A DNA stretch of 64,000 bases from the NCBI RefSeq assembly GCF_021917145.1, contig NC_061081.1, positions 8,153,769 through 8,217,768 of the forward strand, written 5' to 3'. Under the pieces are notes generated by a model. It worked only from the letters and a program-made list of their open reading frames with translations. It made no database searches and was not told the origin of the DNA. The position numbers and the translations under genes are program-made. The stretch comes from Hypomesus transpacificus. Lineage: Eukaryota; Chordata; Actinopteri; Osmeriformes; Osmeridae. Below, piece after piece: positions 1-64,000 of this stretch. Within the stretch, counting starts at the first letter, position 1. The number at the start of each line of letters is the position of its first letter.

Positions 1-1427
1 ACTTCCTCCAAGTGTGGATTTCACCCAAGACAGACAATCACCTGGAGCAATAATTAATCACAGGAATTCGCAAACAAGTTCATGGGACTCACTGTTGGCT
101 GCAGCTACGCTGATTCTCTGTGGCAGAGAAGCTGACTATGGTGAAAGCTGACTATGCCTGGGTTGAGAGTCCACTGGAAATGTTCTCTGTTCTTCAATTT
201 AGTTCATTAATCCTCTTATGGATGTAGGGCTGGGGTACAGTACTAGCCTCTTGCTCTGAGCTTTAGAAGTGTATTGAGCTGTGGGCAGAGACAGTGCTAC
301 CCCCTGCTGGTTTGGAGTAAACACTTGACCACTTCTATCACAGCAACACTGAGCTACTGTCCTATTAACCCCTACTACCTGACAGTCTACTTCCTGGACA
401 CTGAGGGGGGTTGCTAGTGATGCAGTGTGGATCTGCTAGCCCGAGGGCAGGCTGTTTATCTTCACCTTGTACAAATACCCATATCTCCTCATATGTTAAA
501 CCAGTGGTGAGGAAGAGAGAAAGTGTGAGAGGATGGAGAATGTTTCTTTCCCAAACGAGGCAGGTGACAGGTGGCGTCTGCTCCTGCTGCTGCCCCCTAC
601 CCCACCCTCAAACACACACATTCCCACACGCACACAGCAATTTACCTACCCCCTTCCTAAGTGACCATTTAACCCCCTCCCCCTTATCTACCCCCCATCT
701 TTCTTCTTCCTCTCCATCATTAAGGTTAAGCTCATATTATTTGTCTCACCCACCCATTCCTCCTCCCCCCCACTAGGGAACCAAGGAGAGTCTGACTCTC
801 AAACACACGCCCACTCACTCCCACCAGGCACACTATTGTAGCTAAATGTCATTAGCATTTATGCTATTAGCTACAGTCATTATATGGACCTCACACAGAG
901 CCAATTAGCATGATGTGCTAACTAGCCAGTTCACATCATAACAATCACTTTGTTATAGCCTTTCTACCATAACAATGATCACAGGTTCATAAAACATTTG
1001 TTTGGACCAAAAGAATCAAGTAAATAGAATGAAAATACTTATTTAAATTTTATTTCATTTGGACTTTTATGAAACTGTCAGTTCATGAAACCTATACATA
1101 GCTCAGTGGAAACTGAATTATTAATTTTCCTAAATGTACAACACATTATCAATAAAAAAGAGAAACTACAACAGACATAGAAACACTGTACATCCACAGC
1201 ACGGTAACATACATGATAGGAAAATATCACTTATGTACACATTTAAAAAACATAAAGACAGTAAACGAGTCCTACTTTCTGTCCAATGTTAGTCATGTGA
1301 AGCGTCAGGGGGGTGGGGGGGGGATGTGGTTCTATTAGATTGGTATGTTTGTCTAGAGAACACTGATGTGCACATCCATGCATTCGAGAATGACCCAAGA
1401 GCAGGAGCAGCCGGAGGCGGGCTCAGG
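1..1427. other. Spacer and melk 3' UTR
   Basis: I see no gene in the first kilobase. There is a C/A-rich low-complexity stretch at about 590-775 and AT-rich sequence at 830-1,060. The part nearest 1,427 is the presumed 3' untranslated region of melk, which is transcribed leftwards. The short open frames here lack splice-site or family support. Confidence 0.6.
1049..1054 (-). terminator. melk: Candidate melk poly(A) signal
   Basis: TTTATT on the plus strand reads AATAAA on the minus strand, about 375 bases beyond the melk stop codon. It is the clearest canonical signal downstream of the gene. No cDNA evidence is available, so this is a motif call. Confidence 0.45.
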
Positions 1428-6510
<5,083 letters not shown>

Positions 6511-6780
6511 CTCTCCGTAGACCTGAGTCAATAAACATAAGATACAGTTCAATCTACTTGCAAACTATCGTTTGCTGCATCAATACTTTTTAAATTGTCA
6601 ATCTAAGTTTGATCGATGGTCCTAGATAATTACGTGCCATTGATTCAGTAAAGGAAAAATCGCCCATTCTGTCATGAATGGCTACAGTAGCTTGTTGCTA
6701 GCAAACTAACGTGCTGGTATCTATCTGGTAAATATAATTAATTGCATGGTAAACTATCACACAACGACACTGTAACTTAC

Positions 6781-6980
6781 CTTAATATTATATTAAACTT
6801 CCGCGACAAGCGTTAGCAACGGGAGACATATGCTTCGTGAAACTAAAATAACTAAGACTGTTTGTTGCCAAAATTTGAATTTCCCACTTAGTGACGGAAT
6901 TTCCTGCTTCCGGTTTCTGGGGGCGTTGTGTGCCTCTTCTATAAATTTGCAGTATTGAATAGCCCACTCACAATGGTGAT
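6781..6980 (-). promoter_or_regulatory. melk: melk noncoding exon 1 and promoter region
   Basis: A GTAAGT donor at 6,780-6,775 (minus strand) ends a probable noncoding first exon whose last base is 6,781. Its partner is the acceptor before 6,522. Sequence just upstream includes a TTTGAA/TTCAAA hexamer near 6,875, the shape of a CHR cell-cycle element, and a TTCCGG ETS-like core near 6,908. Both are short motifs, and their function is inference. The transcription start is not visible. Confidence 0.4.
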
Positions 6981-8266
6981 TAAATAAAAATGTTGAAGTT
7001 AAACCCGAGGTCATGCGCTGAAATTCAACAATTTACGCTCAGTAGTTGCCTTGTAGAAAACCAACATTTCTAGTTTGTTGTGATCTGATGCTCACTTTTT
7101 GAACTTTCAGATTTTGTGGCTGGTGGAAGAATGACCAGGGGTGTATGTTTAAGTGAAGGAGTGTGCGTCCTCATCTGCTTTAAGCCTGTCATTATGTATA
7201 AGGTCAGACGTCAGGGAGGCAACTAGTAGTTTAGGACAAACCCAGGGCTCTCTTCATCACCTGACCATATAATCAAAAACTCTCTCTGTTACTCTGGTCG
7301 CTCTGGATAAGAGCGTCTGCTAAATGAGTAAATGTTACTGTAGGCTAGTTGGTTGTGTTTTTTTTGTAGTTTTTTTACACAATATAAACTTTCTCAAGGC
7401 CATTCTTTTCGTACTTTCGTACTTTTCGTACTTTTCGTTTTAGCCATTCATCATCAATCATTGCTAAAACATCAGTAACTTATGTCTTAGAGGGATGAGC
7501 ATAGAAGCTAACGTGCCATGGACGTAAAGCATCTTCTCCTCTGTCATTGGAGGACATCACAAGAAAGAAGAAAAACACTTGACCAAATTATAGTTGTCTA
7601 ACCAATACAACCAAAAACAGAGAGGCCCAGTGGTTTCAAACTGTTCGTTGAGTGCATAATACGTATGTAACAATGTTTACATTCCACACACACTTCCTCA
7701 GGTATGCTTGATCAGTCAGCTTCTCTCAGTACTGCAGCTAACTGCCATTCTAGAACACTGTGCTAAGGTTCCAGAACGCTGCTTTTGATTGATGGATCAA
7801 GTGTTTATCTGGAGTTTCTCATGGTCGTTGGGGAAGCACTGTGTTGTTAGGGAGATAACTAGTCATTAAGGGAACTCCAGGTGTTGTCTTGGTGGCTGGA
7901 CCCTTCAGTTAGTTGTAGGGGCAGCTGGCGTGGACGAGGCACATTGACATCAAACAGCCTTGCAGCTGGAGCACAGGACAGGGGGAGGAAGGGGTGAGAA
8001 GGAGAGAGGGAAGGAGGGATGTGGAGGAGATGATAGGATGAGAAGGAGTGAAGGGGAATGGAACAAGAGAGAAAGGGAGGTCAGAGGAAGGGAGAGAGAG
8101 AAAAAAAGTGAGAGTAACGGTGGTGTGTGCTCTACAGACAATGTGTGTTCCCTTCTTTAACATTCTATTCCACCCTCGCCCCCCTTACCTGTACAACACC
8201 CCTCTCTCACAAATACACAGTCCTCCTCTGTTCTGTGCATGTCTATCTCCTTCTCTCAGTCTCTCC
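6981..8266. other. Spacer between divergent melk and adamtsl4-like gene
   Basis: No coding exon recognised. A fragment matching the SINE tail (CTCTGGATAAGAGCGTCTGC and TAAATG) lies at about 7,307-7,333 on the plus strand. A purine-rich stretch (GGAGG/GAGAG) occupies 7,975-8,110. A strong pyrimidine-rich AG at 8,241-8,259 just before the next ATG may be an acceptor that joins an unseen noncoding first exon. Confidence 0.5.
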
Positions 8267-11200
8267 ATGGCTGGCTTGCGGCAGCAGCAGCCCATGCTCG
8301 CAGGGTTGGGTCTCCTCCAGCTCACCCTCTCAGTGTTCCTCCTCTTCCCTCCTTCGGATGCTCTCCCTGGGGACACCAAGAGGAGCAGCTCTACTTCTGT
8401 GGAGGTAAGGAAGACTCAGCGTCATTCAGGACCATCAAAGCTACAGGTCAGGAAATTGTGGCCTCCCAGTGCCGTGTGTCGTAGAACATATATGACATGA
8501 ACGTACAGTTAGTATATATCTGCAGGATGTGAGATACTGTACAATAAGGGCAAAATGTTCGAAATGATGTGTAGCTGTGACATTGTAGAGTGCTTTTGAA
8601 ATGGATTGTATTAGATTGATTTCATATTTTACATGACATGTGGTCATATGTGGCCCGCATTGGGAAAATGTATTAATTATATAGCATATTTTAACTGAAA
8701 ATAGCAGTTTGTCTTGTGTTGAGGTGCGGCACAGAGTTTTTAAGTTGTTTCTGTACATCTCAGATCCTTATCTCTGGGTCAGTAAAACACAGAGGCAAGA
8801 GAAAGAAACAGAGAAGAAAGAGAGGAGAAAGACAGAGAAGAAACTAATCAGCTGGTTTACGTAACACACATCAACCGAGCAACAAAAGAGAAAAACATTT
8901 ACATTTTATAGCCTACTGTTAGACTGAAGTTGAAGAATCATAAGAGGAAAGAGGTCTTGTGAGTGTATGAAACGTGTGTGTTTAGGTAGTGAGAGGGCTC
9001 TTCTCCCGAGCCATCCTCAGTCTTGGTTACCACAAGATCCTGGAGATCCCTGTTGGAGCGCAGAACATCACCATACGAGAAACCATCAAGAGCAGGAACT
9101 ATCTAGGTACCACACTCACACACACATACACACATAAGCACACACCTTTGTGATTGTCAGGTGGGTGAACACTCACTGTATGTTGTCTCCCAGCTCTGGG
9201 GACTGGAAGCGGTGTTTCCATCATCAATGGTAACTGGGCCATCAACAAACCAGGTGTTTACCTTGCTGCGGGAACCAGGCTGACATATCGACGGCCAAAT
9301 GAGGTCCGCTCCCGCACTGGCGAGTCCATTACTGCACCGGGACCAATAACGGAAGAGCTACATCTATATGTGAGACACACACATGCGTCTACATTTTGGC
9401 CATGGTGCAGATTGTGCAGTAAGATAGCTACTCTTATTAACTTATTGAAACTGCTGCCATTGTTTCAGGTAATATACCAGAAGCCTGGCCCCAGTGTGTA
9501 TTACGAATACAGTCTTCTGCCTCCCAATACACACACCAGTCCCCAGCCTGATACACTTCCTGACATCGTTTCCCTGGGTGAGTATACATATAAATATACA
9601 CTATTAATCTAAATAAGCGTAATTACGTTTTTAACCCTTCCACTTATTCACTCTCCTCTTTCCTCTGTATTTTGCTTTTGGATTCAATTATTTATACTCT
9701 CTGGCTCTGACATAACTTCCTCTGGCCCTGACATCACTACACCTTTCTCCTCTTTCATTTTTGGCCCCTGACACCCCTTCACCTCTATTCCCCCCAGTTG
9801 AGACTATTGGCCCCTCCCACAATGATACTTCTGGTCTCTCCCAACATTACACTAAAAGTCCCTCACATAATAGCACAGATAGCCTCTCCTACAGTAGCAC
9901 AGATAGCCCTTCCCATACAGACACTATTCCTTCCCACAATAACAATGACAGCCTTTCCAATGTAAGCATAATCCCCTCCCACATATACACCGTTAGCCCC
10001 TCCCACACAGCCACAGTTAACCCCTCCCATACAGACACTGAAAGCCCCTCCCACACAGTACCTGTCAGCCCCTCCTATTCAGACACAGATAGCCCCTCCT
10101 ACACTGCTAGTCCCTCCTATTTAGACACAGATAGCCCCTCCTACACTGCTAGCCCCTCCTATTCAGACACAGATAGGCCCTCCTACACAGTCACTGCTAG
10201 CCCCTCCTATTCAGACACAGATAGCCCCTCCGACACATACACTCTTAGCCCCTCCGACACATACACTGTTAGCCCCTCCCACACATACACTGATAGCCCC
10301 TCCTACTCAGAGATAGATAGCCCCTCCCATACAGATATTGTTACCTCCTCCCACACAATCACTGATTTCTCCACTTACCCAGAAACTGTTAGTCCCTCCT
10401 ACCCATACACTAGCCTCTTTCACGATTATAATTCTAGCCCCTCCTACACAGACACTGTTAGCCCCTCCTACACAGACACTGTTAGCCCCTCCTACACAGA
10501 CACTGCTAGCCCCTCCTACACAGACACTGTTAGCCCCTCCTACATAAACACTGTTAGCCCCTCCTACACAGACACTGTTAGCCCCTCCTACATAGACACT
10601 GTTAGCCCCTCCTACACAGACACTGCTAGCCCCTCCTACATAGACACTGTTAGCCCCTCCTACACAGACACTGTTAGCCCCTCCTACACAGACACTGCTA
10701 GCCCCTCCTACACAGACACTGTTAGCCCCTCCTACACAGACACTGTTAGCCCCTCCTACATAGACACTGTTAGCCCCTCCTACACAGACACTGTTAGCCC
10801 CTCCTACATAGACACTGTTAGCCCCTCCTACCCAGACACTGTTAGCCCCTCCTTCATAGACACTGTTCGCCCCTCCTACACAGACACTGTTAGCCTCTCC
10901 TACATAGACACTGTTAGCCCCTCCTACACAGACACTGTTAGCCCCTCCCACACAGACGCTGACTTATCTGCTTACCGAGACACTGATAGCCCCTCCCATA
11001 CAGTTGTTCCCTCTAACAAGGACTCCATTGGACAGAACCTCATAAGGAATGACATTCTCAATGAGCAGGAGCATACCAACCAGGTGCCCTCTCACCCCTT
11101 TGTGAGCCCTGACTCCTGGAGCAGCTACATCTGGACCAGCACCGGCCACACACCCTGCACCACCACCTGTGGCACCGGTGAGCCTCTTTAGAAATGTTTC

Positions 11201-13862
11201 CTCACACTCAAAGCTCCAACACACACATGAATGACTTGACACACATGAATCCTTGGCATGTAATGATAACCAGATGAGTCCAGGTGATGGTGTTTAGAGG
11301 TATATGACTGGACACTGAAGGCATGTCCTCAATGTGTGTCAGGCAGGCGCCAGGCGTTGTGGAGGTGTACGGAGAGGAAGACCCAGACCACAGTAGCAAG
11401 TGACCTCTGTGGCCCCGCCCTTCCTCCTCTAAACCATGAAGAGGACTGCAACACCCAACCCTGTCCGGCATTGTGAGAAACCACCCACACGCATGCACAT
11501 ACACACACACACGTTTGTTTTACTAACCTAGTGAAGACTGACAATTTAACCCCTCTACAAACTACAAGTAGCGCAAGTTGTGGGGCTCAAGAAACTGTTC
11601 CCACAAGGTCTTCTTCTTAGATCCTTGTTAGATCCTTGTGGGGACTGCACACACACATACACAGTTAGATTAGAATCATATGTTGGTGTTAATCTCTGAT
11701 AACATAGAAGAAGGTAACTTCTTGTAAGACCTCTATGTGATTTGATCAAAGCTGGGACTTTGGGGAGTGGTCAGAGTGCAGCAAAAGGTGTGGCCCAGGA
11801 GTCCAGCACCGGCAGGTCCACTGTCGCCAGGTGACCAATAACAACAGCAACGGAACGGTGAGAGTGGTTACTGTGGGTACAGACCTGTGCGAAGATGATG
11901 TCACTGCTATGCCAGCGACATCACAGCCATGCCAACTGAAGGTCTGCAGCCAATGGCAGTTACGTTCTGATTGGAGTCCGGTGAGCCTGACATACTGATA
12001 ATACTACCATAGTATTACTGCAGTATCATTACTTTTACTCTGGTATCATACTTCATAACTTTTAATACAGAGTTAAAACAGTTATCTTTGGAAAGAAAAA
12101 AACTATGAATGCAATATTTTATGACTACAAAACCCTCTCACTATTTGTACCAACTGTCCCTCCAGTGCTCTGTGCCGTGTGGGGTTGGGCAGCGCAGCAG
12201 GGAGGTGGTGTGTGTGGGCGGCACGGGACTCGTGGAGGAGGACCAGGAGTGTAACCTGGCCCTGAAGCCAGACCACCTCCACAACTGTGACATGGGAGCC
12301 TGCGCACGCAGCTGGTACACCTCGCTCTGGAGTCAGCGGGTAGGCTGGGTGGGCAGGGTGGGGTAGGCTGGGTGGGCGGGGTGGGGTAGGCTGGGTGGGC
12401 AGGGTGCGGTAGGTGGGGTGGGCTGGGTGGGCGGGGTGCGGTAGGTGGGGTGGGCTGGGTGGGCAGGGTGGGGTGGGCAGGGTGGGGTAGGCTGGGTGGG
12501 CTGGGTGGGGTAGGCTGGGTGGGCAGGGTGGGGTAGGCTGGGTGGGCTGGGTGGGGTAGGCTGGGTGGGCAGGGTGGGGTAGGCTGGGTGGGCTGGGTGG
12601 GGTAGGCTGGGTGGGCAGGGTGGGGTAGGCGGGGTGGGTTGGGTGGGCGGGGCGGGAGGGAAGTTCATGGTTGTGTTATGTATTGTGTGTGTGTGCATGT
12701 GTACATGTGTCATCTCTGTATCATGTCAGTGTTCTGCAGAGTGTGGCAAGGGCAAACGCACCCGAGCGTCCGTGTGTCTTGTCGATCACGTGACCAACCT
12801 CCGATTGGGCGGCTGTGAAGGGGAGCGACCACAGGAAGTGACATCATGTGATGCCGGGCCATGTCGCCAACAAGTGGAGTGGTACGCAGGACCCTGGGGA
12901 CAGGTGTGCCACAGAACCCACCACATCCAACATGTCACATAACACACAGAACACGCACCATGTGATACCTTACCATGTCTGTATACTAAAGCTTAATTCA
13001 TGCTGAATACATCACATGCGATTACAAAAAGAGCAGTTAATTGCGGGTGTCCCAGTGTTCTGCAGAATGTGGAAATGGAACGCAGACCAGAGGCGTGGCA
13101 TGTCTCCTTAGAGACGAGGGTCGCCTACAGGCTGTTGACCAATCCAAATGTTTCCACTTGCCTCAGCCAATCAGCTCACAGCCCTGCCAGCTGAAGCTGT
13201 GTGGCATGCAGTGGTACATGACAGAATGGAGCGCGGTGAGAATGCATGCACTTCTCCTTCCTTCTCTTTCTCCATTCATCCATCCACATATCATCTGAAC
13301 AAGCCAGGGCATGCATAACCCATGCGTGCATCTCTCACAACTCCTTCTAAGCATACAGGTCAGCATTTTTATTTTGTCCCCCTGGCTCCCCCTAGTGTTC
13401 ACGCTCCTGTGAGGGCGGTTACCGCGTGCGTGAGGTGCGCTGCCTTGCCGACAACATGGCCCCTAGCGATCTCTGTGACCCCAGCCTGACCCCGGAGAGC
13501 AGCGCGGAGTGCAACCCCCAGCCCTGTGTAACAGACGCCAGTAAGACATCACAACACTCATGGCAGGGAGATTGATTTTCAAAATGAAACACATAACTGA
13601 ATGACTTTTCCCCTTCCACGTCCATTCTCCCCCTGCCGCTCTCCACTCCTCTCCAGGCTTGTCGTGCCGGGACCAGTATGATAACTGTGTGGTGGTGGTG
13701 CAGGCCAGGCTGTGTGTGTACCCCTACTACAGGACTGCCTGCTGCACTTCCTGTTCACGTGTGACAAACAAACACCCCTACCCATACCTGAAGACTCACC
13801 GCCGCAGACACACACTCCAACACACACCTGAGAACTCCGCAGATGATGGCACTTCAGAATAG
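8267..13862 (+). CDS. adamtsl4: ADAMTS-like protein, ADAMTSL4/THSD4 type, with mucin-like repeat exon
   Basis: Secreted extracellular-matrix glycoprotein of the ADAMTSL family; ADAMTSL4 is known to associate with fibrillin microfibrils. Twelve exons give 1,053 aa: 8267-8404, 8986-9106, 9194-9369, 9469-9577, 9798-11177, 11343-11472, 11752-11980, 12166-12339, 12730-12903, 13056-13235, 13396-13540, 13657-13862. A signal peptide (about 1-32) is followed directly by the spacer module (LGYHKILEIP, SIINGNWAI; about 47-160). Then come a 430-residue Ser/Thr/Pro/Tyr repeat domain (about 182-612), six TSP1 repeats (CSAECG, CSRSC patterns) and a C-terminal PLAC domain (VVQARLCVYPYY). The usual N-terminal TSP1 and cysteine-rich modules are absent. 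TSP1 and PLAC sequences look closest to ADAMTSL4; THSD4 is the alternative. Confidence 0.85.
9798..11177 (+). repeat. adamtsl4: Coding VNTR: 24-bp units encoding SPSYTDTV-type octapeptides
   Basis: The fifth exon of the adamtsl4-like gene is built from repeats. From about 10,436 to 10,955 there are roughly 20 near-identical 24-bp units (core CCCCTCCTACACAGACACTG) coding for octapeptides such as SPSYTDTV and SPSYIDTV. Before that, the repeats are more degenerate (SPSYSDTD, SPSHTYTD). The exon is 1,380 bp, exactly 460 codons, in phase 1 at both ends and without a stop, so it is translated. The product would be a Ser/Thr/Pro-rich, tyrosine- and aspartate-containing stalk, probably O-glycosylated. 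Confidence 0.95.
12340..12655 (+). repeat. G-rich 23-bp minisatellite starting at a 5' splice site
   Basis: The array starts at the first base of adamtsl4-like intron 8 and fills most of it. Units are about 23 bp with core TAGGCTGGGTGGGCAGGGTG, TAGG starts at 12,341, 12,364, 12,387 and 12,410, and roughly 13 copies. Each unit reproduces GGGTAGGCTGG, the context of the true donor (CGG|GTAGGCTGG). Dense GGG runs with short spacers fit G-quadruplex formation on the sense strand. Confidence 0.9.
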
Positions 13863-14011
13863 AGACACACCATTGTGAATGTTCCTACAAAAGAGGAGTT
13901 ACGATAGGGAAAGTCTGCTTGTAACACTTATCTGAATGCATGTACCATCTGTTACACACTGTTGAAACCTTGGTATTCTTTGAAATTGTCTTCTTGAGAT
14001 TATTTTTTCTA

Positions 14012-14017
14012 AATAAA
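14012..14017 (+). terminator. adamtsl4: adamtsl4-like poly(A) signal
   Basis: AATAAA about 150 bases past the TAG stop codon of the adamtsl4-like gene, followed by GT-rich sequence (TTTGTGGCGTTGTTTTTT) typical of a downstream element. Confidence 0.75.
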
Positions 14018-14052
14018 GGCATACAGGTTTAGGGGTATTTGTGGCGTTGTTT

Positions 14053-14058
14053 TTTATT
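14053..14058 (-). terminator. ptpn9: Candidate distal ptpn9 poly(A) signal
   Basis: TTTATT on the plus strand gives AATAAA for leftward ptpn9 transcripts. If used, the two convergent genes would end within about 50 bases of each other. An ATTAAA variant also exists near 14,216. Which is used cannot be told from sequence. Confidence 0.35.
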
Positions 14059-17000
14059 AAAATAATGACAAAGCCGACACTAACTTGCAAGACAATACGT
14101 AGTGGCTGATTCAATTATACTTTGGGTTAGTTCCGTCTCTCCCTTCCCTCCCTCAATAATCCATATCTAGACAGCAGTCCACACAGGTCTTTACTCAGGA
14201 TAATAATACCTTTGTTTTAATGAACAGCCAGGCTGACAGCATGTAAAAAGGCCATTATTCAATCACGAGAACTTAAAGCACAAAAAGAAACAAACAAAAA
14301 AGAAGCACCAACTCCAACGTCACATAGCATTCTCCACTGTCCAGGAACGAGGAGAAAACAGCTCACCAGTGCCTCTCTCTGGGGCCTTCTCTGCACACAT
14401 TCTGTTTCTCCTTCCATCCCAGACCACGTTCCATAGGGGTGTCCTGGCGCTCCGGGCGTGTTTGTCTGAGAGCAAGGCTGGGGTGCTCGGACCCTGCCTG
14501 AAGGCTGTGCAGGCAAAAGGAAAAGTCTGGGGCCTTTGGCATCAAGGGTCACCCCAGGGTCATCCATGCACCGCTCAGGTATGAACCCCTGGGCCGCTGA
14601 ACATTCATCTCCTCTGTCACTTTATCCTTCAAGCCCTTCCTTTTACCCCTCTAGTTTAAAAAACAATCATGTGGAAAGACATCAGCCAGTCCACTGGATA
14701 ATCCTGTTGTTTTCTTCCTCCTGTGATTGTGATTTGTAGGATGTCCAAAGATGAAACAGGCAATCTGGATACATAAGAGCTGATCCAGGCTTGGTGCCTA
14801 GAAACACCACTCTCCTCCAAACATACATTGTCCTGGATTCAAGCCACTGTTGTGTGACTCAGTACTGAAAAGACAACGGCAGGTCACATGTTCATAATCA
14901 TTCAATGGAAACTTCCAAACCCGTTTGTGTTTCACTCCATCTGATCTTCAGCTTATTGAATTAATTCAGGTTTGGTTTCCTAAACGTCGTACCAACATTC
15001 ACTGATTTTTCAATACTGTTGAAGTTTTACAAATACATAAATATTATAGGATACAATATTACAGTATGCTGTATAAAATACAAAATAAAAATTGATATAC
15101 TTAATTTAACTGATAATCACTAGAGGTAAGCAGAGAAAAATTATCTTTGACACTAGTGAGAAAACTTGGCAAAATAAACCAAAAACAATAAACATTGTAT
15201 TTCTTACCCCCTGAGGTCTAATGTCTACGGTCAAGACTCCAAACAAACCCAGTTCTAAACCTAAGCCCATCTCAGTGAAAAGCCCTTCCATCCATCCGTC
15301 CTCCTCATGTATGCCAGGTAAAGGAAGCAGGCTGTAAGGCGTTTGAAGAGTACTAGAACGGGCCCCCCCCCCCCCAACATCAAGATAGTGCACTAGGTTG
15401 GAGTACATATGGAGAGGCACATGGGACTCAGGGTCAAGGGTCGTGTACTAGGAGCTAGACGGAGACACAGCACGGTGTACTATGCAGGTACACACGTTTG
15501 GGTCCAGTTGCTGCGTGGGCGGGCAGACTGCACCCCGGGCCGCTACAGGAAGGCACATCTGAGGCAGCGTGACTCGTGAGACTCAGCACTGACGTGGCGT
15601 CAGGGGAACAGGGGGAAAGAAGAAAAAGACAGAAAAGGAGCATTGGTCCCGCTTCCACCTCCCCACGACAGGTAACCCACCCCTAGTAACAGGGAACACG
15701 CGTCTGACTGGAACCCTGGTGTCAACTGACCCTGTAGAGCTGGATGAAACCTGGGTCAGACACACAGCAGCAGGTACCGTAATACGACAATGTATTTTTC
15801 TTGACCAAAAATACAACATTTAAAGAACTCCTCAGGAATCGTTCGTCTAACCTTGTTCAGCGGACATGAACAAGAAGAGAGTGGATATGAGGAAGAGGCA
15901 GGATAATGGAGTTTAGGATATTTTTTACCAGGGTAACAGGCTCAGTATGGGTCTGACACAGGTTCAAAGCTAGGGCTTTAAAGGATAAAACACTAGTTGT
16001 CAAAAGGGGGGTGTAAAGATTTGAAGTCTGAGGACGACGAGGCAGTGAATCAGGAAGTTTTAAGGCCAATATTTATGTAACCGTCCAATCAGGATGCCCG
16101 AACAGTTAAAATGATGCAAGACCTGAACAATCACACAGGTTTACAATTACATATTTAAATATTCATCCAAAGCATTCACTCTCTTCCTCCTAAGAGTCTA
16201 GCTAGCCTACTATAGACTTTTCAAGGTTTAGTCACTTATATTAAAACAAGGCTTTTTTTTTGTTTGTTTGTTGTTCTTTCAGTTTGATATTATGCACAAT
16301 ATATAAACGTATGTTACAAGAATATACACGGCTTTAGTCATAATATCTTAGTCAAGAGTACATCCAAGCATTCAGGGCTTTGGCTTTGTGAGGTTAGTCT
16401 ACATATGCAGTTATGAAACGCACATACAAATCCACCATAGAAAAACTAAAGTACACAAGAAACAAGCAAGTCCAAAGAAAACGGAGAGAAACCAGATATG
16501 AACTTGATATATCTCGATCTCCTGTCGTTGACACATGGAAACAACATACGGCCCCACCTTGACCTGCTATCGTTAACGTTTACACACACACACACACACA
16601 CAGTCCCACCTCCGGCTCCTGTTGTTCACACACAGACACACACACACTCAGGAAAAATACAACTGAAGTATTCAAGTTTCACTTTTTGTCTCACGATCTC
16701 ACACACATACACACACCATGCACAAAGGAAGGACACACAATCGACCAATACCAAAGGAACAGGAAAGTCAAAGGTGAAAGGTCGGGATTCTAGTTCAAGT
16801 TTGTCATTCCTCATGTGCAAGTCAATATCAAAATGCTACAACGTGTACGTGGCTGTCATGGGCAGACCCGTCGGTCTCAGGGCAGGGCCCACCTCTCTCT
16901 GGAGATGGGCCATGTCAAAAATGGGAGTTGAAAATTGTCTGCACAACTCAATGAACGGATGCAGCTCCTCCACCTCCTCTTGGGATCTTTCGAGGGGGTC

Positions 17001-17169
17001 TGCTACACCACATGGAGGCCTCTTCAATCTATCCCTCCATCCTCTTCCCCCCCCCCCCCCCCCTCCCCGTCCTCTACCAGCGTTCCTTCTCTTGTCACTC
17101 CTCCGCTCCTCTTCCCAGTTTGGCTGGAGCCATTTCTACTCCTCTCCTCCCAATCCCTCCCTCCCTGCA

Positions 17170-20100
17170 TCACTCGCTGTCTGTCTCCAGGTCGGAGTCG
17201 GACCACTGTACGGGGGACAGTTTCCCGTTGCGCTGGGCGTGCTCGATGACAGCGGTGTAGCAGAAGTAGTACTGGTCCCAGGTCTGGATGCTGAAGGCCC
17301 GCTGGCCACGCATGCGGCGGACCGTCTGTCGCACGTCCACCGTCCCGATGTCCTCCAGCCTGGCCAGACAGATGTCCAGCGTGCAGAACGTACCTGGGCA
17401 TCGGACGAGGAGGACGGACACAGGGAGAGAGAGGGAGATGACGATGTCAGTGGCAAACCCGTTTCCTGGTGTAGGTCTCCAAACTTCAGAAGGAGCACAA
17501 AGACGTGGACAGCCCCACAGGACCGGGACACGGGTAAACACAGGCAGACAGAGAGGACTGTCAGCCGGGTAAGAGAGGGCAGCAGTAGTTCTTCCTACCT
17601 GTGCGTCCGATGCCTGCGCTGCAGTGTACCACCAGAGGCGGCCCCCCCGGAGGCCCCGCCCACTGGGAGCCCAGGCTTTGGAGCGCCGCCTCCTGCTGCT
17701 GACGCACGTGCTCACGGAAGTCCAACATGGCCGACGCACACTTAGGCACTCCGAAATCTGGCCAGCTGACGTAGAGGTAGTGGGACACCTCCCGTCTTTC
17801 CCCTGTCTGGAGAGCAGAGGAGAGATGTGGATGGAAGAGAGATGTGGATGGGGGATGGAGGAGAGAGGGGGGATGGAGGAGAGAGGGGGGATGGAGGAGA
17901 GAGGGGGATGGAGAAGAGAGGGGGAGGAGAGAGAGTAATTTAAAGAGAGATGGATAAGCTGAGCTTTCTGGTTAAGTATTGTGTGTGTGTGTGTGTGTAC
18001 CTGGCTGTTATAGAGCTCCAGATGAGAAAGCTTGAAGTCGTGGAACACCTGGACATTCGTGTTCCTCACCAGGAAATAGCCATGTTGCTCAGTCCTCCCA
18101 TCCTCTAGGGGCCAGTACTGACCACACTTCACACGCCCGCGCTCTACCACCCTGGATCGCAAGCACGCACACACACACAGTCATGTTGTCAACCCTGTCC
18201 TGACACAAAACACTTACACACCTGTCTCACAACCACTGAACACACTCACCTGGTAGTCATGACAATGATAAGCACCATCTGTTCCCACACCATGCGCCAG
18301 AAATCACCAAAGGTTTTCGGCAATGGACCTGAATACCACAACGAGAACAACTGACATGACCACACTCTCCACACCGAGGTCTGCATGACTGAACCACAGT
18401 CGAAGACAAACTGGAAAAACCCTCTTCAGTAACATGCTGTAGACTGCTGACCAACCAGATAAAACCCTCTTCAGTAACATGCTGTAGACTGCTGACCAAC
18501 CAGATGCCAGTTTGAGGAAGCAGTGGGTAGACACCCAGGGAAGGCCCAGTCTCAGCTTGGAGCACAGGTGCATGCTGGGACTCACCCTGAGTGGCAATGT
18601 AAGCGCTGTTCCTCTTGTACCCGTCCATGAAGCTGGCATTAATGTAGTCCGAAGTCTGGGAACCACAAAGAGAGATCAGAGCCACAGAGAGAGAGATTAG
18701 AGTCACAGAGAGAGATGAGTCACAGAGAGATCAGAGCCACAAAGGGATCGGAACAGAGAGATCAACACTTCCAAGAAGGTGGATCATTAAAACGCCAGGT
18801 CTCACTTACCTCATCCCTATCATCACCCAGCTGACACAGCCGCACTCGGGATTGGTCCAGACAGAGAACGTCGCTGTACCTGTTCTTGATCTGATTGGCG
18901 GGCTTCCTAGGAAGGAGGGGCGGGAAAAACGTCAACAGGTCATCGCAGGTCAGAAAGAGGAGCTGCTTCTCCAGGGTTAGGGTTGCTTGTTTCTCCAGGG
19001 CATTACTGGCTCTTACTTGGAGTAGTCGAAGGTCCCGGCGGGCGGCTCTTTGCGGATCTCCTCGTACTCCTGGTAGATCCCCTTCTTCTTCTGCTTCTTC
19101 ACGTATTCCACCAGCTGCTGTACCGTCATGCCCCCGGATTCAGGCATGTGTATGGACACCTCAGCACACAAGTCTTCCTCCTCCTCCTCCTCTTCCTCAT
19201 CCTCAGGCCCCCACGAGGAGGGCAGGGGGGGGCACGGGTGCTGAGGGGGTCGGGGGAGAGATTTCTGGGGCAGCGGAGGAACCCCTTCCCCTTCCTCATC
19301 ATCATCATCCTCCTCCCCGTGATTCTCGTCCTCCACTTCCTGGTTGTCCACGATGTGGGTGGAGCCTGAGGGCTTGTCAACGAGCACGGCCTCACTTCCC
19401 TTCTGATGCAATGGTGTGTCCGGGGGGGTCTCGGACTGGGGAGGAGGCTGGCGGCCACGACCGTTAACATTAGCGTTGGGGGTGGTGCCGCTATTAATCC
19501 CTGACCCCGCCGTCACAGCAGAACCGTTCCAGTGTTGGTGGTTCCCATGTGGCCGGTTCTGACCCAAATGTGGGCTGTGCTGCTGCTGGGTCAGGGCCTG
19601 GCCACGAGTCCTGCCATCCACACCGTCACAGTGGTTGTGTTGGTTAGCATTGCTATCGTCATAGCAGTTGGAGTTGGTTGTGGCTAGCTGGGAGGCTAAC
19701 ACCAACTGGGGGTTTGTGTTGGAGCCTATGGAGGTTTGAGCCGTGGTTAGCATAGCACCCGCGCTAGCGTTGTTGGGATCCAGGTAGTAGGAGCACAACA
19801 GGCTGCCCACGCAGTCATGTGTGTCCTGTGTGAACATCTCTCCTGGGTTGGCGTGTGTGTGTTTGTTGACGCAGGACTGTATCCAGGCAACGTGGCTGTA
19901 CTGAGAGGTCCCACCCAGGTGCTCTGGGAGCGAGGAGACTGGGATGTGATTGGCCAGCTCGTGAGCCTTCACCGTACACACCTGATAAGAGGGGACACAA
20001 TTACACACGGAACATACAGAGAGCTTAAGCACACACATGTAAAACAGTAATCGACACACACATACCCGCTCTCTGAGCTTCTCGCGGACAAAGAGGCGCA

Positions 20101-20894
20101 GGACGGCAAAGGGAGCTCGGAACCAGAGTGGTGACGACACAATGAATACACACTTCAGACGGGCCGGGAATGCCCCCTGCAAAGACACACACATCTCACT
20201 GACTTGCCCTTCACTGGACCACAGGACACACGGAGCCTACTAGCCTAGGGGTTGGGAATAAAGAGAGACCTGGACAGACAGTTGTACCTTCAGCAGGTTG
20301 AGGATTTTGACACAGAGCTCGTAGTCAAAGTTGGCATAGCTGGAGTTGGTCATGTCATAGATGAATATGAGCCCTTCGCGCTGGGTCTGAGCACTGGACG
20401 GGGGGGGACGGGGGACGGGGGGGGGGGACGGGGGGAAGAGAGAGAGGGGTTAAGGGATAGAGGGGGCAGGAAGGGGTGACTAAGAAACACATTTTCGTAA
20501 GCAATGCTGTGAAAGCTTTAGTTTGCTGGATGTGTCTCACCTCTCGATGGCTTTGTCCAGCTGGTAGATGATGGCCTGAAGCACGGCCTTGTGGGTAGTG
20601 ACATCAGGTCGGTGAAGACGAGCGGTGAAAAGAGCAAGAGCAGCACCGTTCGCATCACGACCAGGCTGGAACACACACACTCACAGGTTACACACACACC
20701 CACATATGGGTTACACAGACACTCACAGGTTACACACACAGAATTTATACACTCACAGGTTACACACACAAACACAAGATATATACACACACACAGGATG
20801 TACATACAAAAACACACACATAGGTTACACGCACGAACACAAGAAATATACACACACACACACAATTTACACACACTCACAGGTTACACACAAA

Positions 20895-20931
<37 letters not shown>

Positions 20932-22586
20932 TACATACATACAAACACTCACCAGAACAGTAAATTTGCCACTCAACAGTTCCGAGCGCAGTGGCTCCTC
21001 TCCTGGATTGATATTGAAGATGCCCTCTTTTATCCTGGTGTTCTTGTTGGATAAACAAGACAGGATGACAAGGTGAAGAGGATTACAGATTGAAAGGGTG
21101 AGGCTGACTGTGCGCTTTGTGGCAGCAGAGTCATAGGCTTTACAGGACACCAGGCTTCAGAAGATAGGAATCCACTTCCTGGCAAGCAGACACTAATGGT
21201 AAATGATGAGTTGGTTCAGTGATTGAATGACTAAGACAAGCAAGGCAGAGACAGACTCACTCAGTACCTACAAGTGAGCACCGCACATACACCCACACAC
21301 ACACACACACACCTTGTATGCCTGGAAGAGGTCGATGGCTCTGGAGACGTCAAACTTGCGGGCCATGAGGAACTTAACTGCTGTTGTCTGGGAGACCAGA
21401 GCAGCACTCTGGGGCAGCTCTCTGCTGCGTACCTCACCCAGAAACTCCTCCACAGCCTGGAATAAGTAGGGGAGACAACTAAACATCTGAACACACACAG
21501 CACGTACTAAAGCATTATTAACATAATGTGGATTGCAGAATGTTCATATTAATTCGTTATCTTTTAGTACCATTCTATGTAATGCAACAGATCCCAAATC
21601 TGAATTAACATGGTTATGTGCACTCGCAAACATCTCAGGTTTCAGATTTAATCTACAGAGGCTAGCTGGGAAGCGAACATAGTTACCGTGTAAAAGTGCT
21701 AGCCAGCTATAACTGGGTGGTGATGTCCCAGACCATTTTTACATGGTCATCTGACACTTTCTATCCAACGAAAAACACGCTCGCTGAAGCTGAGCACCAG
21801 CAGGCAAGCTGTTCATGACAACAACAATGCTAGGAACTGGAAGACCAATTCTGTGAACTGTCTGCCGTAAACATGAGATGCAGCGTTCATGCTAACTGGA
21901 ACGCTAATACAAGGGCCAAGCCTTCGCAGAATTTGCTCGAGATTTGCTACCACACAGTCAGTTCATCACACGCACACAAAACCACGATCATTTTGAACAC
22001 TACCGTTTTACAGCTTTTCCCCACTTGCTATACCGTGCACTAGTTTCCTGTCATCACGGATTGGCTCGCTAGCCAGCTAGCTACATGTGGTATCGTAGAG
22101 ATGGAAACTAGCTTGCAAGCTGTTAAGAAGACTTGCTGTGCTACTTCGTCGAACAGCTGCATTAAAAACAACCATGACATGCGGCAAAAATTGAGGCTTG
22201 ACGCTAGTAACCATTCGGTTCCACTTATCGTATGGCATTTATTAAGACTTTCGATGAGTAGCCAGAATCACAACACATTGCTATGTACTAGCTATCCAGT
22301 CCCTCTTAGCCACTCAGCTAGCTGGGCTACCATCCTAACCATGCTAACCAGCTACTGTAGTCACACGGGATTTGGCCGTGACGGGAGGGTGCGAACGGGC
22401 CACGACTATTTATCACCCTCCTCGAAGGGTTCCAAAGAATTATTGCACAAAATATGTCCATAATTTGTGCATACTAAACAGGGAACAGGACTGACAAAAA
22501 TAATAATACAAGTTTAGAGAGAAGCGGTATTAAAAACATTTACGGAGACTTACCAGCTCTTCTTGGGTTGTTAGGGCTTCCGCCAT
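17170..22586 (-). CDS. ptpn9: Protein tyrosine phosphatase non-receptor type 9 (MEG2), SEC14 plus PTP domains
   Basis: Cytoplasmic, vesicle-associated tyrosine phosphatase with an N-terminal CRAL-TRIO (SEC14) lipid-binding domain. Thirteen exons give 800 aa: 22586-22554, 21456-21313, 21042-20953, 20665-20541, 20393-20288, 20176-20066, 19981-19017, 18906-18810, 18655-18586, 18328-18250, 18151-18001, 17806-17599, 17393-17170. Residues 1-230 carry CRAL-TRIO signatures ([39 protein letters not shown]). The PTP domain runs from about 515 to 790 with [23 protein letters not shown], the WPD loop (D674) and the P-loop [11 protein letters not shown] (catalytic C719). Human PTPN9 is 593 aa. The extra 200 residues lie in exon 7, a low-complexity linker. 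The gene is followed in tandem by uba6 upstream on the same strand. Confidence 0.95.
17838..17935. repeat. Purine/pyrimidine tandem repeat before ptpn9 exon 12
   Basis: Units around GGATGGAGGAGAGAGGGG (about 18-19 bp, four or five copies). On the transcribed strand this is a CT-rich array lying just upstream of the 3' splice site of exon 12 at 17,806. Confidence 0.85.
18418..18505. repeat. 44-bp tandem duplication in ptpn9 intron 9
   Basis: Two adjacent, nearly identical copies of a 44-bp segment that includes CCTCTTCAGTAACATGCTGT and AGACTGCTGACCAACCAGAT. Intronic; no coding role is seen. Confidence 0.9.
20666..20952. repeat. CA-rich degenerate repeats filling ptpn9 intron 3
   Basis: Nearly the whole intron is made of CACAGGTTACACACA-type units (about 30 bp, irregular), CA runs and a short TA run (about 20,895-20,905). 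It lies between the exons at 20,665 and 20,953. Confidence 0.85.
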
Positions 22587-25314
22587 CTTGAAGCCTCCAC
22601 AACGTCACAACGGGCGCGCCCACTACTTGCTCGCTCACGCCAAGAGCGAAACAAGTGTGACAGGACAGGAGGATGGCGTCTCTTCAGGGATCAGAGCTTC
22701 ATAAACTAATGGTCAAATGTCATGATTTGTCATAATGGTTGGATATTTTTAGCTTGGTTTATTAACAAGAGCAAAGGACATGCCAACTACTCTCTGAAAA
22801 GTTCACTAAACCTTCACAGATTTGGAGGTTTGGATGCGAAACCATCAGCACCAGAACTACAGACTGTTAATTGTGTCTGAGTCCTATAGCGCTGAAGTGA
22901 GTTATACTGTCTGCCATGGTACTACGGGGGTGCATTTAAACACTGGCTCGGTTCAGAGTTTCCCCCTAGGAAAATATGGAGAACTAATCATTCTCTTCAT
23001 TTAGTAAAAGAGCACCACTATCCCACTGTGGGTTTGGGAACATGGCCAGTTAATCACTTTGCCAATGCCTCCCCATAAGAATGTGTGTGTGTGTTAACAT
23101 TTGTGTGTGGGCATTAGCAAGACAAATCATGACAATTCATGGCGATGTAGCATAGGGAATTTAGTTGACCAGTTGTCAGTAAAACACTATCCCAATCGTC
23201 TTTGGCTACCAGTAAAATAAGGTCAAATGTAAACTGCAATAGGCATATAATTTATCATCATAGGTCAATTTTATTGATGTGCATTTAAAGGGGGAACTTT
23301 GAATTTGCTTCAACACAGTTGCTGATTAGGCTTAAATAAATCTTCAGTGCAACTCAATAAATCAGGCCTATGGTTGCCTGCAGATGTTGTCAGGGTGACG
23401 CCCAGGTATAACATAAAGAACCTGGCCCAGTTAAACGCAGTTCTCCTAACAAGAAGCGTTTCATGGAGAAATCAGAACAGGGCATGATCAAAAAAGACTT
23501 TGACAAAAACAACATTTTCATGATAGAGCAGACAAGAACAGAGTATTAATATTTAATGAACAAGTATAGTTGAAGGTAATTCAGTTAAATCAAAGCTCTG
23601 TAATATGATAGGGATGTCTGATTGGCCTCATACAGGGGGCAGCCTCCCAGAATGATCGCCTGGAAGAGAGGCAAGGACATTGATCTGCCTCTACCACTAA
23701 GGATACCTGGAGGTTCAAACCATAGGAGCCCAGGTAAATACAGATCTGTCTCCAATGCTCCGTAGAATAATAAAGAAACAGCACACCAACTGGTTCTTAA
23801 CCATGTCCTGAAAACTGATTTTTATTGGACCATTGGTTGTCTGTCACAAGGATGAACATCATCACAGTCATGTCACATGGTTTTTTTGTTTTAAATGCAT
23901 TTTCACTTGATGCATCTTCTGACATTATTCACTGCACAAGTAGGAGGACTAGATACATTTTCTGTGCAAAAGTCAGGCAAGGAGGAACAAAGCTGATGAC
24001 TGTTTTAGTTTGCTCTTGCAACACTGTTCATCTGCCAGTTACATGTCCTGGCTACAAGCTAAGCTTCTTACAGACCCACAGTGCCTGACTTGGGTCATAA
24101 CTGTTGGGGCGCACGATTGCTTTCTGTATGCCCCTTTAAAATAAAATGAAAATGCCTCCTTTCCGAAGCATTCTGGAACACAGGCCCTGTCCTTGAAATA
24201 AGGGAGTAGAAACAAAGACTCTCATGCTGCTGAGATGCACTGAGGTTAGTTATTAATAACCTGCTGGAGAGTTTGACAATAACAACAAAAACTCACTAAG
24301 AGAAACAATTTTAAAAAGTATGGAACAAATAAATACACCCCTCTCCATTGACACTCATTGATACACAACTGAAGACTACAAAACAAAGAATTGATGATGG
24401 ATTAAAACATACTGGAGTGTAATGATGACAAGGACTGACATATGGTGGCTTCTGTTTAATGTCCAATTACCTCACACAGACAACACCCTGGTCATTCAGC
24501 CAGTTTGGTCTCCCTTCTTTACTTTACAATAGTTCTTGCTGGTAGTCATACATACAGTGTTTAAACTTTCACGTGTGTGGGTTGAATTCTGAGACAAAAG
24601 ATATGCTTAAAGGTTTCAGAGGCAGTAGACCACAAGGACTCATCAGAGTCATGTTCAACAAAACACAAGAAAGAATCTTTGGTGGTTCTGGACCTTTCTA
24701 GCGCCTCAGTCTGTTCCACTGGTTCATCGTGAAATGAGCAACACTGAATCGACCCGTTTCTTGAGGGGAGATGACAACACGGCATCCTTTCTAAGACAAG
24801 CGAATACCATGCAGCATTCAAACATTCATCCATTACAACCAACAGGAGCATAGTGATGATCAAGAAAGGCTGCTTTGATTGGATGACATGATTGGACATT
24901 ACAATCCAGTTCCAAAGGATTTTCCAATGCTGGAATTCTCAATCACATCAATTAACATTTCTCTCTTTTTACTTCTCTTCTCCTTTCTCTACTTGTCTAG
25001 CTTCCAGAAAACAAAAAAATAGAAAACCCGGAGTGGTGTGTGTGTTTATATGTGCGTCTGTAAACAAGTTTTTTTTCTTCTTCCATGTAACTTGCAGAAT
25101 TGTCATCACAAACACCAGAAGCTCGTTAATTAAGGCATCGGCACAAACTGAAAGAGAGAAACTATGTACACAGTCAAGTGCTACTCGCATGGCCTAGTGG
25201 TCCGCAGGAGAGAGGAGGGGTTATATCAGACAGGATCAGGAGGTTGGTACTGGGGGAAGGAGGATAGGACTTCTGAAGGTAGAGCTGTTACGAGGGGGTA
25301 AGAAGGGGGGGAGG
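22587..25314. other. ptpn9 promoter region and uba6 3' UTR
   Basis: The ptpn9 start is at 22,586. Upstream lies GC-rich sequence (GGGCGCGCCC near 22,611) that fits a CpG-type promoter. The uba6 stop is at 25,317, and its 3' UTR probably extends leftwards for about 1.5 kb. No other gene, RNA or recognised repeat is seen between 22,660 and 23,800. Confidence 0.5.
23821..23826 (-). terminator. uba6: Candidate uba6 poly(A) signal
   Basis: TTTATT on plus, AATAAA on minus, about 1.5 kb past the uba6 stop codon. Other variants exist nearer to the stop, so this is only a candidate. Confidence 0.35.
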
Positions 25315-26099
25315 TCAAGGCTTGTTTGCCTCCCCACACTGGCTGAAGCAGTATCGGACCGGCGGGCCGGGGAGGTCCTCGTCTCCGTCCGTGTCGGGGG
25401 CGAAGGACACGGTCAGGTCCACGTAGCGGCGCTCCGCCGCCGGCTTGATCAGCTTGTGCATCCTGCAGGGAGACACACATGCCACGCCCATTCAGAAGGA
25501 TCCAGGGGAAAGGAAGACGAAAGCTTGTTTATCAGTGATTACACAGTGAGAGACTGTGGGGAGGGGAACACTGTTTTAGAGGAGAATGAATCATTGAAGA
25601 GTAAAGATGCTGTCTAGTCTCGCTCTGGATAAGAGCATCTGCTAAATGACTAAATGTAGTCTCACAGAGAGACCAACACCGATTCCTGGAATCATAGTTC
25701 CAGGAAACATTAACAAGTTTCCATTAACAGGAAAAAAAGACAGGGCGACGAATCAGCTCTGTATGACTGAATGAAGCTTACGTGAGTTTGAGCCTCTTGT
25801 TGTGTCCCGGCATCACAGGTACATACAGCATCTTCACGCCATGGACAACCATGGTGGGCTCCAAGCCATATTTCTCCTGACATCACACACACACCATGCT
25901 CCATCAGCATTAGCCATCATTCACATTCAAAACATCCACACTATGCTCGGAGGATGTGTGTGTGATCATACCTTGACGGCATGAATGAAGTCAGAGAGGG
26001 TGAAGTCTTCATGTCCACACACCATCCAGCGGTCCCAGATGGAGAAGGAGATGTCCTCCCTGAGAGAGAACCCACCAGCAGGCCTCAAAACAGGGCAGG

Positions 26100-26136
<37 letters not shown>

Positions 26137-28306
26137 TATGTGCATGAGTGTGTGAGTGTCTACCTGATCTGAGTCCTCTTGACAGGGGCAGCCTCAGTGA
26201 AGACCACCACAGGTATGGCCAGGTTAAAGAAGCAGTTTTTGAACGACTCAAACCCGTATCCTCCAACCACCTTAATGAGCTCTAGAGCCACCTGTAAACA
26301 CACACTGTTAGGACCCTGTTACTGTGAGACAGACCCTGTTAGGATCCTGTTACTGTGATATACACACACTGTTAGGATCCTGCTACTGTGAGACACACAC
26401 CCTGTTAGGACCCTGTTACTGTGAGACAGACACACTGTTAGGACCCTGTTACTGTGAGACAGACACACTGTTATGACTCAATGAGTTTCATAAACAGGGA
26501 ACTCGTCAACCTGTTAGCTGTTTCCTTCCATCAGAGCCAACAAACATGTGCCGGTCTCTGCACTTTGAATCCCACCATGAGAAATCTGGTGTTTAGTTCT
26601 CACCAGCCCGGCGACGGCTGCCGTTGCCGTAGCGATGGCGGGGATAATCTTGCCGGCGATGCGCTTGGTCTTGAGGCGGTCGGCAGCCTCGATGGCGTAC
26701 ATCCTGGCACGCAGGCCGGACGCCGCCGCCACAAAGTCCATGTGCCCGTTACTGTCGTCATCCTTCTCAAACTGCAGGGGGGTCATCTGTAACCTCTCTG
26801 CACACATACACATCAAAGTGTGTTTGAAAGCAACAAGTATGTGTGTGTACCTGGTGTGATCTAGCAGCAGCAGGAGAGGTGTGTGTAACTGGTGGTGTTT
26901 ACCAGGAGTGTGTACCTGGTGTGTGTGGGTGTGTACCTGGTGTGTGTGGGTGTGTACCTGGTGTGTGTGGGTGTGTACCTGGTGTGTGTGGGTGTGTACC
27001 TGGTGTGTGTGGGTGTGTACCTGGTGTGTGTGGGTGTGTACCTGGTGTGTGTGGGTGTGTACCTGGTGTGTGTGGGTGTGTACCTGGTGTGACGTTGTCA
27101 GCAGCGATGACCTCCTCCAGCTGAGCGATGGCCGCCCTCTCCTCCTCGCTGCTCAGAGACAGCTTCAGCTGATCGGGCTTCTTAGCCGTCTCGTCTGTCT
27201 CAATGCGCTGGACACAACAACCAAACAAGACGATTCAACACCAACCAATGAGAAAACTGCACATTCAGGATGAATAAGAATAAAGCACGTTCAGTACCAA
27301 CCACTAAGAATATGGCACAGTAACAATTCCTCAACCGACGGCAGGATAACCTGTAAAGCAACGATCAAAATACATCCCTCCCTCCCTCTGTCACTACCTT
27401 CTCTGCAGGTCTGTATTCTGGAATATTGATGTGGGATAGGATCCTGGCCACAGCCTCCTGGGAGAGATCCTTCAGACACACACACACACCTGTATCACTC
27501 CTCATTCTACATGGTGCGTGTCTGTATGTATGTCAAATGTGTGCGCCAATGAGAGACAGGGTCAGTGTGCATTAGTGTGTGCACGCGTGAATGTATGAGC
27601 GACCGCGTGTGTGTTCACCTTTTCCAAGTAGGAGATGTTGTAGATCCCGGCAAAGAGTCGAGCGCCGCTGACGACAAAACTGAAGTGCCTGATGGGAAAG
27701 AAAGTGAAACAGGATGAGGGGGAGAGGACTGTGGCCTTCTTCTCCTCAACCACTGGGAACAGGAGGCTCCACTCACAATGGGTCGTTCAAGTCAAACTGG
27801 ATGGGCGACGGGGGTCTCTTAGGGGACTGCCAGAACAAACCTGAGGGGGAGGGACCACAGTCAGTCATCACGTCAACCTGATACATGCTGACTGTGTGTG
27901 TGTGTGTGTGTGAGTGGGAGAGAGAGACTTACTGCCATCCTTTAACCGTGTGTCCAGAGGGAAGGAGTGCAGCAGTTGTAGCGCCTGCAATGGCACACAT
28001 GCGTGAGACACGTGTGGGGGGAAAAACCATGAAATCCACAACTCATAGTAAGAAGCCACTGCTACTCGGACAGGCGCGTGTGAGTGTGTCTGAAGTGGTG
28101 GTATCGTTAGCCTACCTTTCTCTTGAAGTACTTGTCAAACTTGAGGCGGGCCAGAGTGACGCAGTGCTCCCATTGGCTGGGACGTCTGCTTAGCAGCTTG
28201 ATCACTTGGAATGCCCCCTCCATGCTCTCTCTGGCCTGCATCCTCTACACACACACACGTCAGAACGGGCATACATCAGCACATGGCAGGACACACCCAT
28301 ACAGAG

Positions 28307-28337
<31 letters not shown>

Positions 28338-31300
28338 GAGACACACACACAAAGAGACACACACACAAAGAGACACACACATCTACAGTCTATGCTTTTC
28401 TAGATGGATGTACGGTGGTAAATGTATGAATGATGCGTCTGAATCCTAAGTACCTGTATCACTGCCTCTGGTGAACAGTGAGTCTGCCAGAAAACATTAT
28501 AGATGGAGGGCTTGTGGGCAAATGTACTCTCAAACTAGAGAAAGACAGAGCGAGAGAGACAAAGAGATTAAAAGATGACTAGATTCCAGGCCCTTTTAAC
28601 AAAAGTATTGATAGATTAACATTCTAGAAGCACAAGTGAAGAGAGCTCACCTTGTCTCTGGCCCACTGGATGGTGTGTTCTATGACAGCAGGGAAAGACT
28701 TGAGAGTGCAGAACGGGATCTCCTCTTCAGGAGGGTCCCTCTGTCCCCACAAAGAAAACATTGTCTGTTTCAAAACAAAGCTAGCAGATATGCATTGGAA
28801 AGAAAACACTTATTAAAAGACATCCCTCCAACTAAACACAAACGGTAATGGAAGCAGGCAGTTACATGGCTGTTGTAGGACTCGGTCAGGTTTGGCACAA
28901 TGATCTCTGTGTGGCCTTTGGTTCCCATGGTCCCAGAGTCCAGGAGAGGTTTCTGATTGGATACGCTGCGGCTGTAAGTGGATCAAAAATGTCTGCATTG
29001 CATGACCTAGACACACATGTCCATAGCAATCCCCCCAGTGTAAAGCAGTACACAGAGGACGTTCTGCTGTTAGCCCCCCCCCCTCTCACCTGTCGACGTA
29101 TCGGCGGGCCTCCACGTTGTCGAGTGCCGTGACGACCAGGTGGAGGCGGGAGAAGAAGGCATCGTTGTACATGTTCTCGCTGGCGGGGCACACCTTGTTG
29201 AGGTGGGCGTCGATTTGCAGCTCAGGGTTGATGTCCTGAGTGGCGGCCGCTGCCATGGTGCTCTTAGGTTTCTGGGGGGGGGGGGGGGAGGGAGGGAAGG
29301 GGGAAGAGATGGAAGACAAAGGGGGGAGGAAGGAAGAAGGAAGGACGGAGGGGAGCGAGTGATCATGAGAGGTTGCCACCTCTCTGTGGACAATGATGAT
29401 GCATTGGGGCCACCTGTATGTGGCGTCAGCTCACCTGTATGTGGCGTGGTCTGAAGAGGAACTGTCTGTTGAGGTTAGACTTCTCGATCAGGTCGGGGTC
29501 TGTGATGCACACCTGGAGAGATCCCAGCACACACACACTGTTCATCCTTCCGTTGGATCATTGTTCTCTCCATCTTCCTGCTCATCTCTCTGTCCATCCA
29601 TCCGTTCATCCGTACCTCCCTCCCCCTCCCTTCTCCATCCATCTATCCATCCATCCAACAGAGACCTACCTCTCCACAACTCTTGGTCAATCCAACCCCC
29701 AGCAGGGCAAAGTTCTTCAGCATCTCACAGCCGATGGCTCCACAACCCACCTGGGGGGACAGAAAGACCAAACCATGAACTCCTGCTCTGTGTCTGTGTC
29801 TGGGGAGAAGGGGGAAAAGAGACTCTGGCTTCCATGTAGAACATATGTGTCTGTGAGGAGAAGGCAGACGGGACTCACCATGAAGACTCTCAGCTTGTGA
29901 AGCTCCAGGGACATGGACTGTCCTATGCAGGCGCGCAGCCCGTCGTAGCGGTCCCCCCTGCGGGGCACGCACACTCCATCATCAGCCTTTGAGTCAGATG
30001 TGTGCATGTGTATAGGTAAGTGTGTGTGTCTATGCATGTGTGTGTGTGTGTTACCTGGGAGAAAACTCCTCAGCAGGTAAATGCTGCAGCTGCCTCACTA
30101 CCTCTATGGCATCTAGGTAGAACTGTGGACAAGAATGAAAACAGAAAGATCCCAGAGAGAGAGATCCCAGAGAGAGAGAGATCCCAGAGAGAGAGAGATC
30201 CCAGAGAGAGAGAGATCCCAGAGAAAGAGAGATCCCAGAGAGAGAGAGATCCCAGAGAGAGAGAGAGATCCCAGAGAGAGAGAGATCCCAGGGAGAAAGA
30301 GAGATCCCAGAGAGAGAGAGATCCCAGAGAAAGAGAGATCCCAGAGAGAGAGAGATCCCAGGGAGAAAGAGAGATCCCAGAGAGAGAGAGATCCCAGGGA
30401 GGAAGGAGCAGAGAAAGGGAAAGAGAAGGACAACCCAATTAACAGACAAAATTCCAACTGTATACTCGACGGCATGTCCTGTTCCAGGGGTGTTCTTGGT
30501 GTTTCCTGGGAGGTGTTTCCGGTACCCACCCACTGCTGCAGGGGGGCGAACTTCCCCGTGAGGGCTTTGAGAACCTCCTGACTGGCCAGGCCTCCGGCTG
30601 CCGCGGCCAGAGGGGGGAGAGCGCCCCTCGCCGTCCTAGAGAGGCAGCGAACCAGCTCAGCATTGACTGGGGCCTGGAGAAGGGAGAGATGGGAGGTGGT
30701 GGTGAAGGGGAGAGGGGAAGATGATGAGAAAGGTGGGGAGGCAGGGTGGGGACGGAGAGGAAAAGGAAATTCTAGATATTTGAGGGTCGGATTTGAATGT
30801 GTGTCACACACTGTCTGTGTGTGTGTGTGCATGCGTGCGTGTGGAAACGCCTGGCTGAATCACTTTGTTTCGGAGCGTATTGTTGACTTCCTCTGTGAGC
30901 GTCACCAAAACCTCAGCATCCTGTAAGCACCTGCACACGAACAGCAGGAACACACACAGAACGGCCTCACGTCAGTGAACTAACCCGCTCGCTTAAAAGC
31001 TGTACATTATTATGTGTCAGCGCTGTTCTCTACACAGTTTGAAGCTGGGTTACCCGATGCTGGGAAGTCGACCATGCTGCTCCTGGAAGTTGTCCAAAGC
31101 CAACATGGCGGCATGGATCTGAAGTGGAGCCTAAGGGACGGATTCAGAATAAAGCAAATAGGAAACTGTCAGACCCCGCTCACTCTGACAGGAAGTTGAA
31201 CTGAGGAATTCTGATCCCTCACCTCTGGTTTGCTGAAATCTGGGGTCAGAACCTGGGGTTCGCAAAGCTGTCTCTCCATCGTCTCCTGAAGATAGACACA

Positions 31301-33139
31301 CCCACACACACCCACAGAAGAGGGAAGCATAGCTCTCTCAATATACAGTCTTAGGCAGCAAGGGTGATTTAAAACACTGTAGGTCGTGAAGAGAGAGATG
31401 GATGAAGTTGTGTTTTTCTCTGTGTGTATGTGTGTGCGTGTGTGTATGTGTGAGAGAGTGTGTCCACGTGTATAACGCTTACAAATCTGTATGTTGTAGG
31501 CGTCTTCTCCAAGAGGAAGAATCCACCATGGGTGTATTGCTGCATGTGAGATGTGTCTCCTACGGCAAAACTATGAGGGGAGAGGACTGGACCACACACA
31601 CGCACGCACACGCACGCACGCACACCATTGACATATCTCAGTAATAAAACGGGAATCTTACACAAAGCAGGTAACACGTGGCAAGTCGCAGTACCTGTGA
31701 CCTGGCGTGAGCGGCTGTTGAGCTCCTCCATGCCGTTGACCTCCCTGAACAGAACGCTCTGGCCCGTCTGGAGCCCGTGGGTCCGGCTATCCATACAGGT
31801 CACCACCCCCGGGTTGTCCTGGGGTCAGAGGTCAAACGGGACAGGTCAGAACACACACACACTCCCCTAAAACAGACACACACTTCCAAACACAGGAAGT
31901 GTTACCTGAGTGATGTGTTGGATGAATATCTCCTTAGGCTCCTCCCCCGTGGGGTCCGTCACCTCAAACTCCTCCCCAAAGTCACAGAACACCCGGACGC
32001 AGATCCCGTACGTGTCGCAGCCAATGAACTGCGGAGAAAAGCCGCAACGTCAGCGCGCATCAGTAACAAAGGGCTAATGCTAGAAAGGATACTGGATACA
32101 AAATACATTTACAGGTCTGAGAGGTCAATTTGATCCTTTGGCAACAGATATCATACGTCATGGTCACATAACTCACCCTGATCGGGGGCCGCTGGTAGTG
32201 GCAGAACTGGTCCACCTTCTTCTGCAAGGTCAGTCTGGCCTCTGTTAGAATGACACACTGGAACCCAGAACACAACCGGAGTGCGTTAGCCTCAACACAT
32301 GGGGCGGGTCAGAGGTGACAGTGGACCCCCCCAGCGACGGTGCCCGTCTCTGCCTCACCTGGTACCTCTTGAGGAAGTTGAGGTCCGTGGCGTCGTCCAG
32401 GGGGCAGGAGGATGTCTCCACGTGAACGTAGGGATTCAGTTCTGCCACCCTGGGGTGCACCGCCTCCACCCTGATGGGGGGAGGAGAACAGGGGGGAAGA
32501 GAGACAGGGGGGAAGAGAGACAGGGGGGAAGAGAGACAGGGGGGAAGAGAGACAGGGGGGAAGAGAGACAGGGGGGGAAGAGAGACAGGGGGGGAAGAGA
32601 TAGTAAAAGAGTGAATAAGTAGGAGACACATTAACAGGTACTGTAGAGACATCATTTAGAGTGATGGTGTCCTACCTTCTCCTCTGGTTTACCACATCAT
32701 CTTGGTGGATGAAGAAGTTGGAGCCGAGGTCCCAGGTCTCACACTGCCTGGAGTCATGGAGGGTCACAGCCTATGGATGAGGAACACACACACCCTTTGG
32801 TAGTCTTCAGATATGTTACAAATGAGAAGAATAGGTTCCCAGTGACTTAAAACTCACCTTCACACCTGCCAAGACTATGTTCTTAGCTGTGAAACAACAA
32901 CCATTAACAGTAAGACACTTCTGTCACACAACCATTGTGACTTTATCTTTTGCCATGCCATGCACATGATGTCATATCATGATAACATGCAGCACCTACC
33001 TATCTCCACTCCTAGACCTCCCAGTCCACTGATGAATACTGAGGACTGGGCCATCTGCTGCATGGCACTGTCCCCCAGCACATAGCGCTGACGGCTGGAT
33101 GGACCGATGGAGAGAGAGAGAGATAGAGATAGAGATAGA

Positions 33140-33209
<70 letters not shown>

Positions 33210-33451
33210 GGGAAAAGCAGAAAATATATAAGAAAGGGAGAGATGGTGAAACAGGGTGAATGTAAGAAGGAGTAAAGAGGAAAGTCGGACAACAGATAGA
33301 AGAGACAGGGGTGATCAGTTGGCTTCTTGGTTAACTTTCAGAGTGGGATTACTACTATCCAGTACCTCCAGGTAAGTAATGCCAGGAGGCTATGTACTGA
33401 GGAGACTAACCTGTAGAGTGAGTCATCGATCTCCATAGAGTCTGCAGCCAT
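25315..33451 (-). CDS. uba6: Ubiquitin-like modifier-activating enzyme 6 (E1)
   Basis: E1 enzyme that activates ubiquitin and FAT10 with ATP and loads USE1 and other E2s. Thirty-two coding exons give 1,027 aa; human UBA6 is 1,052 aa, the difference being a shorter N-terminus. The start at 33,451 gives [13 protein letters not shown], matching the conserved EIDDALY region. Upstream sequence, including a noncoding first exon near 34,317, has no usable in-frame ATG. Landmarks: inactive adenylation half ([14 protein letters not shown], about 33-46), [10 protein letters not shown], the active nucleotide-binding motif [19 protein letters not shown] (from 435), [24 protein letters not shown] and the catalytic cysteine loop [13 protein letters not shown] (C594). 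The C-terminal ubiquitin-fold domain ends after [12 protein letters not shown]1 and UBA7 are excluded by the UBA6-type residues around the active site. Confidence 0.96.
25622..25656 (+). repeat. SINE tail fragment in uba6 intron 31
   Basis: CGCTCTGGATAAGAGCATCT followed by GCTAAATGACTAAATG matches the tail of the SINE at 2,851-3,050. A weaker relative (AAAAGCATCTGCCAAATGAA) lies near 35,410. Confidence 0.7.
26300..26472. repeat. About 36-bp tandem repeat in uba6 intron 28
   Basis: Five irregular copies of a unit around CTGTTAGGACCCTGTTACTG with TGAGACAGACACA. In transcript orientation it sits immediately upstream of the 3' splice site of exon 29 (26,291). Confidence 0.85.
26913..27087 (-). 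repeat. uba6: 21-bp minisatellite of reiterated 5' splice sites in uba6 intron 27
   Basis: TACCTGG occurs at 26913, 26934, 26955, 26976, 26997, 27018, 27039, 27060 and 27081, exactly 21 bp apart. The one at 27,081 is the true donor of the exon ending at 27,084. On the minus strand each unit reads CACACCAG|GTACACACCCA, so each is a copy of the exon-intron boundary. A diverged copy is present at 26,848. The 21-bp period keeps the exon frame open through every copy. Confidence 0.95.
29411..29447 (-). repeat. uba6: Duplicated 5' splice site in uba6 intron 17
   Basis: CACCTGTATGTGGCGT occurs at 29,411-29,426 and 29,432-29,447, 21 bp apart. On the minus strand both copies read ACGCCACATACAG|GTG. 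The exon-proximal one, at 29,435/29,434, is the expected donor (GTGAGC). The other would add GTG AGC TGA, a stop. Confidence 0.9.
30146..30400. repeat. GAGAGAGATCCCA-type minisatellite in uba6 intron 13
   Basis: About 18 irregular units of 12-18 bp built from AGAGAGAGATCCC. On the transcribed strand it is a CT-rich tract ending about 25 bases before the 3' splice site of exon 14 (30,122). The long open frames on both strands here are artefacts of the repeat. Confidence 0.9.
32491..32600. repeat. 18-bp minisatellite in uba6 intron 4
   Basis: Six or seven copies of GGAAGAGAGACAGGGGGG. On the transcribed strand it is a CT-rich array immediately upstream of the exon 5 acceptor (32,470). Confidence 0.9.
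33111..33206. repeat. (GA)n microsatellite in uba6 intron 1
   Basis: A GA run with a few GATA interruptions. On the transcribed strand it is a (CT)n tract that ends about 17 bases before the exon 2 acceptor (33,094), so it may serve as an oversized polypyrimidine tract. Confidence 0.95.
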
Positions 33452-35106
33452 GATGGGAAGGGAGGAGGGGGGAAACTGACAGGTCCAACCAACTAGAGAG
33501 AAGATAGAGATAAATACATATGACATGAGGAACATTAATTAGGCTATTATTATATCAAGGATGAGTAGAGTTAAGCACAAGCTGAACCCGGAATGTCAGG
33601 GAATAGTAGGCTACCAGCTTGACCAGCAGAAAGTGACTTATTATTACTCGTTAGGATGTCTATCAACCTATCTTGAAGGGTGGTACGTTAGTGCACAACA
33701 CCGGTGTAGGTTGTTTTAGCCAATAGGGTTAGCAGCAACGTTATATCCCTGCCTAAGACGTATCGCAAGTTAACCTACTTACCGTTAATATTTTTTTTCT
33801 GGCTTGTAAGACTAAAAAGCTACGCTGACAAATTATTGTATCTCTAAATCTCTAAATATGATGTTCATAAGAGTAGGCGTATGTTGTTACTATGTAGCTA
33901 GTTAATAATATAGGCACATTGATAGCGAACTACAGTATATATTCACTAATTGACTAAGTAATGCGGGCAATTTTGGGGTGGAAACAAAGTGTCTCTAGCT
34001 AAAAATATATCAGCTATGATTAGGTAGCTCCTAACGCAAGTTATACTGCTTACTCATTGGCTTGTGCTAGTGCTAGCTAAAAGAATAGCAACTAGCTAGC
34101 TAAGCTAGCTAGCTATAACGTAACTGGTAATATTGTTGGACTGGAGCCGGGTTTGTGCCGTGCATAACATAAGAGCCCCCCCAAGATCTAAAGGCAATGA
34201 CAATTCTAGAAGAAGTGCCATGGTTGGGCAGGTACGTGTGAATAGTGTCATTTATCCGAAATGTAAAATTCACCACTGTGTGTAAGCAAAAACAATGATA
34301 AAACAATTTCGGTTACCTGTCACTGTCAGTGTACGCGAAGTGTAGTGAATGAATGGCTAGCTCTTCCGGGTTACCATGGTCACGTGACAATATTCTAACG
34401 AGACTATTTTAGACAAAGTAGCTTACAAAAGCATGGAAACCACAACGATATGAATTTTAAAAGCAGTGTTATATCGCAACAGTTAATGGTTTAATTTTAG
34501 GTAAATAAAATGCACTTGAGCAGTATTGGACAACAAGTTGCCTAATGAATTATTTTCAATAAGCCAAAAAAAAAACATTGAAATAATTAATAGGCTATAG
34601 GCTACAATTTCCAAGGTCATTTGGAACTTTTTCAGCCCATTGCAACGTTCATTTGGAAAGAAGTAACCAACTTGTTTAAACAGACAAAGTTCGTCTACCC
34701 AGTAAACCATTTACCGAACAATTTCCCATTTAGGACTTGGCCAAGGGGTGTTTGTCTAGCCTTGTGCATCCAATTAATTAAATAAACATGACTGAATCAA
34801 AGAAATAGACCTGTGTGTGCATGATGTGCGCATGATATGTTTGAATTGAATAATTGTTTAGGCTGATGTCGACATATTTTGCAGGAAATCCAGGTTTCGT
34901 ACTCAGTCCTTTTAAACCTCCAATCATATTGATCATTGACCGATGGAGACCTGCTGTACCTCCCCTCCAAGAGTTTGCCAAAAACAACCTGACTGACTCA
35001 CAACGACACACAGACACTAGTCTACGCCAAAGTTCCGAAGTCCCTGTTTTGAACCGGTCTTCTAACTCTTCCACTTGTCTGCCCTGGACTTCTCCCCTCC
35101 ACAGAG
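33452..35106. other. Divergent uba6/grhpr control region and uba6 leader intron
   Basis: From 33,452 to about 34,316 is the uba6 leader intron, AT-rich with many GCTAGCTA motifs near 34,070-34,115. From about 34,390 to 35,106 is the spacer to grhpr. No coding sequence is recognised in either part. Confidence 0.6.
34317..34388 (-). promoter_or_regulatory. uba6: uba6 noncoding exon 1 with palindromic E-box
   Basis: A donor (CAG|GTAACC) after 34,317 on the minus strand ends a probable noncoding first exon. Sixty bases upstream is the palindrome GTCACGTGAC (34,379-34,388), a perfect CACGTG E-box of the USF/TFE3/TFEB type. TTCCGG (ETS-like) lies at about 34,363. The only ATG in this stretch reaches a stop within six codons, which supports the start at 33,451. 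Confidence 0.5.
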
Positions 35107-37849
35107 ATGTGGTGTAGTCGCGTGGCTTTGCGTCGTCTACAGCGGATTGCCGTTACTCCATTAAATACAGCAGGGGGTCTAACCGGCGCAGTGCAGAGAC
35201 AAATGTCAACGCTTCCGCGGGTGTATATCACCCGACAAATTCCCCCAGAGGGACTGAAGATCCTCCGGGAGTCTGGACAGTAAGTGTGTGACCACACAAA
35301 AACACAATGTTCAAATTGATGGCCCTTGTCTATAGTTTATTATGTAGGCTATGTTGTACAATTGTTTTGGGGTTATTTAACTGAACATTGTGGGTATAGG
35401 CTATATTTATAAAAGCATCTGCCAAATGAATACATTACACACATTTTACTTTTGTAAAATGCTAAGAGTTTGAAGTTGGTGAAAAAGTTCATCATTTACT
35501 TTGGGTAAACAGGTTTGCCAATATTTGCCCCGCCGACCTGTTGGATAAGAAGGGTCCAGTCAGTTTGCTTACATAGGTTGTGAGTGTTTGTGTGTGTGTG
35601 AGAGTTTAAATACATAATGTCTAGTTGCTCTTTAAATGTACGCTAACTTGTATATCATTTATTTGTTTATTTATTAATCTCAACGTCTCATTTCATGCAG
35701 AGTGCAGTTTGAGCTGTGGGACTCAGACGATGTCCCTGTGCCCAGATCGGAACTGCTCCAGAAGGTGAAAGGCATAGACGCTCTGCTCTGCGTTCTCACC
35801 GAGAAGATTGATACAGAGTTATTGGATGCCGCAGGTCAGGTGATTGTCTTTGTTGTCCATGTCAATGTCTTAACCCTGACACAATGCAAGGGGCCTCCTC
35901 TTATGTGTCTGTGCTGGCGTGTGTGTGTTCCTACAGGTCCAAACCTGAAGGTCATCAGCACTATGTCAGTGGGATTTGACCATTTGAATCTGGAGGAGCT
36001 GAAGAAGAGGTCAGTGACCTGACCAGATACACAGCAGGGACAGTCATGTGGCAATCCCTAATCCAATTCTGTGTATATATGTGTGTGCGTTTTCAGGGGG
36101 GTCCGTGTGGGCTACACCCCAGACGTTCTGACGGACTCTGTGGCAGAGCTCACCGTCGCTCTGCTGCTGACCACGTCCAGGAGATTGATCGAGGCCACGC
36201 ATGAAGCCAAGACGTACTGTCCACACACACTCACACACAGACACACACTCCCTCTCTCCCTGACACACACACATAAACTCTTTCTGTCTTACATACACAC
36301 ATGCTGCAACGTGTCTTCAAGTATGTCTAACCTCTTCTCCCTCTGTTCTCCTCCCCAGAGGAGGTTGGGGCACCTGGAGGACCTTGTGGCTGTGTGGCTA
36401 CGAGCTAGCTAACAGCACGGTGGGCATCCTGGGTCTGGGGAGGATCGGTGAGCATGACAACACTCCACCTCCCACACCCACACCTCATTACAACATGCAC
36501 ACCTCACACTAAACACACATCATGACACTCTCCCATACAATCTCACACGAAACACATACCCTGACCCATGTACTTCCACACGACGTTACTGCAGACGTTA
36601 GCATATCAGGTTGTTTAAATAGACGGATGCATTTGTCAAGCTGTAACTGTGTGTGCGACAGGGGTGGCCATCGCAGAGCGCCTGAAGCCCTTCAAGGTAA
36701 AGAAGTTCATCTACACCGACGTGGTACCCAGACCTGAACTGGCCAGCATGATCAATGCAGAGTACGGTGAGTAGCACCGGTCAACTCCCAGACCTCCATC
36801 TGAACAGCTATGGATAGATGGATGGATGAATGGATGGAGTGAGTGAATTGTGGTCTATGTTATGTATCTGTTGTTGTGTCTAACTATGTGTGTCATGTCT
36901 CTGTCCTCCAGTCTCTCTGGATGAGCTGGCTAAGCAGTCAGACTTCCTGACAATCTGCTGCGCTCTCACGCCAGAGACCAAGGAGATCTGCAACAAGAAC
37001 CTCTTTTCCAAGATGAAGAACACCTCCATTTTCATCAATACCAGCAGGTGACGGAGACACAGACATGCACATGCACAAATGTCCTACGTTTTCTAAATGT
37101 GTACATCAATAATGGAAACACACACAGATTTTCAGAGGTGTGTGTGTCTGGTGTTGTGTGTCAGGGGAGGGGTGGTGAACCAGCAGGACCTTTATGAGGC
37201 TCTGTCCATGGGTCAGATAGCCGGCGCCGGCCTGGACGTCACCGTCCCTGAGCCCCTCCCAATCAGCCACCCGCTTTTTACCCTCAAAAACTGTGGTGAG
37301 TCTGTCCTCTCCATCACTGTGGTGAGTCTGTCCTCTCCATCACTGTGGTGAGTCTGTCCTCTCCATCACTGTGGTGAGTCTGTCCTCTCCATCACTGTGG
37401 TGAGTCTGTCCTCTCCATCACTGTGGTGAGTCTGTCCTCTCCATCACTGTGGTGAGTCTGTCCTCTCCATCACTGTGGTGAGTCTGTCCTCTCCATCACT
37501 GCTTCCCTTGTCTCTCAGCTCTGTCCTCATGTCGTCACCTCTGGGGTTTTAATGCACCATTTCGATGCTTCTAAGCCCATAAAGAGACCTAATATTACTA
37601 TTAAAAAGTGTGGTTAAGTGTCTGAGGCTTTCACATGTATTTGTGACTTACACATTTGTGCTTGCTGTATATGAACAACAGAGCCTTATTGCACCTCTCT
37701 TCCTTTTCCCTCCATCCATCTTTACAGTAATTCTTCCTCACATCGCCAGTGCCTCCTACAGCACCCGAAATGCCATGTCTGCCCTGGCAGCCAATAACCT
37801 GCTGCTAGGCCTGACGGGCCAGCCAATGATCAAAGAGCTCAAGATTTAG
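35107..37849 (+). CDS. grhpr: Glyoxylate/hydroxypyruvate reductase
   Basis: NAD(P)H-dependent D-2-hydroxyacid dehydrogenase that reduces glyoxylate to glycolate and hydroxypyruvate to D-glycerate. Nine exons give 359 aa: 35107-35279, 35701-35834, 35937-36009, 36097-36213, 36359-36447, 36662-36766, 36912-37047, 37165-37295, 37728-37849. Visible motifs are [21 protein letters not shown], the substrate-loop tryptophans GGWGTW and LWLCGY, the Rossmann signature [16 protein letters not shown] (catalytic arginine), [10 protein letters not shown] and PHIASAS (catalytic histidine). Human GRHPR is 328 aa. The extra N-terminal 32 residues are rich in Arg and lack acids, so they look like a mitochondrial presequence. 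A second in-frame ATG at 35,203 would give a protein close to the human length. Confidence 0.95.
37296..37501 (+). repeat. grhpr: 26-bp minisatellite of reiterated 5' splice sites in grhpr intron 8
   Basis: Eight copies of a 26-bp unit (GTGAGTCTGTCCTCTCCATC plus ACTGTG) start at the first intron base. GTGAGT occurs at 37296, 37322, 37348, 37374, 37400, 37426, 37452 and 37478. The exon ends ACTGTG|GTGAGTCTG, and each unit restores ACTGTG|GTGAGTCTG exactly. The 26-bp period shifts frame, and read-through soon meets a stop. Confidence 0.97.
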
Positions 37850-38089
37850 GAGCCAATCACCTGCAACCAGGAAGGAAAGGGTCCAATCTTCAATGAGAAG
37901 AACTAAAGAAACAATTGTTTTGTTGTACTCTACTCTACATTCATACTCTATTTCTTATGCTTAAAATAATTTCTGTTTTCAATTCTATACTGTTCAACTT
38001 ATTGTACTACGTGGATGACACAAAGTTGAGACATTAACATGTTTTTATTCTATCAAAGCAACTGAAGAGGTTTTCTGTTATTTAGTTAG

Positions 38090-38095
38090 TTTATT
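38090..38095 (-). terminator. zbtb5: Candidate zbtb5 poly(A) signal
   Basis: TTTATT on plus gives AATAAA on minus. A second copy lies at 38,044-38,049. Both are about 2.3 kb past the zbtb5 stop, which would imply a long 3' UTR. Confidence 0.3.
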
Positions 38096-39143
38096 TTTAA
38101 CAAAGAAAAAGTACAACATTTAGTTTTCTCATGGTTCCACTATGGTTACATGTAAAGAAAGAATGTCAATGTCCTTCCCTTGTACATTTAAATGAATTGC
38201 AGCTTTTCAAGCAACAGGGTATAAGGCAGTAACTTCTGTTACCAATTAATCTTTTGATTTAGGCTTTTCAAATTGGATTTGGCTTATCCACAAATGGGCT
38301 TATTGTATAAGTATTTTTTACAGTGCAAATATATAGATAAAGAAACTGTTTACACAACTGCTACAATGGACACGCACCATGGAAACAAAGTCACAGTGAG
38401 AGAAATGGAAGTCATCTTAGATTTTTGTAACAGGGTCTTCAACATAATTTCCCTAATGAGTACCCCAGTATTTCTACCTGACTAAAAATGAACCCATCAT
38501 TTCATACAACCTTTAATACTGTAGGTTTTCAGAAGTTAGATATGAAGAGTAGTATGAATATAGCTTATGTTTACAGTCACAAAATCCTACGAAGCAAATA
38601 ATTTGAGGTATGAAAAAAAGAAAAGAAATCGAATACTCATTTCATACAAAAAGGCAATTATTTTTTAACAGTGTAAAGACTCTACAGTAAGGTGCCAACT
38701 AGGAAACAGAAGCAGTGGGTGACATCATCATTGTTTGACACTGGCACAGAGTAGAAGACAAGCTACAACAAGACAAAAAGATACAGGACCTGTTCTAAAG
38801 GGACCCTAAACCTTTATATTCTGTAGCAAAGTAGTTTTATCCTTTCGTCTAGGACTTGCTGGGTTTTGGAGTTCATCTAGGACTCGCTAGGATCTAGGAC
38901 TTCGCAGAAACATACGTCCTGCGTTCTGACGCATAGTTCACTAACAGAACTCTACAGTGCTGAATCAATACTGCTCCAGACAGGGACAAACAGACCCACA
39001 TACGTTAACACTGCGATCAGGAGTCTGAGTCTGTTAGTTTCAGTTAGGTGGGGAAAAAACTGAAGAAAGCAGGGTTGAAAACTTATTTAAAGTTTTTCAA
39101 ATTTAATGTTTCCAACTTGGAATATAAAAAAAAAATCCCTGGC

Positions 39144-39570
39144 TTAAAGGCAGGGTAGGCAATGTTGTTGAGAAGCATATGTGTAATATTTGCTTAATAA
39201 ACTTCACATCCTGATAGCAACCAATTCATCTCAAGCTTTGACAGTAAAATGAAATCAATCTGATATCTGTGGGCATCGCAGGACTAATAGCTATTATAAA
39301 GGTTGAACCGGCACTAATGATTGGACGGAATTTGAACCGAATGCAATGACTGGATGGACTAGTTGTCTGTTTGTCTACCAACCTCATGGCAGTAGTCAGG
39401 CAGCATGTTCATGTGTTCTGGAGGAGTGGCTTTTAAGGGAGGGGTGGGATATTTTGGTTTGAATCCTTTCAAACTCAATCAAAAATTAAGATAAGATAAT
39501 CCTTTATTAGTCCCACAGTGGGGACATTTGCAATCGCTAGGTTCACAAAACTTTCCTATCCTGCCTTTAA
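39144..39570. mobile_element. MITE-like element with inverted repeats and TTAA flanks
   Basis: Left end TTAA-AGGCAGGGTAGG at 39,144 and right end CCTATCCTGCCT-TTAA ending at 39,570. The ends are inverted repeats with one mismatch over 12 bases, and a TTAA flanks each side as a target-site duplication would. The 419-bp interior has no open frame. It includes AAGATAAGATAATCCTTTAT and TAGTCCCACAGTGGGG (about 39,488-39,524), a motif common in fish interspersed repeats. TTAA targets are typical of piggyBac-like elements, but family assignment is open. Confidence 0.65.
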
Positions 39571-40410
39571 CTTCCCGGAAAGTTTCATAACGTTTTCCAC
39601 GCATTGCAAAGGATTTGTCTAGTTTTACCTATGTTACAGTACAGCAAGCATTAGATGTACAAAAAATGCGATTCGATATGCAAATGCTTTACCAAACTGT
39701 TACACAACAACAAATTAATTTGAGATTCTTTGCTTAATTCTCTTTGTAATGGCAAGTGATTAAAGCCATTTTATGTGCAATATTTACATTTATAATGTTC
39801 TCAGCTTACAGAATATTCCTTCATAAGGCTATAGACTAGGACAAACGCTGTGCGTTTCAATACACTCACACACACAGGCCAGGTGCAAATTAAAAAACGA
39901 TTCTCAAACAGAGAAACAAAAGGCCAACACACTGCAACATCTTCCTTCAAGAAGATGGCCTTCATCAGTGTTGATTTTCAAGTCAAAGGTGCTCAGACTA
40001 AAAGCAACTTCAAACATCCAAAAACCCTCCTTTGAACTTAATTGATGATAGGACAGAGGGGATTCAGCACCCTGTTGTGAGTTTCTTGAAGAATGTTAAT
40101 TGAATTAGGCTTCAACAAGAAAGTCTGTCAGTATTAAAGTATACTCAGTAACACTCAATTAGACAACATTGATATTCTGCAGAGGAATTTCTGACAATAA
40201 AACTAAGACTGGGGACTAACAGTCTAAGCAACCATTGTATGTTTAGGGAAAGGTGGCAATGTTGTGGATGTCCTTATTGTTGATCTCTCCACCTTTTACC
40301 CCTAAGACAATCTCCCTCACCCTGAAGAGGATCAACACAAACCAAAGCAGACAGTATGCTTCCGGGCTACAGCAGCGCTACACAGCAGGGTCCTCCCCAG
40401 GCAGAGGGCC

Positions 40411-42926
40411 TCACAGCATGCCGCCAGGCATGTTGCTGTTCTGCCACCTGAGGCAGGTGGTCTTGGAGTGTTTGTAGAGGTGGGAGGACTGGCTAAAGCG
40501 CTTGCCACACTTAAGGCAGGCATAGGGCTTCTCCCCCGTGTGGACGCGGATGTGCTTCTTGCAGTCTGTCAGCGTCAGGAAGGTCTTGCAGCAGATCTTA
40601 CAGGCGTACTTCCTGGCCCCCTCCACGACCAGGACGTTGTGCTCCGACAGCGCCTTCTTACACTTGGACAGGACGTCTGCCGAGGCCCTCGTCAGCTGGG
40701 GAGGGTGGGAGCTGTTAGGGGGGGCGCTTCCCGCCTCGTAGATCCCCGTCCCGTTGCGTAGCAGGGGACCCCCCAGGGAGGAGGAGGTGGAGGAGGCGTC
40801 TTGGATGAGAGAGCCTATTGGTCCTCCACCCATGCTTCCATCTCCTCCCAGGCCGGCGGACATCTTGGGAGCAATGCGTCGGTAGCCAGGGAAACCGAGT
40901 GAGGCCGCAGCAGCGCCAGCACTCCCTCTGCTGGCTCGGACCAGCGAGTGGAGCCCCAGACTGGAGCGCTGGTAGTCCAAAGCGAAGGGGTCTACAGCCC
41001 CGGCCCCACCAATGGGGCTGACACGCCCATCATGGAGGGGGCGAAGAAAGAGCGACTCAGCATCTGTGAAGGACCTGCAACTTTCGCCTCCAAGTAAGTG
41101 ACTACTGGACGAGGGCCGGAGCAGAGAGGAAGAGGCGGAGCCAGAGTTCCCGGTGGCTTCTGGGCCGAGCAGGAAGTGACGCGCAGCACTGTCGCTGGTC
41201 GTCGTTGTGTTTGGGAGGTCATCATCCCCTGCAACCAGCCCAGCCCCTACCCCTCCGAACACCTTGGCACTGAGGAAGCTAGTGATGCTAAAGCCAGACT
41301 TCCCATCCAACCCATCACCACACCCAAACACCCCCCCACCTCCACCCCCACTACCCCTGCCCAGGCTGGCCTTCAGCAGCTGCTGCTCTCTTGGCTGCAG
41401 CAGGACAGAGCTGGGCTGGGCGTCAGAGGTGGAGGTGAAGCTGCGGTCGCTGCTTTCTGGGCTCAGCTCCTCTTCCACCTTCTCCTCGCCCCGCCTCCTG
41501 GACTCTGGTTGGTTGCTGAGGCCACTGCCCTCCGCCTGAGAGGTCACATCGCTGGTCTCATCCACTGGCTCCGGGGAGCTCAGGGGCTCCTGCTTCACCA
41601 CCACCTGAGGAACCAGAAGAATGAGAGGGCTAAGAAGTATGTGTGGATGCTTACATTGAATTGATATGATTTCTTTTTACAGATGAAGTTTAATACATTT
41701 AGTTTCCAACAACAGCCATCATTCCAAATAGCATAGTTTCATCCTTTGAAAAAAAAAAAGAAAAAGACTTGGCTTTGTACCTTCGGTCGGCCGTCTTCCT
41801 CGTCCTCCTCCTCTGTCCCTTCTTTCACCTTCATCGGCCCATTCCCTCCATCCACGTACTCCTCTTTCCCCACCCCTCCCTGCAGCAGTCTAGGCACCTC
41901 GCCATTGCAGTGGCCTCCATCCGATTGGCTTGGCATCTGTTGGTCATCTTGGGACACACCTCCTACAAGGCCGGTGATCGTCACATCCAGGTTGGACTCT
42001 TCCCCCATCTTGTGGGAATCAGGAGAGAGAATCCCAGCCTCTTCTCCTTCGCCACTCACCCCTCCCTCCACTGAGGGGCGTGGCCTTTGCCTGGGCCTTT
42101 CTTCTGATAGGCCCAAGGAAGGCTTCCGCTTGTGAAAGCGGCGAATGGGAAAGGAAGCCCTCTGCTCAACCGCACCACCTCCCACCCCATTCCCGACCCC
42201 ATCCTCTTCCATGCCACCCAAGGCTGAGCTCACCAGGCTCAGTCCCAGCTGCTGCAGGAGGAACGAGCGCTGGAGTCTGGACTTAGCTGCATTAGCCGCT
42301 AAACTAGCAGCGTTAGCCGCCTGGTTGGAATTTCCATTTTGGTTAGCATTAGCTGCTAACTCTGCTACCTGCTGCTGCCTGTGCCTCTGCTGGTCTGTCT
42401 GGAGTTGGTGGTGGTGGGACGGCCTGTCAGAGGAGGCCGGAGGGGACATGGGAAGGGTGCGGGTGGTCAGGTAGTGCTTGCAGGCCTTGACCACACCATT
42501 GAGGTGCAGGTGGGAGGCGGCCAAAAGGATATCCATGACGTTACTCTCACCTAGCATCAGAGTGGAGGTGTACATCATGTCCACCAAGGCAGCAAAAGCC
42601 TCTGCCGTCACCACCTGGAGACAGATGAAGAGTTAGTGTCAGTAGCACTCTGCAGTAATGACATCATTCATAATAACAGTGATGTATTCAAGGCTTCTTG
42701 TCATCATCCTCCTCACCTCGCTATCCAGCTGGATCATGTTCATGCTGGCGTCTCCCTCAGCGACGGTGAACAGGGCCCTGAAGTGGGTACTGCATGCTGC
42801 CAACACAGAGCGGTGGGCCTTGAAATGGCGGCTGCCCACCACGATGACACAGTCACACAGTTGGCCATGCACGCGCTGGTAGTTGAGCTGCTGGAAGATC
42901 TGGTCGAAGTGGCCCGGGAAGTCCAT
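40411..42926 (-). CDS. zbtb5: Zinc finger and BTB domain-containing protein 5
   Basis: Nuclear BTB zinc-finger transcriptional repressor. Three coding exons (42926-42717, 42614-41781, 41604-40411) give 745 aa; human ZBTB5 is 677 aa. The BTB domain (1-about 115) opens with MDFPGHFDQIFQQLNYQR and includes HFKAHRSVLAACSTHF. The conserved TTRTLPMSPP follows. The middle is low-complexity, with the conserved patches KQEPLSSPEP, ELSPESSDRSF and YRRIAPKM. The C-terminus has the conserved QLTRASADVLSKCKKAL and two C2H2 fingers (CKICCKTF and CLKCGKRF), ending CLRWQNSNMPGGML. Extra length is due to Ser/Gly- and Asn/Ala-rich insertions. A noncoding first exon probably ends at 43,558 (AAG|GTAACA), head-to-head with polr1e. 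Confidence 0.96.
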
Positions 42927-44319
42927 GACTTGGGAGAAGAGGGATGTAGGCCACCGTAAAGGGTTAGGACAGGGGGACGGTTGATAACCTGGGGAATAAT
43001 GTGGACAAGGAAAGATGTTAAGAAGGAGAGGATTGAAAGGAAGAGAGAGAAGCTGGGAGGGGAAAAGTTTGGATGGGACACATGGGAGAAAGGCAAGTGG
43101 ATAGAACAGTTAAAGATAAAGTTTAAGATAGGGTTAAACTGGATATTAACAATTTCGCATGAACTAATTCTGGTTGACTTTGTCCAGCAAGTACCACCAT
43201 GCATGCATCTCACAGTTCCCTAATCTGCAAAGGCTATGTAGCATGCCATGTGTATCTACTTCCAAGACAAGCAAATCAATCACTTTGATATAATGTTAGC
43301 TTTTGTACCGTTTTAAAGGCACAACTATCTAGCATCTTAGAAGAACTTGCACGACGTGGGCGACAATTAGTGGCCCAAGCAAGTTTCCCATTGAAAGACT
43401 CGCTAGCTGGGCCGGCAGTTACGCCTTCAACTACAGTAGCTAGTGTGCTAGCTAGCTGGCTAATTAAATTATACCACACATAAAGCTTGTCTTGGGCTAT
43501 ACACTGAAACAGATAACGTGATACCAATAGCTAGGGTTCAAAAGACACGATTGTTACCTTACTGTTACTTTCTCTGAAACCCGGTCGCGTCCGTCAAGAC
43601 AGTTTGCTAGCCAGCTAGCTAGCAACAGTACAGTACTGTAGCTAGACAACAGGAAGGGCCGCCGACTCCAGTCAGCCAGCTTGTTTTCCCAGCCCACAGG
43701 TCGAGTGGACAAGGTGACGTGCCAACGTGGATAATGTTCAGTTAAATGTTGTATTGAGCTAAGTACTCAAGAATATTTTATATATTATCATGCTGGTTGT
43801 CCATCCATGTTGCTGACGCTTTCTTCCCAGAGCGGCAGCGTGTGTTCTGGGTTGGTGTTCTTGGTCACTCCACGTTAGTACTACCAGTGTCCACGGACAC
43901 AGAGGGGCGGAGGTTAGGTCTGGAGTTTGGGGACGGTTGCCTGGAGCAACCTATCCTAACGTGGAAGTGTGTGTGGCAGCAAAGGAGCTACACATTTTCA
44001 AGCCCAATGTTTGTTACCAATCAAATACACCAGATTTCTGACCTTTGTATATATTATGTTTATTGCTTGTCAATCGGTGACTATTCTGAGCAGTAACATA
44101 TTAACCAACGACCACTATAGACAATCTAACGATCACGATGACCTCAGTGTTATTATGTTTCATCTTGCAGACAGACTGGTGGCTGTTGTCTTTTCCAGAC
44201 ACAGTAGGAGGCGCTGTATTCGATGGTTCCCGCCGACGTGACTGCTGCAATAACATTCCTCACCACAAGGCCACGCTGTAGGGTTGTCAGGTATTTTCAG
44301 AAGTGTGGTGACAACAAAC
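42927..44319. other. zbtb5 leader and divergent zbtb5/polr1e promoter region
   Basis: Holds the zbtb5 leader intron, a probable noncoding exon from 43,558 to about 43,690, and about 630 bases up to the polr1e ATG. GCTAGCTAG-type motifs occur at 43,438-43,460 and 43,605-43,625. No other gene is recognised. Confidence 0.5.
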
Positions 44320-47300
44320 ATGGACGCGAAGTGTTCACTCGTATGTTGCGAAGAGGAAAGAGAGGCAGATCAAGCAGTTATCGGTAACTATTTTTACGTG
44401 ACATTTTGTCTGTACTAATAAAATAAACGTGTACTATCGTAATATTGAAATGATGTACCCCTAGGCTAAGACGTTTCACTGTAAAATACATATTTCCGTC
44501 GCACACGTGGGTGCCCCATCCTGAATGGTATGCAGTCTTTTTTGACCGTGACCAATTTGCTATATGTGCTCTTCAGTTCAGTTCTCTAATGGGACCTTGC
44601 AGAAAACAGATCAGCTAAACTTTACCTTTTACAAGAACGTCGATGAAAACCACCCGAGGAAGAAGAGCAGACGCTTTTTGGTAAGAGATCAGCGTTGTAA
44701 TGCAAGAACAGCCTTCATATCCCATGATGAAAGGGTTGACCAATTCTCACATCTCCACTTTACAGGTTGCTGAATCAGACAGACTGTCCTACGTTGGGAA
44801 TAACTTTGAAACAGGATCCTTAAAATGTAACAACCTTTGCAGGTAGGCATCCTTCTACAGAATGACTCACAGCCAACCCAGCTGCCTCACCAGCACCATC
44901 TGAGGGACCATTGTTTCCAAGAGAACTGAAGTATTCCAGTGTTAGAATAAACAGGTGTGTGGGGTGTGTAGTAACAATTCAGTCGTTGTCGTAAACTGTT
45001 TACAGATACTATGTTGGAGTCCTAAACAAGGAGACCATGAAGATGGAGGTGCACAACGCTCTGCTCTTCAACATGCAGCCAGTCATCCCAGGTAAGGAAA
45101 AAACAAACCCAATTATCATATATAGGGCTGCATTCAACAACACCATCTGCTTTTCACTGGTATTCCTTCCTGTTCAAGGATAAGGAGAGAAACATAATCT
45201 CTCTCTGAGATGTATTTTGAGTTGTAGAATGTTGCTTGTTCTGTCACTGTAGTGAGGATGGGAATGTGGTCCTCTCATTACAGGGGAGATTGCCCCCGAG
45301 TCTGACCCGTCTAGTAACAACCAAACATACAGAGACAAGGTAGATGCACACTCGCAAGTAAACACTGCACTGTACCCTCTACATCGGAAATGAATGAATA
45401 CATAAATAAAAGAAACAATATATTCTGGCTTTCCCTGTTTAACCCTTTCCTCTCTGGCCAGGTGGACTCTCTAATTGAGGCATTTGGCTCCAACAAGCAA
45501 AAGCGAGCCCTGACCTCGCGCAGGCTGAACCAGGTGGGCAGTGAAACCCTGCAGCAGGCAGTGGCCAAGGCAGCCCAGAACGTCATCGATCAGAAGGGTC
45601 TGGAAGGTGAATGCAGGCCCATTTCCACACTACCACCTCACTACTGGACAAATGCGGCAAGCATGCAACAAACTGCTAATACTAAGATGAATTCCATGGG
45701 AGCACTGTCAGAAACGCACATCTACCTACTCACCTCCAGCCCCTCGTCCCTGCCTCACCCTGTGTCCTCTCTCTCTCCCTACCTCATCCCTGCCTCACCC
45801 TGTGTCCTCTCTCTCCCTACCTCGTCCCTGCCTCACCCTGTGTTCTCTCTCTCTCTCTCTCCCTACCTCATCCCTGCCTCACCCTGTGTTCTCTCCCTAC
45901 CTCGTCCCTGCCTCACCCTGTCCTCTCTCTCTCCCTACCTCGTCCCTGCCTCACCCTGTGTCCTCTCCCTACCTCGTCCCTGCCTCACCCTGTGTCCTCT
46001 CCCTACCTCGTCCCTGCCTCACCCTGTGTCCTCTCCCTACCTCGTCCCTGCCTCACCCTGTGTCCTCTCCCTACCTCGTCCCTGCCTCACCCTGTGTCCT
46101 CTCCCTACCTCGTCCCTGCCTCACCCTGTGTCCTCTCCCTACCTCGTCCCTGCCTCACCCTGTGTCCTCTCTCTCTCCATACCTCGTCCCTGCCTCACCC
46201 TGTGTCCTCTCTCTCCACACCTCGTCCCCAGCCCTGCAGGACGAACTGTCCCAGACACAGGCTCAGTCAGAGTTCGCTCCCTACCTGCCTCCATGCCACC
46301 CAGATGCCACCTCCCCCGACCAGGTCTACCTCTTTGATGACTGTATCCTTTCCCTGCTATCTGGACATGTGTGTGGAATAGTGTGTGAAGATCTGAGATT
46401 AGCATATATACATGTATATACATGTAGCCACTTTGTCCTGGATGTGTGTGTCTCCTTATCCATGTCCCAGTGCTAACCCCAGTAGAGTACAGTGCCCTCG
46501 AGGCGGCGGGATCCAAGATGGCCACCCTCTCCCAAGAGGAGTTACAGAAGATGAGAGACAGCGGAGGGTAGGGTATTCTTCTATAATAGCTAGGGTTGCG
46601 AAATTCTGGGATTTTTTGGAGTTGGAAACTTTTCATGGGAATAAACTGGAAATGTTCAGGTAAATGTAGTAGGGGGGGGAAACATCTTGCAGCATATTCT
46701 TGGTTAAAAGAACCACATTTCATGTAAATTCTGTTGAATGTCACACATCACACTACTTGCTTCTGGGCTCTTGAAGCCACACTACTGCATGCACTGTCCA
46801 TTCCTCCATCACATGCACTGTCCATTCCTCCATCACATGCACTGTCCATTCCTCCATCACATGCACTGTCCATTCCTCCATCACATGCACTGTCCATTCC
46901 TCCATCACATGCACTGTCCATTCCTCCATCACATGCACAGATCATTTCTACACTACAGCAGGACATCCTCTTTCTCCATCAGCTTGGTGTTGAATACAAT
47001 GTTTTTGAGATGGCTATCGTTTAAACTGGGGAAACACAAATCTAAATCCATGGATTTACATTTATGTAAATCTACAGACCTGGTGTGTGCATGTGTGTGT
47101 TCTAGGAACCAGTGTGTAGTGCAGCAGCTGACCCGCCTGCCCAGTGAGGGCCCTGCCAGGGACAGACAGGCACGCTGTGCCTACTACCTGAGCATGCTCC
47201 TAAAACTAGTCCACCTGAAGATGTTCACGCGCAGGTGTAAGTATCATGCTGTGTGTGTGTGGGTGTGTGTGGGGGACTGCAGAATTGTGTTTATGTGTTT

Positions 47301-47945
47301 GTATTCATGTGTGACAGATGACCTATTTGTGTTTGTCCAGTCGGGGAGGAGGAGGAATGTCCTCGTATCATCCAGAACAAGCTGATGAAGAGCTTCACAG
47401 TGGAGACCTTCAACAAGGGCAGGTAGGTTATCGACTGCCTTACCAACAGCAGGGGGAACTGGTGATTGCAGTGGTTTTTTGAAGACATTCATAACTGCTG
47501 TTTTGTGTTTGCGAGTCCAGGGTACAGAATATGGTGTCGACATCCATGCATGTAAAGGTAGCTGCCTACTGCCTGGCCTTGTTGCTACACATGGGTCACA
47601 TGACTGCTGACCTCACAGTCCTTCACCGCGACCTGGGGATCACCGAGATTAAGTAGGAAGCTGAGCCTCTATTCACCCTCTCTCAGACACACACACACAC
47701 ACGGGTGGACCTGGTGGTCATCAAATCTTAATTATGTATGTATGTGTGCATATACCTCTTCCACTTGTGTGTTCTGCAGGATGCAGGAGGTAGCCAAGTC
47801 CATGGGGCTGAAGTTGAGCAGGCCTGCCCGAGGGAAGGCAAAAGAGGCTGGGCTTGAGGTCGAGCACAGGCTGGCCATTTTGGAGCTCCCTCTGGTCAAA
47901 TACGAACCGCTCCTCGACAACAGGAAACGCAAGAAGATGCGTTAG
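44320..47945 (+). CDS. polr1e: RNA polymerase I subunit E (PAF53, A49-like)
   Basis: Pol I-specific subunit that forms the TFIIF/TFIIE-like PAF53-PAF49 module in the nucleolus. Twelve exons give 416 aa; human isoforms are about 419-481 aa. Exons: 44320-44383, 44577-44680, 44766-44842, 45006-45091, 45284-45339, 45462-45606, 46232-46342, 46471-46567, 47106-47236, 47341-47422, 47521-47652, 47780-47945. Matches to the family include VQFSNG, the DRLSYVGNNF motif, LFNMQP, TYRDK, IEAFGSNKQKRAL, LLTPVEY, ARDRQARC and LTVLHRDLGI. It ends in a basic tail (NRKRKKMR) that may act as a nuclear signal. The N-terminal 22 residues are poorly conserved. All phases agree. Confidence 0.94.
45735..46230 (+). repeat. 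34-bp pyrimidine-rich minisatellite in polr1e intron 6
   Basis: About 14 copies of a 34-bp unit (TGCCTCACCCTGTGTCCTCT plus CCCTACCTCGTCCC), with CTCT length variation at the 5' side. The last unit runs straight into the acceptor of exon 7 (CCTCGTCCCCAG|CC), so the array ends at the 3' splice site. Long open frames here are by-products of the repeat. Confidence 0.95.
46791..46940. repeat. 24-bp minisatellite in polr1e intron 8
   Basis: Six copies of GCACTGTCCATTCCTCCATC with ACAT, nearly identical. It lies mid-intron between the exons ending at 46,567 and starting at 47,106. Because the period is divisible by three it opens several reading frames, none supported. Confidence 0.95.
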
Positions 47946-48910
47946 AAAAGGGGATTACTAGACGAAGGGAGGGAAGAGGGAATTACTAGAGGGAGAAGGG
48001 AGATTAAGAGCTATACAAATAAACTTTGATTTGAAGAGCAAGAATGCTATAGATTCCTGCCCAGTGAGGATACTGTTAATGTCAAACTAATAAAAAAACT
48101 AAAAGAGAACACTCCTTGTGATGAATCATTTCAAGCCATGTGCTGTAAGCTGGGGGTTAGTAGTAACTGGACACTTGACAAGTGACTGAAAACATCCATG
48201 TTTATATTGTATAGCAAATTGTAGAGGCACATTTGTAGACGTTACATATTGCACATTTCAGATTAGATGAAGCATGGTATGTCACCTGGAAACCCAACCC
48301 AGTCACTGTGCTCAGCTGAGGGGTAAGACTAGGCTGGTCTACTATTACACATTATTCAGGGAAATCAGTTGATGATTTGGTAGATCGGTCACTGCTCATA
48401 TACTCCTCCATCCATCAAGGCACAGCATCGACATCGTAGCAGATGGATATGATCTTCAATTGACTTTCAAACTAGTTCCGGTAAACTCAACACCCCAGTC
48501 AACTAAGCTATGTCTTCCGTATGATCACTACACCTATATACTATGGTGAATTCATGTATTCTTTAAATTGATTAAATATGGATAAAAGCTTGACCTGTGC
48601 TTCAGCATTGGAATATAAAGTAGTGCCCATGTATTCATGTGCTATAATCCTAAAGATAGCTTGTGTTTTTTGTCCTGACGGCAGTTTGATTACTAAATGT
48701 TGACATTGGTTTAATAGAAAAGTGGTGATAAAAGGTTTGGTATTTCTTTTCATCTTGTCTGTTAGCTTGCTAAGGATGTGTTCTAGAGCACAGTCACAGG
48801 CTATTTTAGAAGTCTGTAAGGTGCCATGTTGTAACATCCCACATAACCATCTCAAGTCTGTGGAGTGATGTCATTGCTCAGTTCAGACGCTTTAGGGCAA
48901 GAGGGATCCG
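47946..48910. other. Convergent 3' regions of polr1e and fbxo10
   Basis: The polr1e tail ends about 80 bases after its stop, and most of the rest is likely fbxo10 3' UTR read leftwards. A minus-strand ATTAAA lies near 48,711. No coding sequence is recognised. Confidence 0.55.
48018..48023 (+). terminator. polr1e: polr1e poly(A) signal
   Basis: AATAAA 73 bases after the polr1e stop codon. A second A-rich AATAAA lies near 48,089. Confidence 0.75.
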
Positions 48911-51900
48911 TCACAGGATGGAGCAGAAGACGCTGCCATTGTTATGGCAACCACTCTCCACAGAGGCAGTGATCCTGGTGGTCATGGAGACGGCAAGGTG
49001 GCTGGGGTGTCGGGCGGAGGAGGTGGGGGGGCCTGAGGGGGCATCAACTAGAGGTCGAGGGGGGGGGTTCTCCAGGGTCCAGGCAGGGGCGGAGGCACAA
49101 GTCCTAACAGGCGGGAGAAAAAAGGTAGTATTTCAACAGGCTATCATGATGTAGAACAGCTTCATGCAGACAGTACAAACAATTTTGTCAGACACACTTT
49201 CTCGCTTTCAATGGGACAGAATAATCTTTTTTTTTTAGGATTACAATTTTACAATGAGACAGACATCTAATTAGAGGGTGTATGGAGGAACCGGTCGGTA
49301 CGGTATGTTGCGTAGTTACCTGGTGCTATGCATCAGCAGACTGTTGTTAGGCAGCACACAGCTCTCGCTGCCAGGATCACAGTGCAGCAGGGGTTTTGTG
49401 TTACCAGGATGACCTTGGTACAGCAGGTTGTCATGGATGATGCCCTTGGCCAGCCCCTGTACAGTGATGCCACATCCCTGAACTGGCTGAACACGGTTGC
49501 GCAACACCTGAGGAAGACCACACACACACACAACTCAACCCCACAAACTCAAAAACTCAACCCTGAAAGGTGTGTGTGTTCTCTCTGTTCACCTTCACGT
49601 CCGCAAAGTCCATCACCCGTATCCCGTATCCACGGTTACCCACCACGTCGTTCTCCACAATTTGCCCATCACCATGGAAACTAACACCATGGCCGCCGTT
49701 GTCATAGACACCGTTTCCTCGGAGCTCCACCCTACACTCCCTGTCCACTGTGATGCCGCCCCGGCTGTTGCCTTGGACACAATTGGCGACCAGCCGGGTC
49801 AGCTGGCTGCTCTGTAGCAAGGCAATACCGGCACCACGGTTACCGTTGACAAGGTTTGCAACGACATTCAACGGCTCGCTGCTCTTCACATAGAGGCCGA
49901 CCGCTGGGAAGAAGAAAGAGGAGGGAGGAGGTGTGGAGAGGAGGGAGGGAGACAGGAAGATGACCAGACAATAAAGTAAGGGCGCACCACAATGACAGAG
50001 CCCAGACAGCTGTGTTCCATACTGAGCCTTTACCTCCGTTGCGGCTCATGCAGTTGCTCTCTACCAGAGCTACGCTGATGGAGCGGCGGGAAGAGAAGCG
50101 CTCGTCCTCGCTGTCCAGATCACTCTCCCACGCCAGCAGCTCTCCTTCCTCGTTAAAGTTCTCTTGTCCTCCTCCGCCTCCACCTTCACCCCCTCCTACT
50201 CCTCCTCCTTCACCCCCACCCCCATCCTGGTATGTGTCCCTCTGCCCTGCGCCCTCGGGGTCTTTCCGGCAGAACACCGCCAGGCCGTACATGCGGTTAT
50301 GGGTAATGTAGTTCCCCAGCAGCTGAGGGAGGCTGGAGGACATGACCCACACGCCACATCCTTTGTTACCTAGAGACAGCAGGTGAGAGAATCACTCACA
50401 GGGTCAACCATGTTCTCAGGAAATAAACAACAAACTGCAATGACATCACAGACAGAAGGAAGTGAGCTCACAGTAGATGTGGTTGCCCTCTATGAGGCCG
50501 CGGCCCCGCTCTCCAACCACCACCCCATCAGAGTAGCCATGACAGATGTGATTGTTCTTTAGCACCGGGTCACCCCCTCTCCGAATGTCCACTCCCCCCC
50601 ACTGGTTCTCCCTGATCACGTTCTCTAACAGGGAGGGAAAGATGGAGGGACGGATGAGTGGGAGGGAGTGATGGATGGAGAGAAGGAGGGGTTGGGGAAG
50701 GAACGAATGATGGGAGGGTAGGATGGATGAATTGCATTAAAAGGGAAGACGAATAGATGTGTAGCGTTAAAATGCTGTGTTTACAGGGAGTTTCTATGTT
50801 GCTCTGTGGGTGTCTGTTTTGCCTGGCTCCACTGCATGTACATACCTAATATCATGCCCCTGCCACTCTCATTCACAGCTATTCCTGCAGCCTGGCCCTG
50901 GAAGATGTGATTCCCACTGGGTAAGAGGGAGCGAGAGGGAGTGAGAAATAGAGAGGGAGCAAGAGAGAGATAGGAAGGTTGAGTGACAAAGCACAGTCAC
51001 AGAACATTTAAAAAAAAAAAGAATTTAGATTCTCCATTTTGCCGTTTCCGGAAATATTCCTGTTGCCCCACCTACCTGACCACAGGGTTGCCATTGAAAA
51101 GAACGTACACACCCGCCTCCTTGTTGTTATAGATCTGGTTGCTGCGGATAGAACCCTTCCCGTTGCCCAGGACAACAATGCCGGAACGCATGCCACTGTG
51201 TATTCTGTTACACTGAGGGAGAGAAAAGTCAGAATAGCAAGCAGAAAGGCAGGACAAGGAGCTCCCAGGCTTCTACAGCAGGCATGGAGTTCACTTGGTA
51301 CTGCCTATTTACAATCAGCTTTTTTGACAGAAACAATGGGAGAGTGACAGGAAAGGCAGGGAGAAAGAGAGAGGGGGGAAGACATGCAGGAAATGGCCCA
51401 GGCCAGAATCAAACCCGGGGTCCTGCGTTAAAGCCTTAGCGGTACACGCTCTACCTGGTGAGACACTTTGGACTGCATTTCTATTTCAATATATGACGAC
51501 AATCAACATTGGGTGTGGTATCACTTCAGATGAATGCAGAAAACCATTAGTGAAGTACAATATGAAAACACGGTCCAATTCAGCTTATTAATCCTAGTAC
51601 ATGATGAACATATCTCTCTCTGCCTCCATCTTGTCTGCCTCTGTTTTCGCAGGGCATTCCACAGTAACAATTAGCGCAGTCAGAGATGTTCAACGCACCA
51701 CGTGCAAGTGGATGCTGAAAAGTTTGTCCGAGCTGTGCTCTGGGAGTGTGTGGCGTTACCAGGATAATGGGGTTGGCTCCCTTGCGGATGTCTAGCCCTG
51801 CCTCTCCGTTGGAGTGGATGTTGTTGTCAGCGATGAGGCCGTGGGCGGAGAGACGAAGGAACACGCCAGACGCCCGGCAACCGCTCACCTCGTTACGCAG

Positions 51901-53670
51901 CATCACGACCTAGGGTTGGGAGTGGGAGTAGAACAGGAGGTCAGGTCGCTGGTTGATGATGGAATCATAAGTTGATGGTGGAGAGCCATGGAGAGCGTTA
52001 CCGTGGCGTTCTGGATGCAGCGCACTGCGTAGTTCAGCCCCCGGAACACGTTGCCCTCCAGGCGGGCGTTGCCGTGGTTACACACGTGCACTCCGCCCTT
52101 GCCCTCGCGGAACAGGCAGCGCTTCAGGACGCAGCCCTGGACTGCTGATGCCAGTGCCTGGGCCTCAGGATCCCTCTGGAGCTCCTGGGTCAGAGTGCGG
52201 AGGTCAGGTGTCACTGAGGGGGGAATGGGGTCCGAGGTTGGGGGCAGGGAACCGTCAGGGTTGGCCTTGAGGAGGTGGCTGAGGCCATGGTGGTCATGGG
52301 CCAGTTTGTAAACGGTTGGTTTGCTGATGATGTTGCCTGTGGTTAGGGAAGTAGTGGTGTGGGACTCGACCTCCTCCTCTTCCTCGCTGGGCTCGCTCTC
52401 AGTCCAGCTGTCCTCGATCACAGTGTAGTGACACAGCCCTTCCTCCCCACCCTGGATCCCCGTCCTCCTCTCACCGTCTTGTTTGTTCCAGTCCTTCAGG
52501 CTGACGTTTGCCCCTAGGGACTGCAGGCCACTGTCCTTCCCAAACTGAGGGCCTCCCCCTGGGCTACCATTCCCAGGTGAGCCCCAGGATGTAATAGTCC
52601 GGGCCTGGACTGCCAGGTGCTTACAGGCCCAATTTTTCTCTGAAACTGGTGCTCCTTCCACCGTCACAGAGGCTGTGTCACTTCCCGCAAAATCGCAGCT
52701 TTCCAGTAGGCTGAGGGCAACGCCCAGGAAGTGAGCGGAGCTGCCCTGTGAGAAGGAGCAGAAGCGAGCCTGGCAGGTACCCGGACCGCGGATCTGCAGC
52801 TGGGCCCCCTCAAAGTTACAGTTGTCCAGCTGCACATGACCTGACGATGTCTGAGGGGAGGGAGTGACAGAGGAAGGGAGCGAGGGAGGGAGGCAGAGAG
52901 GGACGGACAAATAAAGATAGTGAGAGAGGGCGAGTGAGTGAATTAGAGAAGTACAAAGAGGGAGAGAGGGAGAGAGAGAGAATGGAAAGAAAAAGGGAGG
53001 GGGCGAGGGAGAAAGGACAGAACCTTGTGAGAACTGAAAGTTAAAAGAACAGAGTAAATCTCCTTCCAACCCCTCATCCCCTCACCTTGTAGACAACAGT
53101 GGAGAACCAGGCAGGCATGAAGACCAGGTTACACAGCCTGGCTGTGGGGCACTGCTGCTCCACACACACTAGCAGCGCCACCTCCCCCAGCCTGCCGAGC
53201 CCCATCACCTCCACGGGCACCCTGAGCACCAGCTCAGCCTGCTCCTCGTACACTCCAGGGTGGAGCACCACCCGGTCATAAGGCCCCACCACCCCCAGCG
53301 CCGCCCGCAGCGTCTCAAACTCACACCCCGCCCCCACGTGCCACACCCGCCGGTCCTTCCTCCGGCGGAACAGATGCAAGCAGGCCGAGGGCTGAAGCTC
53401 CGGTCCGTTCTGGGTCCAGGTGCGGCTGGCCAAAGCGTGCTGCCGCAGGGCCTCCCTCCACGACGGGGGCTCCAGGTGGGGCCGGCTGGGCCAGTTGGGG
53501 TGCCTGCACTCGGGGCAGCCCAGGCACAGCTGCCTCCAGCGGGTGTTGTCCAGGGAGAGGATGAGTTCCCTCCAGGCCCGACACACCAGGCAGCAGCGGC
53601 CCAGCTCAGGTAGGGGCAGGTAGGCCAGGATCACCCTCCACAGCTCCACTGGCAGGCTGCCCACCTCCAT
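48911..53670 (-). CDS. fbxo10: F-box only protein 10
   Basis: Substrate receptor of an SCF (SKP1-CUL1-F-box) ubiquitin ligase; the human protein is linked to BCL2 turnover. Ten coding exons give 990 aa (human 956): 53670-53086, 52850-52002, 51909-51760, 51212-51076, 50916-50846, 50624-50472, 50369-50034, 49903-49593, 49507-49320, 49103-48911. The F-box is at residues 1-47 (LPVELWRVILAYLPLPELGR). Long right-handed beta-helix (PbH1, carbohydrate-binding-like) repeats follow, for example GLIADNNIHSN, SGIVVLGNGKG and GVDIRRGG. Odd points are an acidic linker (ESEPSEEEEEVES) and a glycine-rich insert in exon 7. The protein ends CSIL, a CaaX box with leucine, which favours geranylgeranylation; the human end is CTIL. 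Start chosen at the ATG giving MEVGSLPVELW, matching human MEAGGLPLELW. Confidence 0.96.
51319..51464 (-). mobile_element. tRNA-derived SINE in fbxo10 intron 3
   Basis: On the minus strand it begins at about 51,464 with GTCTCACCAGGTAGAGCGTG (A-box region). It has a B-box-like GGGTTTGATTCTGGCC and then a tail with TTCCTGCATGTCTTCCCCCC, CTCTCTCT and TGTCAAAAAAG. Head and pyrimidine-rich tail match a very common teleost SINE pattern (GTAGAGCG head, CTGCATGTCATTCCCC body). It is not a functional tRNA: the cloverleaf is degraded and it continues into the SINE body. Confidence 0.8.
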
Positions 53671-56363
53671 AACAGCTGGGACTAGGACTGCCTGGGGAAG
53701 AGGGGTGGGGAGGAGGGGATGGGGTGGGATGTGAGGGGGAGGGACAACACACCTGGGGAAGGGGGAGAAAGATGGAACAGGGGTGGAGTAGGATGAGAAA
53801 GAGTAGATGGGGCAGAAAAGGGGGAGGGAGGGGAGGGGTAGAGGAGGGGGAGGAATGAGAGGGGTGGAGGAGAGGGGCAAAGGACCACCTAGGGACTATT
53901 GCCCAAACACACACAAAAAGCATATTTTAAGACTGATTGTTTAGATCCAGTATGACTGAGCAATACTAAAAGATGTAATGATTAAGTAGATCTCTATACT
54001 GAAATATGCATTTGCAATAATTATTTGGCCTCGTGTAAATGTGAGCGTTCGTCAAATTTGCAAGGCTGTCTACAAGGGATAAAGATTTTGCATGAAACTG
54101 GTCAACGTCACGAGAGCAAGACAAGCACCTATACCACACAGCCGTTAAACAGCTACATTCGTAACAAGCCTCACAGTTGTCGCAACTCATTCGAGACAAG
54201 TACACACACACACCTCAATTAAGGATACGTTTTACAAACATGCGGGCATACGAGCGAGGCAATGTAGTTAGCAGGCAGGCTCTGTCGTAGACAAATATAA
54301 TATACGTAACTAACAGATGGTGAAAAAGGAACTCCTTACCGTGTTATCTAAGTTGGTTGGCCGAAAACCCGCACATCACCGTTTTTTTTACCTGACCGGT
54401 AAATCTACGGGTGTGCCAACCATACTGACTTCAACGCCACATCATAACAATCCTCATCGCCCAAGATAAGACATCGGCGGAGAGTTCAGGCATTTGCTCT
54501 TACTTTACGGCAAGGCATGGAAACCAGGGACGTCCCCGGTTGGGCGGAGGTGGCGAGGGAAGAAAGACTTTGGTTGTATTATATATTGGTTGTGAAAGCC
54601 CACATTATGCACATTCTGTTAGATACCTTCAAAATATAGAATGTGCACAAGTGGAAGATAGCAATGTTGTAAAGATGTAGACATACAGTGACATGTTGTG
54701 AATAGATAGTAATACCACGTTTTCACCACAAGAGGGCACGAAGACATCAGTTAATGGTTTATGTACCTTTGCGCAGGAAACGTCATTCTACATCCTCTGA
54801 TCCAATAATTTGATGTTTGGCGCTTCTACACAGTAGATGTAGCTGTAGTTGAGTCACATCTGTGTCTAAAGAGGATGTATTTGGCTATAAGGGCCAGAGA
54901 TGGCACATCATCACTCAAGAATAATCTACAGTCACTGTTCCATGTACTATGTTTTAAATAGAACACAAGGCAACTGCCAGATATAGCTGGTTTAAAAATA
55001 GTTATTGCCTAGGCCTAGGCTACATCTGTTTCAGCCTCCTTCTTTCCCGTGCCAATGTTCCTCCTCTTATCTCTCATCTCTTTTTCAGCTTTCTTTTCTC
55101 CGCTACTCTCGAGCCTCCTTGCCAGCCATCCTTCCACCCCTCCACCCTTCCACCCCTCCACCCCACTCTCTCTACTGACTGCAGACAGTGTTTCTTATTG
55201 ATTTATTCATGGCAGATGTGAGTGCTTCAGTGGATGACAGGGCTCCGTGGCCACATTAACATAGACACCTGGACTTCTCATTTCCGGGTGTCTCATGCAC
55301 GTCCCCTGGGTTTAGCCATCTCAATTGCACTGAAATAAATCATGATGAAAAATAATCCTTATTTTATTTTTAAGGTGTTTTACCTTGTCCACAGTCATCT
55401 ACATAGATTGAGAACACATATTACTGAATTTATTTGAATATATTGTCATGCATCATGAAAGCATGGGTTTGTAGGATTTGTGCAGAAGAGGAGGTATGAT
55501 TGATGTCTCTGTGTTGTGCAGGTTGCTCATTTACAGCCTTTCATGATAAAAAGCCTTTGAAAACCCTACCCACTTCTGATTCAAATCTAATTTGGTTCAA
55601 CATTGGACTGCTTCGTCTCTATGGCAACCTCACCCATTGACGTATGGGCCTATCAGGAGCAGAAGGAGAGGAAGAGGACACGGGAGAAACTTTGACACAG
55701 ACCTGAGATCAGTTCTCCTTTCACTAGATTCTAACAGCAATAAGAAGAACACAACAGCAAGCTAACCCCAGGACAGTATTTATACAGTTGGAAGGAGCCT
55801 GGGGTCAGGCAATGGGACTGAATGGCTTGTTGGTTGGTGACATCAAAGTCTGTGTGAATGAAGCATAGAGCAGCATATCAATGGTATGTTGGCCCCTCTC
55901 ATTTCAATAGGGTATTTGGTTCTGGGTACCATACATCAGCTTTCCTGCATATGCCTCATATTACACAGAACAAGAGTATCTCAATGACTATTCTCTATTC
56001 ATGAATGATATTGATTATGTGATTGTCTTTCCATCGGATTGACATTTGTCAGATTTAGAGTAGTCTTATATACCCAAATAATCTCTGTTCTATAACATCA
56101 CAATGGGCTGTAATTGACCCCCCCCCCCCCCCCCCCCCCCCCACCCCCCCTCTACCTCTCTGTCTCTCGCTCTCACACACACACACAGCAAATGGTAAGG
56201 AATACGATACATTTACATAACCCTCTGCACGACGGTCTGTCCCGGGCTGCACTGAGCCTGCGCACGCCGCACTTCTGTTCCATTTGAGACCAAAACGGTG
56301 GGAGGTGAAACGCGCGCGGGATTGTCTGTCTGCTTGACCAACATTTTCCTCAAAATTGTAAAA
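53671..56363. other. fbxo10 leader and divergent fbxo10/txn spacer
   Basis: An fbxo10 noncoding exon probably ends at 54,340 (CACG|GTAAGG, minus strand), giving a leader intron of about 0.6 kb. Its acceptor is in a pyrimidine-rich tract near 53,690-53,880. From about 54,480 to 56,340 no exon is recognised. A (CCACCCCT)n-like patch lies at 55,130-55,165 and a poly-C run at 56,118. Confidence 0.5.
56118..56150. repeat. Poly-C homopolymer upstream of txn
   Basis: Twenty-five C residues, one A and seven more C, followed by a pyrimidine tract and (CA)n. It lies about 215 bases upstream of the txn ATG. Exact length in the genome is uncertain because such runs are error-prone. Confidence 0.9.
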
Positions 56364-58041
56364 ATGATCATCATAATCGAGAGTAAGGTAAGAAGTGTGT
56401 ACTGATCTCAAATGTTAAATCTAGTAGAAAAGCTAATGCACTTGTCTGGGTCCGTTATAAACAGTTAACTAATGGTACAAAAGTTAATCAAGTTGGGTTG
56501 GGCACTGACTAAGCTAGCCAATAAAACGAAAGAGGTTATCGAGCTGAGCAGTCAATATTAATGAGCTACATACAGGCATGTTAGGGTTAGGGCATGTTAT
56601 AGGCATTTGTGAAAAATCCACCTACGAACAAAAAGTAAACAACCATGCTGAGATTTATTGACTTTGTACTGGAACTGTATTGGTTTCTTGGTCTCTGGCC
56701 TTGGCTAATTGTTCTCCCATGTGAAGGGTGTGTTGGTGGTGCCGAGATTCGCAAACGTAGATTCAATTCGCCATATTGCGGTATTTCCAATGAAAAACAA
56801 AGTACATTTTGACCACTACAAATCTATAATTAAAATTCAACCAACGTTATCTGCCATAGATTACTGTCAATGATTCAAGGTACCCCCTGACTGTAAAAAG
56901 TCAGCTTGTCTTGACAGACATGTTGGTTACACAGCGGTTACACAGCTGAATCAATGCTGCTAGCTTAGCTAGCGTGGTCCTCCCCGGCATGAATTAGCAT
57001 AGTGCTACGTGCATGGGCCCTGGGATATGCTCGCTACTTTTAGCACTATACACGAGCCTTTGGAGTTGCTTTAGCTACACAGCTAGTTACGAGTTTGAGC
57101 AAACCCCAACAAGAAAACTGCAAAGAGAACTAGCTATATTGCCCCAAACGAGCTAGGGAGTCTTTACACTTTCTTACAGCGCGCCCAGGTTGCAACGGAG
57201 TTGAATCTAGACAGTGTCACATGGTGCCTATTTCTTTTCACATATCCTCTAGTCAGGGCACTTCAATGCGTGTAACTATGCGAGTTAAATTAGTTAACAA
57301 GCCTACAAACCAACACACTTGCCAACCTATCATCCTCACTGCATCCGGCTGGTATTGTCATTGTGTGACTGGCGCTGAGTCATGTGCAAAGGATTTAAAC
57401 GGCTGTTTAATGTCAAGACAGAAAAATACTTTTCGATTGCAGTTACGTCAGTCTCTTGCGCTGCTTCAGTGCATAGCCCACAATTGGGTGGTGCCGGTAA
57501 CGCGAGATCCCTGGTCATTTGGCACCTCAATCTCCATGCTTTAATCACTGATCAACTGTAACGCGAGGATGCACGACATTCAACAGTACGTGTGGGTCGG
57601 CTTTTTTGTCCACCAATGCATGTAACCTCGTTCCCAAGATTTCTGATCACATTCGGGCAATGTTGTTCATTGTCACGCCACCTCAATGCAGCACCGTCCA
57701 CACCCAGCTACAATTTTTGCCATAGAACTTTAACAAGCTCCTAATGTACAATTCATGGATTGTGTGTGTGTCAGGATCACTTTGACAAAGCCCTTGAGGA
57801 GGCTGGAGACAAGCTGGTGGTGGTGGATTTCACAGCTACATGGTGTGGGCCATGTCAAACCATTGCCCCCTTCTTCAAGGTAGGAGCCCCCCCCTCTTCT
57901 CTACCTTTTGATCTGCACTCTGTTTTGTTCTATGTGCAACCATTTGTACTTACGCCTCCTCCTCAGAAACTGTCTGAAGAGCACACTACCGTGGTCTTCC
58001 TAAAGGTTGACGTGGACGACGCACAGGTGAGGAACCAAGAT

Positions 58042-58129
<88 letters not shown>

Positions 58130-58416
58130 GACGGTCCCTGGTTGTAACCAGCGAGTGTGTGTTTCCCCTCTTCTCAGGACGTAGCCGCCTTCTGTGACAT
58201 CAAATGCATGCCAACATTCCACTTCTATAAGAACAAGAAGAAGGTGAGTCCAAGTGGACCAACTGAAGGGTGCAGATCTGTTCTCCACTACTTTTCTGTT
58301 TCCGAATAAAATTTGGTTCCTTTTTTCTGCCTTTCTCCGCCTTTGCCTCCCAGGTGGAGGAGTTTTCTGGGTCCAACCAGACCAAGTTAGAAGAGCTGGT
58401 GAACAACATGAAGTGA
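56364..58416 (+). CDS. txn: Thioredoxin
   Basis: Small cytosolic dithiol-disulfide oxidoreductase reduced by thioredoxin reductase. Five exons (56364-56387, 57775-57879, 57967-58026, 58178-58243, 58354-58416) give 105 aa, exactly the human length. The active site is WCGPC with C32 and C35, inside [20 protein letters not shown] gives the conserved cis-proline loop. Aligned by length to human TXN, residue 62 is Ala (VDVDDAQ instead of DDCQ), while the cysteines equivalent to C69 and C73 are kept (FCDIKCMP). Intron 1 is 1.39 kb and intron 3 contains a long CA repeat. No signal or mitochondrial peptide is present, so this is TXN rather than TXN2. Confidence 0.96.
58043..58126. repeat. (CA)42 microsatellite in txn intron 3
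   Basis: An uninterrupted CA run of 84 bases beginning 16 bases after the exon 3 donor. It fills most of the short intron between exons 3 and 4. Confidence 0.97.
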
Positions 58417-58879
58417 GCACGGTCCTCCAGAGAGGGTCTTCCAGACAGGATGCCCATGTTGCCTTCCTTTGTCCTCCCATCTTACTCCTCCTTCCCCCAA
58501 ATTGTAGTCACCTGTAGGGAACTGATCACTATGGGATGAATGGACAACCAGTATGCCTTCAATGTGTCTTCCCCCTCCTCCATCGTGACTCTCTCCATCT
58601 CCCTCCTCCATCATGACGCCGTTCTCCTCCCCTCCTCCTCTCCCCCTTACTCCACCTGCTCCTGTGCTGTCTAGAGAGGATATTTTATTATTATTGCATG
58701 AGTGTTAAGCTGTATACCAACTATGTTACCCATATCCACCCCCCTCTGTTTTCTTATCAAAGGGATAGGATCACTACTTTACTGATGGACCCCTATACGC
58801 TCTCCATCACTTTCCCTCCACATCTTAACCCCCCCTAGTTTGTGTTTTGTCTAGGGATTGATCAGAAATGTATGATAAC

Positions 58880-58885
58880 AATAAA
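58880..58885 (+). terminator. txn: txn poly(A) signal
   Basis: AATAAA about 465 bases after the txn stop codon, followed by T-rich sequence. Further AATAAA copies at about 59,039-59,066 could be alternatives. Confidence 0.65.
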
Positions 58886-59397
58886 CTGTTTTTGTTTATT
58901 CAATCTCTTTATATTCCCATCATGTTTGATGTTACATGTTTGTCTGTTTTTTTACAGTAGACTACTCAAACTTGACATCAGCACTGAATATGAGAGGCAT
59001 GTACTGGTGTTCACTTATAATATCATGAATGGTTAATCAAAATAAAAACCATGACAAAGAGAAAAATAAACTGAAACAAAGGCCTTGTTATTTGCAACAG
59101 TAGATTCTCAAAAAGAATCATACTGCCCTCTTGTGGCACTGTTATAAAATAGGTGAAGCCAAAGTTGCTATGTAAATGTACGTTTTGATTCCACAAACAG
59201 CCTGCGTCAGAAGTGACTGTTCAAATCAGTTGAATTTATTCCCTCAGAAGATGCACAATGCCTGTGATGCAGTCAGTAAGAGATGTCACTTGTTTTTTTT
59301 TCCAGTATGTTAAATTCTAACTTGCTGGTAATAATGGCATGAACACGATTTTCTTCAGCACTCATGTCCAAAAAATATTATTTTGTTACTGACTTGA

Positions 59398-59790
59398 TGT
59401 GGCTTACATTTATTCACTTTTATCCAAAGCGACTTCCAAGAGAGAGCTTTACAAAGTGCATAGGTCACTGATAATAACAACAAGATAGCCCCAAAGCATT
59501 GCAGGTAGCCAAAAACAGAAGTACACATTGTGAACAACCAAAAATAAGTGCTAAAGGGAAGAAACCATAAGAGCATGTAGTTAAGCAAATAACAATTACA
59601 CAACATGAATCTCTAAGTGCAAGTGTACCTGTAGGAAAGCAATACAAATAGGATTAAATATAATACAACAGTTTAAATCAGCTACCACTAACCAACAAGA
59701 GCAACAGTCTAAGCAAGAGTCATTGTGATCCTTGAGGAAACTAGCGTCGGGTTCAACAAACCATTCCTAAGTACCGGACTTCACGATAAC
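59398..59790. repeat. Teleost interspersed repeat
   Basis: Opens with TTACATTTATTCACTTTTAT and CCAAAGCGACTTCCAAGAGA, then AGCTTTACAAAGTGCATAGG and GAACAACCAAAAATAAGTGC. The 'tatccaaagcgactt' opening is related to the ends of common teleost repeats. Its class (DNA element or SINE-derived) and exact right end are unsure. Confidence 0.55.
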
Positions 59791-60186
59791 ACCAAGATTT
59801 CTGGCTGGGTTTTTGGTTTTCAAAGATAATGCTAACTTAACTTTAATATGAACCACCTAAATTCCAGTTGACTCCACTTTCTATCATCTTTTCTTGTCTC
59901 TCTCGGTCTCTCAAGTGTCTGAATTGATTGTGGCAGGCTGTCATTAACAAATAGCTGGATATGACTCAAAGCCAAAGGATTGCAACATCTTGGGAATTTT
60001 GGAGTCTGGCCTTTCAACAGCAGTCATTTTCTTTTGTTCTTCTTAAACTCTTTTGTTACTTTAGCTGTACATTAGTTTGTTCAAAACTTGTTTGAACAAC
60101 AAATTAATATACAAACTTTCCCACTGTTGCATGCCTGACAGGACTGTTACATTAATGTGGCATAGATTAAACACGAAGTCCTAGCA

Positions 60187-60295
60187 GAAACAGTTAACAG
60201 ACATATAGAGGCTTGTCACTCTTCCAGCCTTCCTGGCAGCACAACACAGGCTGCAGGTAACAAGACAACTTTCCCATGAAGACGCCTCACTGACT
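60187..60295 (+). repeat. Direct repeat copy 1
   Basis: About 110 bases sharing AGAGGCTT.TCAC, CTTCCAGCC, GCCTGGCAGC- or TCCTGGCAGC-type sequence, ACACAGGCTGCAGG, AACAAGAC and TTTCCCATGA with copy 2 at 61,469-61,583. The orientation is the same, about 85% similar by eye. Confidence 0.8.
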
Positions 60296-60390
60296 TATTT
60301 TTCATTCAAATGTGGAAATATTTTCATTACAGAGTCCAACTCTTCCATAAATGTTTTACATCAAATTTGTAATCCAAAATGTATTTAATT

Positions 60391-60487
60391 GTGGTTAGGT
60401 CAGGGGTCTGTGCAGGCTATTTAAGTTGTTTTTAACACCAAACTCAACAAAACCTTTCTGTATGGACCTCGCTTAGTGCATAGGAGT
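60391..60487 (-). mobile_element. Decayed Tc1-like transposon fragment
   Basis: On the minus strand the segment reads ...GCGAGGTCCATACAGAAAGG... and then ...CCTGCACAGACCCCTGACCT. This matches the part of teleost Tc1-like elements that codes for the 'PAQ(S/T)PDL' region of the transposase. The frame is broken by stops and only about 100 bases are recognisable. Confidence 0.55.
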
Positions 60488-61468
60488 ACAATCATGTTCT
60501 CCTCTATACACACTTGTATCAATCATGTTCTCCATCCTCAAAACTATTAATGAGGGTGAGGGAGTTGTAAGCCCCATCCTTTCTGCATGCATCAACATTC
60601 TTACATAAACATCCGGTTGAATAGGAGTTACATAGTGGATCCATATTATCCAGTAGTTGTCAAATCTGTCTTTCTGTAGCTGTAAGCAAACTCTTTTTCC
60701 AGAGGCCTTTTTACGAGGCAAAGAAGACCAAACATATGCATTTGGACTTTCCCATGCACCAATATCCATATTGCCTGGGTATAGTACATTGATGGCATGT
60801 TCTCCGCAGGACTGGGTCTGGGTCTGACATTATGAAGCAGGTATTTCAACATCAGATAACACTTACATGAACCCATGGCATATCTGAGATTAAATGTAAA
60901 GCCAGCTATGTAAATCATTCATACCTATTGTCAAGTCCTCCACCCTCCAATGCAATTTCCTACATGTTCTCTTCCTTATTGACAACTATATTTGGTGTGT
61001 GTAACACACAAGCAGACTTATGATTCAGTAAGTATATTAGTCGCCCACTACTGTCACCCAGTAGTGGGCAACAGGTGTCATAATCATATCCTAACCCTGT
61101 ATTAACCCCATATCCTATCCCCATGTAAACCACCACATTGTGTAATTGCATTTCCTACCCCTGTAAGAACTCTCTCATATGATCCAATGTGTGAATGTCC
61201 AGGAGTTAATGTTTACAGACGTACTTCCTGTTGGTAACATAATGCGAACACATGATATCACATGTCCATCAAACGTGCTTGGTCAATGAGACCATTTCCT
61301 TTACTTGTGACATCCTTTTCCCCTTTTTGGTTTATCCCCTGTTATTCCCTGCACTGGTCACTATATGATGTCACTTCCCCTTTTTGACATTACCTTTACA
61401 TTAATTTGACCTTGATATTAAAGTTAATATGACCCAAAAAGGCCTGTGAAGGAAGGGAGAGGAAAAAA

Positions 61469-61583
61469 GAAACAGTTAACTATTGAGAGACATGCAGAGG
61501 CTTTTCACCTCTTCCAGCCCGCCTGGCAGCACCACACAGGCTGCAGGAAACAAGACTCCTTTCCCATGAGACACCTCACTGAC
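61469..61583 (+). repeat. Direct repeat copy 2
   Basis: Second copy of the segment at 60,187-60,295, preceded in both cases by GAAACAGTTAAC. The copies are 1.28 kb apart and bracket the Tc1-like fragment and other AT-rich sequence. Confidence 0.8.
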
Positions 61584-62670
61584 TCTGACAGGCTGCTAAC
61601 TCACACATACCTGTACAGCTTATCTCTTTATTTGACACACCTGAAAGGTTTCACACCAAAAAAGTGAACCTCCTGTCGATTTCACCACAGAAATACAGAC
61701 GTCACTGAAGAAAGCATACACGTTCCACTGGTATGTCCAGGAAGCACACATGTGTCTGAGCAGGCTTTACTCTCAGCAGAATTGCAGCAGAAGGCAGGTC
61801 TGGCACAGTTCAGAGACATCAGAGTTGATGCCAGATGGGTTGGATCTGAACGTCTCACACTCATTACATTGATTTCAACTTCAGGCCAACTTAAACACAA
61901 CTGAAGAATCCCAAGGAATTTCAAATTATGTTTACCCATGAATAAGCTTTCAGTGTAAACTGACTCTAGCCTTTTTGGAACTAGCTGCAAAAACTCAAAC
62001 TCATTTGGTGTGCTTCCTAAGAGGGCCCATAGTTAAGAAATATTTACAGTGGTGGGCTTCTTTGGAAACCGCCTTTATGATTAAGTTCTGATGGAGAGTG
62101 AACTATTTTCCGGAAATGGATACACAATGAGCCAGAGACATTACTGGAAAACAATATTTCCTTATACAGTATATGTACTACACTGTGTGTATTTGTGTGT
62201 AGTGTAGGTGTGTGGGTATGTGTACTGTCAGTATGTATACCTGTGTGTATACTCCATTTATTCTTCATAAAACTGTACACTATCACTACTAACCCTATTT
62301 CTCATAAAACTACCAATCTTTTATTTTGCATGGCGTAATACTATCTGATCCCTAGTGAGATCATCATCCGGCTTCCCAAAATCGGTACCTTCCTTTCTTC
62401 TGGTATTTCTGTGCGTCTTGAAATTCTGCATCCTGTGTGGTGACAAGTGTGCAGGATGACCCAATCAGCTCTGACACAACAAAATATATTCATTAAGTCT
62501 GCATAAAATGTAATTATGTTTTCAGCATAAGTTTTTGACATACAATTACTGGGAAAAGAAGGTTTGCACCTAAGTGTTATTACTACTCTTTGCTCATTCC
62601 CAAACCATCCCTTTCTCATTAGTCCACTAGTAACAGCCATCTACACAAATATAGTTTTTTTCCACAGCCA

Positions 62671-62803
62671 TGTGACACAGCTCTTAATCAAATCAAATAC
62701 AGCTCTTGTATTCTGTTTGCGGTTTGGCGGTAAATTCCCATGCCGACAAAACCCAAATTGCGCAACTCTGCTGGAATGACTAACCCCCATGGGTCTTTAT
62801 AAA
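62671..62803 (+). promoter_or_regulatory. cxcl8: cxcl8-like core promoter: AP-1-like, kB-like and TATA elements
   Basis: TATAAA lies at 62,798-62,803. GGTAAATTCCC (62,729-62,739) is one base from the kB consensus GGAAATTCCC. TTTGCGG just before it is C/EBP-like, and TGTGACACAG (62,671) resembles an AP-1 site. Order and spacing (AP-1, C/EBP, kB, then TATA about 60 bases later) resemble the human CXCL8 promoter. Functional use is inference. A (GA)n run at about 62,839-62,863 follows in the leader. Confidence 0.5.
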
Positions 62804-63015
62804 GAGCTCCTTCCTCCACAGTGGCATATTCAACTCACAGAGAGAGAGAGAGAGAGAGAGAGAACATCTAGCATTGGACAAATATTTTGAGAACACAAAA
62901 CAACAACATTAAAATCTCAGTAGTTCTTACTGCAAAAGGGACCAGCTAAACAAAGTTTGACCAGAATACTTCTACCAGGACATCTTAATTTGTTAACCGT
63001 GAACTTCAGAAAAAT

Positions 63016-63076
63016 ATGAAGATCAGCTCTGTTATCGTGTTCCTCACTCTTTTGGCCATCACTGCAGGTGAGATCA

Positions 63077-63108
<32 letters not shown>

Positions 63109-63689
63109 GCCTATTGTTTACTTGCAACAGTTTATTTTCCCCCTTGCTACCTGTCTCTGACCATGTGTCTCTGATCATCTGACCTTTGACCCCTGACAGG
63201 GATGAGCCTGGGAGGACTGGGGGCAAACCTTCGCTGCCAATGCATCCAGACAGAGAGCAAGCCAATTGGTCGACACATACAGAAGATTCAGATCATTCCT
63301 GCAGGCTCCCACTGCAGTGACACTGAGATCATGTGAGTCTTCTCTCTCTCTCCTTCCCTCTTTCTTTCTGTCTGTCTCACCTGTCTCTCACCACACACAC
63401 GCTGGATGGTTCTGACTGAGTGTTCTGATCCTGCAGAGCCACTCTGAAGCAGACGGGCCACGAGGTGTGCCTGGACACTAAAGCACCCTGGGTAAAGAAG
63501 GTCATCGCCAAGATCCTGGCCAAGTAAGTAGACCATACTCACAGACCTAGAGGAAAAAACAACAAGCTGAAAGGCAATGACTAGATCATGTTCATTCATT
63601 TTGTCATCTTATTGTGAAAAGATTGTCACTTAGTTTTATACGTTTCTAATGAAATATTTGTGTCTTTTCTCGGTAGTAACAAGCGTTAA
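63016..63689 (+). CDS. cxcl8: CXC chemokine, CXCL8 (interleukin-8)-like
   Basis: Secreted inflammatory chemokine that attracts neutrophils through CXCR1/2-type receptors. Four exons (63016-63067, 63200-63332, 63437-63523, 63677-63689) give 94 aa, with the standard CXC intron phases (1, 2, 2). A hydrophobic signal peptide (about 1-20) is followed by NLRCQC, in which the CXC pair C30/C32 is preceded by N-L-R rather than mammalian ELR. The remaining disulfide cysteines are in SHCSDTEIIATL and EVCLD, then APWVKKVIAKIL forms the C-terminal helix. TEIIATL and the LANNKR end resemble salmonid IL-8. Fish CXCL8 proteins commonly carry DLR or other variants. Other CXC lineages are less likely. Confidence 0.9.
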
Positions 63690-63870
63690 AGAGAAGATGA
63701 CGCGGATCACCACAAAAGTGTTAGAATGTTTAGATACATATTTGTAATTTCTTATCATGGTTTACGAATGATAGAAATATACACTATTCCAAGTTTTCCA
63801 AACATCAACCAGTTATCTCACTCAGGCAAAGGCTCTACTGGGATTATCAATCAAAATGAATGCACTGACT

Positions 63871-63876
63871 AATAAA
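63871..63876 (+). terminator. cxcl8: cxcl8-like poly(A) signal
   Basis: AATAAA 182 bases after the chemokine stop codon. The short 3' UTR is AT-rich, but I see no run of ATTTA elements. The last 120 bases of the window after this signal hold nothing recognisable. Confidence 0.7.
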
Positions 63877-64000
63877 GTATATTGTTAAAACTAGAACTTT
63901 AGTTTTTACTGGGGCACAGCAGATTTATACTAGGGCACATGCCCAGTGAAAAGGGTCTAACGATGCCCCTGTACTCAGGTATTGTCCATGTTCTTTAGAT

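Follow-up and report, generated by a model that had tools for sequence, protein, structure and literature searches.

Nine in-frame copies of a 5' splice site at the end of uba6 exon 27 in Hypomesus transpacificus, and comparable exon-end minisatellites in the same genome

The uba6 gene was located on the minus strand of the window, which is the whole 64,000-nt stretch of Hypomesus transpacificus DNA analyzed in this study, between roughly 33.4 and 25.3 kb. Human UBA6 as query gave 26 tblastn segments at this locus, one of which was out of order and probably spurious. The peptide scored 129 bits to UBA6 versus 87 bits to UBA1, and the SCCH domain of the uba6 product exceeded the Pfam cut-off. 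Exon 27, as numbered by a count made by eye, spanned positions 27084–27207 (minus strand). It was preceded by the acceptor tccag before 27207, matched human UBA6 and ended with CACACCAG at the first donor. Intron 27 (26798–27083, minus strand) ended with gtgtgcag and was 286 nt long from the first donor and 118 nt long from the ninth. The next exon (26604–26797, minus strand) had the donor CTG/GTGAGA, in which the slash marks the exon-intron boundary. Joining 27084 to 26797 gave VTPERLQM with no gap at the junction relative to human UBA6. Because the splice from the first donor aligns gaplessly with the human protein, 27084 is taken as the ancestral uba6 donor and the other copies as additions.

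A 21-bp minisatellite was identified by TRF at 26908–27091 (minus strand), with a period of 21, 8.8 copies, 100% matches and no indels. It began 8 nt inside exon 27, and its unit consisted of the last 8 nt of this exon and 13 nt of the intron. Nine donors, CAG/GTACAC, followed each other in 21-nt steps at 26916–27084, with their last exon bases at 27084, 27063, 27042, 27021, 27000, 26979, 26958, 26937, and 26916. Thus, the proposals of the earlier note that a 21-bp minisatellite in uba6 intron 27 is an amplified exon-intron boundary and that it carries nine tandem 5' splice sites agree with the sequence and, for the intron number, with the count by eye, although the array is slightly wider than the 26913–27087 given there. 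All nine donors read CACACCAG/GTACAC and were identical from -8 to +8; copy 1 departed from the others only further upstream, on the exon side, and copy 9 only further downstream. They must therefore score equally under any 9-mer donor model. The predicted pairing with U1 was also equal, at -7.1 kcal/mol and confined to -3 to +3, as each unit resembles the donor consensus with mismatches at +4 to +6.

The exact 21-bp unit had 8 matches in the 437-Mb genome, every one inside the uba6 array, and its reversed pattern had no match in the same 437 Mb. Three outlying relics of the unit were found at 26851–26903 (minus strand), whose best-matching 12-nt stretches lay at 26903 (9 of 12 nt identical), 26889 (11 of 12, without the donor GT) and 26851 (12 of 12). 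The last of these is a tenth donor copy, which lies 65 nt beyond the ninth, out of phase and behind an in-frame TAA, and would leave an intron of 53 nt. The decayed relics at 26903 and 26889 indicate an older fringe downstream of the array. Perfect repeats are easily misassembled, so that the repeat could have been collapsed or expanded and the true array could have a different copy number or be absent. This appears highly improbable, however, as the array is only 184 bp within a 15-Mb contig and is followed by decayed relics, and similar independent arrays occur elsewhere in the genome.

The reading frame of exon 27 ran open across the nine donors as ...IAADNVTPG(THPHTPG)x8 THSW, followed by TAA. 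Hence the earlier assertions that the period is a multiple of three, that phase is kept and that the frame stays open through all units are correct. Donor n+1 would place n copies of GTHPHTP between VTP and ERLQM, with n up to 8, while the candidate introns shrink from 286 to 118 nt. Judged from the sequence, a ladder of UBA6 isoforms is only possible.

The human IFI6 gene (G1P3, 6-16) has a minisatellite that begins at an exon end and consists of 26 repeats of 12 nt. This minisatellite is reported to supply several splice donors (Turri, Cuin and Porter, 1995, NAR 23:1854); two of its downstream repeat units are said to be used, with the 130-aa form described as predominant (PMC4526556). The uba6 array is of a kind with published precedent. 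Similar to IFI6, it extends from the exon end into the intron and has a donor in every unit, and its period of 21 keeps the frame for all nine. IFI6 mRNA forms differ by repeat units; the downstream uba6 donors are candidate sites. Different from IFI6, the array concerns another gene in a fish host and has a 21-bp unit in nine perfect copies. GYNGYN tandem donors are spaced by a few nt. In the GYNGYN report, neighboring donors can likewise subtly alter protein length (PMC1779574), but these are overlapping sites and not a repeat array. Tandem duplication of splice signals also underlies intron gain by tandem genomic duplication (PMC4974935); that process, however, creates a new intron, whereas in uba6 an existing donor is multiplied. 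A literature search for such arrays and related duplications returned no title on fish cases among the journals covered, which excluded most subscription journals.

Two further arrays at donors were found in the window. The first was a perfect 26-bp array of 8.2 copies (37290–37501, plus strand; TRF) at the donor CTGTG/GTGAGT of a GRHPR-like gene. It started 6 nt inside the exon, whose junction NC/VILPH aligned with human GRHPR without a gap. With a period that is no multiple of three, the array does not preserve phase, and its frame stopped at +53. The second was a G-rich, degenerate 23/46-bp array (12338–12660, plus strand) starting at the likely donor WSQR/GTAGGC of an ADAMTS-like TSP1 exon. 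Arrays were also observed just upstream of acceptors at 26298–26477, 30143–30401, and 32476–32600 (all minus strand) and at 45742–46211 (plus strand). Three of these were at uba6 exons, and the exon at the fourth had a weak match to RNA polymerase I A49 that did not reach the Pfam cut-off. The arrays at 30143–30401, 32476–32600, and 45742–46211 were pyrimidine-rich on the gene strand. A branch-point-like CCTAAC was present in the 33-bp unit at 26298.

The whole 437-Mb genome was surveyed with triple-motif patterns of AGGTRAGT, TGGTGAGT, and CAGGTACAC. The first ~100 matches listed for each pattern corresponded to 19, 17, and 14 arrays, respectively; one of the 17 TGGTGAGT arrays was the opposite strand of another and was dropped, leaving 49 arrays (19, 16, and 14). 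Among the matches listed, a coding exon was judged to end at the first donor in 17 of the 49, namely 2 of 19 for AGGTRAGT, 6 of 16 for TGGTGAGT, and 9 of 14 for CAGGTACAC. Also among the matches listed, 9 of the 17 upstream peptides passed the Pfam cut-off, with the families being glycosyl hydrolase 47 (MAN1A), neurotransmitter-gated channel, aldehyde dehydrogenase, Na/H exchanger, 14-3-3, choline transporter, dynein, myosin tail, and glucosyltransferase 24, which was barely above the cut-off. Two others matched weakly and did not reach the cut-off (ANF receptor and WHIM1). For the remaining six, Pfam gave nothing informative, and the exon call relied on a frame that was open and protein-like (PRPF39-like, KCC-like, MyBP-C-like, and the unnamed L077, L080, and L087); at the PRPF39-like and KCC-like loci we also take the next exon to be recognized. 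Gene names more specific than a Pfam family are our presumptive assignments, with the exception of MAN1A and of the window genes UBA6 and GRHPR.

Together with the three arrays in the window, these 17 (among the matches listed) gave 20 exon-end arrays. Each contained 3 to 42 donor copies with a common core motif, several of the survey copy numbers being lower bounds as the analyzed piece ends inside the array. Units shared 2–24 nt with the exon end, which is the mark of boundary duplication. In L041 (minus strand, around 2057–2577), a MAN1A-like exon end had been multiplied some 20-fold; the repeat unit measured 26 bp and had 24 nt in common with the exon end. Elsewhere, a 45-bp array in L049 (G000:C4:9503700-9507900, around 2024) apparently spanned the acceptor of an opposite-strand exon, QDIDEKDELIRELES..., and thus appears to be a repeated 3' splice site; this exon had no convincing Pfam match. 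The CAGGTACAC array of L075 (G000:C1:1722800-1723500), with a repeat of ~20 bp, was not splice-site-like. We presume that it sits within a transposase-coding stretch, for which no Pfam match was obtained.

In the whole genome, matches to the patterns versus their reversed patterns numbered 656 versus 468 for AGGTRAGT, 507 versus 204 for TGGTGAGT, and 1201 versus 209 for CAGGTACAC, a weak comparison as overlapping matches in long arrays inflate these counts. CAGGTACAC triples were 5.7 times commoner than their reversed pattern; our guess is that this excess perhaps comes from introns in this genome often starting with GTACACACA and then growing CA-rich repeats. The abundance of arrays of this weak donor also bears on whether many U1 sites together boost CAG/GTACAC, in which case selection would keep the array for splicing strength and not for isoforms. 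The lack of pairing at +4 to +6 in uba6, where U1 is limited to -3 to +3, and the exons abutted by 9 of the 14 sampled CAGGTACAC arrays (among the matches listed) are consistent with such redundancy. However, other uba6 donors are similarly weak without any array (CAG/GTACTG and CAG/GTAACA), strong donors are amplified as well (the GTGAGT sets), and the match counts are inflated as stated above. We thus regard this explanation as quite unlikely.

The 20 exon-end arrays contained 175 downstream donors, of which 55 were in phase; 30 of these also preceded the first in-frame stop. The uba6 array contributed 8 of these 30 usable donors and was the only one of the 20 in which every donor of the regular array was usable. 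Six further arrays had some usable downstream donors, whereas 13 of the 20 had none that combined correct phase with a position ahead of a stop. Without uba6, 47 of 166 downstream donors (28%) were in phase, versus the one third expected by chance, and no excess of phase-keeping periods was found among the comparable arrays; of the 11 periods in a previously compiled subset, 3 kept phase. Given these proportions, the phase fit of uba6 is probably luck, and selection for phase is not needed to explain it.

These results also bear on a functional ladder, in which several or all of the nine donors would be used at relevant levels to make UBA6 with 0–8 heptapeptides and copy number would set the range. 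The identical, in-phase and open donors, the unique position of uba6 among the 20 arrays and the two downstream units reported as used in IFI6 are all compatible with it. Nevertheless, phase was not enriched outside uba6, one fully open array in 20 requires no selection, and conserved genes carry comparable arrays with out-of-frame periods or immediate stops, which argues against a purposeful ladder. Hence, a functional ladder is considered unlikely.

For a base rate, uba6 exons were used to train a codon score, with which the 90 nt preceding each first donor were then rated. Among the matches listed, 14 of the 49 arrays were coding-like before the donor, versus 7% of random window positions. 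These 14 comprised 13 of the 17 exon-end arrays and L049, and four exon-end arrays fell below the threshold. Isolated motifs were preceded by coding-like sequence at 5 of 25 sites of the three survey motifs and at 24 of 132 isolated CAGGTA. As the arrays are not clearly distinct from isolated motifs in this respect (14 of 49 versus 5 of 25), no preference of minisatellites for real donors is claimed. That arrays are coding-like about as often as isolated motifs fits a neutral origin, with repeats arising at donor-like sites regardless of use.

Overall, the most probable explanation, and one in which we place reasonable though by no means complete confidence, is a neutral duplication of the boundary with dominant use of the first donor and at most minor forms with 7 or 14 additional residues. 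A tandem duplication across the boundary of exon 27 and intron 27 would have taken in the donor together with 8 nt of exon and 13 nt of intron, after which slippage or unequal exchange could have expanded it to nine perfect copies. The spliceosome would mainly pick the exon-most, ancestral copy at 27084 and yield normal UBA6, so that the array is tolerated. Downstream copies could pair with U1 yet lose out, or see low-level use. Slips to later donors would add GTHPHTP repeats as minor isoforms and be harmless to the frame, because period and frame happen to fit.

Indirect support for first-copy dominance is drawn from many loci that agree with one another. Where arrays in conserved genes break the frame, the first copy must be used in most transcripts, and the 13 arrays without any usable downstream donor imply that those genes rely mainly on their first copy. 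Against this explanation is the composition of the survey, in which 6 of the 17 exon calls had no informative Pfam match, two had weak ones and four were below the codon threshold. Moreover, the dominance proposed for uba6 is extrapolated from arrays at other genes, and these might have features not shared by uba6.

Intron definition in short introns favors intron-proximal sites, as older experiments with duplicated donors reportedly do. If such a preference prevailed in uba6, the ninth donor (26916) or a late copy would be the main site and UBA6 would be up to 56 residues longer; the 118-nt intron left by the ninth donor is workable. Similarly, in DOK7 the intron-proximal of two competing donors was preferred, which was also the stronger site (PMC5585400). 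Proximal preference would, however, harm GRHPR, MAN1A, ALDH6A1, NHE, KCC, and others, in which late copies break the frame, and is therefore very unlikely. First-donor use in uba6 cannot be due to local strength, as the nine donors are identical with equal U1 pairing; donor strength is thus rejected as a discriminator. The likely cause of first-donor choice is where a copy lies with respect to the exon and its enhancers, or co-transcriptional order. In line with the 130-aa form described as predominant for IFI6, uba6 is expected to yield mostly normal protein.

The main interest of the uba6 array lies in the recurrence of such arrays, which makes this genome a test of donor choice. Crude scaling of the sampled matches suggests a class on the order of a hundred or more. 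Tentatively, the genome may hold a large class of minisatellites with multiplied true 5' splice sites, a natural experiment on the choice between like donors, with uba6 among the few that are wholly coding-compatible and with a protein length that may vary with copy number between individuals. The role of position in donor choice is a long-standing question in splicing and has usually been tested with engineered minigenes. With 20 exon-end arrays, many of them frame-breaking, ordinary RNA-seq could ask whether position alone sets donor choice. As the in-frame case, uba6 would make slips visible as +21-nt steps that are not lost to nonsense-mediated decay.
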